Assembly: GCF_000172795.2 (NCBI RefSeq)
Contig: NZ_CP020950.1
Coordinates: 400,025 to 464,024 of the forward strand
DNA from: Rhizobium sp. CIAT894
GTDB taxonomy: Bacteria > Pseudomonadota > Alphaproteobacteria > Rhizobiales > Rhizobiaceae
DNA: 64,000 nt
Direction: 5' to 3'
In this document: in pieces, positions 1-64,000 of the stretch
Layout: each line of letters starts with the position of its first letter
How positions within the stretch are numbered: position 1 is the first letter of the stretch
Notes under the pieces: model-generated
What the model saw: the letters and a program-made list of their open reading frames with translations, nothing else
Databases searched by the model: none
What the model was told of the DNA's origin: nothing
Program-made: the position numbers and the translations under genes

Positions 1-806
1 GGGCTGGTTGCGCCTCCCGAATTCACCAACGAGATCGGCACCTTGTTGCCGATCGCACCATGAGGTCTTTCCTCATTGTAGTATCTACGCCAATCCTCCA
101 TCTTTTCGCGGGCATCCGCAAGGGTCAGGAACCAATGCTGGTTTAGGCATTCTGCACGGAAGCGGCCATTGAACGCTTCGATGAAGGCATTATCAGTCGG
201 CTTGCCGGGGCGTGAGAAGTCCAACGTCACACCCTTGGAATAGGCCCGCAGGTCCAAGTCGCGCGACACGAACTCGGTCCCTTGGTCGACACGGATCGTT
301 TTCGGATAGCCGGCTTTTTGGCACACCCGTTCAAGGGTTTGCACAACGTCTTCGCCTCTATAGCTATGACGTGGATCAAGCACCGGCACGTAGCGCGAGA
401 AGGTGTCGACCACCGTCAGCACGCGCAGTTTCTTACCCGTTGCGAGTTGGTCATGGACGAAGTCCATCGCCCAGACGTCGTTGGGTCCGACGGCCATGTG
501 CCGATCCTCGCGAAGCTTGGCTTTTACCCCCCGCTTCGGTGTCTTGTTCCGCAACTGTAGCCCCAAGTCCCTGTAAATGCGGTAGGTTCGCTTGATGTTG
601 GTGCCCCAACCCACGCGTTCCAACAGCACATGCACGCGGCGATAGCCGTACCGCACACGGATCTCGCAGATCTCGCGAATACGACGTTCCAGACCGGCCT
701 GATCAGCACGGCGAGAGGTATAGTGGTGAGTTGATCGATCGAAGTTCAACGCTCCACAAGCACGTCGGATCGAGATCGCCCAATCGCAGCACATGCCTTT
801 CACCAT
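1..806 (-). CDS. IS3-family transposase OrfB (partial at window edge)
   Basis: This is the integrase-type catalytic subunit of an IS407-group transposase. The last few codons are cut off by the window start. The rve/DDE domain shows VWAMDFVHD, the TDNAFIEAFNGRFR segment and the NEERPHGA motif near the C-terminus. The first ATG in frame is at 806, just downstream of the orfA stop, but OrfB of this group is normally made by a -1 frameshift from orfA, so the true N-terminus may be longer. Copies at 24888 and 37684 are nearly identical. Confidence 0.85.
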   Translation of the reverse strand, partial: MVKGMCCDWAISIRRACGALNFDRSTHHYTSRRADQAGLERRIREICEIRVRYGYRRVHVLLERVGWGTNIKRTYRIYRDLGLQLRNKTPKRGVKAKLREDRHMAVGPNDVWAMDFVHDQLATGKKLRVLTVVDTFSRYVPVLDPRHSYRGEDVVQTLERVCQKAGYPKTIRVDQGTEFVSRDLDLRAYSKGVTLDFSRPGKPTDNAFIEAFNGRFRAECLNQHWFLTLADAREKMEDWRRYYNEERPHGAIGNKVPISLVNSGGATS

Positions 807-826
807 CTCCCGCTTCCGAGCAGGCC

Positions 827-1093
827 TTAGAGCTTTCGGCGGATGACATCCTGCAACATCTCGCGGTCCAGCGTCAGATCCGCGACGATCTTCTTCAGGC
901 GCGAATTCTCGTCCTCGAGCTGTTTCAGCCTCTTCATCTCCGGTGGCAGCATGCCCGCGTATTTTTTCTTCCAGTTGAAATAAGTCGCCTGGCTGATCCC
1001 CGCCTTCCTGCAGATTTCAGCAACCGACACGCCTTCATCACCTTGCTTCAGAATGAACGCCTTCTGAGCGTCCGAAAACTGCGACGCTTTCAT
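827..1093 (-). CDS. IS3-family transposase OrfA
   Basis: This is an 88-residue helix-turn-helix protein starting with MKASQFSDAQKAFILKQGDE, followed by the HTH segment AEICRKAGISQATYFNWKKK and a C-terminal leucine-zipper-like stretch (LEDENSRLKKIVADL). It binds IS ends and supplies the N-terminal part of the frameshifted OrfAB transposase. The ATG at 1093 is chosen because the conserved family N-terminus begins there; an upstream in-frame start at 1129 would add residues that belong to the IS terminus. Confidence 0.85.
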   Translation of the reverse strand: MKASQFSDAQKAFILKQGDEGVSVAEICRKAGISQATYFNWKKKYAGMLPPEMKRLKQLEDENSRLKKIVADLTLDREMLQDVIRRKL

Positions 1094-1191
1094 CGTCTTC
1101 TGGTCCCTTTCCCAGCCAGGAAAATGCACCGGAAAACTCTAACCAAAATTGGTCCAGTTTGAAGGGTTCAGATCAATGGGCCGGACTCTAA

Positions 1192-1594
1192 TCCATTCTG
1201 GAGGAAATTCTCAGTGGCAGGTCAGTGTGCACTGCCATCGAAAAGGCCAAAGCGATACCGCATCGACGCCCTGTGATGGTTTTCTTGTGTACGGACAGCG
1301 CGCAGGTACGGGACCATTTACTCGGTGTATTTCCCGATCAATCACTATCCCGAAATGCTTTCAGGCGGCCCAGGCCGGCCATTACACAGTGCATCGCTCG
1401 GAGTGGACGGCGGTATCTCTGCTCTTACAGAGATGTACCTTCTCGCCCGATGCGATACGGTAATTCGCTTTCCGCCGGCCAGCGCCTTCACGCGCTATGC
1501 CCGTCTCTTCGTGCCACGTGTTATTGAGTTTGACTTGAAAGATCCGACTCGCTTGATCTTGACTGATGAATCGTCCGAGCATGAGCCGGCTTGA
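1192..1594 (+). pseudogene. nodZ-like fucosyltransferase remnant (C-terminal part, frameshifted)
   Basis: The frame running from about 1192 encodes VMVFLCTDSAQVRDHLLGVF. After a frameshift near 1325-1340 the next frame encodes HSASLGVDGGISALTEMYLL and then RFPPASAFTRYARLFVPRVIEFD up to a TGA at 1592. The pattern of a TDS-V segment, an AL-EMYLLARC-TVIRFPP segment and a terminal IEFDL segment resembles the C-terminal part of the Nod-factor alpha-1,6-fucosyltransferase NodZ. I assign this from memory of the family without an alignment. The upstream part is removed by the IS3 insertion ending at 1170. noeL and nolK remnants about 20 kb away support the identification. Confidence 0.5.
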
Positions 1595-1721
1595 TGAACC
1601 GGCACTCCGCTGAACAAATTCTCGGCGCCCTCGCAGGATTGAGGAGAGGTGTTCACTGGATCGCGATGTGGGCGCAGCACGCGACGAGACAAGGCGGGGG
1701 CGCATCCTCTCCTAGCGTCTA

Positions 1722-2765
1722 GAGCAAATCCTGTTCAATCCGGATCATATCCAGCAGCCTTGAAGCAATTGGCGCATTCTGCGGGGGTGAAGCGGGGTAT
1801 CAGGGCGCCAACTGCATCCCAGAGGGCGTCAATCTTTCGCTCTGCCCGACCTCGCAGCATCGCCTTCAGTTTGGAGAAGGCGTTCTCGATCGGATTGAAG
1901 TCTGGGCTGTAAGGGGGCAGGAACATGAGCGTGGCGCCGACACGTTCGATGGCGTCGCGTACACCCGCTGTCTTGTGAGCCGGTAGGTTGTCCATGACCA
2001 CCACGTCGCCGATCTCCAGGGTAGGCCCCAATACCTGTTCGACGTAAGCCAGGAAGACAATTACCGTTCATGGCGCCATCGTAGACAAACGGCGCGGTCA
2101 TCCCAGTGAGGCGCAACGCTCCGGTAAAGGTCGTTGTTTTCCAATGGCCATGTGGCACGCCAGCTCGGCAACGCTCACCTCGAAGTGCACGTCCGCGTAG
2201 CCGTGCCATCTTGGTCGAAAGGCCGGTTTCGTCGATGAAGATCAGCTTTTCTGGATCGAGATCCAGTTGGCCGTCGAACCAGACACGCCGGCGCTTTAGG
2301 ACATCCGGCCGGTCCTGCTCCAGTGCGTGGGCGGTCTTTTTTCAAAGGTCCATCCGCGGCCTCGAAGCCAAGCGCCAAGTGCGCTGCGGCTGATCTTCAC
2401 CTGCCGCTCGACGGACAAGCGCTCAACCATCTCATCGAGCGTCACATCCCTACGCTCGTTGATCAACGCGACAACGAATTCCTCGTGTGCATCCACTGCC
2501 GAAGGTCGTCTCCAGCCCTGTGGCCGAGCAGTTAACTCACCCTCTTTCGCTCTTGCAAACCAGCGGATCGCCGTCGAAATCCCAACTCCGAAACGAGCCG
2601 CAGCCTGTCGAGCCGACATGCCGGCCGCAGACGCTTTCAAAACCCGTATTCGAAGATCATCGCTCAGTGCTTGTCCCATCATCCACCTCTTCTCTGTGGA
2701 TGTTTGAATCAGCATCGATGGACGCCGTCACATCACAATCGATTCATCGATCGCAGGACTTGCTC
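1722..2765 (-). mobile_element. IS630-family insertion sequence, copy 1
   Basis: The element runs between TA dinucleotides at 1720-1721 and 2766-2767. Its ends read GAGCAAATCCTG and, at the far end, GACTTGCTC, which are the termini shared by the other IS630 copies. TA target duplication is the IS630/Tc1 hallmark. It has the same orientation as the copy at 20094, and the nif-fix block lies between the two. Confidence 0.9.
1735..2682 (-). pseudogene. IS630 transposase, frameshifted
   Basis: The N-terminal HTH half (2296-2682) carries [20 protein letters not shown]. The C-terminal DDE half (1735-2031) carries [10 protein letters not shown] and the [18 protein letters not shown] motif. The halves are normally joined by frameshifting at a homopolymer run near 2335. 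This copy also has one extra base at about 2060 relative to the intact copies, which breaks the reading frame inside the catalytic domain. It is therefore probably not autonomous. Confidence 0.8.
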
Positions 2766-2869
2766 TAGCGCGTCCAAAGGCTTGCTGGATCATTGTTGTG
2801 AAGGGTAGCTATTGGGCGCCTTCGGTGAGTGGAAACGGCACCGCGCGCTCGACCCGCATCATTGGCATA

Positions 2870-3115
2870 GCAAGCTCGCACGTCGGCGATTCCGATGGGA
2901 CGAGGACGTTCGCGCGCCACAGCCTCGTCGGCGCCTTAGCCGACGCCCTGCCTGATGCGAGGGCGTTCGTCGGGCTTGGTCGACAGATTGCCATCAAGCT
3001 GATGTTCGTGCTCTATGCGGTCGTGGGCGTGGCCGGAGCCGTTCTTTATTCCCGCATCCCGACACGTCTGGCAAACCGCTCGACCACAGAAGCCGCCGCC
3101 GCGCTAGGTCCTTAG
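2870..3115 (+). pseudogene. Possible MFS transporter C-terminal fragment
   Basis: The frame ends with IAIKLMFVLYAVVGVAGAVL, a hydrophobic helix followed by YSRIPTR, which looks like one of the last helices of a major-facilitator permease. The upstream coding sequence is missing because the IS630 copy ends at 2765. No start or ribosome binding site suits an independent gene. The assignment rests on one helix and is tentative. Confidence 0.3.
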
Positions 3116-3329
3116 CGCGCATCGTCCTTGCAACTCGCAACTCACTCAGCCTCGACGCATTCGCAGGCGTGATAACGCCGGCTGCGAAAGACAGAAGATG
3201 CACTGTTGTAGTCTCCGGCTCCCGCCGCTGCTTGGATGACGGCTTGCGCCAGTCGATGACAAAACTCAATTGGCCAGCCATCATTCCCGTTGCCCGGCCA
3301 TTTGTAATGATTAAGTCTGAGGTGGTGCC

Positions 3330-3533
3330 ATGCCTCGCATGATCAGGTTCATGCTCACGCGTTTGGCGACGGGGTTCGCAATTGGATCCGCCGTGGGCTT
3401 CTTCGTTTGGCAAAATGGATTTGCCGCGGCAGGCACGGTTGAGAGTTATCTCGCGCAGGGCCTGTTCATCTACCTCTTCGCAAGCACCATCAGCATGGGT
3501 TATCTCGCGACGGCCCTGCTCCTCGAAGAATAG
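3330..3533 (+). CDS. Small membrane protein of unknown function (67 aa)
   Basis: I do not recognise the family. The product starts MPRMIRFMLTRLATGFAIGS and has two hydrophobic stretches (about residues 12-30 and 42-62) with short charged ends, so it is predicted to be a two-helix inner-membrane protein. It lies downstream of, and convergent with, the Crp-family regulator of the fix cluster. The reading frame is clean and GC-rich at third positions, which supports it as real, but no function can be inferred beyond membrane location. Confidence 0.5.
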   Translation: MPRMIRFMLTRLATGFAIGSAVGFFVWQNGFAAAGTVESYLAQGLFIYLFASTISMGYLATALLLEE

Positions 3534-3793
3534 CGCCAGACGCTCTCCGTCGCATGTTGGTGCTCGTTGCGCCCGTTCGTCTGCACTTCCCTATAAGCCC
3601 GCCAGTCCGACGGTATCCGCATGTGTCGTCAGCGCCACCGTTGATGCGGACAAGGCCTGAAGCAAGCGATGAAGACAGTCGAGATGACAAAACAATCCGT
3701 CCTGGTGCATTTTTGCGCCTGGCCATAACGGAGCAAGCGATCGCCATATTGACGGTTGTCGAATTCCGGCGCGGTTTTCGCCCTGCCCCGAGG

Positions 3794-4459
3794 TCAGCAC
3801 GCCTTCCGCAGCAGATCGACGCTGTCGACCACGACGACCCTGCCTCTGACTTCGACCCCTGCAGGACCGAGGGCAGCGAAAGCCCGCGAAAGGGCTTCGG
3901 GCGCAACCCCGAGTTTGCCGGCCAGAATTCTCTTCCGGTAAGGCAGGCGCAAGGTGGCCTGCGATGCTGAGGCCGGGCAGCGGCTGACGAGGTAATTCGC
4001 AACACGCTGTGCAGCCGTGTGCAGCCGGTCTCCCGCTATGCAATCCATGGCACCGAGCAGATGCCGGGCCATGATGCGCATGACGTTGCGACGCATGACG
4101 GGGTCCCGGTCGGCAAGCGCCCGCAACTCCACAAGGTCGAACAACGCGACCTCTGCGCCGTCGGCGGACCATGCGCTGTAGGTGTAGGAGCCGCCTCCCG
4201 ACAGGAGATATTCACCGAACGTCTCGCCCGGTTCGCAGATGCAGATATCTGCCTGGCGCCCCGCGGATTCCGACTTCGAAAGTCGCACGAAGCCGCGCAT
4301 CACGCAATAGACGAACGACGCCTGCTGGCCCTCGGCGATAATCCGCTCGTCCGGTGCGAAGATCTGGAACTGAGCCGTGTCGGCCAGTTCTTCTATCCTT
4401 GCTTTGTCCAGGCCGTGAAACAGGTCAGATCGCAAAAGTATGGGATGTCTCGATAGCAT
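3794..4459 (-). CDS. Crp/Fnr-family transcriptional regulator of the fix cluster
   Basis: This is a 221-residue regulator with an N-terminal cyclic-nucleotide-binding-like beta-barrel (LFHGL...GQQASFVYCVMRGFVRL) and a C-terminal winged helix (YRKRILAGKLGVAPEALSRA). The ATG at 4459 is preceded by GGAAG; a longer frame to 4549 would overlap fixS and is rejected. It is the last gene of the fixGHIS transcript. The N-terminus lacks the cysteine cluster that binds the 4Fe-4S centre in FNR/FnrN, so it is more like FixK or other Crp-type regulators and may not sense oxygen directly. Targets with TTGAT-N4-ATCAA boxes lie upstream of fixG. Confidence 0.8.
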   Translation of the reverse strand: MLSRHPILLRSDLFHGLDKARIEELADTAQFQIFAPDERIIAEGQQASFVYCVMRGFVRLSKSESAGRQADICICEPGETFGEYLLSGGGSYTYSAWSADGAEVALFDLVELRALADRDPVMRRNVMRIMARHLLGAMDCIAGDRLHTAAQRVANYLVSRCPASASQATLRLPYRKRILAGKLGVAPEALSRAFAALGPAGVEVRGRVVVVDSVDLLRKAC

Positions 4460-4490
4460 CGATCTTCCTTTCGTTTCGGCCGTGAGCGGT

Positions 4491-4649
4491 TCAAGGTCTT
4501 TTGCAATCGGTTTCGTCCTCGACGAGGATTCGCCAAGCTGCTCCTTCAAGGTCGTCGTACTGGCGGCTCGTCAGCGACCAGAGGAACGCCAGGAGACCCA
4601 TTCCCCCCATCAGCAGTGCGATCGGCATCAGATAGATCAGCATGTTCAT
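4491..4649 (-). CDS. fixS: FixS/CcoS, cbb3 oxidase maturation protein
   Basis: This is a 52-residue protein beginning MNMLIYLMPIALLMGGMGLL, one N-terminal transmembrane helix followed by FLWSLTSRQYDDLEGAAWRI, the typical CcoS pattern in which an aspartate-rich DDLEG segment follows the helix. Its ATG overlaps the fixI stop codon (ATGA), so the two are translationally coupled. CcoS is required to assemble active, haem- and copper-containing cbb3 cytochrome oxidase, needed for respiration in the low-oxygen nodule. Confidence 0.9.
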   Translation of the reverse strand: MNMLIYLMPIALLMGGMGLLAFLWSLTSRQYDDLEGAAWRILVEDETDCKRP

Positions 4650-6928
4650 GTGGTTTCAACTTCCGCACGTCCGCCGGCAAGCGGCTCGCTCCGTAGGCCG
4701 GGGCGCCTGCCGAAGGCATTTAATCGCAGCGCATTCGTCACGACGATGATCGACGAGGTCGACATGGCCACCGCCGCTATCAGCGGCGTTGCCACGCCGG
4801 CGATTGCGATCGGTACCGCAAGCACGTTGTAACCGATGGCGAGAGCAAAGTTCTGGCGAATGAGGCTGGCGGATCTTCGTGCAACGGCGATTGCCTCAGG
4901 AACGGCCTCGAGACGATCGTTGAAGAAGATAAGGTCGGCGGCTTGCCTGCCGACGTCGGATGCGGTTGCGGGCGCCATCGAGACCTGCGCGGCGGCCAGC
5001 GCCGGTGCGTCGTTGATCCCGTCGCCGACCATGAGCACGCGATAGCCCTCGGCGCCCAGCCTCTGGAGTTCCTCGACCTTCTGTTTCGGCCCCAGGTCGC
5101 CCAGAGCTTTGCCGATACCGAGAGCCCGCGCTGTGTTGTCGACGACGGCCTGCCTGTCGCCGGATACTATCAGCGTTTCGATACCGGCTGCAGCGAGCTG
5201 GCGGAAAGCCTCCGCGGCGCCCGGACGAAGCGTGTCGTCAAACAGGAAACGGGCGAGATCGACGCCGTTTTTCGACAGGACCACCTCCGAAAACGGAGTA
5301 TCGCCCGCGGGCGTGAGCCCGGTTCCGCAGGCAAAGGCCCGGTTGCCGAGCCGATAGAAGTCCGCTCCTTTCCAGGCTTCCAGCCCCCCGCCGGCGATTT
5401 CCGTGACCCTGTCGAAGGCGAAGGGGTAAGAGATGTCTATGTCCCGCACCAGACCCTGGGAAAGCGGATGCCGTGAATGCGCCGCCATTGCGCAAACGAT
5501 GGCGCTATTGCCCGCGATCGCGTCGATTCGGACGAGGCGGGGCCGGCCCATCGTCAGGGTGCCGGTCTTGTCGAAGGCCACGATGTCCGCGTCGGCCAGT
5601 CTTTCGAGCGCCGAACCGTCCTTCACCACGATGCCCCTGCGGAAAAGTTCGCCGGCGGCGACCACCTGGACCACCGGTACAGCAAGGCCCAATGCGCAGG
5701 GGCATGTGATGATCAGCACCGCGACCGCGACCAGCATGGCCTGTTTCCAATCGCCCCCAAGCAAGCCCCAGGCGAGAAAGGAGGCCAGCGCCAACAGGTG
5801 CACGGCGGGAGAATAAAGTGCTGCGGCGCGATCGGCGACCCGGCGATAACGAGCCCTGCCGCCCTCGGCCGCTTCCATCAGGCCGATGATCTCGGAAAGA
5901 AGCGAATCCCTTGCCACTTTGGTCGCCCGCAGGACGAGCGAACCGGTCAGGTTCATCGCACCCGAATTCAGCGCGCTGCCTGCGGCGACGGCGACCGTGC
6001 TGCTTTCACCGGTGACGATGGAGAGGTCAACATCGCTCTCGCCGCTGACGATCATGCCATCGACGGGAATGCGTTGGCCGGCGGCAATCGCGATGTTATC
6101 CCCGACGGCGATCTCTTCGACCGGGATGTACTGCCGCGACCCGTCCGGCATCATCAGCTGCGTCCCGCGCGGCGCCAGTCTGGCAAGCCCGTTGATCGCG
6201 GCGCGGGCTTTTTCCCGCATCACATGATCGAGGGTTCTGCCGATCAGCAGGAAGAACAGCAGAGACACCGACGCGTCGAACCAGGCATGTTCGCCATGGT
6301 GCATGGTTTCCCATAGGGAGACCGCATAGGACAGCGTCACTGCAAGCGAGATCGGAACATCCATGTTGGTGCGCCTACGCTTGAGCCGGCTCCAGGCCGA
6401 TTTGAAGAAGAAGCGTCCACCATAAACCAGCGCCGGCGCCGCGATCATCGCCGAGATCCAGTGAAACATGTCGCGCGTGGCCGCATCGGCGCCCGACCAT
6501 ACCGACACCGAGAGCATCATAATGTTGGCGGTCGCAAAGCCGGAAACTCCAATCGCCAGCAGTAGCTGGTTCCGGATCCTGTCGGTTTCGGGTGCTGTCG
6601 ACGTGATGAGATGAGCGCGGTATCCGGCCAAGGTGATCGCGGCGAGGATTTCGGAGGGATCGGTCGCCTTCGCCTCGATCTCTTCCTGATAGACGCAGGT
6701 GACACGCCTGGCGGTGAGATTGACCCGGGCTTTCCTGACGAATGCAAGCGCCGACAGCGCTTTTTCGAGGGTCAATATGCAGCCGCCACAGTGGACGTCG
6801 GGCACGCTGAGGTCGACCTGGCGTAACCCAGCCCCGAGCGGGTGGCTTGCAAGGCATACCTCCTCGGCGCTGGCGGATGTCGCGCTGAGGCCGAGAACGC
6901 TTTCCGCATCCACCGAGCAGCAGGTCAT
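4646..6928 (-). CDS. fixI: FixI/CcoI, P1B-type copper-transporting ATPase
   Basis: This 760-residue pump delivers copper for the binuclear centre of cbb3 oxidase. Domains in order are an N-terminal heavy-metal domain with CGGC at residues 47-50, several transmembrane helices, the actuator segment (IVTGES), the metal-binding membrane motif CPCALG, the phosphorylation site DKTGTLT and the hinge GDGINDAPAL. Length and motif order are complete for the family. Its start overlaps the fixH stop (ATGA) and its stop overlaps fixS, so fixG-H-I-S form one tightly coupled operon. An extra cysteine pair (CC, residues 3-4) precedes the metal domain. Confidence 0.95.
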   Translation of the reverse strand: MTCCSVDAESVLGLSATSASAEEVCLASHPLGAGLRQVDLSVPDVHCGGCILTLEKALSALAFVRKARVNLTARRVTCVYQEEIEAKATDPSEILAAITLAGYRAHLITSTAPETDRIRNQLLLAIGVSGFATANIMMLSVSVWSGADAATRDMFHWISAMIAAPALVYGGRFFFKSAWSRLKRRRTNMDVPISLAVTLSYAVSLWETMHHGEHAWFDASVSLLFFLLIGRTLDHVMREKARAAINGLARLAPRGTQLMMPDGSRQYIPVEEIAVGDNIAIAAGQRIPVDGMIVSGESDVDLSIVTGESSTVAVAAGSALNSGAMNLTGSLVLRATKVARDSLLSEIIGLMEAAEGGRARYRRVADRAAALYSPAVHLLALASFLAWGLLGGDWKQAMLVAVAVLIITCPCALGLAVPVVQVVAAGELFRRGIVVKDGSALERLADADIVAFDKTGTLTMGRPRLVRIDAIAGNSAIVCAMAAHSRHPLSQGLVRDIDISYPFAFDRVTEIAGGGLEAWKGADFYRLGNRAFACGTGLTPAGDTPFSEVVLSKNGVDLARFLFDDTLRPGAAEAFRQLAAAGIETLIVSGDRQAVVDNTARALGIGKALGDLGPKQKVEELQRLGAEGYRVLMVGDGINDAPALAAAQVSMAPATASDVGRQAADLIFFNDRLEAVPEAIAVARRSASLIRQNFALAIGYNVLAVPIAIAGVATPLIAAVAMSTSSIIVVTNALRLNAFGRRPGLRSEPLAGGRAEVETT

Positions 6929-7410
6929 TGGCGGAACTCCGCGGTGTCGAAGCGTTTGGCCTCATGCATGACGACCGCCCCGTTCATTCTCGATATGGCC
7001 TCGACGATCCAGTCGCCGGCGACAACCTGGTGATCGGCTTCGAACCGCCCTTCGCCCGTCTTCCGGAGCGTCACGCGGAAATCCTCATGATCGCCGACGG
7101 GCCGTTTGAAGTTCAGCGTGACATCATCGATGATCGCAGGCGTGCCGGCCTTGTCGTGGATGTCGTAACGGATTTGGCTGCCCTTAACGACGAGCGCGCC
7201 CTCGACGCCGGAGGCGGCCATTGCCTTCATCGCTGCCGCCCTGGTGTTGAATTCCTGGCTGGCCACATAGGTGTTTTCCACGACGATGCCACTCCAGCTG
7301 GACGCAGCATAGAAGGCCATGGTGGCGTTTACGGCGATCACTACGGCGAAGAATGCCGAGGTGGCAAGCAGCACGTGCAAGCCGGTAAAGCCCTGAGTAG
7401 AAGTCTTCAT
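6925..7410 (-). CDS. fixH: FixH, cbb3 oxidase assembly protein
   Basis: This is a 161-residue protein with one N-terminal transmembrane helix (about residues 12-34, VLLATSAFFAVVIAVNATMA) and a periplasmic domain. The segment YAASSWSGIVVENTYVASQE is characteristic of FixH. It acts with FixI and FixG in assembling cbb3 oxidase. The start overlaps the fixG stop and the end overlaps the fixI start, both by ATGA. Confidence 0.92.
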   Translation of the reverse strand: MKTSTQGFTGLHVLLATSAFFAVVIAVNATMAFYAASSWSGIVVENTYVASQEFNTRAAAMKAMAASGVEGALVVKGSQIRYDIHDKAGTPAIIDDVTLNFKRPVGDHEDFRVTLRKTGEGRFEADHQVVAGDWIVEAISRMNGAVVMHEAKRFDTAEFRQ

Positions 7411-8981
7411 TTCACGTCTCCCGGCGCGTTGAACGCCACGCGATAGCTCGCCCGGTCGGCTTGACCTGCGTCTTGACCTATATCTTCGATGACGAAGAGG
7501 AATCCGTTGATCTCTGCCCCGTCTGGGGCGCGCGTGACGAAGACCTTGAGCGTCGTGGCCGCGTCGGGTTCGACGTGAGCGGTGAAGCTGCGGGCATCCT
7601 GCCTGCCGAACTCGGGAATGCGCATTGTGCCCCCCTCCAGCCCGACGAGGGTGATGATCACGTCCCGCGGCTTCGGCACCATGTTGAGGACACGCAGCGT
7701 GTAGCCGTTTCGGATGGAGCCGTCGCTTTCCAGAACATATTGAGGGTTCCGGTCCTGGATAACGTTGAGCCTGAGCCGATCGCGGAAGGTGAGATGGACG
7801 ACCATGGCGATGCCGATCGATGCCCAGACGACACCGTAGAAGACGATTCTTCGGCGGAAGATGATGCGCCAGTCGAAATTCCGGACAGCTGGCATGAAGC
7901 TTCCGTCGTCGTTTCGGACATTGGAGGGCTGGATGGCTGTCCGTCCTCCGTCAGTAGCAAGCGACATGTTGCTCGAATATTCCTTGAGCGTCGCATAGGC
8001 GATCAGGCCGTGTGGCTTTCCGAGCTTGTCCATGACGCCGCCACAGGCGTCGATGCAGAGGGCGCATGTGATGCATTCCATCTGCTGGCCGTCGCGGATG
8101 TCGATCCCCATCGGGCAGACGGCGACGCAGGCATTGCAGTCCACGCAATCGCCCACCGGCAGACCCTGAGCCTTCTTGCCATGGCGCGACCGCTGCTCGC
8201 CCCGCCAGTCGTTGTAGGTGACAACAAGCGAATTCTCATCCAGCATCGCGCCCTGAATGCGCGGCCACGGACACATATAGGTGCATGTCTGTTCGCGCAT
8301 GAGGCCGCCAAGCACATAGGTCGTCGCGGTCAGGGTGGCGATCGTGGCATACGCAGCGGCAGGAGCGCTGCCGTCAAACAGTGAAGCCACCAGGCTCGGC
8401 GCGTCGGCAAAATAGAAGATCCATGCTCCGCCCGTGGCGACGGCGATCAGCAGCCAGATCGCGTGCTTGATCACCCGCTTCCTGAGCTTGTCGAAAGTGA
8501 AGGGGTCGGCATCGAGCTTCATCCGAGCGTTTCGGTCGCCTTCGACAGCGCGTTCGACGACGAGAAAGAGATCGACCCAGACGGTCTGCGGACAGGCATA
8601 GCCACACCAGGCGCGGCCGACAGCGGCGGTGAGGAGAAAGAGGCCGAAGCCCGCCATGACGAGCAGGCCCGCCACATAGTAGAATTCCTGCGGCCATATC
8701 TCGATGAAGAAAAAGAAGAAGCGCCGCGAGGCAAGGTCAACGAGGATTGCCTGATTGGGCGCATAGGGACCGCGGTCCCAGCGAATCCACGGCGCGAGGT
8801 AATAGGTGCCAAGCGTGAGCAGCATCAAGACCCATTTGAACCGGCGAAAGGGCCCTTCGGCTCGTTTCGGAAAGATCTTCTTGCGCGGCGCATAGAGAGG
8901 CTGCCGGTTGCGGCGGGCGTTGACCGGCTCGACGCGAACGTGGTCAATGTCATTTAGATTAGGGCGGGTATAGAGATTCAT
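7407..8981 (-). CDS. fixG: FixG/CcoG, membrane-bound ferredoxin-like copper reductase
   Basis: This 524-residue protein has five or so transmembrane helices, NosR-like cysteine motifs (GYACPQTVW and CTYMCPWPR) and a double 4Fe-4S ferredoxin domain (CVDCNACVAVCP and CITCALCIDAC), followed by a C-terminal immunoglobulin-like domain. CcoG family members reduce Cu(II) for cbb3 oxidase assembly. The ATG at 8981 is chosen because the family N-terminus is there and an AGGTCC-like site precedes it; the longer open frame to 9284 runs through regulatory boxes. It is the first gene of fixGHIS. Confidence 0.93.
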   Translation of the reverse strand: MNLYTRPNLNDIDHVRVEPVNARRNRQPLYAPRKKIFPKRAEGPFRRFKWVLMLLTLGTYYLAPWIRWDRGPYAPNQAILVDLASRRFFFFFIEIWPQEFYYVAGLLVMAGFGLFLLTAAVGRAWCGYACPQTVWVDLFLVVERAVEGDRNARMKLDADPFTFDKLRKRVIKHAIWLLIAVATGGAWIFYFADAPSLVASLFDGSAPAAAYATIATLTATTYVLGGLMREQTCTYMCPWPRIQGAMLDENSLVVTYNDWRGEQRSRHGKKAQGLPVGDCVDCNACVAVCPMGIDIRDGQQMECITCALCIDACGGVMDKLGKPHGLIAYATLKEYSSNMSLATDGGRTAIQPSNVRNDDGSFMPAVRNFDWRIIFRRRIVFYGVVWASIGIAMVVHLTFRDRLRLNVIQDRNPQYVLESDGSIRNGYTLRVLNMVPKPRDVIITLVGLEGGTMRIPEFGRQDARSFTAHVEPDAATTLKVFVTRAPDGAEINGFLFVIEDIGQDAGQADRASYRVAFNAPGDVK

Positions 8982-9033
8982 AGGACCTGTCCGATTTTCA
9001 CCACTCTTTTCCCAGCCGTGGCGCATCCGTTCC

Positions 9034-9047
9034 TTGATGCAGATCAA
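9034..9047. promoter_or_regulatory. FNR/FixK-type box (anaerobox) upstream of fixG
   Basis: The sequence TTGATGCAGATCAA is a perfect TTGAT-N4-ATCAA dyad, the binding site of FixK/FnrN regulators. It lies 53 bases upstream of the fixG start, a position suited to activation of fixGHIS under low oxygen. Confidence 0.9.
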
Positions 9048-9173
9048 GAGCGACCGTTCAGAAGCGAAAAGGCCACGCCCCAGAGTAAGGGCGTGGCCGG
9101 AGGACAGCGGCGGAGAAACCGCTGGGACGTCCTCCACAGGAGCTGAAACTACCGGCTCGTCTGCTTGTGGTCT

Positions 9174-9187
9174 TTGAGGCAGATCAA
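9174..9187. promoter_or_regulatory. Second, imperfect FNR/FixK-type box
   Basis: TTGAGGCAGATCAA has the same TTGA-N6-TCAA outline and the same GCAG centre as the perfect box at 9034, with one mismatch in the left half (G for T). It lies about 190 bases upstream of fixG, inside a small possible reading frame. Confidence 0.5.
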
Positions 9188-9189
9188 AC

Positions 9190-9333
9190 TCACCATCGAA
9201 TTCCGATTTTTGCCGGGTCGTCCTGCTCCGAAGACGCAGGCATCTGTTGGGCGCGGGCTGAGACACGCGATCGGATAACAGCACGCGGCGCGCCGTAGAG
9301 ACGGAGGATCGGATTGCGGTCGTGGGCTGTCAT
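9190..9333 (-). CDS. Possible 47-residue ORF between fixP and fixG
   Basis: The frame starts with ATG at 9333 behind a good GGAG site and begins MTAHDRNPILRLYGAPRAVI. It is arginine-rich, has no recognised domain and follows the fixP stop by 11 bases. The good ribosome binding site supports translation, but it overlaps the imperfect FNR box and I know no matching family. Confidence 0.3.
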   Translation of the reverse strand: MTAHDRNPILRLYGAPRAVIRSRVSARAQQMPASSEQDDPAKIGIRW

Positions 9334-9344
9334 GTCTTTTCTCC

Positions 9345-9976
9345 TTACGTGCCGCCGCCGAGCGCATGAACGAAAATAGTAAGCTCGTTGACCGTTGTGT
9401 CCCCCAGGCGCGCTGCCCAGGCAGGCATTACGCCATGTTTGGGAGAGGCAACCTGACGAAGGATGGCGTCTTCACCCCGCGACTTCAGCCAGATTGCGTC
9501 GGCGAGATCCGGCGCACCCATTTCCACCTTTCCTTTGGCGTCCTCGCCGTGACATGGGGCGCAATTGTCGAAGAAAACCTGTTTTCCCGCAGCCGCGAGA
9601 GCAGGATCGGAGGGCGTATTGGTCAGCCCCCAGACATAAGCGGCGACCTGTTTCATCTGGATAGGCTCCAGGACATCGGTAAAGGCCGGCATCTCGGAAG
9701 CGTGAGTTTCGGCGTCCGAATCGAAGCGTATCCCGTGCGCGATCGTCGTCTGGATAGCGTCGAGATCCCCGCCCCACAGCCAGTCGTCGTCGTTGAGGTT
9801 CGGAAATCCCGGGCCGCCGCTGGCGCCCGAGCCATGGCACTGCGCGCAGTTCACCTTGAAAGCGGATGCACCGCCGGCAATGGCGAATTCCCGAAGAACA
9901 GGATCGGTGTCGATCTCCTCAACCGTCTTGGCGGCAATCAGATCATGGAACTTCGTCTGGGATGCCTTAGCAGCTG
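9345..9976 (-). pseudogene. fixP: fixP (cbb3 oxidase dihaem subunit), 5'-truncated
   Basis: The surviving C-terminal part of about 210 residues contains both c-type haem sites, CAQCH and CAPCH, and the methionine ligand regions (SEMPAF, GVMPAW). Homology stops at about 9976 within the region preceding the first haem domain; the N-terminal membrane anchor and all of fixN, fixO and fixQ are missing. Without its anchor this copy cannot serve as the electron-donating subunit. The break marks the end of the conserved fix region and suggests a deletion or rearrangement. Confidence 0.85.
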
Positions 9977-10863
9977 ATGCTCAGTGAGCATCGAGCACAG
10001 CCAGGCGCTGTCAGGCAAGACGTCCAAGGCAGTGGTCGGACACGGTTGTCGGCAAAGCCGATGCCGAAACCTGGTGGGACCGTCGAGAAAGTGAATGTGG
10101 CCTGTGAAAAGAGCTATGATCTGCACGGCAGACCTGTGAAGGAACGCGTGGGCAAGATCACTAGCCCGGCGGCAATCTCGCTGACGACGAATATAACGAG
10201 GTCGTTTTTTTGCGCGGCAGTCGCGAAGGAGATGCCAGCCAAAACCCGGGGTCTCGTTCTGGTTACCCAAGAATTGCACGGAAGGCGCCGTCGAACGTTT
10301 GATCGAAATCCCCGCGGCAGGCAAGTCCTACAACTACGAGACCCCTGCCTCGTCCTTCGACGTGCTCGAACAACCGCGTTCGTGAGAGGGCGAGAGCCGT
10401 CGATCATGTGGCGCTCGGTAGCTCACCTCGCGACAAGGCTCCTTCAGGCGCCTGCGCGGCCGCCATAATCGCGATGGGCACAACTCTGCGGACCGGCGCT
10501 TGCCCACGCCACCTTAAAGGTTCGACGTCAGTCGTCAACGATACCCTGGGCCGGGGCCTGCCGAGATCGAGCTGTATTTGAATGAGCCGAAAAGCTCGAC
10601 GATAACGACCTCGACGTCCAGGCGGTGATACGGGCGCCCATCTACTTGTGACAGGGCGGCCCGATGACCGTATTCGTGAGTGCGCCCGCCCTACTTCACA
10701 CGAACTTGCGACGTCGATCCTCCTCGACGTGCCGTTGTCGACGGGACTCCTGGGAAGATAACTGCAGGGTCCTCGATCGAGAAACGGGAACTCGATGTCT
10801 TCTCGCGCGGCCTTTGATGCGTGTCGTGTCGCCGGAACCGATGCACACTTCCGGCGACAAGTA
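9977..10863. other. Region without a recognised gene between fixP remnant and hemN
   Basis: About 890 bases hold no frame I can assign. One short stretch on the plus strand (about 10265-10385) encodes GAVERLIEIPAAGKSYNYET followed by PASSFDVLEQPRS and a stop, which reads like the C-terminal end of a protein but matches no family I know. The rest looks like decayed coding DNA. Confidence 0.4.
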
Positions 10864-12216
10864 CTAGGCTGCCTTGCTGTGCGTGTGCCCGTGCGAGCTA
10901 AAATAGGCGTCGAATGCCGCCGCGACTGCACGGACCATGAAGCGCGCCTCCTCGCATACGACAATCCGCTCACCGCTGATCGTCACGACGCCGTCGGCCA
11001 TGAGCTCGCCGAGACGGTCGTTGCGCTCGACAAGAAAGCCGGTGTCGAAACCCGATCCGCTGCTCAACTGGCCGAGATCGGCTTCGAAATCGCACATCAG
11101 CCTCTCGATGACCCTCGCCCGAAGCTTGTCCTCCTCGCTGAGAAGATATCCCTTGGCGGTCGGCAGCACCCCGAAGGCAATTCGCTCGGCATAGAGGCCG
11201 AGAGGCACGTGGTTCTGCATATAGCCGGCCGGCAGCCGCCCGATCGCAGATGCGCCGAGGCCGATCAGGCTATCGCAATCATCCGTGGTATAGCCCTGGA
11301 AGTTTCTCCTCAGCGCTCTGTTGCGCGCGGCGAGCGCCAACTGATCGTTCGGCAGTGCAAAATGATCGAGCCCAATGCGCAGATATCCGGCCTTCTGGAG
11401 CTCCTCGGCGATCACTTCCGCCTGCTCGTTCCGCTGTTTTGCGTCCGGCAGCGATGCTTCGTCGATCAGGCGCTGATGTTTCTTAAAAGCGGGTATGTGA
11501 GCGTAACCGAAAACGGCGAAACGTTCGGGACGCAGTTCTGCAGCCAGCCGGACCGTCTCGATGCAAGATTTGACAGTCTGTTTCGGAAGGCCATAAATTA
11601 GGTCGAAGTAGATGCTGCTGACGCCTGCTGAGCGCAACCCGGCGACCGCCCTTTCCGTCTGCTCAAAGGATTGCAGCCGCTTGATACCGGCCTGCACGAT
11701 CGGATCGAAGCTCTGGACGCCGAGGCTTGCGCGGTCGACGCCGTTTTCGGCGAGCGCATCGATCATGGGGGAGACCAATGTGCGAGGGTCGATCTCGACT
11801 GCGACGCCGGCTTTCGCTTCAAACGTGAAGGCACTCCTGAGCTTTGCCATTAGAGCCGAAAATTCCTGCGGCTTCATGACCGACGGCGTGCCGCCGCCGA
11901 AATGCACGTACTTGACGGGCACGTCGTTTCCGGCCGCAAAAGAGACGAGCTCGATCTCTTCCTTCATCACGTCGAGATAGTCGGCGACCGGAGCGTCTTG
12001 CCGGGTGATGGTCGTGTGGCAGCCGCAGTACCAGCATATCGAACGGCAGAACGGGACGTGGAGATAAACCGAAACCGGGCCAGCCGCGGCGATATGGGCG
12101 AGGTTGCCGGCATATTCATTCGGCCCCACGGCTGCAGAAAAAGCCGCCGCCGTCGGGTAACTCGTATAACGCGGAACCCGCGCATCGCCGTATTTGGCGA
12201 TCAGATCATCAGACAT
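10864..12216 (-). CDS. hemN: HemN, oxygen-independent coproporphyrinogen III oxidase
   Basis: This is a 450-residue radical SAM enzyme that converts coproporphyrinogen III to protoporphyrinogen IX without oxygen. The cluster-binding CX3CX2C motif is in VPFCRSICWYCGCHT, and VHFGGGTPS is the GGGTP SAM-binding motif. The ATG at 12216 has an AAAGGGA site; a TTG 18 bases upstream is less likely. An FNR-like half-site pair lies about 60 bases upstream, in line with microaerobic control. In the nodule it supplies haem for cbb3 oxidase and cytochromes. Confidence 0.93.
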   Translation of the reverse strand: MSDDLIAKYGDARVPRYTSYPTAAAFSAAVGPNEYAGNLAHIAAAGPVSVYLHVPFCRSICWYCGCHTTITRQDAPVADYLDVMKEEIELVSFAAGNDVPVKYVHFGGGTPSVMKPQEFSALMAKLRSAFTFEAKAGVAVEIDPRTLVSPMIDALAENGVDRASLGVQSFDPIVQAGIKRLQSFEQTERAVAGLRSAGVSSIYFDLIYGLPKQTVKSCIETVRLAAELRPERFAVFGYAHIPAFKKHQRLIDEASLPDAKQRNEQAEVIAEELQKAGYLRIGLDHFALPNDQLALAARNRALRRNFQGYTTDDCDSLIGLGASAIGRLPAGYMQNHVPLGLYAERIAFGVLPTAKGYLLSEEDKLRARVIERLMCDFEADLGQLSSGSGFDTGFLVERNDRLGELMADGVVTISGERIVVCEEARFMVRAVAAAFDAYFSSHGHTHSKAA

Positions 12217-12272
12217 TTTCGCATCCCTTTTCAAAACAGGATGCTTTATGACCTCCGGCCGCGCCGGCTTCC

Positions 12273-12286
12273 TTGTCCCAAATCAA
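12273..12286. promoter_or_regulatory. Imperfect FNR/FixK-type box upstream of hemN
   Basis: TTGTCCCAAATCAA keeps the right half-site ATCAA and the TTG of the left half, with two mismatches. It lies 57 bases upstream of the hemN start. Confidence 0.5.
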
Positions 12287-12459
12287 TGATGACGTCTCAG
12301 GCCAGAATCAGCCGGATCTTTGTCCGCTGTGAAAGTCAGCACTTTCGAACCCGCCTAACATCTCGTTCTGACATGGGTCGAGCCGCGGTCCCGGCTGTTC
12401 GAAGAGACGTGCCGCAAGGAAATGAGCAAGAATGACTGATACGCAAAACGGGTGAAACA

Positions 12460-12925
12460 AATTGGTGTCCGCGTGCTGTCGCCGGTCGAGCCATCCCACG
12501 GTTTCGGCTCGCTCCATGCGCTGGCCCCCGGCTATAGTTTGTTGATCGCCAGTGGAACTGGTGCCGGCCTAACGGCGGGAATCTCGAGCGAAGCCTACCG
12601 AAACGCGGAAGTCGTGGTCGTTTTCCAATTCCACAGGCCCTCGCCGCGGCCGCCGACGTGATCGTCAAGGTGCGCCTCGATCAATGAGGTCGCCCTGCTG
12701 TCGCCTGAAAAGACGCTAATCGCTTTCTTCTATCCCGCAGCCAACAATGAGTTGCTCAAGCGGGCTCTGCATTCGAGCGCGAATATAAGCGCCATAGACA
12801 TGGTCCCGCGCATCAGCCGTGCACAGAAGATGAATGGGAAAGATCGGGGTTACCGGGCGGTCATCGAAGCGAGTGCGAACTTCAGGTGTTTCTTCACCGG
12901 GCAGATCACCGCGCGGTATTTCTAG
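12460..12925 (+). pseudogene. pntA remnant (NAD(P) transhydrogenase alpha subunit)
   Basis: Successive frames carry recognisable PntA blocks: SGTGAGLTAGISSEAYRNAE, then AAADVIVKVR, then NEVALLSPEKTLIAFFYPAA, then MVPRISRAQKM and GYRAVIEASANFRCFFTGQI. At least three frameshifts separate them, including a one-base loss near 12692. The intact protein would be a proton-translocating transhydrogenase subunit; this copy is dead. The end lies 13 bases from the phasin stop. Confidence 0.75.
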
Positions 12926-12938
12926 GGTCTCCTCAGTT

Positions 12939-13394
12939 TTACGTCGCCTTGAGGTCCGTCAGCACCTTGTCAAAAGCATCCTTGACCGGCTTTGAGATTT
13001 CCTCCACCGCCCTGCTTGAGAGCACCCGGACTTCCTTGGCGTGCTGCAAACTTGTCTCAACCCGCTTGCTAAGGAAGGTCGACTGCAGTTCGAGGATCTG
13101 CGACGGCGAATTCGCGCCCAGCAAAGCTTGCAAATGTGAGAAGCTGGCTTCGGCGTCGGCCTGCAGTGCAGCAATCGTCTTCCCCCACAATTCGTTGCCG
13201 AACAGACTTGTCGTTTCGAGGATCGGAGGCAGCATTTTCTGTGTCGCTTCAGCGCCGGACGCAAATTTCAAAAAAGCCTCTGTCACCTTCTTGTTCCCCT
13301 TTTCAACAGATGCGCCGAACTGATCTGGCACCTTGAGCGACGATGACCCCGGGTTTTCGATCGTTTCAAAGGATCTTTCGGAAATCTTGGTCAT
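12939..13394 (-). CDS. Phasin family protein, copy 1
   Basis: This 151-residue protein coats polyhydroxybutyrate granules. The central phasin helix region shows ATQKMLPPILETTSLFGNEL and ASFSHLQALLGANSPSQILE. The start MTKISERSF follows a GGAAAAT context with GAGAAGG. It is almost identical to the copy at 50573, with one extra residue near position 33 and a few substitutions. A sigma-54 promoter lies about 180 bases upstream. Co-regulation with nitrogenase would fit PHB storage in symbiotic cells. Confidence 0.9.
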   Translation of the reverse strand: MTKISERSFETIENPGSSSLKVPDQFGASVEKGNKKVTEAFLKFASGAEATQKMLPPILETTSLFGNELWGKTIAALQADAEASFSHLQALLGANSPSQILELQSTFLSKRVETSLQHAKEVRVLSSRAVEEISKPVKDAFDKVLTDLKAT

Positions 13395-13575
13395 TGCATT
13401 TTCCTTCTCTTTGAGTTGGTTGCAAGCTGTGACATCGGGATTGACCCTTCCGCCGGCGGATGCATGGCCGCTTGGTAGAACGCGGATCCGATGACGAACG
13501 GTCAGGTGGCCTCCGTTCCGTTCGTTTCATGAACCGGCATAATGCAGACTGCTTCTGCCGCTGTAACCAGGGATC

Positions 13576-13591
13576 AGCAAACACCATGCCA
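13576..13591 (-). promoter_or_regulatory. Sigma-54 (-24/-12) promoter of phasin copy 1
   Basis: Read on the minus strand the site is TGGCATGGTGTTTGCT, with GG and GC exactly ten bases apart as required by RpoN. A TGT-N10-ACG site (read on the minus strand), one mismatch from the NifA consensus TGT-N10-ACA, lies at 13687-13702, about 95 bases further upstream. Confidence 0.8.
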
Positions 13592-13772
13592 ACTGCTCCG
13601 ACGCGCCAAGAAGATCATTTTCGTTTATCGATGGGCGGGTTGAGGGCAGGTTGATGTGTATTTGACGGAGAGACCGGCGAACAAAACGTTCCAATCACGA
13701 CAAACCTGACAAAAGTGGCGGATGCCCGACATTTGCGAGAAATGTCGACGGTTGCGCTGGGGACAAGGGAAT

Positions 13773-14266
13773 TAGCATGTAATTCAACCGCGCTCAGGAT
13801 CGTCCTGTGTCGGATCGTATTGAGCCTGCGGGGTGGAAAGTGGCGTTGCGGTCCTCGCCGCAAGTGCCTCCGTCAGCTGCGCACTGGTGCTTACCTTGAC
13901 GGTCAGCTTGCGCGAGACATTGCGTGCAATTGCAGTGCCTTCTTTGCACCGGCCGTCATTGATTAGAACCGCCGCATCCGCGGATCAGGCATGGGACACG
14001 AACGGCACGATCTGTGGCGATCCAATCGCGGGGCATCTGCCTTGGCAACCGGATAAGTTCATCGCCGAGGGCGACGAGACAGCGATCGCCACTTCGCGCT
14101 TTTAAAAAAGTCCCATTGAAAGAAGCGACGAACTAGCCACCATCGCAGCGCTAACTTTGTGGATGGAATGCCACACGAAGTAACTACGTTCGTTCGTTTG
14201 CGCAGACGACGAGCAGCAGGAGACAACAAACGATCTGAAGGTAACAGCGTTGACTTGTTCGCGAGA
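13773..14266. other. Region without a recognised gene between phasin copy 1 and fdxB
   Basis: Roughly 490 bases separate the end of the duplicated phasin unit (sequence identity with the 50 kb copy stops near 13772) from the fdxB stop. Frames here are short and I recognise none of them. Confidence 0.4.
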
Positions 14267-14584
14267 TCACGCAGTAACCTTGTCTGCCGCGACATGGATC
14301 TGACAGTTCTTCGGGCAGACGCGCGCGCAGGCGCCGCAACCAATGCAGCGGCCGGCCTCATCGACAACCATGATCATACGATTGAGCTCGCCATCGAAGT
14401 CTTCCTCCTCGTCGTCGCAGATGCCGAGGATTTCACCCGCTTCACCGACGCCATAGAGGTGCATGACTTCGCGAGAGCAGGCTTTGAAGCATCGGCCACA
14501 GCCGATGCAGGTTGTAGCATCGATGCAGGTCAGGTACTCCGGCACCCAGTTGGAGCCGTCGCGCGTGACGAAAGGGCCAGTCAT
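14267..14584 (-). CDS. fdxB: FdxB-type 4Fe-4S ferredoxin, nif-associated
   Basis: This 105-residue protein has two cluster motifs, CIGCGRCFKAC with a spacer insertion typical of ferredoxin III, and CIGCGACARVCP. It is a candidate electron carrier in nitrogenase cofactor synthesis or electron supply. It is the last gene of the nifHDK transcript, and its ATG overlaps the stop of the DUF683 gene by four bases. Confidence 0.9.
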   Translation of the reverse strand: MTGPFVTRDGSNWVPEYLTCIDATTCIGCGRCFKACSREVMHLYGVGEAGEILGICDDEEEDFDGELNRMIMVVDEAGRCIGCGACARVCPKNCQIHVAADKVTA

Positions 14585-14784
14585 CGTGAATTCTCCAATG
14601 CAGCGAGCTCTTCCTTCGCAGCGTTCAACTCGGCGAAGGCGTCGAACGTCTCTCCTGCAATGGTCTTGATTCTAGCCCAATTAATCGGAAGGTCCTCGGC
14701 AAGATCGTGCAACTCCATCTTCGCAGCGGCGGCGCGGGACTGCAGCTTGCGGACCTTCTTCAGCTGCTCCACAATGTCTGACAT
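14581..14784 (-). CDS. DUF683 (CCE_0567-like) small nif protein
   Basis: This is a 67-residue, largely helical protein beginning MSDIVEQLKKVRKLQSRAAA, ending in an alpha-helical ELNAAKEELAAL stretch. Proteins of this family sit between the NifX-associated gene and fdxB in many nitrogen fixers and have been described as small metal-binding helical hairpins. Position and size fit. It is coupled to fdxB by a four-base overlap. Confidence 0.85.
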   Translation of the reverse strand: MSDIVEQLKKVRKLQSRAAAAKMELHDLAEDLPINWARIKTIAGETFDAFAELNAAKEELAALENSR

Positions 14785-14808
14785 GATCTCTTTCCTCGAA
14801 AATTGATT

Positions 14809-15294
14809 TCATGATGCCCGCGCCACGTCGGGATAGGTTTCGATAACTTCAATAGCGTCATCGACCATTTTCGTGCCGGTCTCGGCGAGCTTGCCTAGCG
14901 TCTCAAAGCCGAACCGGTGGACATCGCGCAGGGTCTTCGACAGAACGACCAACCGTCCAGTCGTGAAAAGCAAGCGGCCGAAGCCCTCATGGCCGATCGT
15001 CATGATCGGCGATGCCAACAGGCCTGTGCACTCTTCGATCACAAGCCCCACGCAACTGTAAAAATTCTGTAGCCTCCACAGCACATCAGGATCCGGGTCG
15101 CCTATGATCGGGATCTTACGGCGCTGCTCCTTGGTGAGGATGAAGTCGGCCAGCAGGTCAGCGTCCGATTTGCCTTCCCACGCCCCATGGGCATCCTGAG
15201 CGCGGATGAGCCTTATCAGGCATCTGAGAAAAGGGGTGGCGAGATCCCCTTCGTTGACAGCAGGGCCATTCGTACTTCCTGTCAATGTACCCAT
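14809..15294 (-). CDS. NifX-associated protein (DUF269), copy 1
   Basis: This 161-residue protein shows the DUF269 core ATPFLRCLIRLIRAQDAHGA and the conserved GRLVVLSKTLRDVHRFGF segment. The family is found only next to nifX in nitrogen fixers, and its biochemical role is unclear. Here it follows a nifE/nifX chimera after a three-base gap, so it should be co-transcribed from the nifH promoter. A diverged second copy lies at 44762. Confidence 0.9.
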   Translation of the reverse strand: MGTLTGSTNGPAVNEGDLATPFLRCLIRLIRAQDAHGAWEGKSDADLLADFILTKEQRRKIPIIGDPDPDVLWRLQNFYSCVGLVIEECTGLLASPIMTIGHEGFGRLLFTTGRLVVLSKTLRDVHRFGFETLGKLAETGTKMVDDAIEVIETYPDVARAS

Positions 15295-15297
15295 TTC

Positions 15298-15630
15298 TTA
15301 GTCCTCCTCATCGAAAGGCTTCTTTTCAATGGCGCCTGCTTCGGTCAGCGCCGTGAAGCTCGTGCGCCAGAGCGTTGGACCTGAGGAAGCCGATCCGCGG
15401 TTGTCCCAGGAATTGCCCTCACAGCCGAGAGGCCCATGGATCAGGTGCGCGACGTCGGTGATCGGCTGCAGCACGATCTTGGCGCCATCGAAAGCGCATC
15501 CGCCGGCTGCCGCCCCGGGGATCAGCGGCTTCGAACAGCCATTTTTGCGCGCCTTGGAATCCTTGCTGCGGTTCTTCTCGCAGGCAGGCTCGTCAAAGAC
15601 ATCCTGGACTTTAGCATTGAGCAAGGGCAT
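15298..15630 (-). pseudogene. nifE'-'nifX deletion chimera
   Basis: The product starts MPLLNAKVQDVFDEPACEKN and continues through the NifE cluster-binding region (GGCAFDGAKIVLQPITDVAH, LIHGPLGCEGNSWDNRG). At about residue 93, after LWRTSFT, it switches to ALTEAGAIEKKPFDEED and stops. The front is the first fifth of the NifEN scaffold subunit NifE. The tail lies directly before the DUF269 gene, where nifX normally ends, so I infer it is the NifX C-terminus. The rest of nifE, all of nifN and most of nifX are deleted. The ATG at 15630 has a GGAG site. The short fusion cannot form NifEN. Confidence 0.8.
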
Positions 15631-15688
15631 TGCGGTCTCCAAGTTCAGATGAAGGCGGCCGGCCTCACAAGGCCGACCGCCGCCGCTC

Positions 15689-17230
15689 CTAGCGGGTCAG
15701 GTCGTAAGAATAGTCCGTCACACCCGGCTCGCTCGTCTCGCGATCGAGCTTGTCGAAGATCTTGTCGAGGATCGTCGTCAGGACGCGCAGGCCGCCCTGG
15801 TAGCCCATGAGCGGGAAACGGTGGTGATGGTGCCGGTCGAATATCGGAAAGGTCAGCCGGATCAATGGGGTGCCGGTGTCGCGCTCGAGATACTTGCCAT
15901 AGGAATTGCCGATCATCAGATCAACCGGCTCGGTAAAGAGCAGCGAGCGCAACGCCCACAGGTCCTTGCCCGCCCAGACCTGGGCATCCTTGCCGAAGGG
16001 CGAGGATGCGAGCAACGCCTTCATCTCGGCTTCCCAGGCCGACGTGCCGTTGGTAGCAAGGCAGTGGGTCGGCTCACCGCCGGTTTCCAAGACGAACCGG
16101 GCAACGGCGTAGACGAAGTCAGGATCGCCGTAGATCGCGTATTTCTTCCCGTGCAGCCAGGCTTGGCTATCTGCCATAGCGTCGACGAGACGGCCGCGTT
16201 CCAGGCCGATTGTCGGAGGAATTTCCTTGCCGGTAATCTCCGAGACCTTCATCAGGAATTCGTCGGTCGCCTGAACACCCAGCGGATAATGGAACGAAGC
16301 CGTAACCTGACCGACCTCCTTGCAATATTCCAGCGTTTTGCGCGTGTTATAGTGCTGCAGCGACAGGGTCGCTTCGGCATTCAACGCCGTTTTCAAGTCC
16401 TCGATCTTCGTGCCGCCGTCATACATGCGGTACGTACCGTCAGACGGCGTGTCGAACTGGTCGGAGGCATCCTGGATGAAGATGTAGGATACGCCCATCA
16501 TGTCGAGCAGGCGCTTCAGTTCGCGGTTGTTGCCGACGCAGAAGCCGTCGAAGCCGGGAATGATGTTGATGGCTTGAGCAACCTCCTTCCGCTCGTTGCC
16601 TTTCCAGAAGTTCTCCAGAATGCCCTTGATCATGCCGTCATAGCCATCGACGTGGCTGCCGACGAAGGCAGGCGTGTGGGCGAAAGGAACATCGAAGTCG
16701 TGCGGGACCGACCCTTCGTTCTTTGCGTTTTCGATGAAGCCGTGGAGGTCGTCTCCAATGACTTCGGCCATGCAGGTGGTCGAGACGGCGATCATCTTCG
16801 GATCGTAGAGCTTGTATGTATTGGCGAGCCCGTCGACCATGTTCTTCAACCCGCCGAACACTGCCGCGTCCTCCGTCATCGAGGACGAGACCGCCGATGA
16901 AGGCTCCTTGAAGTGACGCGACAGATGCGAACGGTAATAAGCGACGCAGCCCTGGCTGCCATGGACGAAGGACATCGTTTGCTCAAAGCCTGCGGCTGCG
17001 AAGACGGCACCGAGCGGCTGGCAGGCTTTGGCCGGGTTCACGACCAGGGCTTCGCGGCCCAGGTTCTTTTCGCGATACTCCCAGGTCTTCGTGAAGTCGT
17101 TTTGATCGGCAACGACCTGATCCGGGTGGGGGCATTCGAAATTGGCTTTCTTCTCGGCGAGCATCTGCCTGTATTCCGGCTCGCGGAACAGGGGAGCATG
17201 GTCGAGAACTTTTTCCGCCGACTGCGGCAT
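15689..17230 (-). CDS. nifK: NifK, nitrogenase MoFe protein beta subunit
   Basis: This is a 513-residue subunit carrying half of the P-cluster ligands: CQPLGA, the GSQGCVAY segment and [12 protein letters not shown] are all present. The start [15 protein letters not shown] at 17230 follows an AAAGGTG site; a longer frame to 17284 lacks family similarity. It forms the alpha2-beta2 MoFe protein with NifD and is co-transcribed with nifH and nifD. Length is normal and no key residue appears to be missing. Confidence 0.97.
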
Positions 17231-17318
17231 AGTAAGCACCTTTCTTTTCATCGCGCCGCACCGGTGGCGGCAATGGGATGTCATCTGTCACGAGTGCGGA
17301 TCAAGTCCGATGGGAAGG

Positions 17319-17349
17319 GCCTGGCCTGCCCCCTCCCAAGACAGGCCAG
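17319..17349. other. nifD-nifK intergenic hairpin
   Basis: Arms CCTGGCCTG (17319-17327) and CAGGCCAGG (17341-17349) form a nine-base-pair stem with a 13-base loop between nifD and nifK. No T-run follows, so it is more likely an mRNA-stabilising or processing element than a terminator. Confidence 0.6.
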
Positions 17350-17353
17350 GCTC

Positions 17354-18856
17354 TCATTCGGCCGCAACCGCCTCAGCTGGCGCGGCCTTTTTTTTCCAGG
17401 GGACGTCGTAGAGATCCCACACCGGATTATTGATGGCCAGATCCATGTCGCGGGCGAATATGGCGAAGCCGTCATAGCCGTGATACGGGCCGGAATAATC
17501 CCAGGAGTGCATCTGGCGGAAGGGGATGCCCATCTTCTGCACCGGATACTTCTCTTTGATGCCGGACCCAACAAGGTCGGGGCGGATGCCTTCGATGAAC
17601 TTTTCCAGCTCGTAACCGGTCACGTCGTCATAGATCAGCGTACCCTTGTTCACATAATGGCCGGTGCGCTGATAGTCGTCGTTGTGGGCGAACTCGTAGC
17701 CGGTGCCGACGATCCGCATGCCGATGTCCTCATAGGCCGTGATGACGTGGCGAGGACGCAGGCCGCCGACATAGAGCATCACCGTCTTGCCTTCGAGGCG
17801 CGGCCGGTACTTGTCGATGACAGCATTGACCAGGGGCCGGTACTTGGTGATGACAGCCTCGGTCTTGTCGACGATTTCCGGGCCGAAGTGCTTGGCTATT
17901 TCGCGCAGGGAGGTTTCGATCTGGGACGGACCAAAGAAGTTGTATTCCATCCACGGGATGCCGTATTTTTCCTCCATGTGCCGACAGATGTAGTTCATCG
18001 AGCGGTAGCAGTGGATGAGGTTCAGCTTGGCTTTTGGCGCGCGCTCGACCTCAGCGAGCGTGGCATCACCCGACCAGTTGCCGACCACGCGCAGCCCCAC
18101 CTCCTCCAATAGAATGCGCGTAGCCCACGCGTCGCCACCGATATTGTAGTCGCCGACGACGTTGACATCGTAAGGGCCGGTCTCGAACTCGACTTCGTTC
18201 TTGTCGAAAACCCAGTCACGGATGGCGTCGTTGGCGATGTGGTGGCCGAGCGATTGCGAGACGCCGCGGAAGCCCTCGCAGCGCACCGGCACGATCGTCT
18301 TTTCGTGCTCCTTGGCCTTCTTGCGCGACACCGCCTCAATGTCGTCGCCAATCAGCCCGATCGGGCATTCCGACTGCACGCTGATGCCGTTGTTGAGGGG
18401 GAAAAGCGCCTCGATCTCGTCGATGACCTGTTCAAGCTTCTTGTCGCCGCCGAACACGATATCCTTTTCCTGGAAGTCTGAGGTGAACTGCAGCGTCACG
18501 AACGTGTCGATGCCCGTCAGGCCGACATAGTAGTTGCGGCGTTGCGACCAGGAATAATGACCGCAACCGACCGGCCCGTGCGAGATGTGGACCATGTCCT
18601 TGACCGGCCCCCATACCACGCCTTTGGAGCCGGCATAGGCGCAGCCGCGGATCGTCATCACGCCCGGAATGGACTTGATGTTCGATTTGACGTCGCATTC
18701 GGAAAGGGCCTTCGGCTCATCGCCAGGCTCATCGCCGCTCGTTGCGACACTGAGGTGCTTCTTGCGGCGCTTCGCCGCCTTGTCTGGATATTGCGCTAAC
18801 ACTTCCGCAATGAGCTTTTCATGCAAAACGCTGTCATTCTCGTAATCAAGGCTCAT
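17354..18856 (-). CDS. nifD: NifD, nitrogenase MoFe protein alpha subunit
   Basis: This 500-residue subunit binds the FeMo-cofactor and part of the P-cluster. Visible motifs are the P-cluster segments ([25 protein letters not shown]), [11 protein letters not shown], the cofactor cysteine region ([19 protein letters not shown]) and the homocitrate/His region near [15 protein letters not shown]. The start [10 protein letters not shown] at 18856 follows a GGGGC-rich site. It is complete and lies between nifH and nifK. Confidence 0.97.
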
Positions 18857-18916
18857 GGGCCCCTGCCCCTTTCAAGGTTCGGGTTAGGTCGTCGTCGTCA
18901 AAGCGTCTTTCGTGGA

Positions 18917-18948
18917 AGGACGCGCTGGCTCAAGGGCCAGCGCGTCCT
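18917..18948. other. nifH-nifD intergenic hairpin
   Basis: A perfect 13-base-pair inverted repeat with arms AGGACGCGCTGGC and GCCAGCGCGTCCT and a six-base loop lies between the nifH stop and nifD. Without a following T-run it is probably a 3' stabiliser of nifH mRNA, which would allow more NifH than NifDK, with only partial termination. Confidence 0.75.
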
Positions 18949-18962
18949 GTCGACAACGGCAG

Positions 18963-20078
<1,116 letters not shown>

Positions 20079-20093
20079 TCACTTGCACCGCTA

Positions 20094-21133
20094 GAGCAAA
20101 TCCTGCTCAATCTGGGTCATATCCAGCGGCCTTAAGGTAGTTTGCGCATTCTGCCGCAGTGAAGCGAGGTATCAAGGCCCCGACCGCATCCCATAGAGCA
20201 TCGATCTTTCGCTCGGCTCGGCCTCGCAACATGGCTTTCAGCTTCGAGAATGCGTTCTCGATTGGATTGAAGTCCGGACTATAGGGCGGCAGGAACATGA
20301 GCTTGGCGCCGGCACGTTCGATGGCATCGCGGACACCGGCTATCTTGTGTGCAGGCAGGTTATCCATAATGACGACGTCGCCGATCTCCAGGGGCGGCAC
20401 CAGCACCTGTTCGACATACGCAAGGAAGACGTTGCCGTTCATCGCGCCATCGTAGACGAATGGTGCGGTCATTCCGCTGAGGCGCAACGCACCGGTGAAA
20501 GTCGTTGTTTTCCAATGGCCGTGCGGCACGCCGGCACGGCAACGCTCACCTCGCAATGCACGTCCGCGCAGACGTGACATCTTGGTCGAGAGGCCGGTTT
20601 CGTCGATGAAGATCAGTTTCTCCGGATCGAGGTCCAATTGACCATCGAACCAGGCGCGCCGGCGCTTCAGGACGTCCGGTCGGTCCTGCTCCAGTGCGTG
20701 TGCGGTCTTTTTTTAAAGGTCCACCCACGGCCTCGAAGCCAGGCGCCAAGTGCGCTGCAGCTGATCTTCACCTGCCGCTCGACGGACAAGCGCTCAACCA
20801 TCTCATAGAGCGTCACATCCCTACGCTCGTTGATCAACGCGACAACGAATTCCTCGTGTGCATCCACTGCCGAAGGTCGTCTCCAGCCCTGTGGCCGAGC
20901 AGTTAACTCACCCTCTTTCGCTCTTGCAATCCAGCGGATCGCCGTCGAAATCACAACTCCGAAACGAGCCGCAGCCTGTCGAGCCGACATGCCGGCCGCA
21001 GACGCTTTCAAAACCCGTATTCGAAGATCATCGCTCAGTGCTTGTCCCATCATCGACCTCTTCTCTGTGGAGTTGAATCAGCTTCGATGGACGCCGTGAC
21101 ATCACAATCGATTCATCAATCGCAGGACATGTC
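20094..21133 (-). mobile_element. IS630-family insertion sequence, copy A
   Basis: The element lies between TA dinucleotides at 20092-20093 and 21134-21135 and has the same termini as the copy at 1722, with one base lost at the far end (ATGTC instead of TGCTC). It is in the same orientation as that copy. It separates the nifH promoter from the noeL remnant. Confidence 0.9.
20107..21053 (-). CDS. IS630 transposase (two-phase frame)
   Basis: The HTH part (20667-21053, starting [20 protein letters not shown]) and the DDE part (20107-20637, with [10 protein letters not shown] and [20 protein letters not shown]) lie in different phases that meet near a run of seven T (A on the coding strand) at 20708. 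Frameshifting at such a run is the known expression mode of many IS630 elements, so this copy may be active. Confidence 0.8.
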
Positions 21134-21282
21134 TAGGTCGACCGCGCGCCAGCGCGACCGCGACCATCAGCAGGACAAAGAGCTTTGAAAACAGGAGACA
21201 ATCGCACATCCCTGTAGCCAAGAGAGATGGCGTATCGCACGGGAGACGCTGCGAGCGCCCAGGTGATAGAGCTTCGCCTTGT

Positions 21283-21737
21283 GGCTGAACAAGCCAACTT
21301 CGATCGCGCAGGCCCGCCGCGCCCGACAGCTGGCCAAAAACAGCGCCAGGAGCTACGACTGGGGCCACGCACGTGAGTATGTCGAGGGCATGTCGCGCAT
21401 GCTGCAGCAGGACAAACCGGATGGCCACGTCTTGGCGACCGGCGAGACGACGAGTGTCGGCCAATTTCTCGAGCGGGCTTTTGCCGACGTGAACATTACT
21501 TTGGAATGGAAGGCGTCCGGCGTCGACTGGCTACGACTCCGCGTCCGGTGCCTGCCTTGTTGAAGTCGATCCTCGATACCTCCGCCCGACGGAAGTTGAT
21601 CTTCTGCCGGTGATCCGACCAAGGCCCGCCAGAAGCTGGGCTGGCAACACAAGGCCCCGGTTCAGGAGCTTGTCGCCGAGATGGTGCGCGAGGATGTCAA
21701 GCACTGGAAGGCCCTGAACAGCCGGGAAGAGCTCTGA
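21283..21737 (+). pseudogene. noeL remnant (GDP-mannose 4,6-dehydratase)
   Basis: One frame gives YDWGHAREYVEGMSRMLQQD and then DGHVLATGETTSVGQFLERA, the well-known C-terminal core of GDP-mannose 4,6-dehydratase. After a frameshift near 21610 a second frame gives DPTKARQKLGWQHKAPVQEL to a TGA at 21735. The N-terminal two thirds, including the NAD-binding site, are missing. The enzyme would make the GDP-fucose precursor for Nod-factor fucosylation by NodZ. The NolK remnant follows directly, as in the noeL-nolK pair of broad-host-range rhizobia. Confidence 0.8.
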
Positions 21738-21840
21738 GTGTACGACTTGTCCAACAAGAAGATCTGGGTTGTCGGCCATCGCAGTATGGTCGGCAGTGCG
21801 CTTGTGCGCAGGCTCCGATGCCGTGCTCTGCGGCAGTGGC
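21738..21840 (+). pseudogene. nolK remnant (GDP-fucose synthase N-terminus)
   Basis: Immediately after the noeL stop a GTG begins VYDLSNKKIWVVGHRSMVGS and continues ALVRRL, the N-terminal NADP-binding GHRxMVGSALVRRL signature of GDP-4-keto-6-deoxymannose epimerase-reductase. Similarity ends after about 30 codons. Confidence 0.7.
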
Positions 21841-22147
21841 GTCAGTTAGCGGGTCGAACGAGGAGCGCGGATCGTGAACCCGCGAGCGCGCAAAAATACG
21901 GCATTAGCCGATGATGTTCATACTTCCACCAGGTGCCCGGATTGCGGTACCGAGGCTTCGGGGCATATGTTCCTGATGGTCCTGCTTGTCTCGAATATCT
22001 CACGCTTGACGTCTAAGCGTTCGCAGATCGAAAGGTGCGGGATGTGTCATCGTGTGGGTCGGTCCGTCATCGAGGGTTAAATAGACGCACCGATCACTGG
22101 GCCGCCACCGTCTCTTCGGATAACTTCAGCTATGGGACCATGCTCTT
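21841..22147. other. Region without a recognised gene, nolK remnant to nodA
   Basis: These 307 bases continue the nolK frame briefly and then contain nothing I recognise. No promoter or hairpin stands out. Confidence 0.4.
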
Positions 22148-22735
22148 TCATAGCTCAGGGCCATTCCGCTCGATCAAGGTCCCCGATGGCCAATCACTCA
22201 TTGAGCATCCTATTGGGAATACTACCAAAATTACGTTTTCACAGCGCGTCGGCGGGAGGTTGAGATAAACATCGGCAAGGGTGGATCGCACGCGTACCCC
22301 TTCCAAAACCGTCGCAAGACCATTTCGGCAGAGCCTGAGAACAAGGTTGCGCAACGCCTGCCGAACACCGCCGAACGCAAACCGAACGCCAAGTTGCTGC
22401 AGCACTGGGTAAACAATGCGCATCGAATTAATGCCGTACCCCTCAAGATCTGGACGCACGCCCCACAATCCAAGCTCGCATACGAGTAGATCGACCTCGC
22501 CAACCCGAACGAAACGACGCAACAACCCCATGTGAGCGGCCACACCGTGCGCATCATAGCCTATTACGCGAAGCTCGGGCCTAGCTCCTGACCAACTACG
22601 AGCACCTTCGAATGGAAGGGCGTTGTAAGCTCCAGTTGGCCCATAGGTCTTCCGAAAGAAATCTGCGAGCTCTGTGTGGTCAGAGAGCTCCAACTCGTTT
22701 TCCCAGCACACTTTCCACCGCACCTGAGGGCTCAT
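22148..22735 (-). CDS. nodA: NodA, Nod-factor N-acyltransferase
   Basis: This 195-residue enzyme transfers a fatty acyl chain to the free amino group of the chitooligosaccharide backbone. Family segments are [60 protein letters not shown] and the terminal [17 protein letters not shown]. The start at 22735 ([11 protein letters not shown]) matches the usual 195-196 residue length. A nod box lies 94 bases upstream on the same strand. No nodB or nodC follows. The middle ([14 protein letters not shown]) departs from the common IxHSIR form, so it is a diverged allele. Confidence 0.93.
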
Positions 22736-22828
22736 ACCTAAACCTCCACTTAATACTCTGTCCAGGCGTCGACAGAGCAACTACTTGATACGCACTCGTT
22801 GGGGCGCTTCTAATGGCACTGGTATAAG

Positions 22829-22876
22829 CTGGTGAAATCATTTGTTTGGATGGAACTCATCCGTCTAATGGATGCG
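22829..22876 (-). promoter_or_regulatory. nod box upstream of nodA
   Basis: On the minus strand the region reads GCATCCATTAGACGGATG, then after a short spacer ATCCAAACAAATGATTTCAC, which is the classic NodD-binding nod box with its ATCCAAACAAT-GATTTTACC right half nearly intact. It is oriented towards nodA, so nodA should respond to NodD plus flavonoids. Confidence 0.9.
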
Positions 22877-23612
22877 TTCCAATCAATCGGCCTGCCATCG
22901 GCTGCCGACGCCAGATGAAGCGGCCGGGCTCCAACTTCTTCGTGAACATGCCGCCTTGTCCATCATGCTGGATCATCTTGATCAGGCATCCAGGACATTG
23001 AACTGAAAAGTTGACCATGACTGAGAGGCTCGCTACTCAGGCAGAAGCAAGCCAAAGACGTTTTCGGCGATAATCAGGCAAATTGTCGAGATCACATTAG
23101 AACCCTCGGCGGAACCGGGCTGGTCTATCCCGGCGTCGAAAGTCGTCGAACGACCCGACCTGGCGGAGGGGTTTTTTCGGAATGTTCGGTTTGCGCCCGT
23201 CTGATTCCACACAAAATGGGACGCGGCGATAGGCAGCAGCATTCTCCTGTTGAATCTGAAAGGGGTTCCCCTCGCAAAACGCCCTGGTTCGCTTTGGCTA
23301 TCGCAGCCCATGGACCGGCACGCTGGGTATCGGCGAAGATTGCCAGAGGACATACTTGCCTGGCGATCCCGACCTCGGGAGAAGATGATGGGTACAGGAA
23401 TGGATTCGCAGATCAGTGCGTTTCCGGTGCAAGCTTTTAGGACCCCGGACACAGCAAACGTCTCCCAGGACTGGCGAGGCGGCCGCGAGATCGCAATTTT
23501 CTCCTAGATAACGGTATGAGGTGATCGTCATACCCTGGTCACCGGATGCCGATCGTCACGCACATGGTCTGGTACAGAGCCGGCGGCGCCGATGAGCCCC
23601 CGAGGAAATACT
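22877..23612. other. Region without a recognised gene, nodA promoter to metallopeptidase promoter
   Basis: About 735 bases contain only short overlapping frames that I cannot assign. A 22-base dyad (GGTATGA at 23513-23519 and TCATACC at 23528-23534) lies 85 bases upstream of the next -24/-12 promoter, the distance at which an enhancer-binding protein would be expected. Confidence 0.45.
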
Positions 23613-23618
23613 TAGTGA

Positions 23619-23635
23619 CTGGCACGGTTGTTGCG
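23619..23635 (+). promoter_or_regulatory. Sigma-54 (-24/-12) promoter of the metallopeptidase
   Basis: CTGGCACGGTTGTTGCG has GG and GC exactly ten bases apart and matches the RpoN consensus. The predicted start of transcription falls about 27 bases before the ATG. I did not find an exact TGT-N10-ACA site 80-150 bases upstream; a different dyad occupies that position. Confidence 0.8.
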
Positions 23636-23672
23636 TCGTCTCACGAAAGACAGCCGTTAACGAGAGGTCACG

Positions 23673-24587
23673 ATGATGGATGTATGCTCGATGGGGATGG
23701 TGTTGTGCGGTGGGTACCTTCTTGCTGCATCCGCAGGCAGACTCGGCGGCGCTGAGAATGTCTTATCTGACTCGCCTTTGTCCGCGGCTGATGTATCGAG
23801 TTTCGAGACTTTCATAGTTCGCAGCCCACCGACATCACTCAATCTGGATCCATTTTATGCCAAATATGCTGACGCAGCGGGCATACCTATTATTTCGTCA
23901 AACAAGGTTCCAGACACGGCACTATTGATCTCACGTGACATTGTCCTCTACATGTTGTCAGAACGCCGTGATGTCCGCGATGCTTTAATCCAGGCTGGAG
24001 CGCGGGTGGGCGTCATGGCAATTGACGAGACGACGACTGATATTCCCGAGCAGCGGGATTGGAAGAAGCCTCTTCCCGATGATCCACGTCTCACCCCTGA
24101 CGAGCGGCGGGATTACGCCAACACGATCGGCAAGATGACTGCCCGAGACTACTGGGCACAAAGGGCGCGCGGCATGGGCGGGCTCTACACGACGGGAGCT
24201 GTGGAGAATTTGATGGGCGTGCCGGGCACGCGGTATTACGGCGGGAACATTCTTGTTCACGAATTCTCACATAATATTTTCAACGCGCTGCGCACGGTAG
24301 ATCCTGATCTCGTTGCACGAGTTGAACGTGCCTATTCGCACGCCTACGAGAAAGGCCTCTGGGCGTGTTCCTATATGGAGAACAACGTCGATGAGTATTG
24401 GGCCGAGGGCACGCGATTTTGGTTCAATACGAACTTGGCTTACAGCCGAGGCAATCTCACCATTGCCACATCAGAAGATTTCGAGGCTCACGATCCAAAC
24501 CTCTATAATATCATGGCCGAAGTCTACCGCCATGACCACCACATTCTGGCGGATGTCTATTACCGGCATTCGGCGAAGTCGCAGTAA
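23673..24587 (+). CDS. Secreted zinc metallopeptidase (HExxH), symbiotic sigma-54 regulon
   Basis: This 304-residue protein (or 303 from the second ATG, with GAGAGG before it) begins with a hydrophobic stretch, MGMVLCGGYLLAASAGRLGG, that could be a signal peptide. The zinc motif HEFSH lies in YYGGNILVHEFSHNIFNALR at about residue 194. About 46 residues downstream ENNVDEYWAEGTRFWF may supply the third zinc ligand (Glu), as in gluzincin or anthrax-lethal-factor-like peptidases. I do not recognise a named subfamily. The strong -24/-12 promoter implies expression with nitrogen fixation. Possible substrates are plant or bacterial peptides, but the sequence does not show which. Confidence 0.75.
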   Translation: MMDVCSMGMVLCGGYLLAASAGRLGGAENVLSDSPLSAADVSSFETFIVRSPPTSLNLDPFYAKYADAAGIPIISSNKVPDTALLISRDIVLYMLSERRDVRDALIQAGARVGVMAIDETTTDIPEQRDWKKPLPDDPRLTPDERRDYANTIGKMTARDYWAQRARGMGGLYTTGAVENLMGVPGTRYYGGNILVHEFSHNIFNALRTVDPDLVARVERAYSHAYEKGLWACSYMENNVDEYWAEGTRFWFNTNLAYSRGNLTIATSEDFEAHDPNLYNIMAEVYRHDHHILADVYYRHSAKSQ

Positions 24588-24785
24588 TGTCCTTTGGTAT
24601 TGACTGCCGGCCTCATGCTGCAATCCCGCTGGAGACCCGAACTATCGCTGATCGTCCGTAATTTGTCAGAGCCAGCCATAAATTTGAGTTTCCGTTCAAT
24701 TGAAGCGCCCATGTTGTTCCCACGGGTGCATACCAAGTACTTCGTGGCCGCTGGAATTGGCTCCTTGTGCAACATCGAGACCAAA

Positions 24786-24835
24786 TGACCTGCCACTGAA
24801 TTTTCATCCGGCGGCGATTAGAGCCTCGGCGGTCT
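24786..24835. repeat. Short dispersed repeat beginning TGACCTGCCACTGA
   Basis: This 50-base segment abutting IS3 copy 2 recurs in inverse orientation next to IS3 copy 5 (44447-44496), and its TGACCTGCCACTGAATTTTC start recurs twice at 37581-37624. It looks like the end of another insertion sequence into which IS3 copies have inserted. Confidence 0.6.
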
Positions 24836-25727
24836 TGAACCGCTCCCAAACGTTGGACCACCGGATGCTAGAGTTTTCCGGCTTTACTCAGGGAGGCGGG
24901 CTGGTTGCGCACCCTGAATTCACCAACGAGATCGGCACCTTGTTGCCGATCGCACCATGAGGTCTTTCCTCATTGTAGTATCTACGCCAATCCTCCATCT
25001 TTTCGCGGGCATCCGCAAGGGTCAGGAACCAATGCTGGTTTAGGCATTCTGCACGGAAGCGGCCATTGAACGCTTCGATGAAGGCATTATCAGTCGGCTT
25101 GCCGGGGCGTGAGAAGTCCAACGTCACACCCTTGGAATAGGCCCGCAGGTCCAAGTCGCGCGACACGAACTCGGTCCCTTGGTCGACACGGATCGTTTTC
25201 GGATAGCCGGCTTTTTGGCACACCCGTTCAAGGGTTTGCACAACGTCTTCGCCTCTATAGCTATGACGTGGATCAAGCACCGGCACGTAGCGCGAGAAGG
25301 TGTCGACCACCGTCAGCACGCGCAGTTTCTTACCCGTTGCGAGTTGGTCATGGACGAAGTCCATCGCCCAGACGTCGTTGGGTCCGACGGCCATGTGCCG
25401 ATCCTCGCGAAGCTTGGCTTTTACCCCCCGCTTCGGTGTCTTGTTCCGCAACTGTAGCCCCAAGTCCCTGTAAATGCGGTAGGTTCGCTTGATGTTGGTG
25501 CCCCAACCCACGCGTTCCAACAGCACATGCACGCGGCGATAGCCGTACCGCACACGGATCTCGCAGATCTCGCGAATACGACGTTCCAGACCGGCCTGAT
25601 CAGCACGGCGAGAGGTATAGTGGTGAGTTGATCGATCGAAGTTCAACGCTCCACAAGCACGTCGGATCGAGATCGCCCAATCGCAGCACATGCCTTTCAC
25701 CATCTCCCGCTTCCGAGCAGGCCTTAG
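24836..25727 (-). mobile_element. IS3-family element, copy 2, truncated by IS5
   Basis: The lower terminus TGAACCGCTCCCAAACGTTG is intact at 24836. At the other side, identity with copy 1 stops at 25727, where the IS5-type element begins, so orfA and the upper terminus are gone. Confidence 0.88.
24888..25703 (-). CDS. IS3-family transposase OrfB (copy 2)
   Basis: The catalytic subunit is intact and nearly identical to the one at 37684, with VWAMDFVHD, TDNAFIEAF and EERPHGA. Because orfA and the frameshift region have been removed by the IS5 junction, it can no longer be made as the OrfAB fusion. The open frame runs a further 20 codons into the IS5 end. Confidence 0.8.
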   Translation of the reverse strand: MVKGMCCDWAISIRRACGALNFDRSTHHYTSRRADQAGLERRIREICEIRVRYGYRRVHVLLERVGWGTNIKRTYRIYRDLGLQLRNKTPKRGVKAKLREDRHMAVGPNDVWAMDFVHDQLATGKKLRVLTVVDTFSRYVPVLDPRHSYRGEDVVQTLERVCQKAGYPKTIRVDQGTEFVSRDLDLRAYSKGVTLDFSRPGKPTDNAFIEAFNGRFRAECLNQHWFLTLADAREKMEDWRRYYNEERPHGAIGNKVPISLVNSGCATSPPP

Positions 25728-26570
25728 GAGTCGTGGACTCTTGGGATTCCCAAAGGTGAGCAAATCAGATTCAAGACTGTCTTTTGGAGGCAGTCATGGG
25801 TGTTTTAGATCGTCTCATTCTTCGAGATGACCAGTGGGAGCGGATGTCTCGCCATATCATTGGCGACGATCGCACGCGTGGTTCGTCTGGACGTGACAAT
25901 CGCATGTTTGTGGAAGCGGTCTTGTGGATCGTGCGGACGGGTTCGCCCTGGCGCGATCTGCCGGAGGTGTTCGGTGATTGGAACAGCGTGTTTCGCCGCT
26001 TCAGCCGCTGGAGCCAAAAGGGTGTCTGGTGGCGTGTCTTTGAGGCGATGTCGGAGGATACCGACTTCGAATATCTGATCGTCGACAGCACTATTATTCG
26101 CGCCCACCAGCACGCCTCCGGCGCAAAAAGGGGGCTGAAGATCAGGCCCTTGGCCGTTCCCGCGGAGGCTTGAGCACCAAAATCCATATGGCCGTGCGTG
26201 GCCTTGGATGTCCCGTTCGTTTCATTCTGACCGCCGGTCAGAAAGGCGATGCCCCGCAAGCCGATCTCCTGATCGAAGACCTGCCAGCCGAGGTCGTCAT
26301 GGCCGATACGGCGTACGACAGCGACCGGCTACGCAAACTCATTGCCGACAAGGGCGCGCAAGCGATCATCCCGAACAATCCCTCGCGTGCCAAGAAGTAT
26401 CCGCTCGACAAGCAACTCTATGCTCAGCGTTATCTCGTCGAATGCTGCTTCTCGAAGCTCAAGCAGTTTCGACGCATCGCCACACGATATGAGAAAACCG
26501 TTCGAAATTACAAAGCCATGATCGCTCTGGCCGCAACAATCCTATGGCTCAGATAAGTGTCCACAGCTCC
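25728..26570 (+). mobile_element. IS5-family (IS427-group) insertion sequence
   Basis: The ends are inverted repeats, GGAGTCGTGGACTCTT at the left and, read inward on the minus strand, GGAGCTGTGGACACTT at the right. Two overlapping frames encode the transposase. It sits between truncated IS3 copy 2 and IS630 copy B. Confidence 0.85.
25796..26556 (+). CDS. IS5/IS427-group transposase (two overlapping frames)
   Basis: The first frame (25796-26173) starts MGVLDRLILRDDQWERMSRH behind a GGAGG site and holds the DUF4096-like N-terminus and the first catalytic Asp (LIVDSTIIRAHQHASG). The second frame (26170-26556) carries the rest of the DDE domain (VMADTAYDSDRLRKLI, the C-terminal FSKLKQFRRIATRYEKT). 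The four-base overlap suggests programmed frameshifting, usual for this group. Confidence 0.85.
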
Positions 26571-26933
26571 TAGAGCAAATCCTGTTCAATCTGGGTCATA
26601 TCCAGCGGCCTTAAAGTAGTTTGCGCATTCTGCCGGAGTGAAGCGAGGCATCCAGGCCCCGACCGCATCCCATAGAGCACCGATCTTTCGCTCGGCTCGG
26701 CCTCGCAACATGGCTTTCAGCTTCGAGAATGCGTTCTCGATTGGATTGAAGTCCGGGCTATAGGGCGGAAGGAACATGAGCTTGGCGCCGGCACGTTCGA
26801 TGGCATCGCGGACACCGGCTATCTTGTGTGCAGGCAGGTTATCCATAATGACCACGTCGCCGATCTCCAGGGTCGGCACCAGCACCTGTTCGACATAAGC
26901 AAGGAAGACGTTGCCGTTCATCGCGCCATCCTA

Positions 26934-27975
26934 GAGCGGGTCCTGCGATCGATGAATCGAATGTGAGGTGACGTAGCGAGCCGCATCTGATTCAACATCC
27001 ACAGCGAAGAGGTGGATGATGGCACAGGCACTGAGCGATGATCTTCGATTACGGGTAGTGAAGGCGTCTGCGTCGGGTATGTCTGCACGGCAGGCCGCAG
27101 CTCGGTTCGGAGTTGGGATTTCAACGGCGATCCGCTGGATCGCAAGAGCGAAAGAGGGTGAACTGACGTCGCGGCCGCAAGGCTGGCGACGACCATCGGC
27201 GCTGGATGCACACGAGGCATTTGTCGTCGCACTGATCGAAGACCGTAAGGACGTGACGCTCGATGAAATGGTCGGGCGCTTGTTCGCCGAGCGGCAGGTG
27301 AAGATCAGCCGGAGTGCACTTGGCGCCTGGCTACGAGGCCGCGGCTGGACGTTTAAAAAAAGACCGCACATGCACTGGAGCAAGACCGGCCGGATGTCCT
27401 GAAGCGCCGGCGCATCTGGTTTGATGGTCAGCTCGATCTCGATCCGAAGAAGCTGATCTTCATCGATGAAACTGGCCTTTCGACGAAGATGGCACGTCTG
27501 CGCGGACGTGCACTTCGAGGCGAGCGATGCCGAGCCGGCGTGCCACATGGGCATTGGAAAACAACGACCTTCACCGGAGCGTTGCGCCTTACGGGAATGA
27601 CCGCACCGTTTGTCTACGACGGCGCGATGAACGGTAACGTCTTTCTGGCCTATATCGAGCAGGTGTTGCTGCCGACCCTTCAGACTGGTGACGTTGTGGT
27701 CATGGATAACCTCCCAGCTCACAAGACAGCCGGTGTGCGCGACGCAATCGAGCGCGCTGGCGCTACGCTCATGTTCCTTCCACCCTATAGTCCCGACTTC
27801 AACCCCATCGAAAACGCCTTCTCGAAACTGAAAGCCATGTTGCGCGGCAGGGCGGAGAGGAAGATCGACGCCCTATGGGACGCAGTCGGCGCTTTGATAC
27901 CCCGCTTCACTCCTGCAGAATGCGCCAACTACTTCAGGGCTGCCGGATATGACCCGGATTGAACAGGATCTGCTC
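26934..27975 (+). mobile_element. IS630-family insertion sequence, copy C (nested)
   Basis: This is a complete element in plus orientation inside copy B, flanked by TA at 26932-26933 and 27976-27977. The uninterrupted target CGTAGACGAATGG is visible in copy A, so the TA duplication can be read directly. Termini are GAGCGGGTCCTGCG and GATCTGCTC. Confidence 0.93.
27016..27962 (+). CDS. IS630 transposase (copy C)
   Basis: The N-terminal HTH frame (27016-27402, [20 protein letters not shown]) and the DDE frame (ending at 27962 with [10 protein letters not shown] and [15 protein letters not shown]) meet at an A7 run near 27355, a likely frameshift site. No other disruption is visible, so this is probably the most recently active IS630 here. 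Confidence 0.82.
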
Positions 27976-28662
27976 TAGACGAATGGTGCGGTCATTCCGC
28001 TGAGGCGCAACGCACCGGTGAAAGTCGTTGTTTTCCAATGGCCGTGCGGCACGCCGGCACGGCAACGCTCACCTCGCAATGCACGTCCGCGCAGACGTGA
28101 CATCTTGGTCGAGAGGCCGGTTTCGTCGATGAAGATCAGTTTCTCCGGATCGAGGTCCAATTGACCATCGAACCAGGCGCGCCGGCGCTTCAGGACGTCC
28201 GGTCGGTCCTGCTCCAGTGCGTGTGCGGTCTTTTTTTAAAGGTCCACCCACGGCCTCGGAGCCAGGCGCCAAGTGCGCTGCGGCTGATCTTCACCTGCCG
28301 CTCGACGGACAAGCGCTCAACCATCTCATCGAGCGTCACATCCCTACGCTCGTCGATCAACGCGACAACGAATTCCTCGTGTGCATCCACTGCCGAAGGT
28401 CGTCTCCAGCCCTGTGGCCGAGCAGTTAACTCACCCTCTTTCGCTCTTGCGATCCAGCGGATCGCTGTCGAAATCCCAACTCCGAAACGAGCCGCAGCCT
28501 GCCGAGCCGAAATGCCCGACGCAGACGCTTTCAAAACCCGTATTCGGAGATCATCGCTCAGGGCCTGTCCCATCATCCACCTCTCCGCTGTGGATGTTGA
28601 ATCAGCTTCGACCGGCCCCGTCACCTCACAATCGATTCATCAATCGCAGGACATGCTCTAGC

Positions 28663-29169
28663 ATCGCCAAGCCATTTGGCGCAAACGACAACGATTTTCT
28701 GATCGAGGGGCTGCTTCAGACCGCGGCTAGAATTCGTGCTTTCGAAACGGCTTTGCGCAAGTACGCCGGATGTAACGAGACGCTGACTGCCGACAAGCTG
28801 ACAGTCGAGCAGAACCACAATGTTAAACGATATTCCGAAGCGGTGCAGGACTTGCGCGTCTGGGATGCCATGGACGCCATAGACGCCTTTTTCGACGTTG
28901 CGTCTTTTTCAAGGGCAGATACCTCAGTCAGCGCAGCGGAAGTTTCCGTATTTCTAAGCCTTCTTAATCCTGTGACCCCGATGCTTGCGGCGCGGTATGG
29001 TGCTTTCTTTTTCGGAGCCGGATGGCGGCCGGGGCTCGATGGCGGCACTATCCGGCCAAGCACCGGCTTACGCAAACCGGTTGATTTCCCATTGTTTAGC
29101 GACCCGATTCCGGAAGCCTTCATAGAGGCTTATGAAAGACGATTTAGGCAAGTCCGGCCGAATTCTTAG
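28663..29169 (+). pseudogene. Truncated ORF of unknown function beside IS630 copy B
   Basis: An open frame of about 168 codons continues out of the IS630 end (SIAKPFGANDNDFLIEGLLQ, AFETALRKYAGCNETLTADK, SLLNPVTPMLAARYGAFFFG) and stops at 29169. The composition looks like a real mostly helical protein whose N-terminal part was removed by the insertion. I recognise no family. Confidence 0.4.
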
Positions 29170-29275
29170 CTTTTAATGACGGCAACCGCTTTGACGATCC
29201 CGAGGCGAGTAACGCGGGCGCCGACCGGATGACGGCATCTCGATAGCGGAGAACGCAAGGCGGCAGTCGGGCGAC

Positions 29276-29464
29276 CTACTTCGTTCCGAAAGGCCCACGA
29301 CGGCTTTCTGGCGTGCGACGGCGTCGCGCTTGGCGGCGGGCCTTTCTATTTTTTTTAAGGAGCTCGGGAAGTGGGGCCGTATCCAGGATCTGCTCGGCGA
29401 GCAGTCTCTTCAGTGTGGCGTTCTCTTCCTCAAGCGCCTTCAGGCGCGTTGATCTTTTCATCAC
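29276..29464 (-). pseudogene. IS3-type orfA fragment
   Basis: The frame contains RLKALEEENATLKRLLAEQI followed by LDTAPLPELLKK, the coiled-coil C-terminus of a second type of IS3 OrfA. HTH and orfB parts are absent. The frame above it (29465-29630) reads through a short stretch I cannot place. Confidence 0.55.
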
Positions 29465-29778
29465 AAATTACTGGCACGCCACCAATATCTTGAACATGCT
29501 TCCAAACAGAAGGAGCCCGCCAGTCGATAGCCAGCGTTGGCAAAGCCTCTCCGGTATCGCGATATGATGAACCTACTTCCGCCCATCCGTTCACTAGCAT
29601 TTCATGTCGCTCGGTGACGCCGCTCCACATCGCCTATTGCTAAGGTGCCATTCGATATTTAAAGTGGATTATCTGCAACTATAACGTCTATCGTAACTAT
29701 GCGGCCTACTTAATTGATCACCAAACTAACCTAAGCCTTTTTGACGAACCTTCATTGGATCTATGCTGGAAGGTTCTG

Positions 29779-29827
29779 TACTGGAAAAATCGATTGTTTG
29801 GATATAAAATATCCGTTGTTTGGATGT
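29779..29827 (-). promoter_or_regulatory. nod box divergent from nodD
   Basis: On the minus strand the region reads CATCCAAACAACGGATATTT, then ATCCAAACAATCGATTTTTC, a close nod-box match. It lies 9 bases upstream of the plus-strand nodD and faces away from it. No intact gene follows on the minus strand, only IS debris, so its original target operon has been lost; it may still autoregulate nodD. Confidence 0.88.
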
Positions 29828-29835
29828 GACTAAAG

Positions 29836-30792
29836 ATGCGTTTCAAGGGCCTTGATCTAAACCTGCTCGTTGCATTGGATGCGCTCACGACCGAGCGCAA
29901 CCTAACGGCTGCCGCACGTAGTATCAATCTAAGTCAACCAGCAATGAGTGCCGCCATTGGTAGGCTTCGGGACTATTTCCGCGACGAATTGTTTACAATG
30001 AATGGTCGAGAACTTCGGCTGACGCCCCGTGCCGAAGGACTTGCCTCGGCAGTGCGTGAAACTCTCTTGCAGGTACAATGCTCAATCATCTCTTGGGAGC
30101 CGTTTAACCCGTCGAAGTCTGACAGATGCTTTAGAATAGTTCTGTCCGATTTCATGATGCTGATATACTTCAATAAAATCATTGAGCGAGTTGCTCGAGA
30201 AGCGCCCGCAGTCAGCTTTGAGTTGCTGCCTTTGGATAGTGATCCGTACGAGATGCTTAGCCGCGGTGACGTCGACTTCCTCATCGTGCCTGAATTTTTT
30301 CTCTCGGGCGCACACCCGAGCGCAAAACTGTTCACAGAGAAGTTTGTATGTGTAGCCTGTTCGACAAATGTGGACCTACCTTCAGCGCTGACGATCGAGC
30401 AATATGTCTCCACGGGACACGTCGCTGCCGCGTTTGGGCGCTTTTTGAAGCCATCGGTCGAGGGCTGGTTCTTGCTCGAGAATGGTATTCAGAGGCGGGT
30501 GGAGGTCGTCGTGCAAGGGTTTAGCTTAATACCACCAGTCCTGCGTGGCACGAACCGCATAGCTAACCTACCGCTTCGCTTAGTCGAGCATTACGAAAGT
30601 ACTTTCCCTTTGCGGATCATCAACCTTCCGTTACCGCTCCCCGTCTTCACAGAAGCTGTTCAATGGCCAGCGCTCCATAATGCCGATCCAGGGAGCATCT
30701 GGTTCAGGGAGATATTGGTTGAGGAAGCTTCCCGTATGATGTCCTCCAACGCACCTAAAATACATGGGTTGCTACAACAATCCGGTTCCTGA
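29836..30792 (+). CDS. nodD: NodD, LysR-family activator of nod genes (first copy)
   Basis: This 318-residue regulator starts [20 protein letters not shown], the invariant NodD N-terminus, with the HTH at residues 20-40 ([20 protein letters not shown]) and a periplasmic-binding-like effector domain for flavonoids. The C-terminus [14 protein letters not shown] segment ([20 protein letters not shown]) is also typical. It has about 10 extra residues at the end compared with the second copy. It is convergent with the second nodD and starts 9 bases from a nod box. Confidence 0.92.
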
Positions 30793-31200
30793 CCAAGGTT
30801 CCTGCTTGAGTAAGATCCGCCCGAGCCCGAATAAGTTCAACAGCCACCAAAGAGGCTTTTCAAAGGTATCCATCCGGGGAAGGCCGCTGACCTTGCCCCC
30901 AAGTTTTATCCAGTTTTGAGTTCGCTCCGACGGTTTTGGGTTGCTGTATTTGCGGCGGTAGCGGCGGGTTGCGGTGCGGAGCAATTGTGGTCCCCCAGCA
31001 CCCTTCGATTTGCCGCCGAAGGTGCTAGACAGCACGTCGCGCAATCGTCCGAAGGGCGGCCGATCGGCGACGGACGTAGCGCTCAGCTTCGTCGATAAAA
31101 TGGCCTGCGGGTCACTCACAGGTGGTGCCGTCTTCAGCTAATCGGCCGCGTCGCGGGTCGTCGCTCCCAATGCAGCCCAGCTTCCTAGGCTTCAGGATGG
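30793..31200. other. Gap between the two convergent nodD genes
   Basis: About 400 bases between the nodD stops contain no recognised gene. A minus-strand open frame covers most of it, but its sequence (arginine-rich, no domain) does not convince me. A degenerate transposon fragment is possible. Confidence 0.4.
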
Positions 31201-32109
31201 TCACGGCAATCGCGCTGCCTCCTGAACCATTATATCTCGCATCCAGATATTTGCCGGATCTTTGTCGTGAAGTACCGGCCATTGGACTGCCTCGGTGAAT
31301 GTCGGCAGCGCTATCGGGGGCGCAGTCATCCGCAATGGTATCGTGTCCTCAAAAAGCCCAACTAGTCGTAACGGAACGGTTGCGATGCGATCGGTGCCCA
31401 TTAGGGCGGCGGGGATCATGCTAAAGCTTGAAACAACGACTTCGACCCGCCTCTTGAGGCCATGCTCCTGCAAGAAGCAATCTTCTATGGTAGGCTGCTG
31501 CGTCCGACCGAACCTAACTACCGCGTGCCCCATTGAAGAATACTCCTCGGCAGTAAGGGCTTCCTCAAGTTGTTTGTTATTACTGCAGCCGACGCAAGTC
31601 AGTCGTTCCTGAAATAGATCTATCTTAGGGTGCGCGCTCGACATGAATAGCGGTGGGCTAATAAGGAAGTCTACGTCGCCGCGTCGCAATAGATCGTCTG
31701 GATTGTCAGTAAGAGGCAGCAAGTCAAAACTAATGCCGGGTGCTTCCCGCGCAAGACGCTCCAGTATCTTCTGAAAAAGAACAACTGTAACGAAATCGCA
31801 TAAGCTTACTCGGAAATGACGATCTGATTGATCAGGAGTAAATTTATCCCAGGGTATGATATTGAGCCGAATATGCTGTAAAGCCTCACGAATCGCAGGC
31901 GCGAGGTCTTCCGCACGCGGAGTTGGAACGAACTCACGACCACGCATCGTAAATAGTTCATCGCGGAAATAGGAGCGGAGCCGGCGGACGGCTGCACTCA
32001 TTGCGGGCTGGCTCAGATTAATGCTACGTGCCGCCGCAGTAAGGTTGCGCTCAATCATTAGTGCATCGAGCGCGACAAGGAGATTTAGATCGAGGCCCTT
32101 AAATCGCAT
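31201..32109 (-). CDS. nodD: NodD, LysR-family activator of nod genes (second copy)
   Basis: This 302-residue protein begins [20 protein letters not shown] and shares the [23 protein letters not shown] and the terminal [20 protein letters not shown] with the first copy, but differs at many positions in the effector domain, so it is a long-diverged paralogue rather than a recent duplicate. Different flavonoid specificity or a repressing role is possible. I see no clear nod box at its own promoter. Confidence 0.92.
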
Positions 32110-32210
32110 ATCTTTTAACTATCCAATAGTGCAGCCCATTCCACAATGGCTGTTCCTACGGCGATGGCTGAATTCGCCTTGGCGCTCCTCAATCGATTTG
32201 AGGGCGCGGC

Positions 32211-32231
32211 CACAGAGACTTAATCTCTGTG
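32211..32231. terminator. Hairpin between the monooxygenase and nodD
   Basis: CACAGAGA and TCTCTGTG form a perfect eight-base-pair stem with a five-base loop, 30 bases after the monooxygenase stop. It lacks a T-run on the minus strand, so termination is only a suggestion. Confidence 0.35.
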
Positions 32232-32260
32232 ATCGGAAAGCAACCTGAGGCCAGTCCAGA

Positions 32261-33286
32261 TTAAGCCATAACTCCAGAGTGAACGCTCGTTGCAGTGTAA
32301 TAGGAAGCCTCCAATGGCAAATCACCAAACGCCAGCTGGCAAAGAAGATAATTAGCACCTGCTTCCTCGACATGATCGAGAAGATCTTGCCTAACTGAAG
32401 CAGCAGTACCAACTACGCACAACTGACAGTCTACTGCTGCATCAAAATCCGGCGGGAGGTTCTGAGGAGTCTGTATCCCGTTAATCTCGTACAGAAACCT
32501 AAAGCTCCGAAGCCACCGTTGATAAGCCGGGGCCGCGAGCGAAATGGCATGCTTCGTCGTGCTGCCGGCCACCACCATTCGGACCAACCCAAGGAACGGC
32601 GCCCGTTTCCTGCCCCCGGCGGTACGTCTCTCGTGTGCTCGGTAGGCATCAGTGATCTGGCGAACAGCAGAAGCAGGGCCCCCGCAGGCAAGATTTGTAT
32701 CGTTCTCAGCCGCCCAGCGCGCAACCTCAGGACGACTGGTTGTAATCCATGTCGGAGGCTGAGGACGTTGGTGTGGCCGCAACATCAACGGGACTTTGTC
32801 TAGTTCAAAGTGGTCGCCTTTGTAGGAAAGAGCCTGAGCTCCTTCCTTCATCGCTTGGATGACGATCTCGCTGGCTTCGAGATAGCGCGATGTCGCCACC
32901 TCCTCATCAATACCGAAAAAGCTCCATTCGATTGGTAAGGAGCCGCGCCCCATGCCCAACTCGAGCCTGCCACCGCTCAGATGATCCAGCATGCAAATTT
33001 CTTCAAACGCACGTAACGGATGATAAAGGTTCAACAGCATAACCAAAGGACCGAGACGAAGATGCTGCGTGCGCTGAGCTACGCTTGCTAGAAATAGATT
33101 CGGCGAAGGTCCTCTGCCGTGGGGAGTACAGTGGTGCTCTGCGACGTGATATCCATAAAAGCCAAGGCGATCGCAGACCTCTGCCAACTTCATCCGATCT
33201 TCATACTGGCGCGCAATCTCCCTTCCGTCTTCGTCCAAATGGTCGAAGATACCAACCATCAGCTTTGCGGGAAGAGAGTTTTTCAT
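32261..33286 (-). CDS. LLM-class (luciferase-like) flavin-dependent monooxygenase, y4wF-like
   Basis: This 341-residue protein has the luciferase-like TIM-barrel pattern: GIFDHLDEDGREIARQYEDR at the N-terminus, YGYHVAEHHCTPHG, LGPLVMLLNLYHPLRAFEEI and LDHLSGGRLELGMGRG, the last being the conserved flavin-site motif. Such enzymes use reduced FMN or F420 with oxygen. Similar genes on symbiotic plasmids (y4wF in NGR234) belong to flavonoid-inducible regions and have been linked to indole-acetic acid synthesis; I recall this without checking. A nod-box-like site lies about 520 bases upstream. Confidence 0.8.
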   Translation of the reverse strand: MKNSLPAKLMVGIFDHLDEDGREIARQYEDRMKLAEVCDRLGFYGYHVAEHHCTPHGRGPSPNLFLASVAQRTQHLRLGPLVMLLNLYHPLRAFEEICMLDHLSGGRLELGMGRGSLPIEWSFFGIDEEVATSRYLEASEIVIQAMKEGAQALSYKGDHFELDKVPLMLRPHQRPQPPTWITTSRPEVARWAAENDTNLACGGPASAVRQITDAYRAHERRTAGGRKRAPFLGLVRMVVAGSTTKHAISLAAPAYQRWLRSFRFLYEINGIQTPQNLPPDFDAAVDCQLCVVGTAASVRQDLLDHVEEAGANYLLCQLAFGDLPLEASYYTATSVHSGVMA

Positions 33287-33382
33287 TTAAATGTCTCCAA
33301 GTTTGGCGGCGAATTTTCGGTGACCAAGACCGGAGGGTGGCCCCGATGTCTTTCGCCAGGAATCATCGAAAAGCTGCTGGTT

Positions 33383-33700
33383 CTAAAAAACGATGCTGAC
33401 GCCGATGAGCTGATCATAATGCTCACGTTGAAATGACATTGAATCATTCGTATTCATGTATGACTTCGCGGTGGGTAACACCCCATCTCGCATACCCACA
33501 GCTCCGTTCACTTTTGAGAAGCCAAGGATTGGCAAGATCGGATAGTGGTTGTTCAGCTTTTGTGGCGACCCAAATGTGTTAAAGCTGGTATTCGGTTTAA
33601 TGCGACGAGGCTCCTGCAGTAGGCGAAGAAAGGACCCAGAGCTATGTCTCGGCGCTTGATTGGCAGACGAGAGCGCCTTCTGCAGTTCCACGTTGGCCAT
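33383..33700 (-). CDS. Hypothetical protein downstream of a nod-box-like site
   Basis: A 105-residue frame beginning MANVELQKALSSANQAPRHS starts behind GGAG (33703-33706) and lies between a nod-box-like site and the monooxygenase. It may be the N-terminal remnant of a longer enzyme, since the sequence after about residue 35 (TSFNTFGSPQKLNNHYPILP) looks like an aminotransferase-type start followed by drift. I cannot confirm a family. Confidence 0.35.
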   Translation of the reverse strand: MANVELQKALSSANQAPRHSSGSFLRLLQEPRRIKPNTSFNTFGSPQKLNNHYPILPILGFSKVNGAVGMRDGVLPTAKSYMNTNDSMSFQREHYDQLIGVSIVF

Positions 33701-33808
33701 GTTCGTCTCCATTTACCGGCCAGGTCTGTGACCTTGCCCTCGGCTGCTCTCGGTGGAGCAACATCATGGGGTCCCCAATTCATAATCGAGGTGTTTAATA
33801 ACATCCCA

Positions 33809-33857
33809 TGGCTTCGTAAAATTGATTGTTTGTATGGCATTGATCCACCAGGTGAAT
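33809..33857 (-). promoter_or_regulatory. nod-box-like sequence
   Basis: On the minus strand GGATCAATGCCATACAAACA continues as ATCAATTTTACGAAGC, matching the conserved ATCCAAACAAT-GATTTTACC half with a few substitutions. The left ATC half-site is weaker. It faces the small ORF at 33700 and the monooxygenase. Confidence 0.6.
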
Positions 33858-34186
33858 AACCAGGAATCTTCACCGTCAAAGGGTTGCTGATCGAACTAGC
33901 ATACGGTCGACCCAGGCGAGATCACGGCCCCTTCCGAAGGTGGAAGAATCAGGAGCCAGTGCGGTTTTGGCCGCAGCGCAACAGCGCCGATACCAGAAAT
34001 AGATGTGACGCAGTTGGCTTCCGCGTCTTTCGTGCACGCTGTTGTATGTCCTTAACATTCCCCATCTTAACTTCATAGGATCACAGGTTTTACGATAGGG
34101 CAATTGCTCTCAACCCTTCAAACTGGACCAATTTTGGTTAGAGTTTTCCGGTGCATTTTCCTGGCTGGGAAAAGGAACGGAACACG

Positions 34187-34453
34187 ATGAAGGCATCGCA
34201 GTTTTCGGACGCTCAGAAGGCGTTCATTTTGAAGCAGGGTGATGAGGGCGTCTCGATCGCGGAGATTTGTCGCAAGGCGGGGATCAGTCAGACGACTTAC
34301 TTCAACTGGAAGAAAAAGTACGCCGGCATGTTGCCGCCAGAGATGAAGAGGCGCAAGCAGCTTGAGGACGGGAATTCGCGATTGAAGAAGATCGTCGCGG
34401 ATCTGACGTTGGACCGTGAGATGCTGCAGGACGCCATCCGCCGAAAGCTCTAA
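34187..34453 (+). CDS. IS3-family transposase OrfA (copy 4)
   Basis: The 88-residue HTH protein MKASQFSDAQKAFILKQGDE differs from copy 1 by a few substitutions (SIAEIC for SVAEIC, RRKQLEDGN for RLKQLEDEN). Without a working orfB in this element it is inert. Confidence 0.75.
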   Translation: MKASQFSDAQKAFILKQGDEGVSIAEICRKAGISQTTYFNWKKKYAGMLPPEMKRRKQLEDGNSRLKKIVADLTLDREMLQDAIRRKL

Positions 34454-34481
34454 GGCCTGAGGGGTAGCGGGAGGTGGTGTC

Positions 34482-34932
34482 ATGTGCCGCGATTGGGCGA
34501 TCTCGATCCGGCGTGCCTGTGGCGCGTTGAACTTCGATCGGTCGACCGATCACTACATCTCTCGCCGCGCCGAGGCCGGTCTAGACCTGTGAGCGCGGGT
34601 GCGCTACGGCTATCGTCGCGTGCATGTGCTTTTGGAACGCGAGGGTTGGGGCACCAACATCAAGCGAACCTATCGCATTTACAGGGACTTGGGACTGCAG
34701 CTGCGGAATAAGACTCGGAAGCGCCGTGTTAAGGCGAAACTTCGCGAGGATCGGCAAATGGCTGTCGGACCAAATGACGTGTGGGCGATGGACTTCGTGC
34801 ACGACCAGCTCGCAACCGGAAAGAAACTGCGGGTCCTGACGGTGGTCGCCACCTTCTCACGCTATGTTCCCGCGCTTGATCCGCCTCACAGCTATCGAGG
34901 TGAAGATGTCGTGCAGACGTTGGGACGGGTGT
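34482..34932 (+). pseudogene. IS3-family orfB remnant (copy 4)
   Basis: The frame MCRDWAISIRRACGALNFDR is broken near 34592 by a stop within the segment that should read GLERRIREICEIRVRYGYRR, then continues as VRYGYRRVHVLLEREGWGTN to GEDVVQTLGRV and ends. The last third of the catalytic domain is missing. Confidence 0.85.
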
Positions 34933-35086
34933 GACGATTTTCGTTATAGTGCGCACTATGAGTCCGATTACGCAACATACGTATTGAACCCTCATTCTCT
35001 AATCGAGGCGCCGTTACGTGGAACCGCATTTCCTTTCCCGAAGAAATAACCTACCTCACGGCATCTCTATGAAAGGTGACGAGGCG

Positions 35087-35608
35087 TTAGGTTTGACTGG
35101 CCCGTCCACGCGTCTGTAACGGCTGCCCGATCTTCCAAAGCATGCTTGTGTCGATCTCAAGCTCGACTCCAACCTTGCCCGCACCTGTGACTACGGTAGG
35201 ATAAGAAAAAAGGGCGGTGTCGATCAGTACAGCGATCTTCTGGAGACCGAATGGTGATACGCTTCCTGACGGGTAGCCGAAGAGATCGAGTACCTGTTCT
35301 TTCTGAGCAAGCTCGGCTCGTTTCCATCCATACGTGCCAGCAACCGCTTTCATGTCAATCTTTGAAGGTGATGGCAGCAAAACGGCACAAAGGTGGCGCG
35401 CAGGATGAGACCGGCGCATCACATCGTTCGCTTTCTGCTCGGCAATAATCATCGTCTTTGCAACGCGCCCCACGGGAACGCCGATAGCGGAGGCTAAATC
35501 GGAAGGAGATGTAATAGGGGTGGCGAACTCACTATAGCGCCACAATCGTACCGTCGAAGCTCCGATCTGGTGCAGTTCAGCAAGTACGTTCGGATGAACG
35601 TCCAACAT
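35087..35608 (-). CDS. YbaK/EbsC-family aminoacyl-tRNA deacylase-like protein
   Basis: This is a 173-residue protein of the ProX/YbaK fold that hydrolyses mischarged tRNAs in trans. Conserved parts are VGRVAKTMIIAE near the start of the domain, with the catalytic-type lysine in VAKTMI, and GYPSGSVSPFGLQKIAVLID, matching the GGxxPxG region as GYPSGSVSPFG. The start MLDVHPNVLA at 35608 has a GGAAACGAC context. It follows the DUF6875 gene on the same strand. A role in protecting against a non-standard amino acid or a modified aminoacyl-tRNA is possible but not shown. Confidence 0.8.
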   Translation of the reverse strand: MLDVHPNVLAELHQIGASTVRLWRYSEFATPITSPSDLASAIGVPVGRVAKTMIIAEQKANDVMRRSHPARHLCAVLLPSPSKIDMKAVAGTYGWKRAELAQKEQVLDLFGYPSGSVSPFGLQKIAVLIDTALFSYPTVVTGAGKVGVELEIDTSMLWKIGQPLQTRGRASQT

Positions 35609-35693
35609 AGTCGTTTCCTTCCGGTTCACCTGGTAGGACGATCGAGGATAGCTGTTTCAGCGACTGCGAGTACAGCCCTCTTGCGAGTAAGTT

Positions 35694-36389
35694 TCAGGCG
35701 GTTCGCTCCAAAAGCTGCCTAATGCGGCGGCGACCCTCGTTCCCAAAAATACTGAAGTAAGCCTCCAGGCACTTATCGCTATCGAGCATGAAAGGAGCAT
35801 CATATTTGGTGATATGCCGAATAGCCAAGGCTGGAACCGTTGTGTCGAGCGGTCGAAACATCCTGTTGTGCAAACCGGGCTCCGGGCAACCTGGATAAAA
35901 TTCACCGATCATGAAACCTTCCTGAATGAAGTCGGGCTTCAGCCGTTTTTGCAGTTGACCAATCCTGATGATCTCTCCTTCATCCTGTATTCCAGGAAGG
36001 GCAATGATAATGGCCTTATAGATCCAGTCGCCCGTTCGATCGTTGAAGGACTTTACGGGTTTCATCTGGCTGAAGACGGCGAGCATACGCGCCAAATCGT
36101 TTTCGATTTCGTCAACTGCAACAGCTTGCGACGCGGCAACCCGTAAAAGCCCCTTCGTCAGAGCCTCGGGAACGAAAGGGCAAACGCTCCCGTCCCGACC
36201 TAAATGAGGATGTGGATTGGAGAGGAATTCTGAGGCATACCGAGCAAATTTCTGAAGAGCTGCGTTTGCATACTCATCATAGGCGTTGTATCCCGCATCA
36301 ATATTCTTTTCCAGAATTTCGCCCACTGTCATCAATGGACCAATCGTCCCGAAAGGTTGGCTGTAATCTTTCCAAATCTCTTTATTCAT
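35694..36389 (-). CDS. DUF6875-like protein
   Basis: This 231-residue protein starts MNKEIWKDYSQPFGTIGPLM at 36389; the longer open frame upstream has no family similarity. Signature parts are CPFVPEALTKGLLRVA near residue 95, then LKPDFIQEGFMIGEFYPGCP and EPGLHNRMFRPLDTTVPALA with AIRHITKYDAPFML. This pattern matches, from memory, the DUF6875 family found next to specialised-metabolite genes. Function is unknown. It lies 85 bases upstream of the deacylase gene and probably shares its transcript. Confidence 0.6.
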   Translation of the reverse strand: MNKEIWKDYSQPFGTIGPLMTVGEILEKNIDAGYNAYDEYANAALQKFARYASEFLSNPHPHLGRDGSVCPFVPEALTKGLLRVAASQAVAVDEIENDLARMLAVFSQMKPVKSFNDRTGDWIYKAIIIALPGIQDEGEIIRIGQLQKRLKPDFIQEGFMIGEFYPGCPEPGLHNRMFRPLDTTVPALAIRHITKYDAPFMLDSDKCLEAYFSIFGNEGRRRIRQLLERTA

Positions 36390-36743
36390 TTCGGATCCCT
36401 GGTTCGAAAAGCCACGTGCAAAACGGAAGGTCGGGCTCTTGCATGCCAGCTCGGGCGGCGGGCGAGCTGGTCGGGGGCCAATCAAGAGACCGACCTTCCA
36501 TCGGAAGCGAAGCTCCCGAATTTTTGGTAGCACTCGTAGTTACACTTGTGTAACTGTTTTTTTAAATGGATGTGAAAACAAGAGCGGGGGCTCGTGCACG
36601 ATGAAGGTTAGTCTCACGACCGCCCGCAAATTCTTATATTCGTCGTAGTTATGAAGACATACATATGATAAATGTCGCCGCGATGGGATCCGGTAACAGG
36701 CTTTGGGTGAAAACAGAACGACCCATTGCGCAGAGGCGTGGCC
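36390..36743. other. Divergent intergenic region between DUF6875 gene and winged-helix gene
   Basis: About 350 AT-richer bases separate two divergently transcribed genes and should contain both promoters. No nod box, FNR box or -24/-12 element is apparent. Confidence 0.45.
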
Positions 36744-37286
36744 GTGGCGAAGACAACACGAAGAGAAATATATACGCCAGAACAGATCGACGTCGGCGTA
36801 AAGCATAAGCTTGAGAAAATTGACTCGTTTTTGTCAGATCTCTTTAGCGAAAATTCCGAAGAAAAACTATTCCTGAGGAATATTCTTGGATTGATGCTTA
36901 AAGTATATCATATGGACGCCAATAACAAACCCATGACGAAGATGCAGGCGTGTCGCTATCTGCCTTTCAAAAACCAGACTGTTTGCCAAAAGTATGTCGA
37001 GGCAGCGCATTTGCGTGGGTTCATCGACATCACTCGGGATAAAACGGACAAACGGCGTCTGATTGTTGTTCCAAAGGAGCCGTTGGTTGTCTATGTCAAT
37101 GAATATATAGCTGACTTCCTTGATGACTGCCGTAGAGCGATTGACAGTGCCGCTCAAGTAGCTACGCTTCCTGAGGAAGGGATGGCAACGGCAAGTTCTT
37201 CATCTATTGATAAATCGCCAGCGTCTTCTGGGGCACCTGTGGGTTCCTCTCAAAAGAGAGTCGATCGAAAAGCCAGGAAATTTTAG
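36744..37286 (+). CDS. Putative winged-helix DNA-binding protein
   Basis: A protein of about 180 residues that I do not recognise by name. After a helical N-terminus (KLEKIDSFLSDLFSENSEEK) there is a plausible MarR-like winged helix: MTKMQACRYLPFKNQTVCQK, then YVEAAHLRGFIDITRDKTDKRRLIVV, where a recognition helix is followed by a DKTDKRR wing. The C-terminal 40 residues are low-complexity Ser/Ala. The GTG at 36744 is preceded by AGAGG; a TTG at 36726 is also possible. It is divergent from the DUF6875-deacylase pair and may regulate it. Confidence 0.55.
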   Translation: MAKTTRREIYTPEQIDVGVKHKLEKIDSFLSDLFSENSEEKLFLRNILGLMLKVYHMDANNKPMTKMQACRYLPFKNQTVCQKYVEAAHLRGFIDITRDKTDKRRLIVVPKEPLVVYVNEYIADFLDDCRRAIDSAAQVATLPEEGMATASSSSIDKSPASSGAPVGSSQKRVDRKARKF

Positions 37287-37580
37287 CGAGTTTTATTGTG
37301 GGAAAGCAAAAGTAAGAAGCCGGTCTCGCGCGCGTTTATCCTTTCATCAATCAAATGTTTCATCCGTAAACAAGCTTCATCGAGGTAACCCGCTTCGCTT
37401 AACCGGCCTGACGGCCGGTGCAGGCGCTGCTAGGGGGAGCGGCTGTATCGTCGTTTCGGCCAAGAAACTGCGCGGGAAGTTCGGCGGCATCCTCAGCCTT
37501 ATCACCTTGGCATTTACGCTATCTTTTTAGGCGAGGCGGAAACCGCTGACGCGGTCCTCCATCTCTTGGTCGAGACAGTG
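37287..37580. other. Region without a recognised gene before the TGACCTGCC repeats
   Basis: About 290 bases contain only short frames. Nothing assignable is seen. Confidence 0.4.
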
Positions 37581-37624
37581 TGACCTGCCACTGAATTTTC
37601 ATCCGGCGTCTGACCTGCCACTGA
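37581..37624. repeat. Two tandem starts of the TGACCTGCCACTGA repeat
   Basis: TGACCTGCCACTGAATTTTC at 37581 is followed 30 bases later by TGACCTGCCACTGAGAATTT, just before the IS3 copy 3 terminus. They match the segment flanking IS3 copies 2 and 5. Confidence 0.6.
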
Positions 37625-37683
37625 GAATTTCTGAACCGCTCCCAAACGTTGGACCACCGGATGCTAGAGTTTTCCGGCTTCAT

Positions 37684-38499
37684 TCAGGGAGGCGGGCTGG
37701 TTGCGCACCCTGAATTCACCAACGAGATCGGCACCTTGTTGCCGATCGCACCATGAGGTCTTTCCTCATTGTAGTATCTACGCCAATCCTCCATCTTTTC
37801 GCGGGCATCCGCAAGGGTCAGGAACCAATGCTGGTTTAGGCATTCTGCACGGAAGCGGCCATTGAACGCTTCGATGAAGGCATTATCAGTCGGCTTGCCG
37901 GGGCGTGAGAAGTCCAACGTCACACCCTTGGAATAGGCCCGCAGGTCCAAGTCGCGCGACACGAACTCGGTCCCTTGGTCGACACGGATCGTTTTCGGAT
38001 AGCCGGCTTTTTGGCACACCCGTTCAAGGGTTTGCACAACGTCTTCGCCTCTATAGCTATGACGTGGATCAAGCACCGGCACGTAGCGCGAGAAGGTGTC
38101 GACCACCGTCAGCACGCGCAGTTTCTTACCCGTTGCGAGTTGGTCGTGAACGAAGTCCATCGCCCAGACGTCGTTGGGTCCGACGGCCATGTGCCGATCC
38201 TCGCGAAGCTTGGCTTTTACCCCCCGCTTCGGTGTCTTGTTCCGCAACTGTAGCCCCAAGTCCCTGTAAATGCGGTAGGTTCGCTTGATGTTGGTGCCCC
38301 AACCCACGCGTTCCAACAGCACATGCACGCGGCGATAGCCGTACCGCACACGGATCTCGCAGATCTCGCGAATACGACGTTCCAGACCGGCCTGATCAGC
38401 ACGGCGAGAGGTATAGTGGTGAGTTGATCGATCGAAGTTCAACGCTCCACAAGCACGTCGGATCGAGATCGCCCAATCGCAGCACATGCCTTTCACCAT
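37684..38499 (-). CDS. IS3-family transposase OrfB (copy 3)
   Basis: This is a complete 271-residue catalytic subunit with VWAMDFVHDQLATGKKLRVL, the rve-domain PTDNAFIEAFNGRFRAECLN and WRRYYNEERPHGAIGNKVPI. It matches copies 1 and 2 almost perfectly. Expression as the OrfAB fusion is impaired by the orfA deletion. Confidence 0.88.
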   Translation of the reverse strand: MVKGMCCDWAISIRRACGALNFDRSTHHYTSRRADQAGLERRIREICEIRVRYGYRRVHVLLERVGWGTNIKRTYRIYRDLGLQLRNKTPKRGVKAKLREDRHMAVGPNDVWAMDFVHDQLATGKKLRVLTVVDTFSRYVPVLDPRHSYRGEDVVQTLERVCQKAGYPKTIRVDQGTEFVSRDLDLRAYSKGVTLDFSRPGKPTDNAFIEAFNGRFRAECLNQHWFLTLADAREKMEDWRRYYNEERPHGAIGNKVPISLVNSGCATSPPP

Positions 38500-38519
38500 C
38501 TCCCGCTTCCGAGCAGGCC

Positions 38520-38758
38520 TTAGAGCTTTCGGCGGATGACATCCTGCAACATCTCGCGGTCCAGCGTCAGATCCGCGACGATCTTCTTCAGGCGCGAATT
38601 CTCGTCCTCGAGCTGTTTCAGCCTCTTCATCTCCGGTGGCAGCATGCCCGCGTATTTTTTCTTCCAGTTGAAATAAGTCGCCTGGCTGATCCCCGCCTTC
38701 CTGCAGATTTCAGCAACCGACACGCCTTCTGAGCGTCCGAAAACTGCGATGCTTTCAT
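38520..38758 (-). pseudogene. IS3-family orfA with a 28-base deletion (copy 3)
   Basis: Compared with copy 1, bases between two CGCCTTC repeats have been lost near 38729, which fuses the first codons out of frame. The rest of the HTH frame (SVAEICRKAGISQATYFNWK) remains. Confidence 0.85.
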
Positions 38759-38835
38759 CGTCTTCTGGTCCCTTTCCCAGCCAGGAAAATGCACCGGAAA
38801 ACTCTAACCAAAACTGGTCCAGTTTGAAGGGTTCA

Positions 38836-40099
38836 GATCAAAGTGCACAAGATGGTGGCGAATGGGAACGTAGGGCCGTCGCCTCGATCGCCAAGAAATT
38901 GAAAAGGAGCCAGCGAGGAGCGCCTTTTGGCTCGCATCGCCGGGTCCGCGATCAAGGCCCTCGACGGAGCGGTGCCGAAATTGCCGAACAGGCGATACTT
39001 TCGGCTCTGGTCCGCAAATACAAGACTGGCGGTTCCTAAGCAGCGAGCCCAGGCGGTGCCACGTTCCTCCTACGGCATTTCATTATCCACGCATGTTGCC
39101 GAGGCTGCTGAGCCTGCTCGAATTCCGGAACAATGCAGCACATCGGGTCCGCCATCGCGGCGCTGGAATGGCTCAAGCGTCTGATCGACGAGGACGACAG
39201 ACGGATCGACCCGTATCGATCCGAGACCTGGCTGTAGGCCTGAAGGCCTAGCATCCTGCCGTATTTCACGTTTACCAGGGCGTCGCCTTGCGCTGTGGCG
39301 GCAAATAATAGGCCGTCGCTCGAAGCCGGAGTGCCCATGGATCGGTAACCCCGCCTGCGCCTCGACCACCCTGGCTAGCGCCCGGTCGTAGGCTTCGCTC
39401 TCGACATGCCACTGTCGAACACGGATTAACACCCACAAGGTGTGGGTGTCTGTGGCATCGGCCATCATGCGCAGGCCAAAGCTAGTCTCTTCTGCGAGGA
39501 TGACGTTCATCGCAGGGCGCTCCTGTACGCAGATGACTGAATGCTTCGCAGAAGCCAGTCGCAGCATCCACGTCTGGACGTCGCCTTCGCAATCGAGCCG
39601 CCCGGAATCGTAACAGCCCGAGCTAGCGCGGCCAAGCTCGCGTAACCGGATGTCGAGGTGAGCTTGAGATTTGCCAGCTATCCTCCTGTCGCAACGGCCC
39701 CGCGAGACGATCGCTGTCGGCCACAGCCTGGGCCGGAACAAGTGCAGGTCTGAGATCGCCATAGCGTCGGGACCCACCCAAGCATTGCCCAATAGGTGTC
39801 TCGTGTTTCTTTTCGCATCCGGTGGATCTTTTACTTGACACATCCGGCCATAGCATCTGCTAATAGGGACAAGGCCCGGCACCAAGCGGCGCATCCGCGC
39901 CCACTATCGTGCGGAGGGCCACTAACAATTCACCAGGTTTCAGAGTGCATCAGCAGCAACAAAAATCGACGGCAAGCTCGATGGGGGCTACGCGGATGGG
40001 GGCGCGCTTACTGAGTGCCGAGTCTCAACTGTACCGTCGCCACCGAACTTTGGAGCTGTCGATCCTGTTCAGGACGTTCATCCAGAACCCTACTCGGTT
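38836..40099. other. 1.26 kb without a recognised gene between IS3 copy 3 and the peptide operon
   Basis: A long minus-strand open frame (39070-39894) includes ICVQERPAMNVILAEETSFG and SYD-like segments, but its amino-acid composition (rich in Arg, Cys, His) looks like a chance frame in GC-rich DNA. A few stretches may be decayed coding sequence. I assign nothing here. Confidence 0.4.
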
Positions 40100-40115
40100 T
40101 GTCGTGCTTGCGACA
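40100..40115. promoter_or_regulatory. NifA upstream activator site of the peptide operon
   Basis: TGTCGTGCTTGCGACA is an exact TGT-N10-ACA match, 94 bases upstream of the -24/-12-like element. This distance is almost the same as at nifH (91) and the nifH remnant (87). Confidence 0.8.
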
Positions 40116-40208
40116 GCGTGATGTGCGGTTTGGCACGTCTCGGCGCTCTAGGGCAGCCATTGAATAACATACAGAACAGTTTTCTGATGCTTTTCGCTCC
40201 TTCTGCAT

Positions 40209-40223
40209 TGGCACGAATCTTGA
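40209..40223 (+). promoter_or_regulatory. Sigma-54-type promoter of the peptide operon, GG-N10-GA form
   Basis: TGGCACGAATCTTGA has the same layout as the nifH element of this plasmid (TGGCACGGGTTTTGA), including GA in place of GC at -12. The predicted leader to the precursor ATG is about 70 bases. Confidence 0.7.
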
Positions 40224-40301
40224 ACCTTTTTGTTGCGCGCCGCTAGGAGCTCCCAACGGGGGCCTTGCATCTTCTCAATCCAGCTCTGAACGGAGACACC
40301 A

Positions 40302-40427
40302 ATGATGAACAACATGGCAGCCTATCGTGTAACCGAATTAACCCCTCAAGAAGCAGCTGAAACCTCCGGAGGTTGGTATTTTTGGGTTTACTTGTTTTTG
40401 CGACGTTACGGACACTTGTTTGGTTGA
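40302..40427 (+). CDS. Double-glycine secreted peptide precursor (41 aa)
   Basis: This very small gene starts at ATG 40302 or 40305 behind a clear GGAGA site. The leader ends with the segment ELTPQEAAETSGG, matching double-glycine leaders cut by C39 peptidases: conserved E-L at the start, hydrophobic positions, and GG at residues 23-24. The mature peptide would be 17 residues, WYFWVYLFLRRYGHLFG, extremely rich in aromatic and bulky hydrophobic residues, with a central RR pair and no cysteine. The exporter genes follow 18 bases downstream. The size and sequence resemble a small unmodified microcin or a signalling peptide. No homologue is known to me. Confidence 0.8.
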   Translation: MMNNMAAYRVTELTPQEAAETSGGWYFWVYLFLRRYGHLFG

Positions 40428-40445
40428 TAAGCGAGCTGGCTCTCG

Positions 40446-41627
40446 ATGGCTCCTAGTGACTACAGACTAGCAGTTCCCCTTTCTGCTGAAACGGCCAGCT
40501 GCACCGCAGAAAGCATACTGGCGCGACGATCAGGACGATCCTTGAGCATTTATAGGGCGATCTTGCTCTTCGTCGCCGCGGCATTTGGCTCACTGCCACT
40601 CGTTACCATACCGGTCTCCATGCAGAGTGTCGGTACTATTCGCCCGATCGTGGAGAAGACGCCCCTGATAGCGCCCGTCTCCGGACGCATCTCCCGTGTC
40701 CTTGCCTTTGAGAACGATGTCGTTGCTAAGGGGAAGGAAATAATCGCCTTTGACGATCATGTAATCGAGGAAAAGCTCAGCGGGGTTTTAGCCGACATTC
40801 ATGCCAAGAGCGATCTTGCCCATGACTTCCAAACGCTGATTTCTTCCGGCGCAAGGCTCAGCGTCTCGCCCCCCCTCCAAACCGAATCCGCGATGGCTGA
40901 AAGGGTGCATTTTCTCAACTTACTGCGCGAGAACCAAAATGCGCGCAGTAACGCCGCGGCGGAACTCGACCGCGCAAAGCGACTTGTCTCGGCTGCTGCG
41001 GCGCCGGCGAAGACCGTTGACGAGAAGGCTTTCGCTCTCCAAAATATCGAGGTCCAAGGCGAGATCCTCGTGCGACGCAAAACCGCTGATTGGAACCAGA
41101 AGCTTCTTGATGCTAACCTGAGCTTAAAGGAACTCACGGCCACCTTGCATCAGCTCGAGCACGAACGGGACCTGCACCGCATCCGCGCCCCAGTATCGGG
41201 TGCTCTCGAGCAGTTCTCCGGCCTCGCGCACGGAAGCTACGTGCAGAGCGGGCAAACCGTTGGTTGGATCTCGCCGAACGACGATCTGGTGGCGGAAATC
41301 TACGTCTCCCCCAACGACATTGGCTTTGTGCAGCCTGGTCAGCCGGTGCGGCTCCAAGTGGATGCCTTTAACTACAACCAATGGGGTGTCATCAAAGCAA
41401 GGGTGGTCGAGGTGGCGCAGGACTTCACTCTGCATGACGGGAACCCGGTCTTCAAGGTCCAGTGCGCGCTCTCTCGCAGCGAACTCGCGCTGAAAAGCGG
41501 GGCCATCGGCCACCTGAAGAAAGGCATGACCGTGCGGGCTCGCTTTCTGTTGGCCAATCGCACTCTCCTGCAACTGCTCTACGACGAGGCAGACGATTGG
41601 CTCAACCCGATGCTGGCGGGGCGCTAA
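40446..41627 (+). CDS. HlyD/CvaA-type membrane fusion protein for peptide export
   Basis: This 393-residue periplasmic adaptor has a cytoplasmic N-terminus, one transmembrane helix at about residues 34-55 (AILLFVAAAFGSLPLVTIPV), a split lipoyl domain (ISRVLAFENDVVAKGKEIIA and RIRAPVSGALEQFSGLAHGS), a long coiled-coil hairpin between them and a beta-barrel domain (VRLQVDAFNYNQWGVIKARV). It would connect the ABC exporter to an outer-membrane TolC-type channel, which is not encoded nearby. It lies 18 bases after the precursor and 27 bases before the transporter, so the three form one operon. Confidence 0.9.
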   Translation: MAPSDYRLAVPLSAETASCTAESILARRSGRSLSIYRAILLFVAAAFGSLPLVTIPVSMQSVGTIRPIVEKTPLIAPVSGRISRVLAFENDVVAKGKEIIAFDDHVIEEKLSGVLADIHAKSDLAHDFQTLISSGARLSVSPPLQTESAMAERVHFLNLLRENQNARSNAAAELDRAKRLVSAAAAPAKTVDEKAFALQNIEVQGEILVRRKTADWNQKLLDANLSLKELTATLHQLEHERDLHRIRAPVSGALEQFSGLAHGSYVQSGQTVGWISPNDDLVAEIYVSPNDIGFVQPGQPVRLQVDAFNYNQWGVIKARVVEVAQDFTLHDGNPVFKVQCALSRSELALKSGAIGHLKKGMTVRARFLLANRTLLQLLYDEADDWLNPMLAGR

Positions 41628-41654
41628 TATTGTCCCAACAGCCAGCGAGCCTCC

Positions 41655-43802
41655 ATGTCTATTAAGGCCATTAAGTTCAAACAGCGTGACATCACGGATT
41701 GCGGCGCCGCCAGCCTCGCATCTGTCGCAGCCTTCTATGGCTACAAGTTGCCATTGGCGCGCATCCGCCAGTATGCGTCGACCGACCGCTCCGGTACGAG
41801 TGTGCTGGGGCTCACGGAAGCGGCGCAGAAGCTGGGCTTCATCGCGAAAGGCGTCAAAGGTGGCTTCGACAGCCTGTACAAGATCCCCAAGCCCGCTATC
41901 GCGCACGTCGTCAAGGAGGACCTGCACCATTTCGTAGTGGTCCATGCGATCGACGCCAAGTGGGTCATCGTCATGGACCCGGCCTTGGGCGAAATCTGCA
42001 AAGTGCCGCATCAGGAATTCATGGAGCAATGGACCGGCGTTCTGGTTTTGCTGGTTCCGGCAGACACATTCAATCGTCGAGACGAGACCACGTCGCCCCT
42101 CGCCCGATTCGCCCGCCTACTCGCGCCACACCGCACGGTGATGGCGCAGGCTCTCGTCGGCGCTCTTGTGACGACCGTCCTCAGTCTCTCGACGGCGATC
42201 TACGTTCAGAAGATCGTTGATCACGTGATCCCAGCGGGAAACCGCAACCTGCTCAACTTGATGAGCATCGCAATGCTGCTGATCCTAGCGATACAGATCC
42301 TGATCAACCTCCTAAGAGGCCGACTCGTCCTGCAGACGGGGCAGAAGATCGACGTATGCTTGATCCTCGGCTATTACAATCACATCCTGGCCCTGCCCCA
42401 GAAGTTCTTCGATAGCATGCGCATGGGAGAAATCGTGTCGCGCATGAACGACGCTGTGAAAATCAGGAGCTTCCTGAACGACGTTTCGATAAACATGTTT
42501 GTTGACATTTTAATGATACTGTTCTCGTTCGGAATGATGTTCATCTATTCCTGGAATATTGCTTTGATCGTGGCGCTCGCCATTCCAATGTACATCCTGG
42601 TATATTGGGCCATCAATCGGATGAATCGAAATCTCCAACGAGTCATCATGGAAAATGACGCCAAACTCGAGGCGCAACTGGTAGAATCACTCGGAGCTGT
42701 CTCCACCATTAAGACTTCCGGCGTCGAGAGCTTCGCAAACTTCAAAATGGAGACCCGCTTCGTAAAGATGCTGCATTCCGTCTACAGCTCCGGGCTGATC
42801 TCAATCTGCGGCGACAACGCCTCGACGTTGCTGTCGGTCCTGTTCACCATCGTGCTGATGTGGTTTGGAACCACGCTTGCGCTCGAACAGGCCGTCACGC
42901 CCGGCGAATTGCTGTCCTGCTATACGTTGCTTGGCTATATCACCCGGCCGGTCGCCCGCCTGATCCAGACCAACCGGATCGTTCAAGACGCGTTTATCGC
43001 GGCGGATAGACTTTTCGAGATCTTTGAACTGGAGTCGGCAAGCAGCAGCGGCATCGATGCTACGAAGACCGATCTCGGAGATATTCGCCTGGAGAACGTC
43101 ACATTCCGCTATGGCGCGCAGGCGGAGGTTTTCAGCGATCTAAGCGTCTCCTTTCGCCAAGGAGAGTTGACGGCCGTCGTGGGTGAGAGCGGCTCGGGCA
43201 AAAGCACCCTTGCGGCTCTGCTGCAGAATGTCTACCAGCTTGAGGATGGATGCATTCGGATCGGCCAATATGCCCTCCAGGATTTCTCGAGCGCATCACT
43301 GCACAAGGTCATGGCTGCAGTACCGCAATCGATAGACGTCTTCTCCGGTTCCGTGATCGAGAACATCGCCCTGGGCGAGTTCGAACCGGAGTTCGATAAG
43401 ATCGTACGCATCTGTGATCGAATAGGACTGCGGGAGTGCATCGAGCGCTGGCCCGGGCGGTTCCAGGCCTATCTGGGCGAGAACGGGGTTCGCCTCTCCG
43501 GAGGTGAGAAGCAGCGCCTCGCATTGGCTCGAGCCCTGTACCGGGATCCCGACGTTCTAATCCTTGACGAAGCGACCTCCTCTCTGGACTCGGCAGCCGA
43601 AGAATTTGTGCTGCGGGTTGTTGAGGATCTGTCTCGCGCTGGGAAGACCATCATAGTCATCACTCATCGGTTGAGCACCGTTCGTGGGGCGGACAATATT
43701 GTGGTCCTGGACAAGGGGCGGGTCATTGAGGAGGGAAAGCACGCTGACCTAGTGAGAACTGATGGCCCTTACGCTCGATTATGGCGGGCGCCAAGGTCGT
43801 GA
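41655..43802 (+). CDS. C39-peptidase ABC exporter (bacteriocin-type)
   Basis: This 715-residue protein combines leader peptidase and transporter. The N-terminal C39 domain has the catalytic Cys in QRDITDCGAASLASVAAFYG and the catalytic His in LHHFVVVHAIDAKWVIVMDP. A six-helix membrane domain follows (about residues 160-440), then an ABC domain with Walker A GESGSGKST, signature LSGGEKQRLALARAL, Walker B VLILDEATSSLD and the H-loop ITHRL. All catalytic residues are present, so it should cut a double-glycine leader and export the core. The start at 41655 follows GAGCC; the family N-terminus begins at MSIKAIKFKQ. Confidence 0.95.
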   Translation: MSIKAIKFKQRDITDCGAASLASVAAFYGYKLPLARIRQYASTDRSGTSVLGLTEAAQKLGFIAKGVKGGFDSLYKIPKPAIAHVVKEDLHHFVVVHAIDAKWVIVMDPALGEICKVPHQEFMEQWTGVLVLLVPADTFNRRDETTSPLARFARLLAPHRTVMAQALVGALVTTVLSLSTAIYVQKIVDHVIPAGNRNLLNLMSIAMLLILAIQILINLLRGRLVLQTGQKIDVCLILGYYNHILALPQKFFDSMRMGEIVSRMNDAVKIRSFLNDVSINMFVDILMILFSFGMMFIYSWNIALIVALAIPMYILVYWAINRMNRNLQRVIMENDAKLEAQLVESLGAVSTIKTSGVESFANFKMETRFVKMLHSVYSSGLISICGDNASTLLSVLFTIVLMWFGTTLALEQAVTPGELLSCYTLLGYITRPVARLIQTNRIVQDAFIAADRLFEIFELESASSSGIDATKTDLGDIRLENVTFRYGAQAEVFSDLSVSFRQGELTAVVGESGSGKSTLAALLQNVYQLEDGCIRIGQYALQDFSSASLHKVMAAVPQSIDVFSGSVIENIALGEFEPEFDKIVRICDRIGLRECIERWPGRFQAYLGENGVRLSGGEKQRLALARALYRDPDVLILDEATSSLDSAAEEFVLRVVEDLSRAGKTIIVITHRLSTVRGADNIVVLDKGRVIEEGKHADLVRTDGPYARLWRAPRS

Positions 43803-43904
43803 TCCGTGTAGGCCCTGTCGGCTCGAGGATTGAAAACGGTTGTGAACGTCATGGTTAAGCAGCATGGCAACATTGTCGGCTGTGAACTTGAAGCGGCGGT
43901 GATC

Positions 43905-44394
43905 GGAACGTCTGGGCGATGGACTCGTTCACGACCAACTCGCAACGGGTAAGAAACTGCGCGTGCTGACGGTGGTCGACACCTTCTCGCGCTACGTGCC
44001 GGTGCTTGATCCACGTCATAGCTATAGAGGCGAAGACGTTGTGCAAACCCTTGAACGGGTGTGCCAAAAAGCCGGCTATCCGAAAACGATCCGTGTCGAC
44101 CAAGGGATGGAATTCGTGTCGCGCGACTTGGACCTGTGGGCCTATTCCAAGGGCGTGACGTTGGACTTCTCACGCCCCGGCAAGCCAACTGATAATGCCT
44201 TCATCGAAGCGTTCAATGGCCGCTTCCGTGCAGAATGCCTGAACCAGCATTGGTTCCTGACCCTTGCGGATGCCCGCGAAAAGATGGAGGATTGGCGTAG
44301 ATACTACAATGAGGAAAGACCTCATGGTGCGATCGGCAACAAGGTGCCGATCTCGTTGGTGAATTCAGGGTGCGCAACCAGCCCGCCTCCCTGA
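43905..44394 (+). pseudogene. IS3-family orfB C-terminal fragment (copy 5)
   Basis: The frame encodes the second half of the DDE domain (VDTFSRYVPVLDPRHSYRGE to EERPHGAIGNKVPISLVNSG). The HTH part, the first catalytic region and orfA are missing. Confidence 0.85.
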
Positions 44395-44446
44395 ATAAAG
44401 CCGGAAAACTCTAGCATCCGGTGGTCCAACGTTTGGGAGCGGTTCA
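43905..44446 (+). mobile_element. IS3-family element fragment, copy 5
   Basis: Only the 3' part remains: identity with the other copies starts around 43905 (CTGGGCGATGGACTCGTTCA) and runs to the terminus at 44446. It begins about 100 bases after the exporter stop, so an IS-mediated deletion may have ended the peptide operon here. Confidence 0.88.
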
Positions 44447-44496
44447 AAACCGCCGAGGCTCTAATCGCCGCCGGATGAAAGTTCAGTGGCAGGTCA
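44447..44496. repeat. Inverted copy of the TGACCTGCC-type dispersed repeat
   Basis: This segment is the reverse complement of 24786-24835 with three or so mismatches and ends in GGCAGGTCA. It flanks IS3 copy 5 exactly as the other flanks copy 2. Confidence 0.6.
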
Positions 44497-44761
44497 TTTG
44501 AAGGCCAACCACCTACCATCCTGCCGAACACTGGCAGACCAGAAAACAAGGGGCGCAGCCAATACACGTCGCTTGATCAGTGCTTGTGAGATACGCCGGA
44601 GCCAAAGACGAGGAGCCGTAGTGAGTAGTGAACGCACTGTCATGCAGGTTCCTCCATGTCGCCCCCCCCGCGCCAAGAACGCTAGGGCACAACCCGGGAT
44701 TGCTTGATTGCTGGGCAGATTAGCGAAGAATTCCGCCCTATATGAGCCGTTTCAACCGCAC

Positions 44762-45247
44762 TTAAACGCGCGCTACATCTGAATAGGTCTTAATTGTTGT
44801 TAAGCCATTATCAACCAGGCCAGTTCCCGCCTCGGCGAGCTTTTGGAGGTTGTCGAAGCCAAATCGATGTACGTCGCGGAGCGTCTTCGAGAGTACTACG
44901 AGCCGCCCCGCCGTGAGTAATATCCGACCGAATCCCTCATGGTTCACAGTCAACACCGGTGACGCCATCAGTCCGGACTGCTCCTCTATAGCAAGTGCTA
45001 CGGCGGCATAGAAGATCTCAAGCCGCCACTGCACCTCCAGGTCAGGTCCCCCGATGAGAGGAATCGCCCTACGCTGTTGCCTCGTCACGATGAAATCACA
45101 GAGCAAATCGGTGTCCGATTTCTCTTGCCACAATTCAAAGGTGTCTTGAGCACGCATCAGACGCAAGAGGCACTTAATGAAAGGCGTGGCGAGAGCATCT
45201 TTCTCATCTAATCGAGCATTGTTGGGGACAGGGGTGACGTTTGACAT
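44762..45247 (-). CDS. NifX-associated protein (DUF269), copy 2
   Basis: This intact 161-residue paralogue of the protein at 14809 shares ATPFIKCLLRLMRAQDTFEL and GRLVVLSKTLRDVHRFGFDN but differs at roughly a third of positions, so the duplication is old. It is preceded by a NifX tail (overlapping stop and start, TGATG) and a nifH stub with a complete NifA/sigma-54 promoter, which may still drive it. Survival of an intact frame while neighbours decayed suggests it may still be useful. Confidence 0.85.
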   Translation of the reverse strand: MSNVTPVPNNARLDEKDALATPFIKCLLRLMRAQDTFELWQEKSDTDLLCDFIVTRQQRRAIPLIGGPDLEVQWRLEIFYAAVALAIEEQSGLMASPVLTVNHEGFGRILLTAGRLVVLSKTLRDVHRFGFDNLQKLAEAGTGLVDNGLTTIKTYSDVARV

Positions 45248-45315
45248 CAGTTAAAATCCTCCTGAGTGCTGGATGCGGTTTGACTAAGGGCCACACCCGC
45301 TTCCGGTAACACCAT
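45246..45315 (-). pseudogene. nifX C-terminal tail
   Basis: A short frame ending VLPEAGVALSQTASSTQEDF overlaps the start of the DUF269 gene. It has the same position and a similar EAG segment as the tail of the nifE/nifX chimera at 15298, so I take it as the remaining end of nifX. Confidence 0.45.
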
Positions 45316-45526
45316 CCCTTAAAATGGTGCGGCAGATGGGACCTGTGGCGACGCAACTTGGCCCGGACGAATGACATGGCCCCTCGAAACGGGGCGGCCG
45401 CAACAACAACGGCAAGCGGCGGGCAACGCTGGCGGGCTTGACGAAAAGCGCTTCACAAGCGAGATTTCCGTCTCGATAGTCCAGTGGCGGTAGGTTTCGC
45501 CGCGAACTCCACCCTCAACCTATTCG

Positions 45527-45683
45527 CCGCCAGGTGTAAAACCGTGTCTCGGGCTTTCGAATTGAGGATTAGGCGGGGGGTGGAATCAGCTTTTCGAGGT
45601 CGACAAGGGCAGTGAGAGTATCTTGAGAGGCCGTGTACTTGCCGATACCCCCTTTTCCGTGCGAACTGATGCAGACCTGCCAT
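45527..45683 (-). pseudogene. nifH 5' remnant
   Basis: From the ATG at 45683 the DNA follows nifH (compare GGTATCGGCAAG and the segment encoding ADSTPRLILNSKARDTVLHL, where the intact NifH reads [19 protein letters not shown]). Small deletions and frameshifts remove the P-loop and the VGCDPK segment, and similarity ends after HLAA. It can make no iron protein. Confidence 0.88.
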
Positions 45684-45769
45684 GTATTTTCCCTTTCAAG
45701 GTTCAAATCGACTTCGACCGGACGCCACACGTTCCACCAGGCGATTGCCCGCCGCGTAGTTCTGGGAGT

Positions 45770-45784
45770 TCAAGACTCATGCCA
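45770..45784 (-). promoter_or_regulatory. Sigma-54-type promoter of the nifH remnant
   Basis: On the minus strand TGGCATGAGTCTTGA, a GG-N10-GA element 87 bases upstream of the remnant ATG. It matches the layout of the active nifH promoter. Confidence 0.7.
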
Positions 45785-45870
45785 GTCTCCTCCGCTGAGG
45801 TCCGGAACACGGCATCTGTATTGTTTCCAGCTTCTTAGCTAGCCCATGAAGAATTGATCGAGGACAACGT

Positions 45871-45886
45871 TGTCGTGAACCGGACA
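45871..45886. promoter_or_regulatory. NifA upstream activator site of the nifH remnant
   Basis: TGTCGTGAACCGGACA is an exact TGT-N10-ACA match 87 bases upstream of the -24/-12 element, so the whole nifH-type control region is still present. Confidence 0.8.
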
Positions 45887-46919
45887 AGACGCGGTGGGGA
45901 TCGAAGAAATGGCATCCCGGTGCAGCGGCGGAAGCCTATTCTCCGGCCACGTCAGCAACAAATGACACCCGCCGAAGCCGCTCCGCTCTCAATTCGCGGA
46001 TTGGGCGCAATGTCCGGCCGCTTGCCGAGGTGCAGCCGGTCGATCTTCTTTGCTTGGCGATCACAGCGCCTCCCAGTGATGGACTCCGAGACCCGCATGC
46101 ATCACTGGCTGGAGCTCCCTTCCTCGACAGTTAGCGCCGTCATTTGGGGGGAATGCCGCAGGCAAATGGAATGCGGCATCGGCCCCCGCGACGCCGGCGA
46201 CAGCTCAACAACGCTCTGAATTTCCACAGTGAACGGCTGTTAGAGGTAGCCGGCAAAGGGGAAGCTCACGAAGATCACATGGCCCTTCAGGGCCGGGTCC
46301 TGGTCCGATGCCCACCGGATCGACCGGCCGCAAGGTCTTAGGACCGTTTCAACAACCAGCCCCTGGGCGCCTCGGCGGCGTGTATCTTAAGTTGCCGGCG
46401 TGCGTCGGCCGCGTTCACTCTCTATCCGCACCAGAACACGGCACCCGGGGGATCATGCTGCCGGCACGACCTAGCTGGCCGGTACCGTCGGCGCCGGCAA
46501 GAGGATGACTGTGGCAGCGGCCGTCATGGAGCAGTGCTGCCTCGGTGTGACCGCTGAGGCGATGCTCGCTGTTTCCGGTCATATTGCTTGGCACAGGCCG
46601 GAAAAGCGTTTCTGGTACCTTAGCGAACGCTCGCGACTTTAGCAGGGACAACGGGACCTGGCGGCAGCGGACCCCGAACAAGTGCGACCGAATCTTTGGC
46701 AACCTCAAAGATGGTGGAGTCGATACCCTGGCGGTCAAGCGCCCGCGTCGTCGCGGAGCATTGGGCGCGGAGGGGTTTGCGGATTCTCGATACGTGATTG
46801 GCACATCAGTCGGATCTCAGCCGATCTTCGTGCAAAAGGATCCTTTAAAAATGGGCCCCTTAACGCGTGCCTTGGCATGATTGCTTGCTGACGAAGTTTA
46901 GGTTGAGAATTGAACACCG
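45887..46919. other. 1.03 kb without a recognised gene
   Basis: Only short GC-rich frames with unconvincing composition occur. I see no complete gene, promoter box or insertion-sequence end. Confidence 0.4.
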
Positions 46920-48098
46920 CTAGTTATTCGCAGGATTGCTCGGCAAACGAACGAGGCGGGGTGGCGTTCCAAGCATGAGCTGGGACAGATAGGGGATGTC
47001 GCGCACGCTCCAGCGAACTGCTAGTGCTACGGCAATGATCATCGTCCCGAGAACTCCCGCCGCGCCAGACCTCATTGTGGGAGCCCATTGCTCTCCGTAT
47101 TGTATCAAATCCATGAGACGGAATACCGTAGCCTGCACCAGGTACAACACGAGCGTGCTCTGCCCCACTTCCACGGCGATAAAGCGAACCACCCGGTTCG
47201 AGCGTCCAATTTTCCAGGATTGAAACAGAATCTCGATCATCACTGCAGAGGCCACTGTCGAGCCAAAAAACATCAGAAGGATATCTTTTGCCGACTGCAG
47301 ATCCTGGATTAAGGCGAGATTGTTGTAGACATAGGTGTCCTCGCGCCACGCCATGAAGCACAAGCTAGCCGCGATAGAGGCGGACATCATCAGGCGTGGC
47401 TTATGATACCGCATTACGCTCGTCCACCAATCTCTCGACTGCGCAAATGAAAATCCCATGCAGAAAAAGGGATAGGTGTACTTTATGAGAGGGAATATAG
47501 AAAACGTCACGGGGGCAACTGCGACCAGTATGGATGAGACAAGCAAAGAGCGTGCCGACCCGGAGTTGAAGATCGAAATAAGTTTCACCAAAAGAAAAGA
47601 AGCAAACGCAGCCCAGATGAACCAGTATGTGCCGACGAGATCGTGCATGAATTGCAAAAGGTTGCCAGGTGCGTCCGGCGGCCGGGGAAACATGAGCAAT
47701 TTGACTGCCTCCAAAAGGGTGCACCAGAACAGCGTCGGCACCAGGAGCTGCAGCGCGCGATCACCGATGGCTTGCCTGAACGACTTACCTAGTAGCCCTG
47801 ATCTAGAGAGATATCCGCTTATCGCCATAAAGAGAGGCATGTGAAACATGTAGATCGATTTGAAGCATGCCGAATCCCAGAAGCCATCACCCTCGTAAAA
47901 GATATATTGTATCAGGTGACCGAAAACCACCAAGACAATGAGTATTCCTTTGGCGAAGTCTAAAGCTAGATCGCGATCGTCGGCCTCTGGCGCCTCAGGC
48001 ACTGTCTTTCCACCTACAATTCTTGCTCGGATTCTCACCATCTCACGATGCCTACGGGAGCCTTTGAAAGCGGCATTTCCCAATCTCTCGTTCATCAT
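46920..48098 (-). CDS. Acyltransferase-3 family membrane protein (NodX/NolL/ExoZ type)
   Basis: This protein of about 392 residues has some ten hydrophobic helices and the family's N-terminal signature DLALDFAKGILIVLVVFGHL, whose histidine is the proposed catalytic residue, followed by FHMPLFMAISGYLSRSGLLG. Members O-acetylate surface polysaccharides or, as NodX and NolL, Nod factors. In a plasmid with fucosylation remnants a NolL-like role is possible, but no nod box is seen upstream and the substrate cannot be told. The start is uncertain; an internal ATG at residue 20 is also possible. Confidence 0.75.
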   Translation of the reverse strand: MMNERLGNAAFKGSRRHREMVRIRARIVGGKTVPEAPEADDRDLALDFAKGILIVLVVFGHLIQYIFYEGDGFWDSACFKSIYMFHMPLFMAISGYLSRSGLLGKSFRQAIGDRALQLLVPTLFWCTLLEAVKLLMFPRPPDAPGNLLQFMHDLVGTYWFIWAAFASFLLVKLISIFNSGSARSLLVSSILVAVAPVTFSIFPLIKYTYPFFCMGFSFAQSRDWWTSVMRYHKPRLMMSASIAASLCFMAWREDTYVYNNLALIQDLQSAKDILLMFFGSTVASAVMIEILFQSWKIGRSNRVVRFIAVEVGQSTLVLYLVQATVFRLMDLIQYGEQWAPTMRSGAAGVLGTMIIAVALAVRWSVRDIPYLSQLMLGTPPRLVRLPSNPANN

Positions 48099-48903
48099 GC
48101 AGGCTAATCCAGCTTCCGATCAGCGCTCCGACTTCGGCATGCTGAACGACGGCCAACGGTCATACAATTTGCCTGGGTTCCAAGTTCACAGGGCGACCGT
48201 GGCGACTTAGGCCCAGTAGCCGTTTTCGGCGTGTCCATTGGCTGTTTTTCGCCGCAACGTACGCCCCGCCTAAACTCGCTGCCGCGCAACTGCTTGGGCT
48301 GCCACGTCGTCGAAATCTTCTAACGGACATTTGCGCGTATGCAAGTAGCGCTGCTTGACTCTGCACTCGGCTATTGTGCGATTGCATATGATTCTCCATA
48401 CCAAACTTACGCGACACCGTATCAAAAGAACATATTGCCGATTCAATGGCTCCTAGCCGCTGTGGGTATCGTCTATCACCTACCGGCGCTTGGGTGTGGA
48501 TCGGCACCCCAGCGCAACCCCCAGACGCTGGAGATTTGCTCCATTAGATCCGCCGCCCAACGTGTCCTATATGGCAGCCTCACCATTGTAAAATTCATGC
48601 TCCTAATGACACGCATCTGCGGTATGGATGAGTATCGCGGACCCTTGACAACCTTGAGCGGAAGGTCGGTGAGTATCGCGATACACGAGGCTTTGGCCGC
48701 GATCGCCGCCGTTTTGGATCGCCGCCAATGATCGCTGGACGTTGGGCTGCCATTGTCGATCCGTATGCGACGTTTGTCGATACGTCAGAGACGACCGTGG
48801 TCCCAATCCGTTGGAAGATCGCAGTAAGCGTCAAGATATGCGGGATGCAACGGCCAATGTCTGAGGATGCGCTCCCCTGCTAAGGTCGAGACCCCCTCCT
48901 CGA
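48099..48903. other. 0.8 kb without a recognised gene
   Basis: Short frames on both strands show no recognisable domain. No nod box or -24/-12 element was found upstream of the acyltransferase. Confidence 0.4.
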
Positions 48904-49677
48904 TCAGTGGCTTTCCCTTTTTGGGATACCTCTCCTTCGGTGGCGAAAGAATGAAACCGGGCTGGATATGTCGCTGGTCATATCGCGCGATTCAAATTGG
49001 CGCAGACTTTGCGGCTCGCTTGACGCGAGGATCCCCCTGAGCTGAAGAAGTCCGGCCGCAATAGCGCCGAGCATTGGCGCACATATATAAAGCCAGAGTT
49101 GAGAGAGTGCCGCCCCTCCTGCGAAAAGTGCTGGGCCGATCGATCGTGCTGGATTCACAGAAGAACCCGAAACGGTAATACCGCCAAGGTGGATCGCAAC
49201 TAAGGCAAGTCCAATCGCCAATCGTGCAACAGCGCCGCGTCCAGCCGTGCATTTGAGGAATACAGTTACGAACAGGAACGTGGCGATAAACTCGAATAGG
49301 AACGCAGCTCTCCATCCGTAGACTACCCAGCCGGTTTGGGCGAAACCTTCTAGGGTGATATCGTAACCGCCGACCTTGTTCATAGCGATAAGGTAGAGCG
49401 TGCCTGCCGCCGCGATAGCTCCTGCACATTGGGCGGAGACATACGCGAGAAAGTCCCACACTCTCAATCGGCGCGACACGAGGAAACCCAGGCTGACCGC
49501 CGGATTGATATGCGCGCCCGAGACTGGGCCAATCGTGTAGGCCATTGCAACCACGGTCGTCCCGAAGGCTAAAGCGACACCCAACAGGCCCACCTCTTGA
49601 CGCATATAAAGCAATGTGCCGCAGCCGAGGAAGACAAGTGTGAAGGTCCCGAAGAATTCGCAAACATACTTTTTCAT
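48904..49677 (-). CDS. Aquaporin (MIP family, AqpZ-like)
   Basis: This 257-residue channel has six helices and both half-helix motifs: GAHINPAVSLGFL and SGSSVNPARSIGPAL. The selectivity segment around the second motif, with Arg after NPA, fits a water channel. The ATG at 49677 has a good GGAGTG site. The C-terminal 40 residues beyond the last helix are longer than in AqpZ and Ser/Arg-rich. A role in water or small-solute movement in nodule bacteria is inferred only from location. Confidence 0.92.
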   Translation of the reverse strand: MKKYVCEFFGTFTLVFLGCGTLLYMRQEVGLLGVALAFGTTVVAMAYTIGPVSGAHINPAVSLGFLVSRRLRVWDFLAYVSAQCAGAIAAAGTLYLIAMNKVGGYDITLEGFAQTGWVVYGWRAAFLFEFIATFLFVTVFLKCTAGRGAVARLAIGLALVAIHLGGITVSGSSVNPARSIGPALFAGGAALSQLWLYICAPMLGAIAAGLLQLRGILASSEPQSLRQFESRDMTSDISSPVSFFRHRRRGIPKRESH

Positions 49678-50193
49678 TTTTCACTCCATTGATTAGACCC
49701 CACGTACTTTTCGGTGTCATCCTCGTGCCGCCAAGCGTTCCGCATGCACCGAACCAATCATCGTGTCAGGTCCCGAAAACCTCCGTAGTTGACTTCAATT
49801 GCGTCCTTGTCCGACGAGATCGGCATCAGAGCCTATGGTCAACCAGCGTCACCGATCACCAGCAAACGTCGTACCAAATGAAATATGTTGCGCATCACAG
49901 CGATCGCTCTGGTGACGTTCGGTCTTTATGTTCGAAAATGCCGTGAACAGGATAGGCAGGCGAACCGTACCGAGACGTATGGACCCGAGCTGGGCTACGA
50001 ACAAATCGCCAAGCAGCCCATCCTCAAATTATCGAAACAACGACCCTCTTCATGGCTCCAAGCGGAAGGTGGTGCAAAGCAGGAACCAGGACAAGGGTTG
50101 ATAAGACCGCCAGGGACGTTCACGAGAAGTCGAGTAACGCCCCTTAGCGACGAACAGGCACATGATCCTTGGCGCGATTTGAAGTCCACGTGA
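49678..50193. other. 0.5 kb without a recognised gene, aquaporin to phasin unit
   Basis: No assignable frame. The duplicated phasin unit begins at about 50194. Confidence 0.4.
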
Positions 50194-50373
50194 ATTCCCT
50201 TGTCCCCAGCGCAACCGTCGACATTTCTCGCAAATGTCGGGCATCCGCCACTTTTGTCAGGTTTGTCGTGATTGGAACGTTTTTTTCGCCGGTCTCTCCG
50301 TCAAATACACATCAACCTGCCCTCAACCCGCCCATTGATAAAAGAAAATCATCTTCTTGGCGCTCGGAGCAGT

Positions 50374-50389
50374 TGGCATGGTGTTTGCT
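50374..50389 (+). promoter_or_regulatory. Sigma-54 (-24/-12) promoter of phasin copy 2
   Basis: TGGCATGGTGTTTGCT has GG and GC ten bases apart. A TGTCGTGATTGGAACG site at 50264-50279 is one mismatch from the NifA consensus and lies 94 bases upstream, the same spacing as at nifH. Confidence 0.8.
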
Positions 50390-50572
50390 GATCCCTGGTT
50401 ACAAGCGGCAGAAAGCAGTCTGCATTATGCCGGTTCATGAAACGAACGGAACGGAGGCCACCTGACCGTTCGTCATCGGATCCGCGTTCTACCAAGCGGC
50501 CATGCATAGTCCGCCGGCGGAAGGGGTCAATCCCGATGTCACAGCTTGCAACTCAAAGAGAAGGAAAATGCA

Positions 50573-51025
50573 ATGACCAAGATTTCCGAAAGATCATTTG
50601 AAACGATCGAAAACCCGGCGTCATCGCCGCTCAAGGTGCCAGATCAGTTCGGCGCATCTGTTGAAAAGGGGAAGAAGGTGACAGAGGCTTTTTTGAAATT
50701 TGCGTCCGGCGCTGAAGCGACACAGAAAATGCTGCCTCCGATCCTCGAAACGACAAGTCTGTTCGGCAACGAATTGTGGGGGAAGACGATTGCTGCACTG
50801 CAGGCCGACGCCGAAGCCAGCTTCTCACATTTGCAAGCTTTGCTGGGCGCGAATTCGCCGTCGCAGATCCTCGAACTGCAGTCGACCTTCCTTAGCAAGC
50901 GGGTTGAGACAAGTTTGCAGCACGCCAAGGAAGTCCGGGTGCTCTCAAGCAGGGCGGTGGAGGAAATCTCAAAGCCGGTCAAGGATGCTTTTGACAAGGT
51001 GCTGACGGACCTCAAGGCGACGTAA
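50573..51025 (+). CDS. Phasin family protein, copy 2
   Basis: This 150-residue granule protein begins MTKISERSFETIENPASSPL and is otherwise almost identical to copy 1 (missing one Asn near residue 33). The ATG at 50573 has GAGAAGGAAAA before it; an upstream TTG at 50546 is not needed. Both copies keep intact frames and identical promoters, which suggests selection for dosage or recent duplication. Confidence 0.9.
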   Translation: MTKISERSFETIENPASSPLKVPDQFGASVEKGKKVTEAFLKFASGAEATQKMLPPILETTSLFGNELWGKTIAALQADAEASFSHLQALLGANSPSQILELQSTFLSKRVETSLQHAKEVRVLSSRAVEEISKPVKDAFDKVLTDLKAT

Positions 51026-51099
51026 AGTTGACTCGGCACTAAGATCAGGGCTGGACGAATCATGATCGGAGCTTCTTTCGAGGAGACAACATTATGCGG

Positions 51100-51205
51100 C
51101 CGACTGATGTTTCATCTGTTCGCGGCGCTGGCGAATTCCGGCGTGATCTGGTCAGAGAGCGGACCCGTGCCGGCCCAGAGGAACGTGGTAGGCGCGGCGG
51201 CCGCC
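51100..51205 (+). pseudogene. Serine recombinase (resolvase/invertase) fragment
   Basis: Two frames together read LMFHLFAALA and EFRRDLVRERTRAG followed by ERGRRGGRRR, matching the FERDLIRERTRAGL-ARGRKGGRP segment of resolvases with a frameshift between. Only about 35 codons remain. Confidence 0.55.
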
Positions 51206-51315
51206 GCCGCTGATAAGCTTGCCAGGGCCCATGGCATCTGGTGGCTGGCCACAAAGTGCGCGAGGCCATCGCACCTTACGAGGCTCTTAGATGGTTACAT
51301 GTGGGGGATAGTAAA

Positions 51316-51870
51316 ATGATTGTAGCTGTTCCAAATAGCGGGGCGTCACGGATTAACCAATCCGGTGTAGAAGCATTACGAGAATTTCCTAACTTTCCGA
51401 TAGGCGGGATCTTGTTCAAGGATATAGCGCCTATGCTGGCTGGTAGAGGTGCATTGGGCGAAGTCGTTTCTACCGTCGCAAGCCAAGTGTCGGGAACAGA
51501 AATCGATGCCATTTTGGCGGTTGATGCGCGTGGTTTCATCTTGGGCGCCTCATTGGCTGATAGGCTTGGTTGCGGTTTCATCATGGTAAGGAAACCCGGT
51601 AAACTGCCGGGGGACGTCCTCTCATTTGAATACAGCTGTGAATACTGCTCCGGAACCCTGGAGGTAACTGCCGGCCTCATCGGTGACGGCCTGCGATGCC
51701 TGATTGCTGATGACCTTCTAGCGACGGGTGGCACTGCTCGGGCGACTGGGAATTTTGTCAAGTCCCAAGGCGGAGAGATCGCCGGATACGCATTCATACT
51801 CGAAATCGAAGTTTTGAAAGGCAGGCGTCAATTGGACGACGCACCAGTGATCAGTGCGATGACGTGCTAG
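51316..51870 (+). CDS. Adenine phosphoribosyltransferase paralogue
   Basis: This 184-residue protein has the Apt N-terminal block FPNFPIGGILFKDIAPMLAG and the PRPP-binding loop CLIADDLLATGGTARATGNF, where DDLLATGGT is the exact family motif. The enzyme would join adenine (or a related base) to PRPP. The ATG at 51316 follows GGGGGATAG. It is the first gene of a run with a radical SAM protein, a nucleotidyltransferase and a PRPP synthetase, and housekeeping apt is normally chromosomal, so a dedicated biosynthetic role is likely. Substrate is not evident. Confidence 0.85.
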   Translation: MIVAVPNSGASRINQSGVEALREFPNFPIGGILFKDIAPMLAGRGALGEVVSTVASQVSGTEIDAILAVDARGFILGASLADRLGCGFIMVRKPGKLPGDVLSFEYSCEYCSGTLEVTAGLIGDGLRCLIADDLLATGGTARATGNFVKSQGGEIAGYAFILEIEVLKGRRQLDDAPVISAMTC

Positions 51871-51901
51871 CGCAGCAGCATAGACGTGAGGAGGCAAGCG
51901 C

Positions 51902-53170
51902 ATGAATACCCCTGATTGGCTTTCGACACCGCAGGACGTGCATGTAGCCAGTCAGACGCTACAGGCCCTCGTCACAAGTGAACTTTCGAAACGAGTCGTC
52001 TCGGAAAACGAAATTAAAACGATCTATCTGTTTCTAACCCGCAAGTGCAATTTGGGATGCCACCACTGTTACATCGCAGGCGTCGGGTCCAAGGCCAAGG
52101 GCATTGATTTCAACCTTGAGACGATCCAAGGACTGATCGAGCAAGCACTACCCAATGGGCTGCGCAAGGTTAAGGTTTCCGGGGGTGAACCGATGGTTCA
52201 CAAGGAATTCATGGCAGTCATGGAATACCTCGCATCCTGTGGGCTGAAGGAGCTGGTTTTCGAGACGAATGGAACCCTCTTTGACGAGTTCACGATCGAG
52301 CAGCTAAGTAGGCTCCCCAATTTGACGGTCTTCATCAGCCTCGACCATTTCGACCCAGAGGCGCACGACGCTTTCAGAGCAAAATCGGGTGCGTTCGCCA
52401 AGACTGCGATTGTCCTGCAGCGGCTTGGAAAAACTGACATCTCTACGGTGGTAACGACGACTGCCTATCGCAACAACTATGACAAGGTGATTTCGATTAT
52501 AGATTTGGTGCTCGGCTGGGGCATCAAAAAGCATCGGACGCTGCTCAACATACATCCGATGGGCAACGCGCGCAGCCATGAGGACAATGCGATAAGCTTG
52601 GAGGAATGCGAGCTACTGATAGGCGATCTTTTGAAATCTCCCCATTTTGAGAGTGGCGCTGCATACATGACTCTGCCGCCGGCTCTGATGCCTCTCAAGT
52701 ATCTGAACGGCGTGCATACTTGCGGTTGGGGCGACAACGTACTGGGCATACTGTCGAACGGACAAGTTTCGATGTGCAGTGCCTCCTACGATGATCCGGA
52801 AATGATCGCCGGCAATGCCTTCGAAATGCCCTTGATGGAAATCTGGCGCAACAGCCCGTTCTTCCATGAGCTACGCGAGGTGGTGAGTGGCGAGGTTAAG
52901 GGCGTCTGCGGCAACTGCGTGTTTTATCCAGTCTGTCGCGGCGTCTGCAAGATGAGTAGCTGGTCGCACTATGGTGAAAAGGACGCGCCCTATCCGCTGT
53001 GCCAGGAACTTTACAATAACGGAGGTTTTCCGGAGTACGCTCTGGTGGACCCGACGAAAGATTCCACCTACCGCCGCGGAGTTATAGCAAAAGAGCGTCG
53101 GCCCGCCGCCGAAGCTCCTGTCTATAACTTCTCGGAGGAAATCGCGGCTGCTGCGCAAAACACTCACTAA
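51902..53170 (+). CDS. Radical SAM/SPASM domain protein
   Basis: This 422-residue enzyme has the 4Fe-4S SAM motif CX3CX2C in FLTRKCNLGCHHCYIAG, the GGEP-type motif in KVSGGEPMVHKEF and a C-terminal SPASM domain with a cysteine series including MCSASYDD, GVCGNCVFYPVCRGVCKM and PLCQELY. SPASM proteins often modify ribosomal peptides (PqqE, AlbA, sactipeptide and ranthipeptide maturases), but some act on other substrates. A GGAGG site precedes the ATG at 51902, 31 bases after the Apt stop. No small precursor peptide is obvious next to it; the two small unknown proteins downstream are candidates for partners or substrates. Confidence 0.9.
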   Translation: MNTPDWLSTPQDVHVASQTLQALVTSELSKRVVSENEIKTIYLFLTRKCNLGCHHCYIAGVGSKAKGIDFNLETIQGLIEQALPNGLRKVKVSGGEPMVHKEFMAVMEYLASCGLKELVFETNGTLFDEFTIEQLSRLPNLTVFISLDHFDPEAHDAFRAKSGAFAKTAIVLQRLGKTDISTVVTTTAYRNNYDKVISIIDLVLGWGIKKHRTLLNIHPMGNARSHEDNAISLEECELLIGDLLKSPHFESGAAYMTLPPALMPLKYLNGVHTCGWGDNVLGILSNGQVSMCSASYDDPEMIAGNAFEMPLMEIWRNSPFFHELREVVSGEVKGVCGNCVFYPVCRGVCKMSSWSHYGEKDAPYPLCQELYNNGGFPEYALVDPTKDSTYRRGVIAKERRPAAEAPVYNFSEEIAAAAQNTH

Positions 53171-53250
53171 CGCAGGAGGCGCGACGTAATAATTGCTGTG
53201 TCGACGACGTAATTTAACCAGGTCAACAAAAATAACGTGGAGGATTGGGG

Positions 53251-53745
53251 ATGAGCAGAGCTTTCCGAGGTGCGGCGGGTGTGGCGCACACACTTGCGAA
53301 CAACGCGATACGATCCGGCAACAAAGCAGCCGCCCAGCAAGCCCAGGTGATTTCTCGTCTCGCGGAAGGACTCGCCCGGCTGCAGGCGGGTTTGGATGAC
53401 CAAGCTCAGCAATTGACGGCTGGCCTTGTAAAATTAGAGCAATCGCTAAAGGTGTCACGCAGATCGCAACGGTCGAAATCCGGCTCACTCGCTGCTAACG
53501 GCGAACTACAAAACTACTACGTTGATATAACCGCCTCGAAGATATTTGGCAAAGCCAATTGGCCGCGCGCCGCCGATTCAGGTCTTGTAGGACGCCGCAT
53601 TGGGCGAGGACCGGTTAGGATGACTGGTTCCGACACACAATCGGCAAAGGCGGTTACCGCCGCATTCGCCAAACTTCTCTCGGCTCAGGCACAATTGCTG
53701 CAGATACGCAGTGAAGTGGAAGACCTCAAGAAGGTTCAGAGGTAG
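53251..53745 (+). CDS. Protein of unknown family in the radical SAM cluster (164 aa)
   Basis: I do not recognise the family. The ATG at 53251 has a strong GGAGG site. The N-terminal half is a predicted coiled coil (AAQQAQVISRLAEGLARLQA, DDQAQQLTAGLVKLEQSLKV), the centre is Gly/Arg-rich (ADSGLVGRRIGRGPVRMTGS) and the C-terminus is helical (KLLSAQAQLLQIRSEVEDLK). There is no cysteine. It is followed five bases later by another unknown small protein, so the pair may form a complex or scaffold. Confidence 0.7.
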   Translation: MSRAFRGAAGVAHTLANNAIRSGNKAAAQQAQVISRLAEGLARLQAGLDDQAQQLTAGLVKLEQSLKVSRRSQRSKSGSLAANGELQNYYVDITASKIFGKANWPRAADSGLVGRRIGRGPVRMTGSDTQSAKAVTAAFAKLLSAQAQLLQIRSEVEDLKKVQR

Positions 53746-53750
53746 CGGCA

Positions 53751-54080
53751 ATGGCTAGTTCCCGACTGTTTGGCTACGCCGTTGACGAAGAGGATGGCAA
53801 GCTGGTAATCGTGATTGACGGATTGCTTGCCGAAAGTTGCATCCGGCAAATTCGGGACAGCGCCCAGACGGGCCGCGGTGGTGAACTCTTGTCGCGATTG
53901 CTGCCGGTAAGTTCGGTTTACAAGCTTATGTCTGGACAAGAGGAACGCGCTGAAGAAACGCTCAGCCTTGAACAGTTGCTTGGACAAAACGTCGACCAGA
54001 GTTTCGCTTCCTTCGAACAACAGTTCGCCGACCTGAGGCAGACACTAGCCGAATTCGGCAGCTCGGAAAGTTCGAAATAA
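53751..54080 (+). CDS. Protein of unknown family in the radical SAM cluster (109 aa)
   Basis: I do not recognise it. It begins MASSRLFGYAVDEEDGKLVI with a short beta-rich part, contains one cysteine (LLAESCIRQIRD) and ends in a long amphipathic helix (FASFEQQFADLRQTLAEFGS). It starts five bases after the preceding gene and 29 bases before the nucleotidyltransferase, clearly in the same operon. Confidence 0.65.
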   Translation: MASSRLFGYAVDEEDGKLVIVIDGLLAESCIRQIRDSAQTGRGGELLSRLLPVSSVYKLMSGQEERAEETLSLEQLLGQNVDQSFASFEQQFADLRQTLAEFGSSESSK

Positions 54081-54109
54081 ATCACGCAGCCGTATCAGGA
54101 GTCTCCGCG

Positions 54110-55225
54110 ATGCTTCGGTTGTCACCAGAAGACTCTATTTTGCTGATCACCTGCCGGGCCTACCTACGACCCGAGGATGAAGAGCGTTTGGTCCGTCTCT
54201 GCAAGGAGCCTGTCAACTGGCCCTATGTGGTATGGCGCGCCGAGCATAATCGGACGGTGCCGCTGCTTGAGAATCACTTGCGCCGCCTCGATTTGTTGAC
54301 ACTATTGCCCACTGAGGCGGCGCATTACGTTCAGTGCTGGACTGTCATGTCAAAGGTCAGGTCCGCACTCGAATTTCGCAATCTGCCAGAAATCATGGAT
54401 GCGCTGGATCGGGCCGGCATCGCCTGGTTCCTGGTGAAGGGACCAGATCTCGCGCTTCTCCACTATCCCGATCCACTCCTACGGCCGATGACCGATCTCG
54501 ACATCATGGTCAAGCCCGCTGACGCGCAGCGCGTGCAGCGGCTCATGTTCGATCTCGGCTACCGGCACGGTATTTTCGATCCTTCAAATGGCAACTGGCA
54601 TCCGGAACGAAAGGAACTCGATGACGAAACCTTCCGCGAAAGCTATTCCTTGCCGGTGTTTGTAAGGATAGAATCCGTTGAATCTCCGTTCCCTGGTCCC
54701 GCGGTGCCACGCCAGCTGCGCTACCGCCACGTAAAGGGATACATCGATTCCGCGAAGAAGCTGCACATGCCCATCTTCATTGATATGCATGTAAATCTCT
54801 CCGTCGGCATCGATGTCGAAGACATATGGTCAGGCGTGCGTCTTGCAAACGGTCTAGGCCGCATATTGCAGGTCCAATCCGCGACTGGCGCCGTCTGGTT
54901 CCTTTCGGCCAGGCTTTATCACGAGGCCTTCCTTTATAATTCGCTTCGACTATTGATGTTCGGCGATCTTCATGCGGTTCTACACAAAGAAATGGCGAAT
55001 ATTAGCTGGGCGGAGGTCGCTGCGATAGGTTACAAATACGAGATGAGGCCGGCGTTATATTTCGTCCTGACGCAGATGAAGCGCATCTGTGGGATAGACA
55101 TACCGTCCGAGTTCCTAGAGCTCATTCGACCTGATCAAACCGAGGTACCACTTCAACATGATTGGGGCGACGTGTTGCCCAAACTGCTGTCTATTCCCAC
55201 TGTTAACGATCTTGAGCTGGCGTAA
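54110..55225 (+). CDS. Putative nucleotidyltransferase (NTP_transf_5-like)
   Basis: This 371-residue protein contains the family hallmark WFLVKGPDLALLHYPDPLLR followed by PMTDLDIMVKPADAQRVQRL, where the D-x-D of DLDIMV is the metal-binding pair of polymerase-beta-type nucleotidyltransferases. A later Asp (IFIDMHVNLS) may be the third acidic residue. Such proteins occur in peptide, capsule and antibiotic loci but have mostly unknown acceptors. The start at 54110 follows a GGAG site. It is the fifth gene of the run, and PRPP synthetase follows after two bases. Confidence 0.75.
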   Translation: MLRLSPEDSILLITCRAYLRPEDEERLVRLCKEPVNWPYVVWRAEHNRTVPLLENHLRRLDLLTLLPTEAAHYVQCWTVMSKVRSALEFRNLPEIMDALDRAGIAWFLVKGPDLALLHYPDPLLRPMTDLDIMVKPADAQRVQRLMFDLGYRHGIFDPSNGNWHPERKELDDETFRESYSLPVFVRIESVESPFPGPAVPRQLRYRHVKGYIDSAKKLHMPIFIDMHVNLSVGIDVEDIWSGVRLANGLGRILQVQSATGAVWFLSARLYHEAFLYNSLRLLMFGDLHAVLHKEMANISWAEVAAIGYKYEMRPALYFVLTQMKRICGIDIPSEFLELIRPDQTEVPLQHDWGDVLPKLLSIPTVNDLELA

Positions 55226-55227
55226 AT

Positions 55228-56169
55228 ATGGCGCCCGAGTCACCGTATCGTACAGATCCTGCGGCGAACGACCTTCGTATCGCAGCAACCGAAACCTCTG
55301 CAAAGTTTGCGTCAACAGTCCATCGGGCCCTCACGCGGTCAGGAATAACGATCCTAAACACGCAGGTGTTCAGCAATGGCCAGATGGCTGTCACTCCGCG
55401 CGACGGCGGGCTTGGCGGAGATGTGGTGGTCGTGCAAACATTTCCTGACAGCGTTCATGATCGTCTTTTCGAGTTGTTCCTAGCGCTTGGTGCCGTGCGG
55501 GCGCGGGGTCCCCGCACGATTACCGCTGTTCTTCCCTACCTCCCATATTCGCGTTCGGATCGCCCTGCCTTCGACGGCGGACCTGTACCGGTGCGAATCC
55601 TTGCGGGGATTATCGAAACGCTCGGTATAGATCGGCTGATAACTTTCGAACTCCATGTTCCTCAGCTGTGCGCCGCATTTGCCTGTCCCGTCGTCAATCT
55701 TCAGTTCGCTCCCGTCCTAGTTCGCCATCTCGGTTCTGCGGCCGTCGATGGCGACATGGTCGTTTCACCGGACTTCGGCGGAGCGAAGCGAGCTGAGCAC
55801 TTGGCGGCCCTGCTCGGCTGCCCATTCGCTGTCATGCGCAAGTACCGCAGAGACGATGATGACTTTCGGGAGAGCGTCGAGATTCTGGGGGACGTTGCTG
55901 GCCGGACGATCATCCTGATTGACGACGAAATCAACAGTGGTCAGACGGCTTTTTCAGCCGCCGCACATCTCAAAGCGGCAGGCGCTCGCAAGATAACCCT
56001 TGCCGCAGCCCATGCCATATTCACGCCGTCGCTGAACGAAAACTGGGGACGGTCTCAGATCGACCGCATCGTTGTGACCGACAGCGTCGGACGTACCGAC
56101 AATTTCCCCGACAGTGTCGAAGTAGCCTCGATCGGCAACGAAATTGCAGGCGCGCTGCAGGCACGCTGA
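55228..56169 (+). CDS. Ribose-phosphate pyrophosphokinase (PRPP synthetase) paralogue
   Basis: This 313-residue protein aligns by motif with Prs: an ATP-site region (LPYLPYSRSDR), VVSPDFGGAKRAEHLAALLG, the flexible-loop region KYRRDDDDFRESVEILGDVA and the PRPP loop IILIDDEINSGQTAFSAAAH. The PRPP loop departs from the common DDIIDTGGT (NSGQT), and the catalytic His region reads FELHVPQ instead of DLHAxQ. It is thus a divergent paralogue, probably feeding PRPP to the Apt-like enzyme of the same cluster. It ends 6 bases from the convergent dehydrogenase. Confidence 0.85.
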   Translation: MAPESPYRTDPAANDLRIAATETSAKFASTVHRALTRSGITILNTQVFSNGQMAVTPRDGGLGGDVVVVQTFPDSVHDRLFELFLALGAVRARGPRTITAVLPYLPYSRSDRPAFDGGPVPVRILAGIIETLGIDRLITFELHVPQLCAAFACPVVNLQFAPVLVRHLGSAAVDGDMVVSPDFGGAKRAEHLAALLGCPFAVMRKYRRDDDDFRESVEILGDVAGRTIILIDDEINSGQTAFSAAAHLKAAGARKITLAAAHAIFTPSLNENWGRSQIDRIVVTDSVGRTDNFPDSVEVASIGNEIAGALQAR

Positions 56170-56175
56170 GAAGCA

Positions 56176-57210
56176 TTACCTGAAATCTAGCATCACGCGA
56201 TTAACACGTGGATCGAGCGCCTGCTCGAATGCCTCTTGGGCGTTTGACGAGGGCCAAAGATTGACCTGCAGCACGTCGAAGCGTGCGGCGTGTTCAACGA
56301 TGGTTCGGATGGCATTTCTCACGTCGTCCGCGCTTTGGGCTATGGTGCCGATCAGTTCAATTTCCCGGTAATGCAGAAAGTTAGCGCCTACCGATAACAA
56401 ATCGGGCGTCGGAATCGATTGGTAGAGTACAATCCTGGCACCGCGTGACGCCGCAGCTATGGCGCCCTGAATGCCTCTGACACCGAAGCGCGTGCAAAAG
56501 ATGCAGTCGAAGCCCCAGCCATCCGTTAATCTCTCGACGAGTTTCGGATCAGACAGAGAATGAACTGACCCCGTTGCATGGGCGCCGGTCGACATCACAG
56601 GCCCATGCGTTGCCACGTCGTCATCGAAAAGGTAAACGTCGCATCCTTTGGTTGTCAGAAGTATCGAATGGAGAAGGCCCATCGTGCCTCCGCCGATGAC
56701 GGCCACAGTGTCTCCAGCCTTTGCACGCGCCCTATTTATGCCGCGTGCCACGCAGGCGACAGGTTCAACTAACGCGGCACGCTCGGGAGCCAAAAAGGAA
56801 GGTACGGAAAAAACCTGATAGGCGGGTACGCCCACAAAATTGGCCAATCCCCCCGGCCCCTGCGGCACCCCTCCTCTCGCTTTAGGATTTAAATATGCAC
56901 AGTGGTTGTCCAGTCCGAGGCGGCAGGCACGACATTGGCCGCATCTGCGCATTAAAAGCACCGCAACGCGGTCTCCTACGCGCAGGCCATCCGGTACATC
57001 GTCCGGCAGAGACACGATCGTGCCTGACAACTCGTGCCCGCCCCAATAGGGGTAAGTCGGCTTGGCGCCCCGATAAACGCGTTGCTCCGGTGTGCAGAGT
57101 CCACACAACTCTATCCGCACACCCACTTCGGACGATACGGCGAGTGGAACCGACAATGTCCATTCTTCAACCTTGCGGGGGCAAGTAATTACGAGTCCAC
57201 GAACCTCCAT
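56176..57210 (-). CDS. Zinc-dependent alcohol dehydrogenase-like protein
   Basis: This medium-chain dehydrogenase of about 344 residues starts MEVRGLVITCPRKVEEW. The catalytic zinc site is in IELCGLCTPEQRVYRG and WGGHELSG, the structural zinc cysteines are in CGQCRACRLGLDNHCAYLNP, and the Rossmann motif is VIGGGTMG. All four structural-zinc positions can be matched only partly (three Cys before a spaced fourth), so zinc content is uncertain. It is convergent with the PRPP synthetase gene. It may oxidise a sugar or polyol related to the cluster product, but the location is the only evidence. Confidence 0.8.
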   Translation of the reverse strand: MEVRGLVITCPRKVEEWTLSVPLAVSSEVGVRIELCGLCTPEQRVYRGAKPTYPYWGGHELSGTIVSLPDDVPDGLRVGDRVAVLLMRRCGQCRACRLGLDNHCAYLNPKARGGVPQGPGGLANFVGVPAYQVFSVPSFLAPERAALVEPVACVARGINRARAKAGDTVAVIGGGTMGLLHSILLTTKGCDVYLFDDDVATHGPVMSTGAHATGSVHSLSDPKLVERLTDGWGFDCIFCTRFGVRGIQGAIAAASRGARIVLYQSIPTPDLLSVGANFLHYREIELIGTIAQSADDVRNAIRTIVEHAARFDVLQVNLWPSSNAQEAFEQALDPRVNRVMLDFR

Positions 57211-57311
57211 ACGAGACCTCTCGCTCCCCGACACACCGACTGTCCTAATATGTACACTTACTTGCATCCAGAATCTAGCCAACAACCACAGGCGGCAGTC
57301 AGAAACCTGAT

Positions 57312-57449
57312 GGAATCACGTGCCTTGCTGGCGGGCTTGCTTATGTCCTGGGTCTTGACAAGCTTCTCGGAGATATCGTCGGCGCAAACGGCAAAGGACG
57401 TTTCAAGCGGCAGAAGTGTTCCCTTGCGCAAGGAGCGACGAAACTATTG
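57312..57449 (+). CDS. Possible small exported protein
   Basis: A frame beginning MESRALLAGLLMSWVLTSFS continues EISSAQTAKD, which looks like a signal peptide with an SSA cleavage site, then a basic tail and a stop at 57447. There is no good ribosome binding site; an in-frame ATG at 57252 also lacks one. It may be a remnant. Confidence 0.25.
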
Positions 57450-57589
57450 AAGGTAGAGTGGAGCGCTTGGGCCGCGTCAATGCCACCAGCCTCAAACACG
57501 AGCCGCGGTTTACCAGCCCGTTCTTCGATGCATCCTCATCTCTGCGAAGATGCCATGTCGCCTTCCCTCATCTGCCCGCGCGAACCCTC

Positions 57590-57907
57590 CTAAGAGCCTA
57601 TCGCCACATCGTCCAAAGCTTCATCCTTCGTGGCGCACCGGTTCGAACCGAACAGACCAACAATCCGAGTCGCACCGAGAAGGATGACGGCAACAAGCAC
57701 GACGTAGACAAGACGTCGCGCAAAACCGTTGAGCTCGCCGCCAAAGCTCAGCATGCCGACGGCTATCGCGATCGCCGCGAGCGCAATGGCGCCCGCAACG
57801 GGGCCGGAGACCTCTTGGATTTGCTGCAGCGGTCCTTCCCCAGGCAGACCACCGCGCGGGAGCTGGCGAGAGCCGGACCAGATGGAGCGAGCACGACCGG
57901 GCCGCAA
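57590..57907 (-). pseudogene. trbC: trbC remnant (conjugal pilin, VirB2-like)
   Basis: The frame contains [20 protein letters not shown] and then [24 protein letters not shown] sequence ([20 protein letters not shown]), the two hydrophobic segments of TrbC. The signal peptide part is garbled and the C-terminus runs into unrelated sequence, so it is probably dead. TrbD and later trb genes are not recognisable. Confidence 0.65.
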
Positions 57908-58039
57908 GAAGCGCGATGGTGATGAGGGAAACTCTATACGATATGGCGCGCCTCCTCTTCTTCGGTGAGCTGGTCGGACTCAGTTTCGTAGTGCCCCTGC
58001 GAACCGTTCGACTTGAATCACGTCGCGGGCGCGCCGTCC

Positions 58040-58168
58040 GCGGCGTCCGCTCGAACGAGATGATCAGGTCGACCGCTGCGTCCTCGAGCGCGATGCAGAG
58101 TTGGTCGCCAAGCGCCTCCCGAAGTTGCGCACGAACCGGGGATGAGAAGGAAGCTGGGTCAAAGTGAT
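58040..58168 (-). pseudogene. trbB: trbB remnant (conjugal transfer ATPase N-terminus)
   Basis: Directly after the traI stop, a minus-strand frame reads VRAQLREALGDQLCIALEDA, matching the N-terminus of TrbB (R-KLQEALGDQL-ALDDA). Similarity is lost after about 35 codons. Confidence 0.6.
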
Positions 58169-58173
58169 CTCCG

Positions 58174-58447
58174 TTACGCTTGATGACTGCAGGCGGTGAG
58201 GTTAGATCGGTAGTTGGGCGGCCGCAACATCAGAAAGGTCTCAGCGTTTGCTGGACGCGTGCCTGCGATGGCGGTGGTGGCAACGATCTTCTCTGGCTCC
58301 CCCAAGCGCGGGAGAGGCCATTCGACGCTAGCAAGAGTTCGCTCGAACCTGATATCCGTTACCGCAACGACTTCGCTGAGACCACCTCCCAGGCACCATT
58401 CTACGATGCCGGCGAACAAGGTCAGCGTTGCCTCGTGAACGGAACCA
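58174..58447 (-). pseudogene. traI: traI (LuxI-type AHL synthase) C-terminal part
   Basis: The frame HEATLTLFAGIVEWCLGGGL continues VVAVTDIRFERTLASVEWPL and GEPEKIVATTAIAGTRPANA to a TAA at 58174, matching the C-terminal half of TraI. It is cut from the N-terminal half by ISAs1. Confidence 0.85.
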
Positions 58448-58448
58448 T

Positions 58449-58467
58449 CTCCCCTCCCCTCCCCTCC
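58449..58467. repeat. CTCCC tandem repeat, left part
   Basis: About four CTCCC units abut the left end of ISAs1. In traI coding direction they specify Gly/Glu/Arg codons. The right part at 59652-59687 has seven units. Confidence 0.85.
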
Positions 58468-59651
58468 CAGGGGAATCGCATATAAGTATTGCGTCTGCTG
58501 AGCTGATGGATTCAGTAGCGGCTTTCTCTGATTTGGGGAGAGCCGATGTCTGTGTTGATCTCGATATTGCGGGAAGTTCGCGATCCGCGCGATGTGAATG
58601 CCCGGCACGATCTGGGGGAACTGCTGTTTCTAGCGCTTTTGGCGACATTGCGCGGTGCCAAGACTTGTGTGGAGATGGCGGAATTCTCCGAGGCGCGGCA
58701 GGAAGAACTTCGCGAGATCGTCGCGCTGCGGCATGGGGCGCCGAGCCACGACACGTTCAGCCGGGTGTTTCGGCTGCTCGACCCAACGGAACTGGAGCGC
58801 GCGTTCGGCGCCTTCATGACGGCGTTGCGAGGCGCGCTGGGCTTGCCGGCGCCCAAGGGCGTGGTGGCGATCGACGGCAAGTCGCTGCGGCGGGGATACG
58901 ACAAGGGCCGCGCCTTCATGCCGCCCTTGATGGTGAGCGTCTGGGATGTCGAAACGCGGCCTTCGATCGCCGCGATGCGTGCGCCGGGCGGCGACGAGAT
59001 CAAGGCGACGCTCAGTGTGCTCAAGGCATTGACGCTGAAGGGTTGTACGGTGACGGCAGATGCGCTGCACTGCCATCCGGCGATGGCCCAGGCGCTGCTT
59101 GCGGCCAAGGCGCAATACGCGCTCGGGCTGAAGGCCAATCATGGACCGCTGTTCAGGGCCGCCGAAGCCGGCTTTGCGGCGGTGACCGATCTCGCCGTCT
59201 TCGAGACCCGCGAGCGCGGCCATGGGCGAGAGGAGCAGCGCCGTGCGTCGGTGCTGCCGGTCGACCGGCTGGTCAAACGGCCCAGCTTGCCCGGTCTCAA
59301 GGCGATCGGCCGTATCGAGGCGGTGCGCACTGGCGCCAATGGCAAGCCAGAGCAGGCCGTCCGCTATATCGCCCTCTCCAAAGTCCTCACGCCGAAAAAG
59401 CTCGCCGAAGTCGTGCGCGCCCACTGGACAATCGAAAACCAGCTCCACTGGATCCTCGACGTCGTCTTCAACGAGGACGATGCTCGAACCCGCAAGGACA
59501 ATGGACCGCAAAATCTTGCTGTCATCCGCAGGCTGGCACTGAATATCTTGCGAGCCCACCCGCTCGACAAGCCCATCGCAAGCAAAATGCGCAGAGCAAA
59601 CTGGAACAAAGAATTCTTCTTCCAACTCTTTGCTCATATGCGATAGCCCTG
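58468..59651 (+). mobile_element. ISAs1-family insertion sequence inside traI
   Basis: Terminal inverted repeats CAGGGGAATCGCATATAAG (left) and, on the minus strand, CAGGGCTATCGCATATGAG (right) bound a 1.18 kb element with one transposase gene. It lies inside a CTCCC tandem repeat within traI, so the target duplication cannot be told from the repeat. Confidence 0.9.
58546..59646 (+). CDS. ISAs1-family transposase
   Basis: This 366-residue H-repeat-type DDE transposase is intact. Landmarks are MSVLISILREVRDPRDVNAR, APSHDTFSRVFRLLDP, the catalytic segment VVAIDGKSLRRGYDKG, TADALHCHP and the C-terminal HWTIENQLHWILDVVFNEDD. The start at 58546 and a normal family length suggest an active copy. 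Confidence 0.92.
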   Translation: MSVLISILREVRDPRDVNARHDLGELLFLALLATLRGAKTCVEMAEFSEARQEELREIVALRHGAPSHDTFSRVFRLLDPTELERAFGAFMTALRGALGLPAPKGVVAIDGKSLRRGYDKGRAFMPPLMVSVWDVETRPSIAAMRAPGGDEIKATLSVLKALTLKGCTVTADALHCHPAMAQALLAAKAQYALGLKANHGPLFRAAEAGFAAVTDLAVFETRERGHGREEQRRASVLPVDRLVKRPSLPGLKAIGRIEAVRTGANGKPEQAVRYIALSKVLTPKKLAEVVRAHWTIENQLHWILDVVFNEDDARTRKDNGPQNLAVIRRLALNILRAHPLDKPIASKMRRANWNKEFFFQLFAHMR

Positions 59652-59687
59652 CCTCCCCTCCCCTCCCCTCCCCTCCCCTCCCCTCCA
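59652..59687. repeat. CTCCC tandem repeat, right part
   Basis: Seven CTCCC units directly follow the ISAs1 end. Slippage of such a five-base repeat in coding DNA shifts the frame and may have inactivated traI before or after the insertion. Confidence 0.88.
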
Positions 59688-59710
59688 CTCTTCGAGGTGT
59701 CGACGCAAAA

Positions 59711-60013
59711 GCGAGAACTCTAGACCATCAGGGGATTGGCGTTCAGGCGGCCCTTCGGGAGCAGAGACGGAAATACGTCTACCAGCATGGTCGGTCCCAT
59801 CGCAGACAAATCGCGTGCACATCCTGCAAGTGGTCCAGCCGCGGTGACATCCAGGATGGCAGTCGGGGCGAGAGCGTCAACCCCATCTGCCTCGTCGACT
59901 ACTTCTACATCCCAAGTGCGAGTGGAAAAGATCCTCGCACGTAGCCTATGATCGTCCTGAAGCAGCTGCGCTTCGTAGTAAATTTTTGGTGTCGAGATCG
60001 CGAATACCTGCAT
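59711..60013 (-). pseudogene. traI: traI (LuxI-type AHL synthase) N-terminal part with a nonsense codon
   Basis: From the ATG at 60013 (MQVFAISTPKIYYEAQLLQD) the frame continues HRLRARIFSTRTWDVEVVDE, DALAPTAILDVTAAGPLAGC and GPTMLVDVFPSLLPKGRLNA, the conserved LuxI/TraI N-terminal half. After NPLMV a TAG stands where the family has GAG; the codons after it still read SSRFCVDTSK. The gene is therefore killed twice, by a stop and by ISAs1. It would have made the acyl-homoserine lactone that controls conjugal transfer. Confidence 0.85.
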
Positions 60014-60339
60014 GAATTTCTCCGCCGCCGTTAGGCGCCGGGAACTCTCCACGAATTGGAATCGGGCGTCCGTTGTCGAATGCTTACGGTTTTGTGCGAG
60101 TGAGTCGCGGCAAGGGGATCACCGACTTTGCCGAGGTCTTCTGCGTTTCGTCTAAGTCGCCGGGGCACATTTGTAGGATTCACAATAAAACACACCATGA
60201 CGAATCGGTACCGCGGTCTTGCTAAGCTGCAGGATATAAACGGAAAAACCCATTTACTCTACGTTCCGGGTTTATCCACGTTAGCCTTTCGTTAACCTAA
60301 AACCCCTTGCTCAAAATGCAGAATCGGCTCTAATAGCTA
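60014..60339. other. traI-repA intergenic region
   Basis: About 325 bases between the divergent traI and repA genes, AT-rich towards repA. No TraR-type 18-base palindrome is evident. The layout traI divergent from repABC is the one known from Ti plasmids and pNGR234a. Confidence 0.5.
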
Positions 60340-60378
60340 GTGGCGGAACTTTAGCGGTTTCGCGAAAAGTTCCGCCAC
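60340..60378. promoter_or_regulatory. Palindromic operator upstream of repA
   Basis: GTGGCGGAACTTT (60340-60352) and AAAGTTCCGCCAC (60366-60378) form a perfect 13-base inverted repeat with a 13-base spacer, ending 22 bases before the preferred repA ATG. Such palindromes bind RepA/RepB in repABC autoregulation. Confidence 0.75.
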
Positions 60379-60399
60379 TTGCAGGAAATGGGTTTTGAG

Positions 60400-61614
60400 A
60401 TGGCGAAAACCGCAGCAAAAACAGCGCCGGTCGTCGAAGGGTTGACCGCATTGATGGAGCGTCATGCTGACGCTCTCTCCAGCCAACTTCAAGCACATCA
60501 TCTCAAGGTCTTCCCGCCGACGTCCGAAAAGGGCATTCGATCCTTTGCACCGTCAGAAGCCTCAAAACTGCTTGGCATCGGTGAGTCTTATCTTAGACAA
60601 ACTGCTTCGGAAATGCCTGAACTGCACGTTAGTATGAGCCCTGGCGGTCGACGCACGTTCACGATCGAAGATATTCATTCAATCCGTAAGCACCTGGACC
60701 TGATTGGCCGCGGGAACCGGCGTTACCTGCCCCATCGTCGCACGGGAGAGCAGCTTCAAGTCGTCTCGGTGATGAATTTCAAAGGCGGCTCGGGCAAGAC
60801 GACGACAGCCGCGCATCTGGCACAGTACCTGGCAATGCGTGGCTACCGGATTCTGGCGATTGATCTTGATCCCCAAGCAAGCCTTTCCGCACTCTTCGGC
60901 AGTCAGCCAGAAACTGACGTTGGTCCGAACGAAACACTCTATGGCGCCATCCGGTATGATGACGAGCAGGTCCCAATCGAGCAGGTTGTCCGAGGAACGT
61001 ACATCCCGGATCTTCATCTAATTCCTGGCAATCTTGAACTGATGGAGTTCGAGCACGATACCCCGCGCGCGCTTATGAACCGGAAGGAAGGTGACACGCT
61101 TTTTTACGGTCGGATCAGTCAGGTCATCGAAGACATCGCGGACAACTACGATGTCGTCGTTATCGATTGCCCTCCCCAACTTGGCTATCTCACGCTTTCG
61201 GCTCTGACCGCCGCAACCTCGATCCTCGTCACCGTCCATCCCCAGATGTTGGATGTAATGTCGATGAACCAATTTCTGGCGATGACCTCGAATCTCCTTC
61301 GGGAAATCGAGAACGCAGGCGCCCAGTTCAAGTTCAATTGGATGCGCTACCTCGTCACTCGTTTTGAACCGAGCGATGGCCCGCAGAACCAGATGGTGGG
61401 CTATCTGCGTTCGATCTTCGGCGAAAATGTCCTCAATTTTCCGATGCTCAAGACGACCGCCGTTTCGGACGCTGGCCTGACGAATCAAACCCTCTTTGAG
61501 GTTGAGCGCGGACAGTTCACGCGCTCGACCTATGATCGGGCCTTAGAGGCGATGAACGCCGTCAACGACGAGATCGAAACTCTAATCAAAAAAGCATGGG
61601 GTAGAACCACATGA
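60400..61614 (+). CDS. repA: RepA, ParA-type partition ATPase
   Basis: This protein of about 404 residues drives plasmid segregation and, with RepB, represses its own operon. An N-terminal HTH region (FAPSEASKLLGIGESYLRQT) is followed by the deviant Walker A NFKGGSGKTTTAAHLAQYLA, DLDPQASLSALFG and Walker B VVVIDCPPQLGYL. The ATG at 60400 is preferred; ATG 60388 and TTG 60379 are in frame. Its stop overlaps the repB start. Confidence 0.95.
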   Translation: MAKTAAKTAPVVEGLTALMERHADALSSQLQAHHLKVFPPTSEKGIRSFAPSEASKLLGIGESYLRQTASEMPELHVSMSPGGRRTFTIEDIHSIRKHLDLIGRGNRRYLPHRRTGEQLQVVSVMNFKGGSGKTTTAAHLAQYLAMRGYRILAIDLDPQASLSALFGSQPETDVGPNETLYGAIRYDDEQVPIEQVVRGTYIPDLHLIPGNLELMEFEHDTPRALMNRKEGDTLFYGRISQVIEDIADNYDVVVIDCPPQLGYLTLSALTAATSILVTVHPQMLDVMSMNQFLAMTSNLLREIENAGAQFKFNWMRYLVTRFEPSDGPQNQMVGYLRSIFGENVLNFPMLKTTAVSDAGLTNQTLFEVERGQFTRSTYDRALEAMNAVNDEIETLIKKAWGRTT

Positions 61615-62636
61615 GTCGGAAGCACCTCCTTGACGTCACCACGGACGCGCCCGACAGCTCATCAGCTGCTGAACACAGAGCGGCAAAGACTCGCTCCATG
61701 CCGCTTCTCGGCGTGACCAGAAAAGAACGAGATCCAGCGACGAAGCTGACTGCAAACATCGGTAACGCGTTGCGCGAGCAAAATGATCGTCTTGGTCGTG
61801 CCGAGGAGATCGAGCGGCGTCTCGCCGAAGGTCAGGCCGTGGTTGAACTGAACGCGTCGTCAATCGAGCCGTCCTTCGTTCAGGATCGCATGCAACGTGA
61901 TATCGAAGGACTTCTTGCATCCATCCGCGAGCAAGGACAGCAGGTCCCAATCCTTGTGAGACCTCATCCCGTTAAACCCGCGCACTACCAAGTTGCCTTT
62001 GGACACCGCCGGCTGCGCGCCGTTTCGGAGCTAGGACTGCCGGTCAAGGCGGTTGTTCGAGACTTGACGGACGAGCAGTTGGTTGTCGCACAGGGTCAGG
62101 AAAACAATGAGCGCGAAGACCTCACCTTCATTGAAAAGGCACGTTTCGCACACAAGCTAAACAAGCAGTTTTCACGAGAAATTGTCATCGCGGCTATGTC
62201 AATCGACAAAAGCAACTTGTCGAAGATGCTCCTGCTTGTTGACGCCCTCCCCTCTGAATTGATCGATGCCATCGGCGCCGCTCCAGGCGTTGGACGCCCA
62301 AGTTGGCAGCAATTGGCAGAGCTGGTTGAGAAAGCATCGCCTCCGGCAGGCGCTGCGAAATATGCTGCCTCGGAGGAGGTGCAGGCGCTGCCGTCGTCGG
62401 AACGGTTCAAGGCAGTGATCGACCATCTGAAACCGCGTCGGACTGCGCGCGGGTTGCCAGACGTCCTGTCGACCCCCGATGGCGACAGGCTTGCGCAGGT
62501 CACGCAGAGCAAGAGCAAGCTCGAAATTACCATTGACAGGAAAGCCACGCCGGATTTCGCGGCTTTCGTACTCGAGCATTTGCCGGCGCTTTACCAGGAG
62601 CATCGCGCAAAGCATCAACGGAAACAGGGAGTGTAA
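61611..62636 (+). CDS. repB: RepB, ParB-type centromere-binding protein
   Basis: This 341-residue protein has the ParB box (PILVRPHPVKPAHYQVAFGH followed by RRLRAVSELG) and GQENNEREDLTFIEKA, then the HTH around SREIVIAAMSIDKSNLSKML. It binds parS sites, none of which is evident in the window. Translation is coupled to repA by ATGA. Confidence 0.95.
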   Translation: MSRKHLLDVTTDAPDSSSAAEHRAAKTRSMPLLGVTRKERDPATKLTANIGNALREQNDRLGRAEEIERRLAEGQAVVELNASSIEPSFVQDRMQRDIEGLLASIREQGQQVPILVRPHPVKPAHYQVAFGHRRLRAVSELGLPVKAVVRDLTDEQLVVAQGQENNEREDLTFIEKARFAHKLNKQFSREIVIAAMSIDKSNLSKMLLLVDALPSELIDAIGAAPGVGRPSWQQLAELVEKASPPAGAAKYAASEEVQALPSSERFKAVIDHLKPRRTARGLPDVLSTPDGDRLAQVTQSKSKLEITIDRKATPDFAAFVLEHLPALYQEHRAKHQRKQGV

Positions 62637-62639
62637 CCC

Positions 62640-62700
62640 GCAAAAGAAAAGAGCTCCCTCAACGTCGCCGTCGTGGAAGCCCTTCTGTCTCTGTAGCAAG
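62640..62700 (-). ncRNA. Antisense RNA (ctRNA) between repB and repC
   Basis: In repABC plasmids a small antisense RNA from this gap represses repC. On the minus strand a -35 TTGACG (62727-62732) and a -10-like GATTCT (62704-62709) are 17 bases apart. A stem GGGCTTCC/GGGAGCTC (allowing G-U pairs) is followed by TTTTCTTTT near 62645, giving a predicted RNA of about 55-60 bases. The 5' and 3' ends are inferred. Confidence 0.75.
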
Positions 62701-62791
62701 AACAGAATCGCATTTCCTCGAATCCTCGTCAAGAGTCTTTGGCGCCGTTTTGGTGAGCGAATTTCCTTTGCCTGCTGAAAGGTGAGAGACA

Positions 62792-64000
62792 ATGCAGTCG
62801 GGGAATGTAGCGACGCCGTTCGGGCGGCGGCCGATGACGCTTGCGCTCGTGCGGCGCCAGGCGGCAATGGAAATCAAGCATGGAAAAGCTGCCGATAAGT
62901 GGAAAGTGTTGAGAGACGCTTCCGCCGCGATGGAACTGCTCGGGATCCAGTCGAACAGTCTGGCTGTTCTTGACGCACTTTTGAGCTTTTATCCTGACAA
63001 TGAGTTGCGTCAGGATGCACAATTGATTGTCTTCCCCTCGAATGCCCAACTGGCGCTTCGGGCGCATGCAATGGCGGGCGCAACGTTGCGGCGGCATATT
63101 GCCATTCTGGTGGAGTCGGGGTTGATCGTCCGTAAGGATAGCGCCAATGGCAAGCGCTTCGCCCGCAAGGGCGACGATGGCCAGATCGAGAATGCTTTTG
63201 GCTTCGACCTGTCGCCCCTCCTGGCGAGGTCGGAAGAGTTGGCGATGTTGGCGCAAAGAGTGGCGGCCGAGAGAGCCTCGCTCAGGAAAGCCAAAGAGAG
63301 CCTTACAATTTGCCGGCGGGATGTTCGCAAACTTATTACTGCTGCAATGGTCGAGGGCGCCGACGGCGATTGGAAGACGACCGAGGACATCTACATTGCG
63401 CTCGCGAGCAGAATTCCGCGCGTTCCGACCCTTGAAGGGGTCACTAGCGTTCTCAATGAAATGGTGATGCTCCGTGAGAAAGTGCTTAATCGGTTGGAAA
63501 ACCTCGAGAATGCTGAAAAAATTAGCACCAATGCCGCTCATATCGAGCAGCACATACAGAATTCAAAACCCGAATCCATTAATGAATCTGAACCACGCTC
63601 CGAACAGGAGCAGGGGGCAAAGGCGAGCTTGAGCCATCAGCCGAAGAATGAATCGCAAAAGGCGTTCCCATTGGGATTGGTGCTCAAGGCGTGCCCGATG
63701 ATCAGCGACTATGCACCGCGCGGCGTGGGGAGTTGGCGAGATCTGATGTCTGCCGCTGTGGTGGTTCGATCTATGCTGGGGGTAAGCCCTTCCGCATACC
63801 AGGATGCCTGCGAGGCGCTAGGACCGGAGAATGCTGCGGTGGCAATTGCGTGCATCCTGGAAAGGGCTAACTTCATCAACTCTCCTGGAGGCTATCTGCG
63901 GGATCTAACGCGCCGAAGTGAGCGCGGTGAATTCTCGCTTGGCCCGATGATAATGGCGTTGTTGAAGGCCAACGGGCAAGGTGGTTTGAGGGCTGGGTAA
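62792..64000 (+). CDS. repC: RepC, replication initiator
   Basis: This 402-residue initiator starts MQSGNVATPFGRRPMTLALV and includes the RepC segments LLSFYPDNELRQDAQLIVFP, SNAQLALRAHAMAGATLRRH and GLIVRKDSANGKRFARKG. The AT-rich stretch around 63480-63600 inside the gene is where the origin lies in this family. It ends with TAA at the window edge. The ATG at 62792 follows GAAAGGTGAGAG. Confidence 0.95.
   Translation: MQSGNVATPFGRRPMTLALVRRQAAMEIKHGKAADKWKVLRDASAAMELLGIQSNSLAVLDALLSFYPDNELRQDAQLIVFPSNAQLALRAHAMAGATLRRHIAILVESGLIVRKDSANGKRFARKGDDGQIENAFGFDLSPLLARSEELAMLAQRVAAERASLRKAKESLTICRRDVRKLITAAMVEGADGDWKTTEDIYIALASRIPRVPTLEGVTSVLNEMVMLREKVLNRLENLENAEKISTNAAHIEQHIQNSKPESINESEPRSEQEQGAKASLSHQPKNESQKAFPLGLVLKACPMISDYAPRGVGSWRDLMSAAVVVRSMLGVSPSAYQDACEALGPENAAVAIACILERANFINSPGGYLRDLTRRSERGEFSLGPMIMALLKANGQGGLRAG

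Follow-up and report, generated by a model that had tools for sequence, protein, structure and literature searches.

Based on the analysis of a 64-kb window (the whole stretch of DNA studied), we describe an operon in which a peptide gene with a double-glycine (GG) leader is followed by the genes of its own processing exporter, under predicted NifA/sigma-54 control. The operon very probably forms a nodule-stage secreted-peptide system, and we find it rather probable that the released core works on membranes at the interface between bacteroid and host. It is quite possible that the main target is the host or symbiosome side, and such an aim appears more likely than that of a classical microcin. 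The features of the locus are as follows.

40100..40115, + strand: TGT-N10-ACA site TGTCGTGCTTGCGACA, predicted NifA-type upstream activating site; TGT and ACA do not vary among 12 aligned upstream regions, hand-chosen from loci having a site
40158..40170, + strand: island CATTGAATAACAT between activator site and promoter, conserved in the alignment of upstream regions
40209..40224, + strand: sigma-54-type -24/-12 element TGGCACGAATCTTGAA, found by pattern match and kept in relatives
40292..40296, + strand: GGAGA, probable ribosome-binding site; an AAGGAGA-like block is kept among relatives
40302..40427, + strand: precursor peptide gene, 41 codons (40 from the second ATG, 40305), from the ORF and family alignment
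40305..40373, + strand: leader MNNMAAYRVTELTPQEAAETSGG, with residues invariant in 33 aligned precursors
40374..40424, + strand: predicted exported core WYFWVYLFLRRYGHLFG, 17 residues, from the ORF and core comparison
40446..41627, + strand: HlyD-type periplasmic adaptor, from the first possible start (PF13437, 63.1 bits)
41655..43802, + strand: C39-peptidase ABC exporter (PF03412, PF00664, PF00005; alignment with PDB 4ry2)
18963..20012, - strand: nifH (TIGR01287, 449 bits), the internal yardstick, with its own control region at 19930-20051

The sequence-only reading had reported an exact activator site and, 94 bases on, a -24/-12 element; both were found in place, with the start of TGGCACGAATCTTGAA 94 bases past the TGTCGTGCTTGCGACA site. 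The 41-codon GG-leader gene is also present and is annotated with this length in CFN42, but relatives favour the second ATG. The adaptor start in CFN42 RefSeq lies further in than the first possible one, and the gap between precursor and adaptor is 18 bases when counted to the first adaptor start in the window, and 114 in CFN42 with the RefSeq start. The adaptor and exporter claimed by that reading were confirmed as ORFs with Pfam domains (HlyD_3 in the adaptor; Peptidase_C39, 110.9 bits, ABC_membrane and ABC_tran in the exporter). The catalytic Cys16, His92 and Asp108 are invariant across seven aligned exporters; the Cys-His-Asp set and the membrane and ATPase domains of a C39 transporter are all present. 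Exporter residues 6-712 align with PDB 4ry2 (E 1.8e-145), which we take to be PCAT1; unlike that transporter, the exporter adjoins an HlyD adaptor and occurs in a Gram-negative symbiont. A Nif11/NHLP-type RiPP was rejected: the precursors gave no such match, and exporter and adaptor scored far under the NHLP cut-offs. The gene nifA was found on the same replicon as the operon.

In the window, TGT-N10-ACA occurs 7 times against 8.1 expected, and TGGCAC-N5-TTG 3 times against 0.48 expected, a count reached in 0 of 100 shuffles. One of these three matches belongs to nifH, with a TTGAA end as at the operon and a TGT-N10-ACA site (20036-20051) at similar spacing, which bears out the nifH-like control geometry proposed earlier. 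A lone chance motif was rejected as an explanation, as TGT-N10-ACA, though no commoner in the window than chance predicts, is conserved among relatives; the operon's control elements are clear of chance because they are kept there. The sigma-54-type element lies in 49 of 50 distinct regions upstream of precursors by a loose pattern and in 45 by a strict one, compared with 12 and 5 of 218 control genes. Together with a NifA-type site it was found in 34 (loose) or 32 (strict) of the 50 regions and, by the loose pattern, in none of the 218 controls. Because the 50 regions are mutually related, and in tandem pairs (e.g., L033, L037, L059, L075) the second precursor uses the promoter of the first, shuffle rates should not be read as p-values. 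The regex for the leader that yielded this set missed at least two known precursors (L030:5001, L072:4330). The exact TGT-N10-ACA is absent at the tested spacing from 16 of the 50 regions, and among the 49 loose promoter matches at least L069:9017 and L082 look poor. Among 28 precursors from the genome search (28 of 30 loci counted, with L132 read on the wrong strand), 10 are without the strict element and 14 do not carry the two elements together, distant ones (L134, L142, L147) included. Canonical sigma-54 promoters have TTGC, with GC at -12; the operon promoter does not, and its TTGA end is shared by the nifH of the window and by 41 of 49 family sites. Both control elements also precede two precursors (L128, L145) that lie 30 kb or more from every adaptor detected, and a precursor downstream of an exporter (L140) carries its own pair. 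A conserved -24/-12 element with an upstream TGT-N10-ACA, typical of the NifA-RpoN regulon, is common to the operon and nifH; the operon differs in its product, a predicted secreted peptide. We infer that the operon is under NifA/sigma-54 control.

The precursors combine a fixed leader with a changing core. In a hand-chosen set of 33 aligned precursors, M1, E16, A17, G22 and G23 of the leader are invariant, and mean pairwise identity (528 pairs) is 0.68 for the leader versus 0.23 for the core. Pooled pN/pS, hand-summed over 12 hand-chosen comparisons, is about 0.17 for the leader and about 0.8 for the core. Relatives usually encode one or two hydrophobic, class-IIb-like peptides of about 30 residues; strongly hydrophobic cores with small-residue spacing make up 25 of the 33. 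Tandem precursor pairs occur, for instance, at L030 and the four loci named above, and one Bradyrhizobium genome has up to 11 precursor matches. Strict hypervariability of the core was rejected, as two core types recur across genera (rough regex classes, with one NXC14 precursor 2 filed as type 1). The window core has 17 residues versus 23-40 in the other 32 precursors. It is not uniquely short: relatives outside this set have cores of 4 (L063, L065), 13 (L058, P0046) and 17 residues (P0028, P0037, P0044), some of which are probably cut genes. Judging from the alignment, the aromatic core of the window is an odd, derived member of the family. A family profile search of the window's genome gave no other family precursor at E<=10.

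Adaptor relatives were collected with two peptide patterns taken from rhizobial sequences, and the best 80 of 343 were kept. Among these, 43 rhizobial loci at 51-99% identity, from Rhizobium, Sinorhizobium, Mesorhizobium and Bradyrhizobium species that we take to be nodulators, are followed by 36 others at 31-38%. Microvirga also has the cassette. An organism name was available for 33 of 55 precursor homologues from a protein search relying on shared 5-residue words, and all 33 belong to rhizobial genera. The precursor family is thus, as far as this survey reaches, large and confined to rhizobial genera. The precursor search proposed earlier has two outcomes: relatives of the 17-residue core, for which no described homologue had been claimed, were found only in the bean lineage, while the leader family is large. 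Loss of the small ORF from relatives that keep the exporter, named earlier as an argument against the reading, was not what we saw; such relatives retain a small ORF, and it carries this leader. At L070 and L071, no precursor was seen in the 303 bases available upstream of the adaptor. NodC was sought in genus samples of Rhizobium and Bradyrhizobium: 26 of 30 adaptor-bearing Rhizobium genomes have it and the remaining four have nifH, and it is present in 11 of 12 adaptor-bearing Bradyrhizobium, from a sample that includes, besides its centre, five genomes in which the adaptor had been found beforehand (G063, G065, G066, G067, G069). Many NodC-positive genomes lack the operon (35 of 61 in Rhizobium, 94 of 105 in Bradyrhizobium), and it is therefore not needed for symbiosis. 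The tree left out 2 of 36 rows (L032 and L066, with unsuitable ORFs), and 12 of its 30 inner forks are unsupported.

Based on these data, we suggest the following mechanism. In oxygen-poor, nitrogen-fixing bacteroids, NifA bound to TGT-N10-ACA would switch on sigma-54 polymerase at the -24/-12 element, and precursor, adaptor and exporter would all come from one transcript. Cleavage behind GG would be the task of the C39 domain, and the ABC-HlyD pair, joined by a TolC-type outer channel as the usual partner of such pairs, would set the core free into the symbiosome space. Across the family, the leader stays fixed while the core changes, mostly as one or two hydrophobic helices of about 30 residues; the bean lineage would have kept the exporter, lost this usual content and arrived at a derived 17-residue, aromatic and cationic core. 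The core is predicted to act on membranes at the symbiosome membrane or space, and not as a classical immunity-coupled bacteriocin. Anatomy, conservation, distribution, control motifs and catalytic residues can be read directly from the sequences; NifA dependence, cleavage, export and membrane action are inferred.

A rather doubtful alternative is a class II microcin or class IIb two-peptide bacteriocin that bacteroids would use on competing rhizobia or on intruders in the nodule; immunity would then be encoded elsewhere or come from the exporter. TIGR03949 (lactobin A/cerein 7B) matches 9 of the 33 precursors at E<=1 (best 7.6e-06), and L030:5001, the one of five rescanned that matches at E<=0.01, lies above its cut-off; these class IIb scores of some cores favour a bacterial target. 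The tandem pairs, the two recurring core types, the hydrophobic cores with small-residue spacing, the fast core change and the name 'bacteriocin ABC transporter' among those deposited for relatives point the same way. However, the window precursor matches no bacteriocin model, predicted expression is tied to nitrogen fixation, when the compartment would have few competitors, and a comparison of 27 loci brought up no conserved immunity gene (extra ORFs of at least 35 aa, E<=1e-6; smaller or fast-evolving genes could escape). The gap in the window is short as well; at several Bradyrhizobium and Mesorhizobium loci (e.g., L066, L069) it spans some hundreds of bases, which could hide a fast-evolving immunity gene. 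The label 'microcin-like' given earlier thus fits insofar as some of the relatives resemble class IIb bacteriocins by score, but not with respect to immunity. The accompanying observation that neither an immunity gene nor a modifying enzyme is visible held in the 27 loci, where none is conserved beside the cassette; a radical SAM gene at 51902, considered as a modifying enzyme, has no counterpart there. A peptide signal between bacteroids, as a quorum or developmental cue, is very unlikely: C39 exporters also release pheromones, and ComA is among the exporter's nearest solved structures, but the 27 loci have neither a kinase nor a receptor gene conserved beside the cassette, and the core varies too much for one common receptor. 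Least probable of all is that the 41-codon ORF is fortuitous and the exporter's true substrate is another peptide. Our profile and regex searches detect this leader alone; against this, five genera have the leader immediately before the adaptor, and the window's genome yielded no second family member.

It is also unlikely, though less so than a signal, that the bean-lineage peptide is a decaying remnant, in which recombination between tandem leaders deleted precursor 1, the core was shortened and the operon is disappearing. In favour of decay is the uneven resemblance of the gene to precursors 1 and 2 of related plasmids. Compared with NXC14, the window 5' UTR matches precursor 1 at 85 of 105 positions and precursor 2 at 60, while the leader matches precursor 2 at 60 of 69, that of R. 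mesoamericanum at 62 and NXC14 precursor 1 at 54. Only the last ~14 bases of the core, to the stop, resemble precursor 2, which 27 and 25 of 500 shuffles equalled. A precursor-1 core with a precursor-2 tail was rejected, as the leader proved closer to precursor 2; the alignments suggest, with modest confidence, a precursor-1 5' UTR, a precursor-2 leader and a largely new or cut-down core. Furthermore, NXC14 still has two precursors, although with an exporter ORF shortened to 98 residues, R. mesoamericanum has lost precursor 1 by another route, and the other short, possibly cut cores fit decay too. On the other hand, the 41-residue ORF matches end to end in 38 of 73 plasmid records (35 at >=99%, 3 at 90-98%); among 61 genomes it does so in 8, the window's own included. 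No amino-acid change was found in the leader in three bean-lineage comparisons, exporter dN/dS of 0.15 and 0.26 (from the 12 hand-chosen comparisons) indicates purifying selection, and the control elements are kept. It should be noted that intactness is weak evidence of constraint because the plasmids are close kin.

Class IIb bacteriocins share with the operon a GG leader, a dedicated C39-ABC exporter and an accessory protein, and many rhizobial relatives likewise have paired hydrophobic cores of about 30 residues with small-residue spacing. They differ in that the window's genome has a single precursor, not two complementary peptides, with an aromatic core of 17 residues and no TIGR03949 match; the rhizobial operon has a nif-type promoter, lacks a conserved adjacent immunity gene and, in this survey, is confined to rhizobial genera. 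A GG leader, a C39-ABC exporter and an HlyD adaptor in a Gram-negative host, all of which are found here, also characterize the class II microcins of Enterobacteriaceae (microcin V type); unlike them, the rhizobial operon has no visible cognate immunity gene, and its leader is worded differently. Rhizobia also secrete bacteriocins (trifolitoxin, RTX-type with Rzc, BltDE). Trifolitoxin is a modified peptide; the operon would produce a GG-leader peptide and has no visible modifying enzyme.

Among the papers found by literature searches, none describes the peptide family in its title or abstract opening; Gonzalez 2003, reportedly on p42d, and Salazar 2010, said to cover the R. etli NifA-RpoN regulon, may list the operon, and Dirix 2004 is reportedly a GG-peptide screen in Gram-negatives.

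In the symbiosome compartment, plant peptides act on bacteroids. If our reading is true, rhizobia would time peptide export to nitrogen fixation in that same setting; secreted peptides would then form a further, testable layer of symbiosis for the symbionts of bean, soybean and other legumes, and the natural cores behind one shared leader would offer a set for side-by-side testing. It is conceivable, though doubtful, that nitrogen-fixing bacteroids use a family of nif-regulated secreted peptides to target the plant side of the symbiosome, as a bacterial counterpart to the plant's nodule peptides, and the same doubt applies to the additions that cores diversify between lineages and that the system travels with the plasmids and islands of symbiosis. 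Should the target be bacterial instead, the operon would be a nif-gated competition system, bearing on inoculant success.

The main texts of the M. loti R7A regulon paper (HlyD, bacteriocin, microcin) and of the alphaproteobacterial NifA reconstruction (HlyD, bacteriocin) do not mention these terms. The passages of PMC2275737 on rhizobial bacteriocins name no NifA-controlled GG-leader peptide; they liken BltDE to bacteriocin/lantibiotic exporters and mention similar proteins in R. etli and, as candidate substrates of BltDE, proteins of 179-184 kDa. In B. japonicum, plasmid-borne HlyD and HlyB genes have been described as efflux genes (PMC11218460), and these may be the exporter presented here.

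Inspection of the window located every element that the sequence-only reading had proposed, namely the NifA-type TGT-N10-ACA activator site (40100–40115), the sigma-54-type −24/−12 element (40209–40224), and the plus-strand genes for a 41-codon double-glycine-leader precursor (40302–40427), an adaptor (40446–41627) and an exporter (41655–43802). Based on Pfam annotation, the adaptor belongs to the HlyD family and the exporter to the C39-ABC family. PDB entry 4ry2 aligned with exporter residues 6–712 of 715, and Cys16, His92 and Asp108 were invariant in an alignment of seven family members. The precursor had no match to any Pfam or NCBIfam model. It is separated from the first possible adaptor start by 18 bases, or by 114 bases if the RefSeq adaptor start in R. 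etli CFN42 is used. On plasmid p42d of CFN42, the precursor ORF, annotated as a hypothetical protein, adjoins HlyD and peptidase-domain ABC genes, and a NifX-associated gene and nolL lie downstream. In the window, the operon is flanked by two transposase-like ORFs, near-identical by eye:

37684–38499, minus strand, transposase-like ORF
43963–44394, plus strand, transposase-like ORF starting 161 bases past the exporter stop

A leader regular expression gathered 74 precursor rows from the window and 53 loci around adaptor or precursor matches in relatives (L handles), giving 50 distinct upstream regions. A loose −24/−12 element was present in 49 of them, compared with 5.8% of mononucleotide shuffles and 12 of 218 control regions, which were taken from in front of other ORFs, 120 aa or longer, in these loci and in the window. 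The loose element with TGT-N10-ACA 40–200 bases further upstream was found in 34 of the 50 regions (0.14% of mononucleotide shuffles, 0/218 controls). The strict −24/−12 pattern occurred at 45/50 precursors versus 5/218 controls, and together with the activator site at 32/50; the corresponding counts for precursors from the genome search were 18/28 and 14/28. Across 12 divergent upstream regions chosen for alignment, TGT, ACA, TGGCA and TTG were invariant, and a third island (CATTGAATAACAT, window 40158–40170) was conserved between activator site and promoter. The −12 end was TTGA in 41 of the 49 family sites, the same form as at nifH of the window. At L063, L066 and L073 each precursor has a separate promoter element. 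Both control elements were carried by L128, where the nearest adaptor on the plasmid is 59 kb away, and by L145, on a contig without an adaptor match; neither was found at the distant precursors L134, L142 and L147. Such sequences strongly suggest that a rhizobial nif-type promoter drives a GG-leader peptide together with its own C39 exporter.

The position of the island at 40158–40170 would suit a bending protein such as IHF, but its sequence departs from the IHF consensus. A further TGGCAC-N5-TTG element (TGGCACGGTTGTTGCG) was found at 23620–23633 (+), about 40 bases before ORF 23673–24587, which had no NCBIfam match at 1e-10 and is a candidate for another sigma-54 gene.

In a tblastn search with the 41-residue precursor (E ≤ 10), which the earlier reading had suggested, 73 plasmid records matched (42 from Rhizobium, 18 from Bradyrhizobium, 6 each from Sinorhizobium and Mesorhizobium and 1 from Microvirga), 35 of them at no less than 99% identity. 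At E ≤ 1, 18 of 61 genomes contained matches: eight at 98–100%, including the window's own, nine weak, and one (G001) confined to the leader. There was one match in the window's genome and 1 to 11 in 12 other chosen genomes, some of the latter broken by a stop. Among 55 homologous proteins of this precursor family, an organism name was shown for 33, and all 33 belonged to rhizobial genera. The adaptor-alignment scan, with one genome per species, kept 79 loci among the best 80 of 343 relatives. Of these, 43 (L040–L082) were from Rhizobium, Sinorhizobium/Ensifer, Mesorhizobium or Bradyrhizobium (adaptor identity 51–99%), and the remaining 36 were from Bacteroidota or delta-type bacteria (31–38%). 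In a tree of 34 adaptors, the 27 rhizobial rows were joined with support of 100/100, and bean Rhizobium stood beside Sinorhizobium americanum, away from R. tibeticum and R. mongolense. This pattern is as would be expected of genes travelling with symbiosis plasmids and islands.

The 6.66-Mb genome has nifHDK inside the window and, on the same contig (C4), nodC at 397293, just left of the window, and nifA at 350526. The matches listed in a DNA search (40 of 79) pointed to the bean-Rhizobium symbiotic plasmid (R. etli/phaseoli group). A 4.1-kb query was held to at least 80% in one place in 60 of the 79 matching plasmid records, and the best place was at least 99% identical in 35. Among 148 Rhizobium genomes, 30 had the adaptor, 61 had NodC above cut-off and 26 had both (Fisher p 2.4e-8, a value that ignores relatedness). 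All four adaptor-positive, NodC-negative genomes (G263, G271, G303 and G327) contained nifH, which in two of them shares a contig with the adaptor. Among 195 Bradyrhizobium genomes, the counts were 12, 105 and 11, and the sole adaptor-positive genome without NodC (G069) was that of B. aeschynomenes (L082), whose group nodulates without Nod factors. The adaptor was absent from 35 NodC-positive Rhizobium and 94 NodC-positive Bradyrhizobium, which counts against the operon being necessary.

Alignment of 33 chosen precursors gave the leader consensus MKxDMSAYGVTELTPEEASATSGG, with M1, E16, A17, G22 and G23 invariant. Mean pairwise identity over 528 pairs was 0.68 for leaders versus 0.23 for cores, and pooled pN/pS, summed by hand over 12 comparisons (one between paralogues), was about 0.17 for leaders and about 0.8 for cores. 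Of the 33 cores, 25 contain a run of 19 residues whose mean hydropathy exceeds 1.5. Cores of two types are found repeatedly in different genera (e.g., VFWAIAFAVLGLLGLAAVSIAAKAADRHH and LFWGVVWAAVTLLAFVAATIAEGVVRDKIQG, which are neighbours in Mesorhizobium temperatum), and those of a third group are rich in Cys and Pro. A second class of core, with 2–4 cysteines, follows the same leader at L062:719, L068:4398, L069:4247, L072:4330 and L057:9571, and most of these precursors have a promoter element of the family type. On B. japonicum pS11L-2 (L036, 4983–9138), three tandem precursors with the same leader and three different cores are separated by IS3-type elements, which suggests that their duplication is linked to IS activity. 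The exporter ORF was short or split in R. sp. NXC14 (L037/L153) and on pUSDA94-1 of B. elkanii USDA 94 (L031), with the precursors kept and the adaptor recognisable. Two open frames, of 347 residues (G064:C59:72251) and 203 residues (G064:C93:16570), contain leader-like matches and possibly encode larger proteins with the family leader.

The window core, WYFWVYLFLRRYGHLFG, has 17 residues, compared with 23–40 in the other 32 aligned cores, and by eye resembles none of the other classified cores apart from bean-lineage variants. The window 5′ UTR is nearest to precursor 1 of the tandem pair in R. sp. NXC14 (85/105 versus 60/105 for precursor 2), while the leader is nearest to precursor 2 (60 of 69 for NXC14 and 62 of 69 for R. 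mesoamericanum, versus 54 for NXC14 precursor 1). In the core region, likeness to precursor 2 is limited to the last ~14 bases before the stop and was equalled by 27 and 25 of 500 shuffles. We infer that precursor 1 may have been lost by recombination between tandem leaders, after which the core was replaced or shortened. Compared with IE4803, the window core has seven non-synonymous and one synonymous change and the leader zero and one; the comparisons with R. lentis and R. acidisoli gave one of each in the core. The bean exporter is under purifying selection (ABC dN/dS 0.26 and 0.15; HlyD 0.23 and 0.45), and the operon therefore does not appear to have been abandoned.

When all ORFs of at least 35 aa from 27 loci were compared with one another (E ≤ 1e-6), the precursor, adaptor and exporter alone were common to all loci, and there was no conserved immunity gene. 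Other widely shared frames overlapped one of the three genes or the control region; of the genes that lie apart from these, the most widely shared were transposases (five and four loci). Given this result, the timing and the restriction to symbionts, we tentatively favour the host/symbiosome side as the target of the peptide. Action on bacteria, for which the class-IIb-like precursor pairs speak, seems somewhat less likely. The precursor runs into the first possible adaptor start or ends no more than 7 bases before it at L030, L033, L037 and L038; at L066 and L069 the gap of some hundreds of bases leaves room for a fast-evolving immunity gene.

Searches of the available literature listed no paper describing the peptide family. 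The available portions of PMC3538637, PMC6421345, PMC13098155, PMC9611204, PMC6280393, PMC11218460 and PMC2275737 report no such peptide operon, and a term search of the accessible part of PMC4999443 gave nothing on one. The plasmid HlyD/HlyB genes of B. japonicum (PMC11218460) and the bacteriocin-type exporters named in R. etli (PMC2275737) may be kin. Since the R. etli NifA-RpoN regulon comprises 120 genes according to PMC9611204, the operon may already be among them.

Elsewhere in the window, a Radical SAM/SPASM ORF (51902–53170, +) had ScmF of the SynChlorMet cassette as its best NCBIfam match (6.1e-50, below cut-off). It is followed by ORF 54110–55225, which has no NCBIfam match, and the two possibly represent a second peptide pathway encoded by this plasmid.
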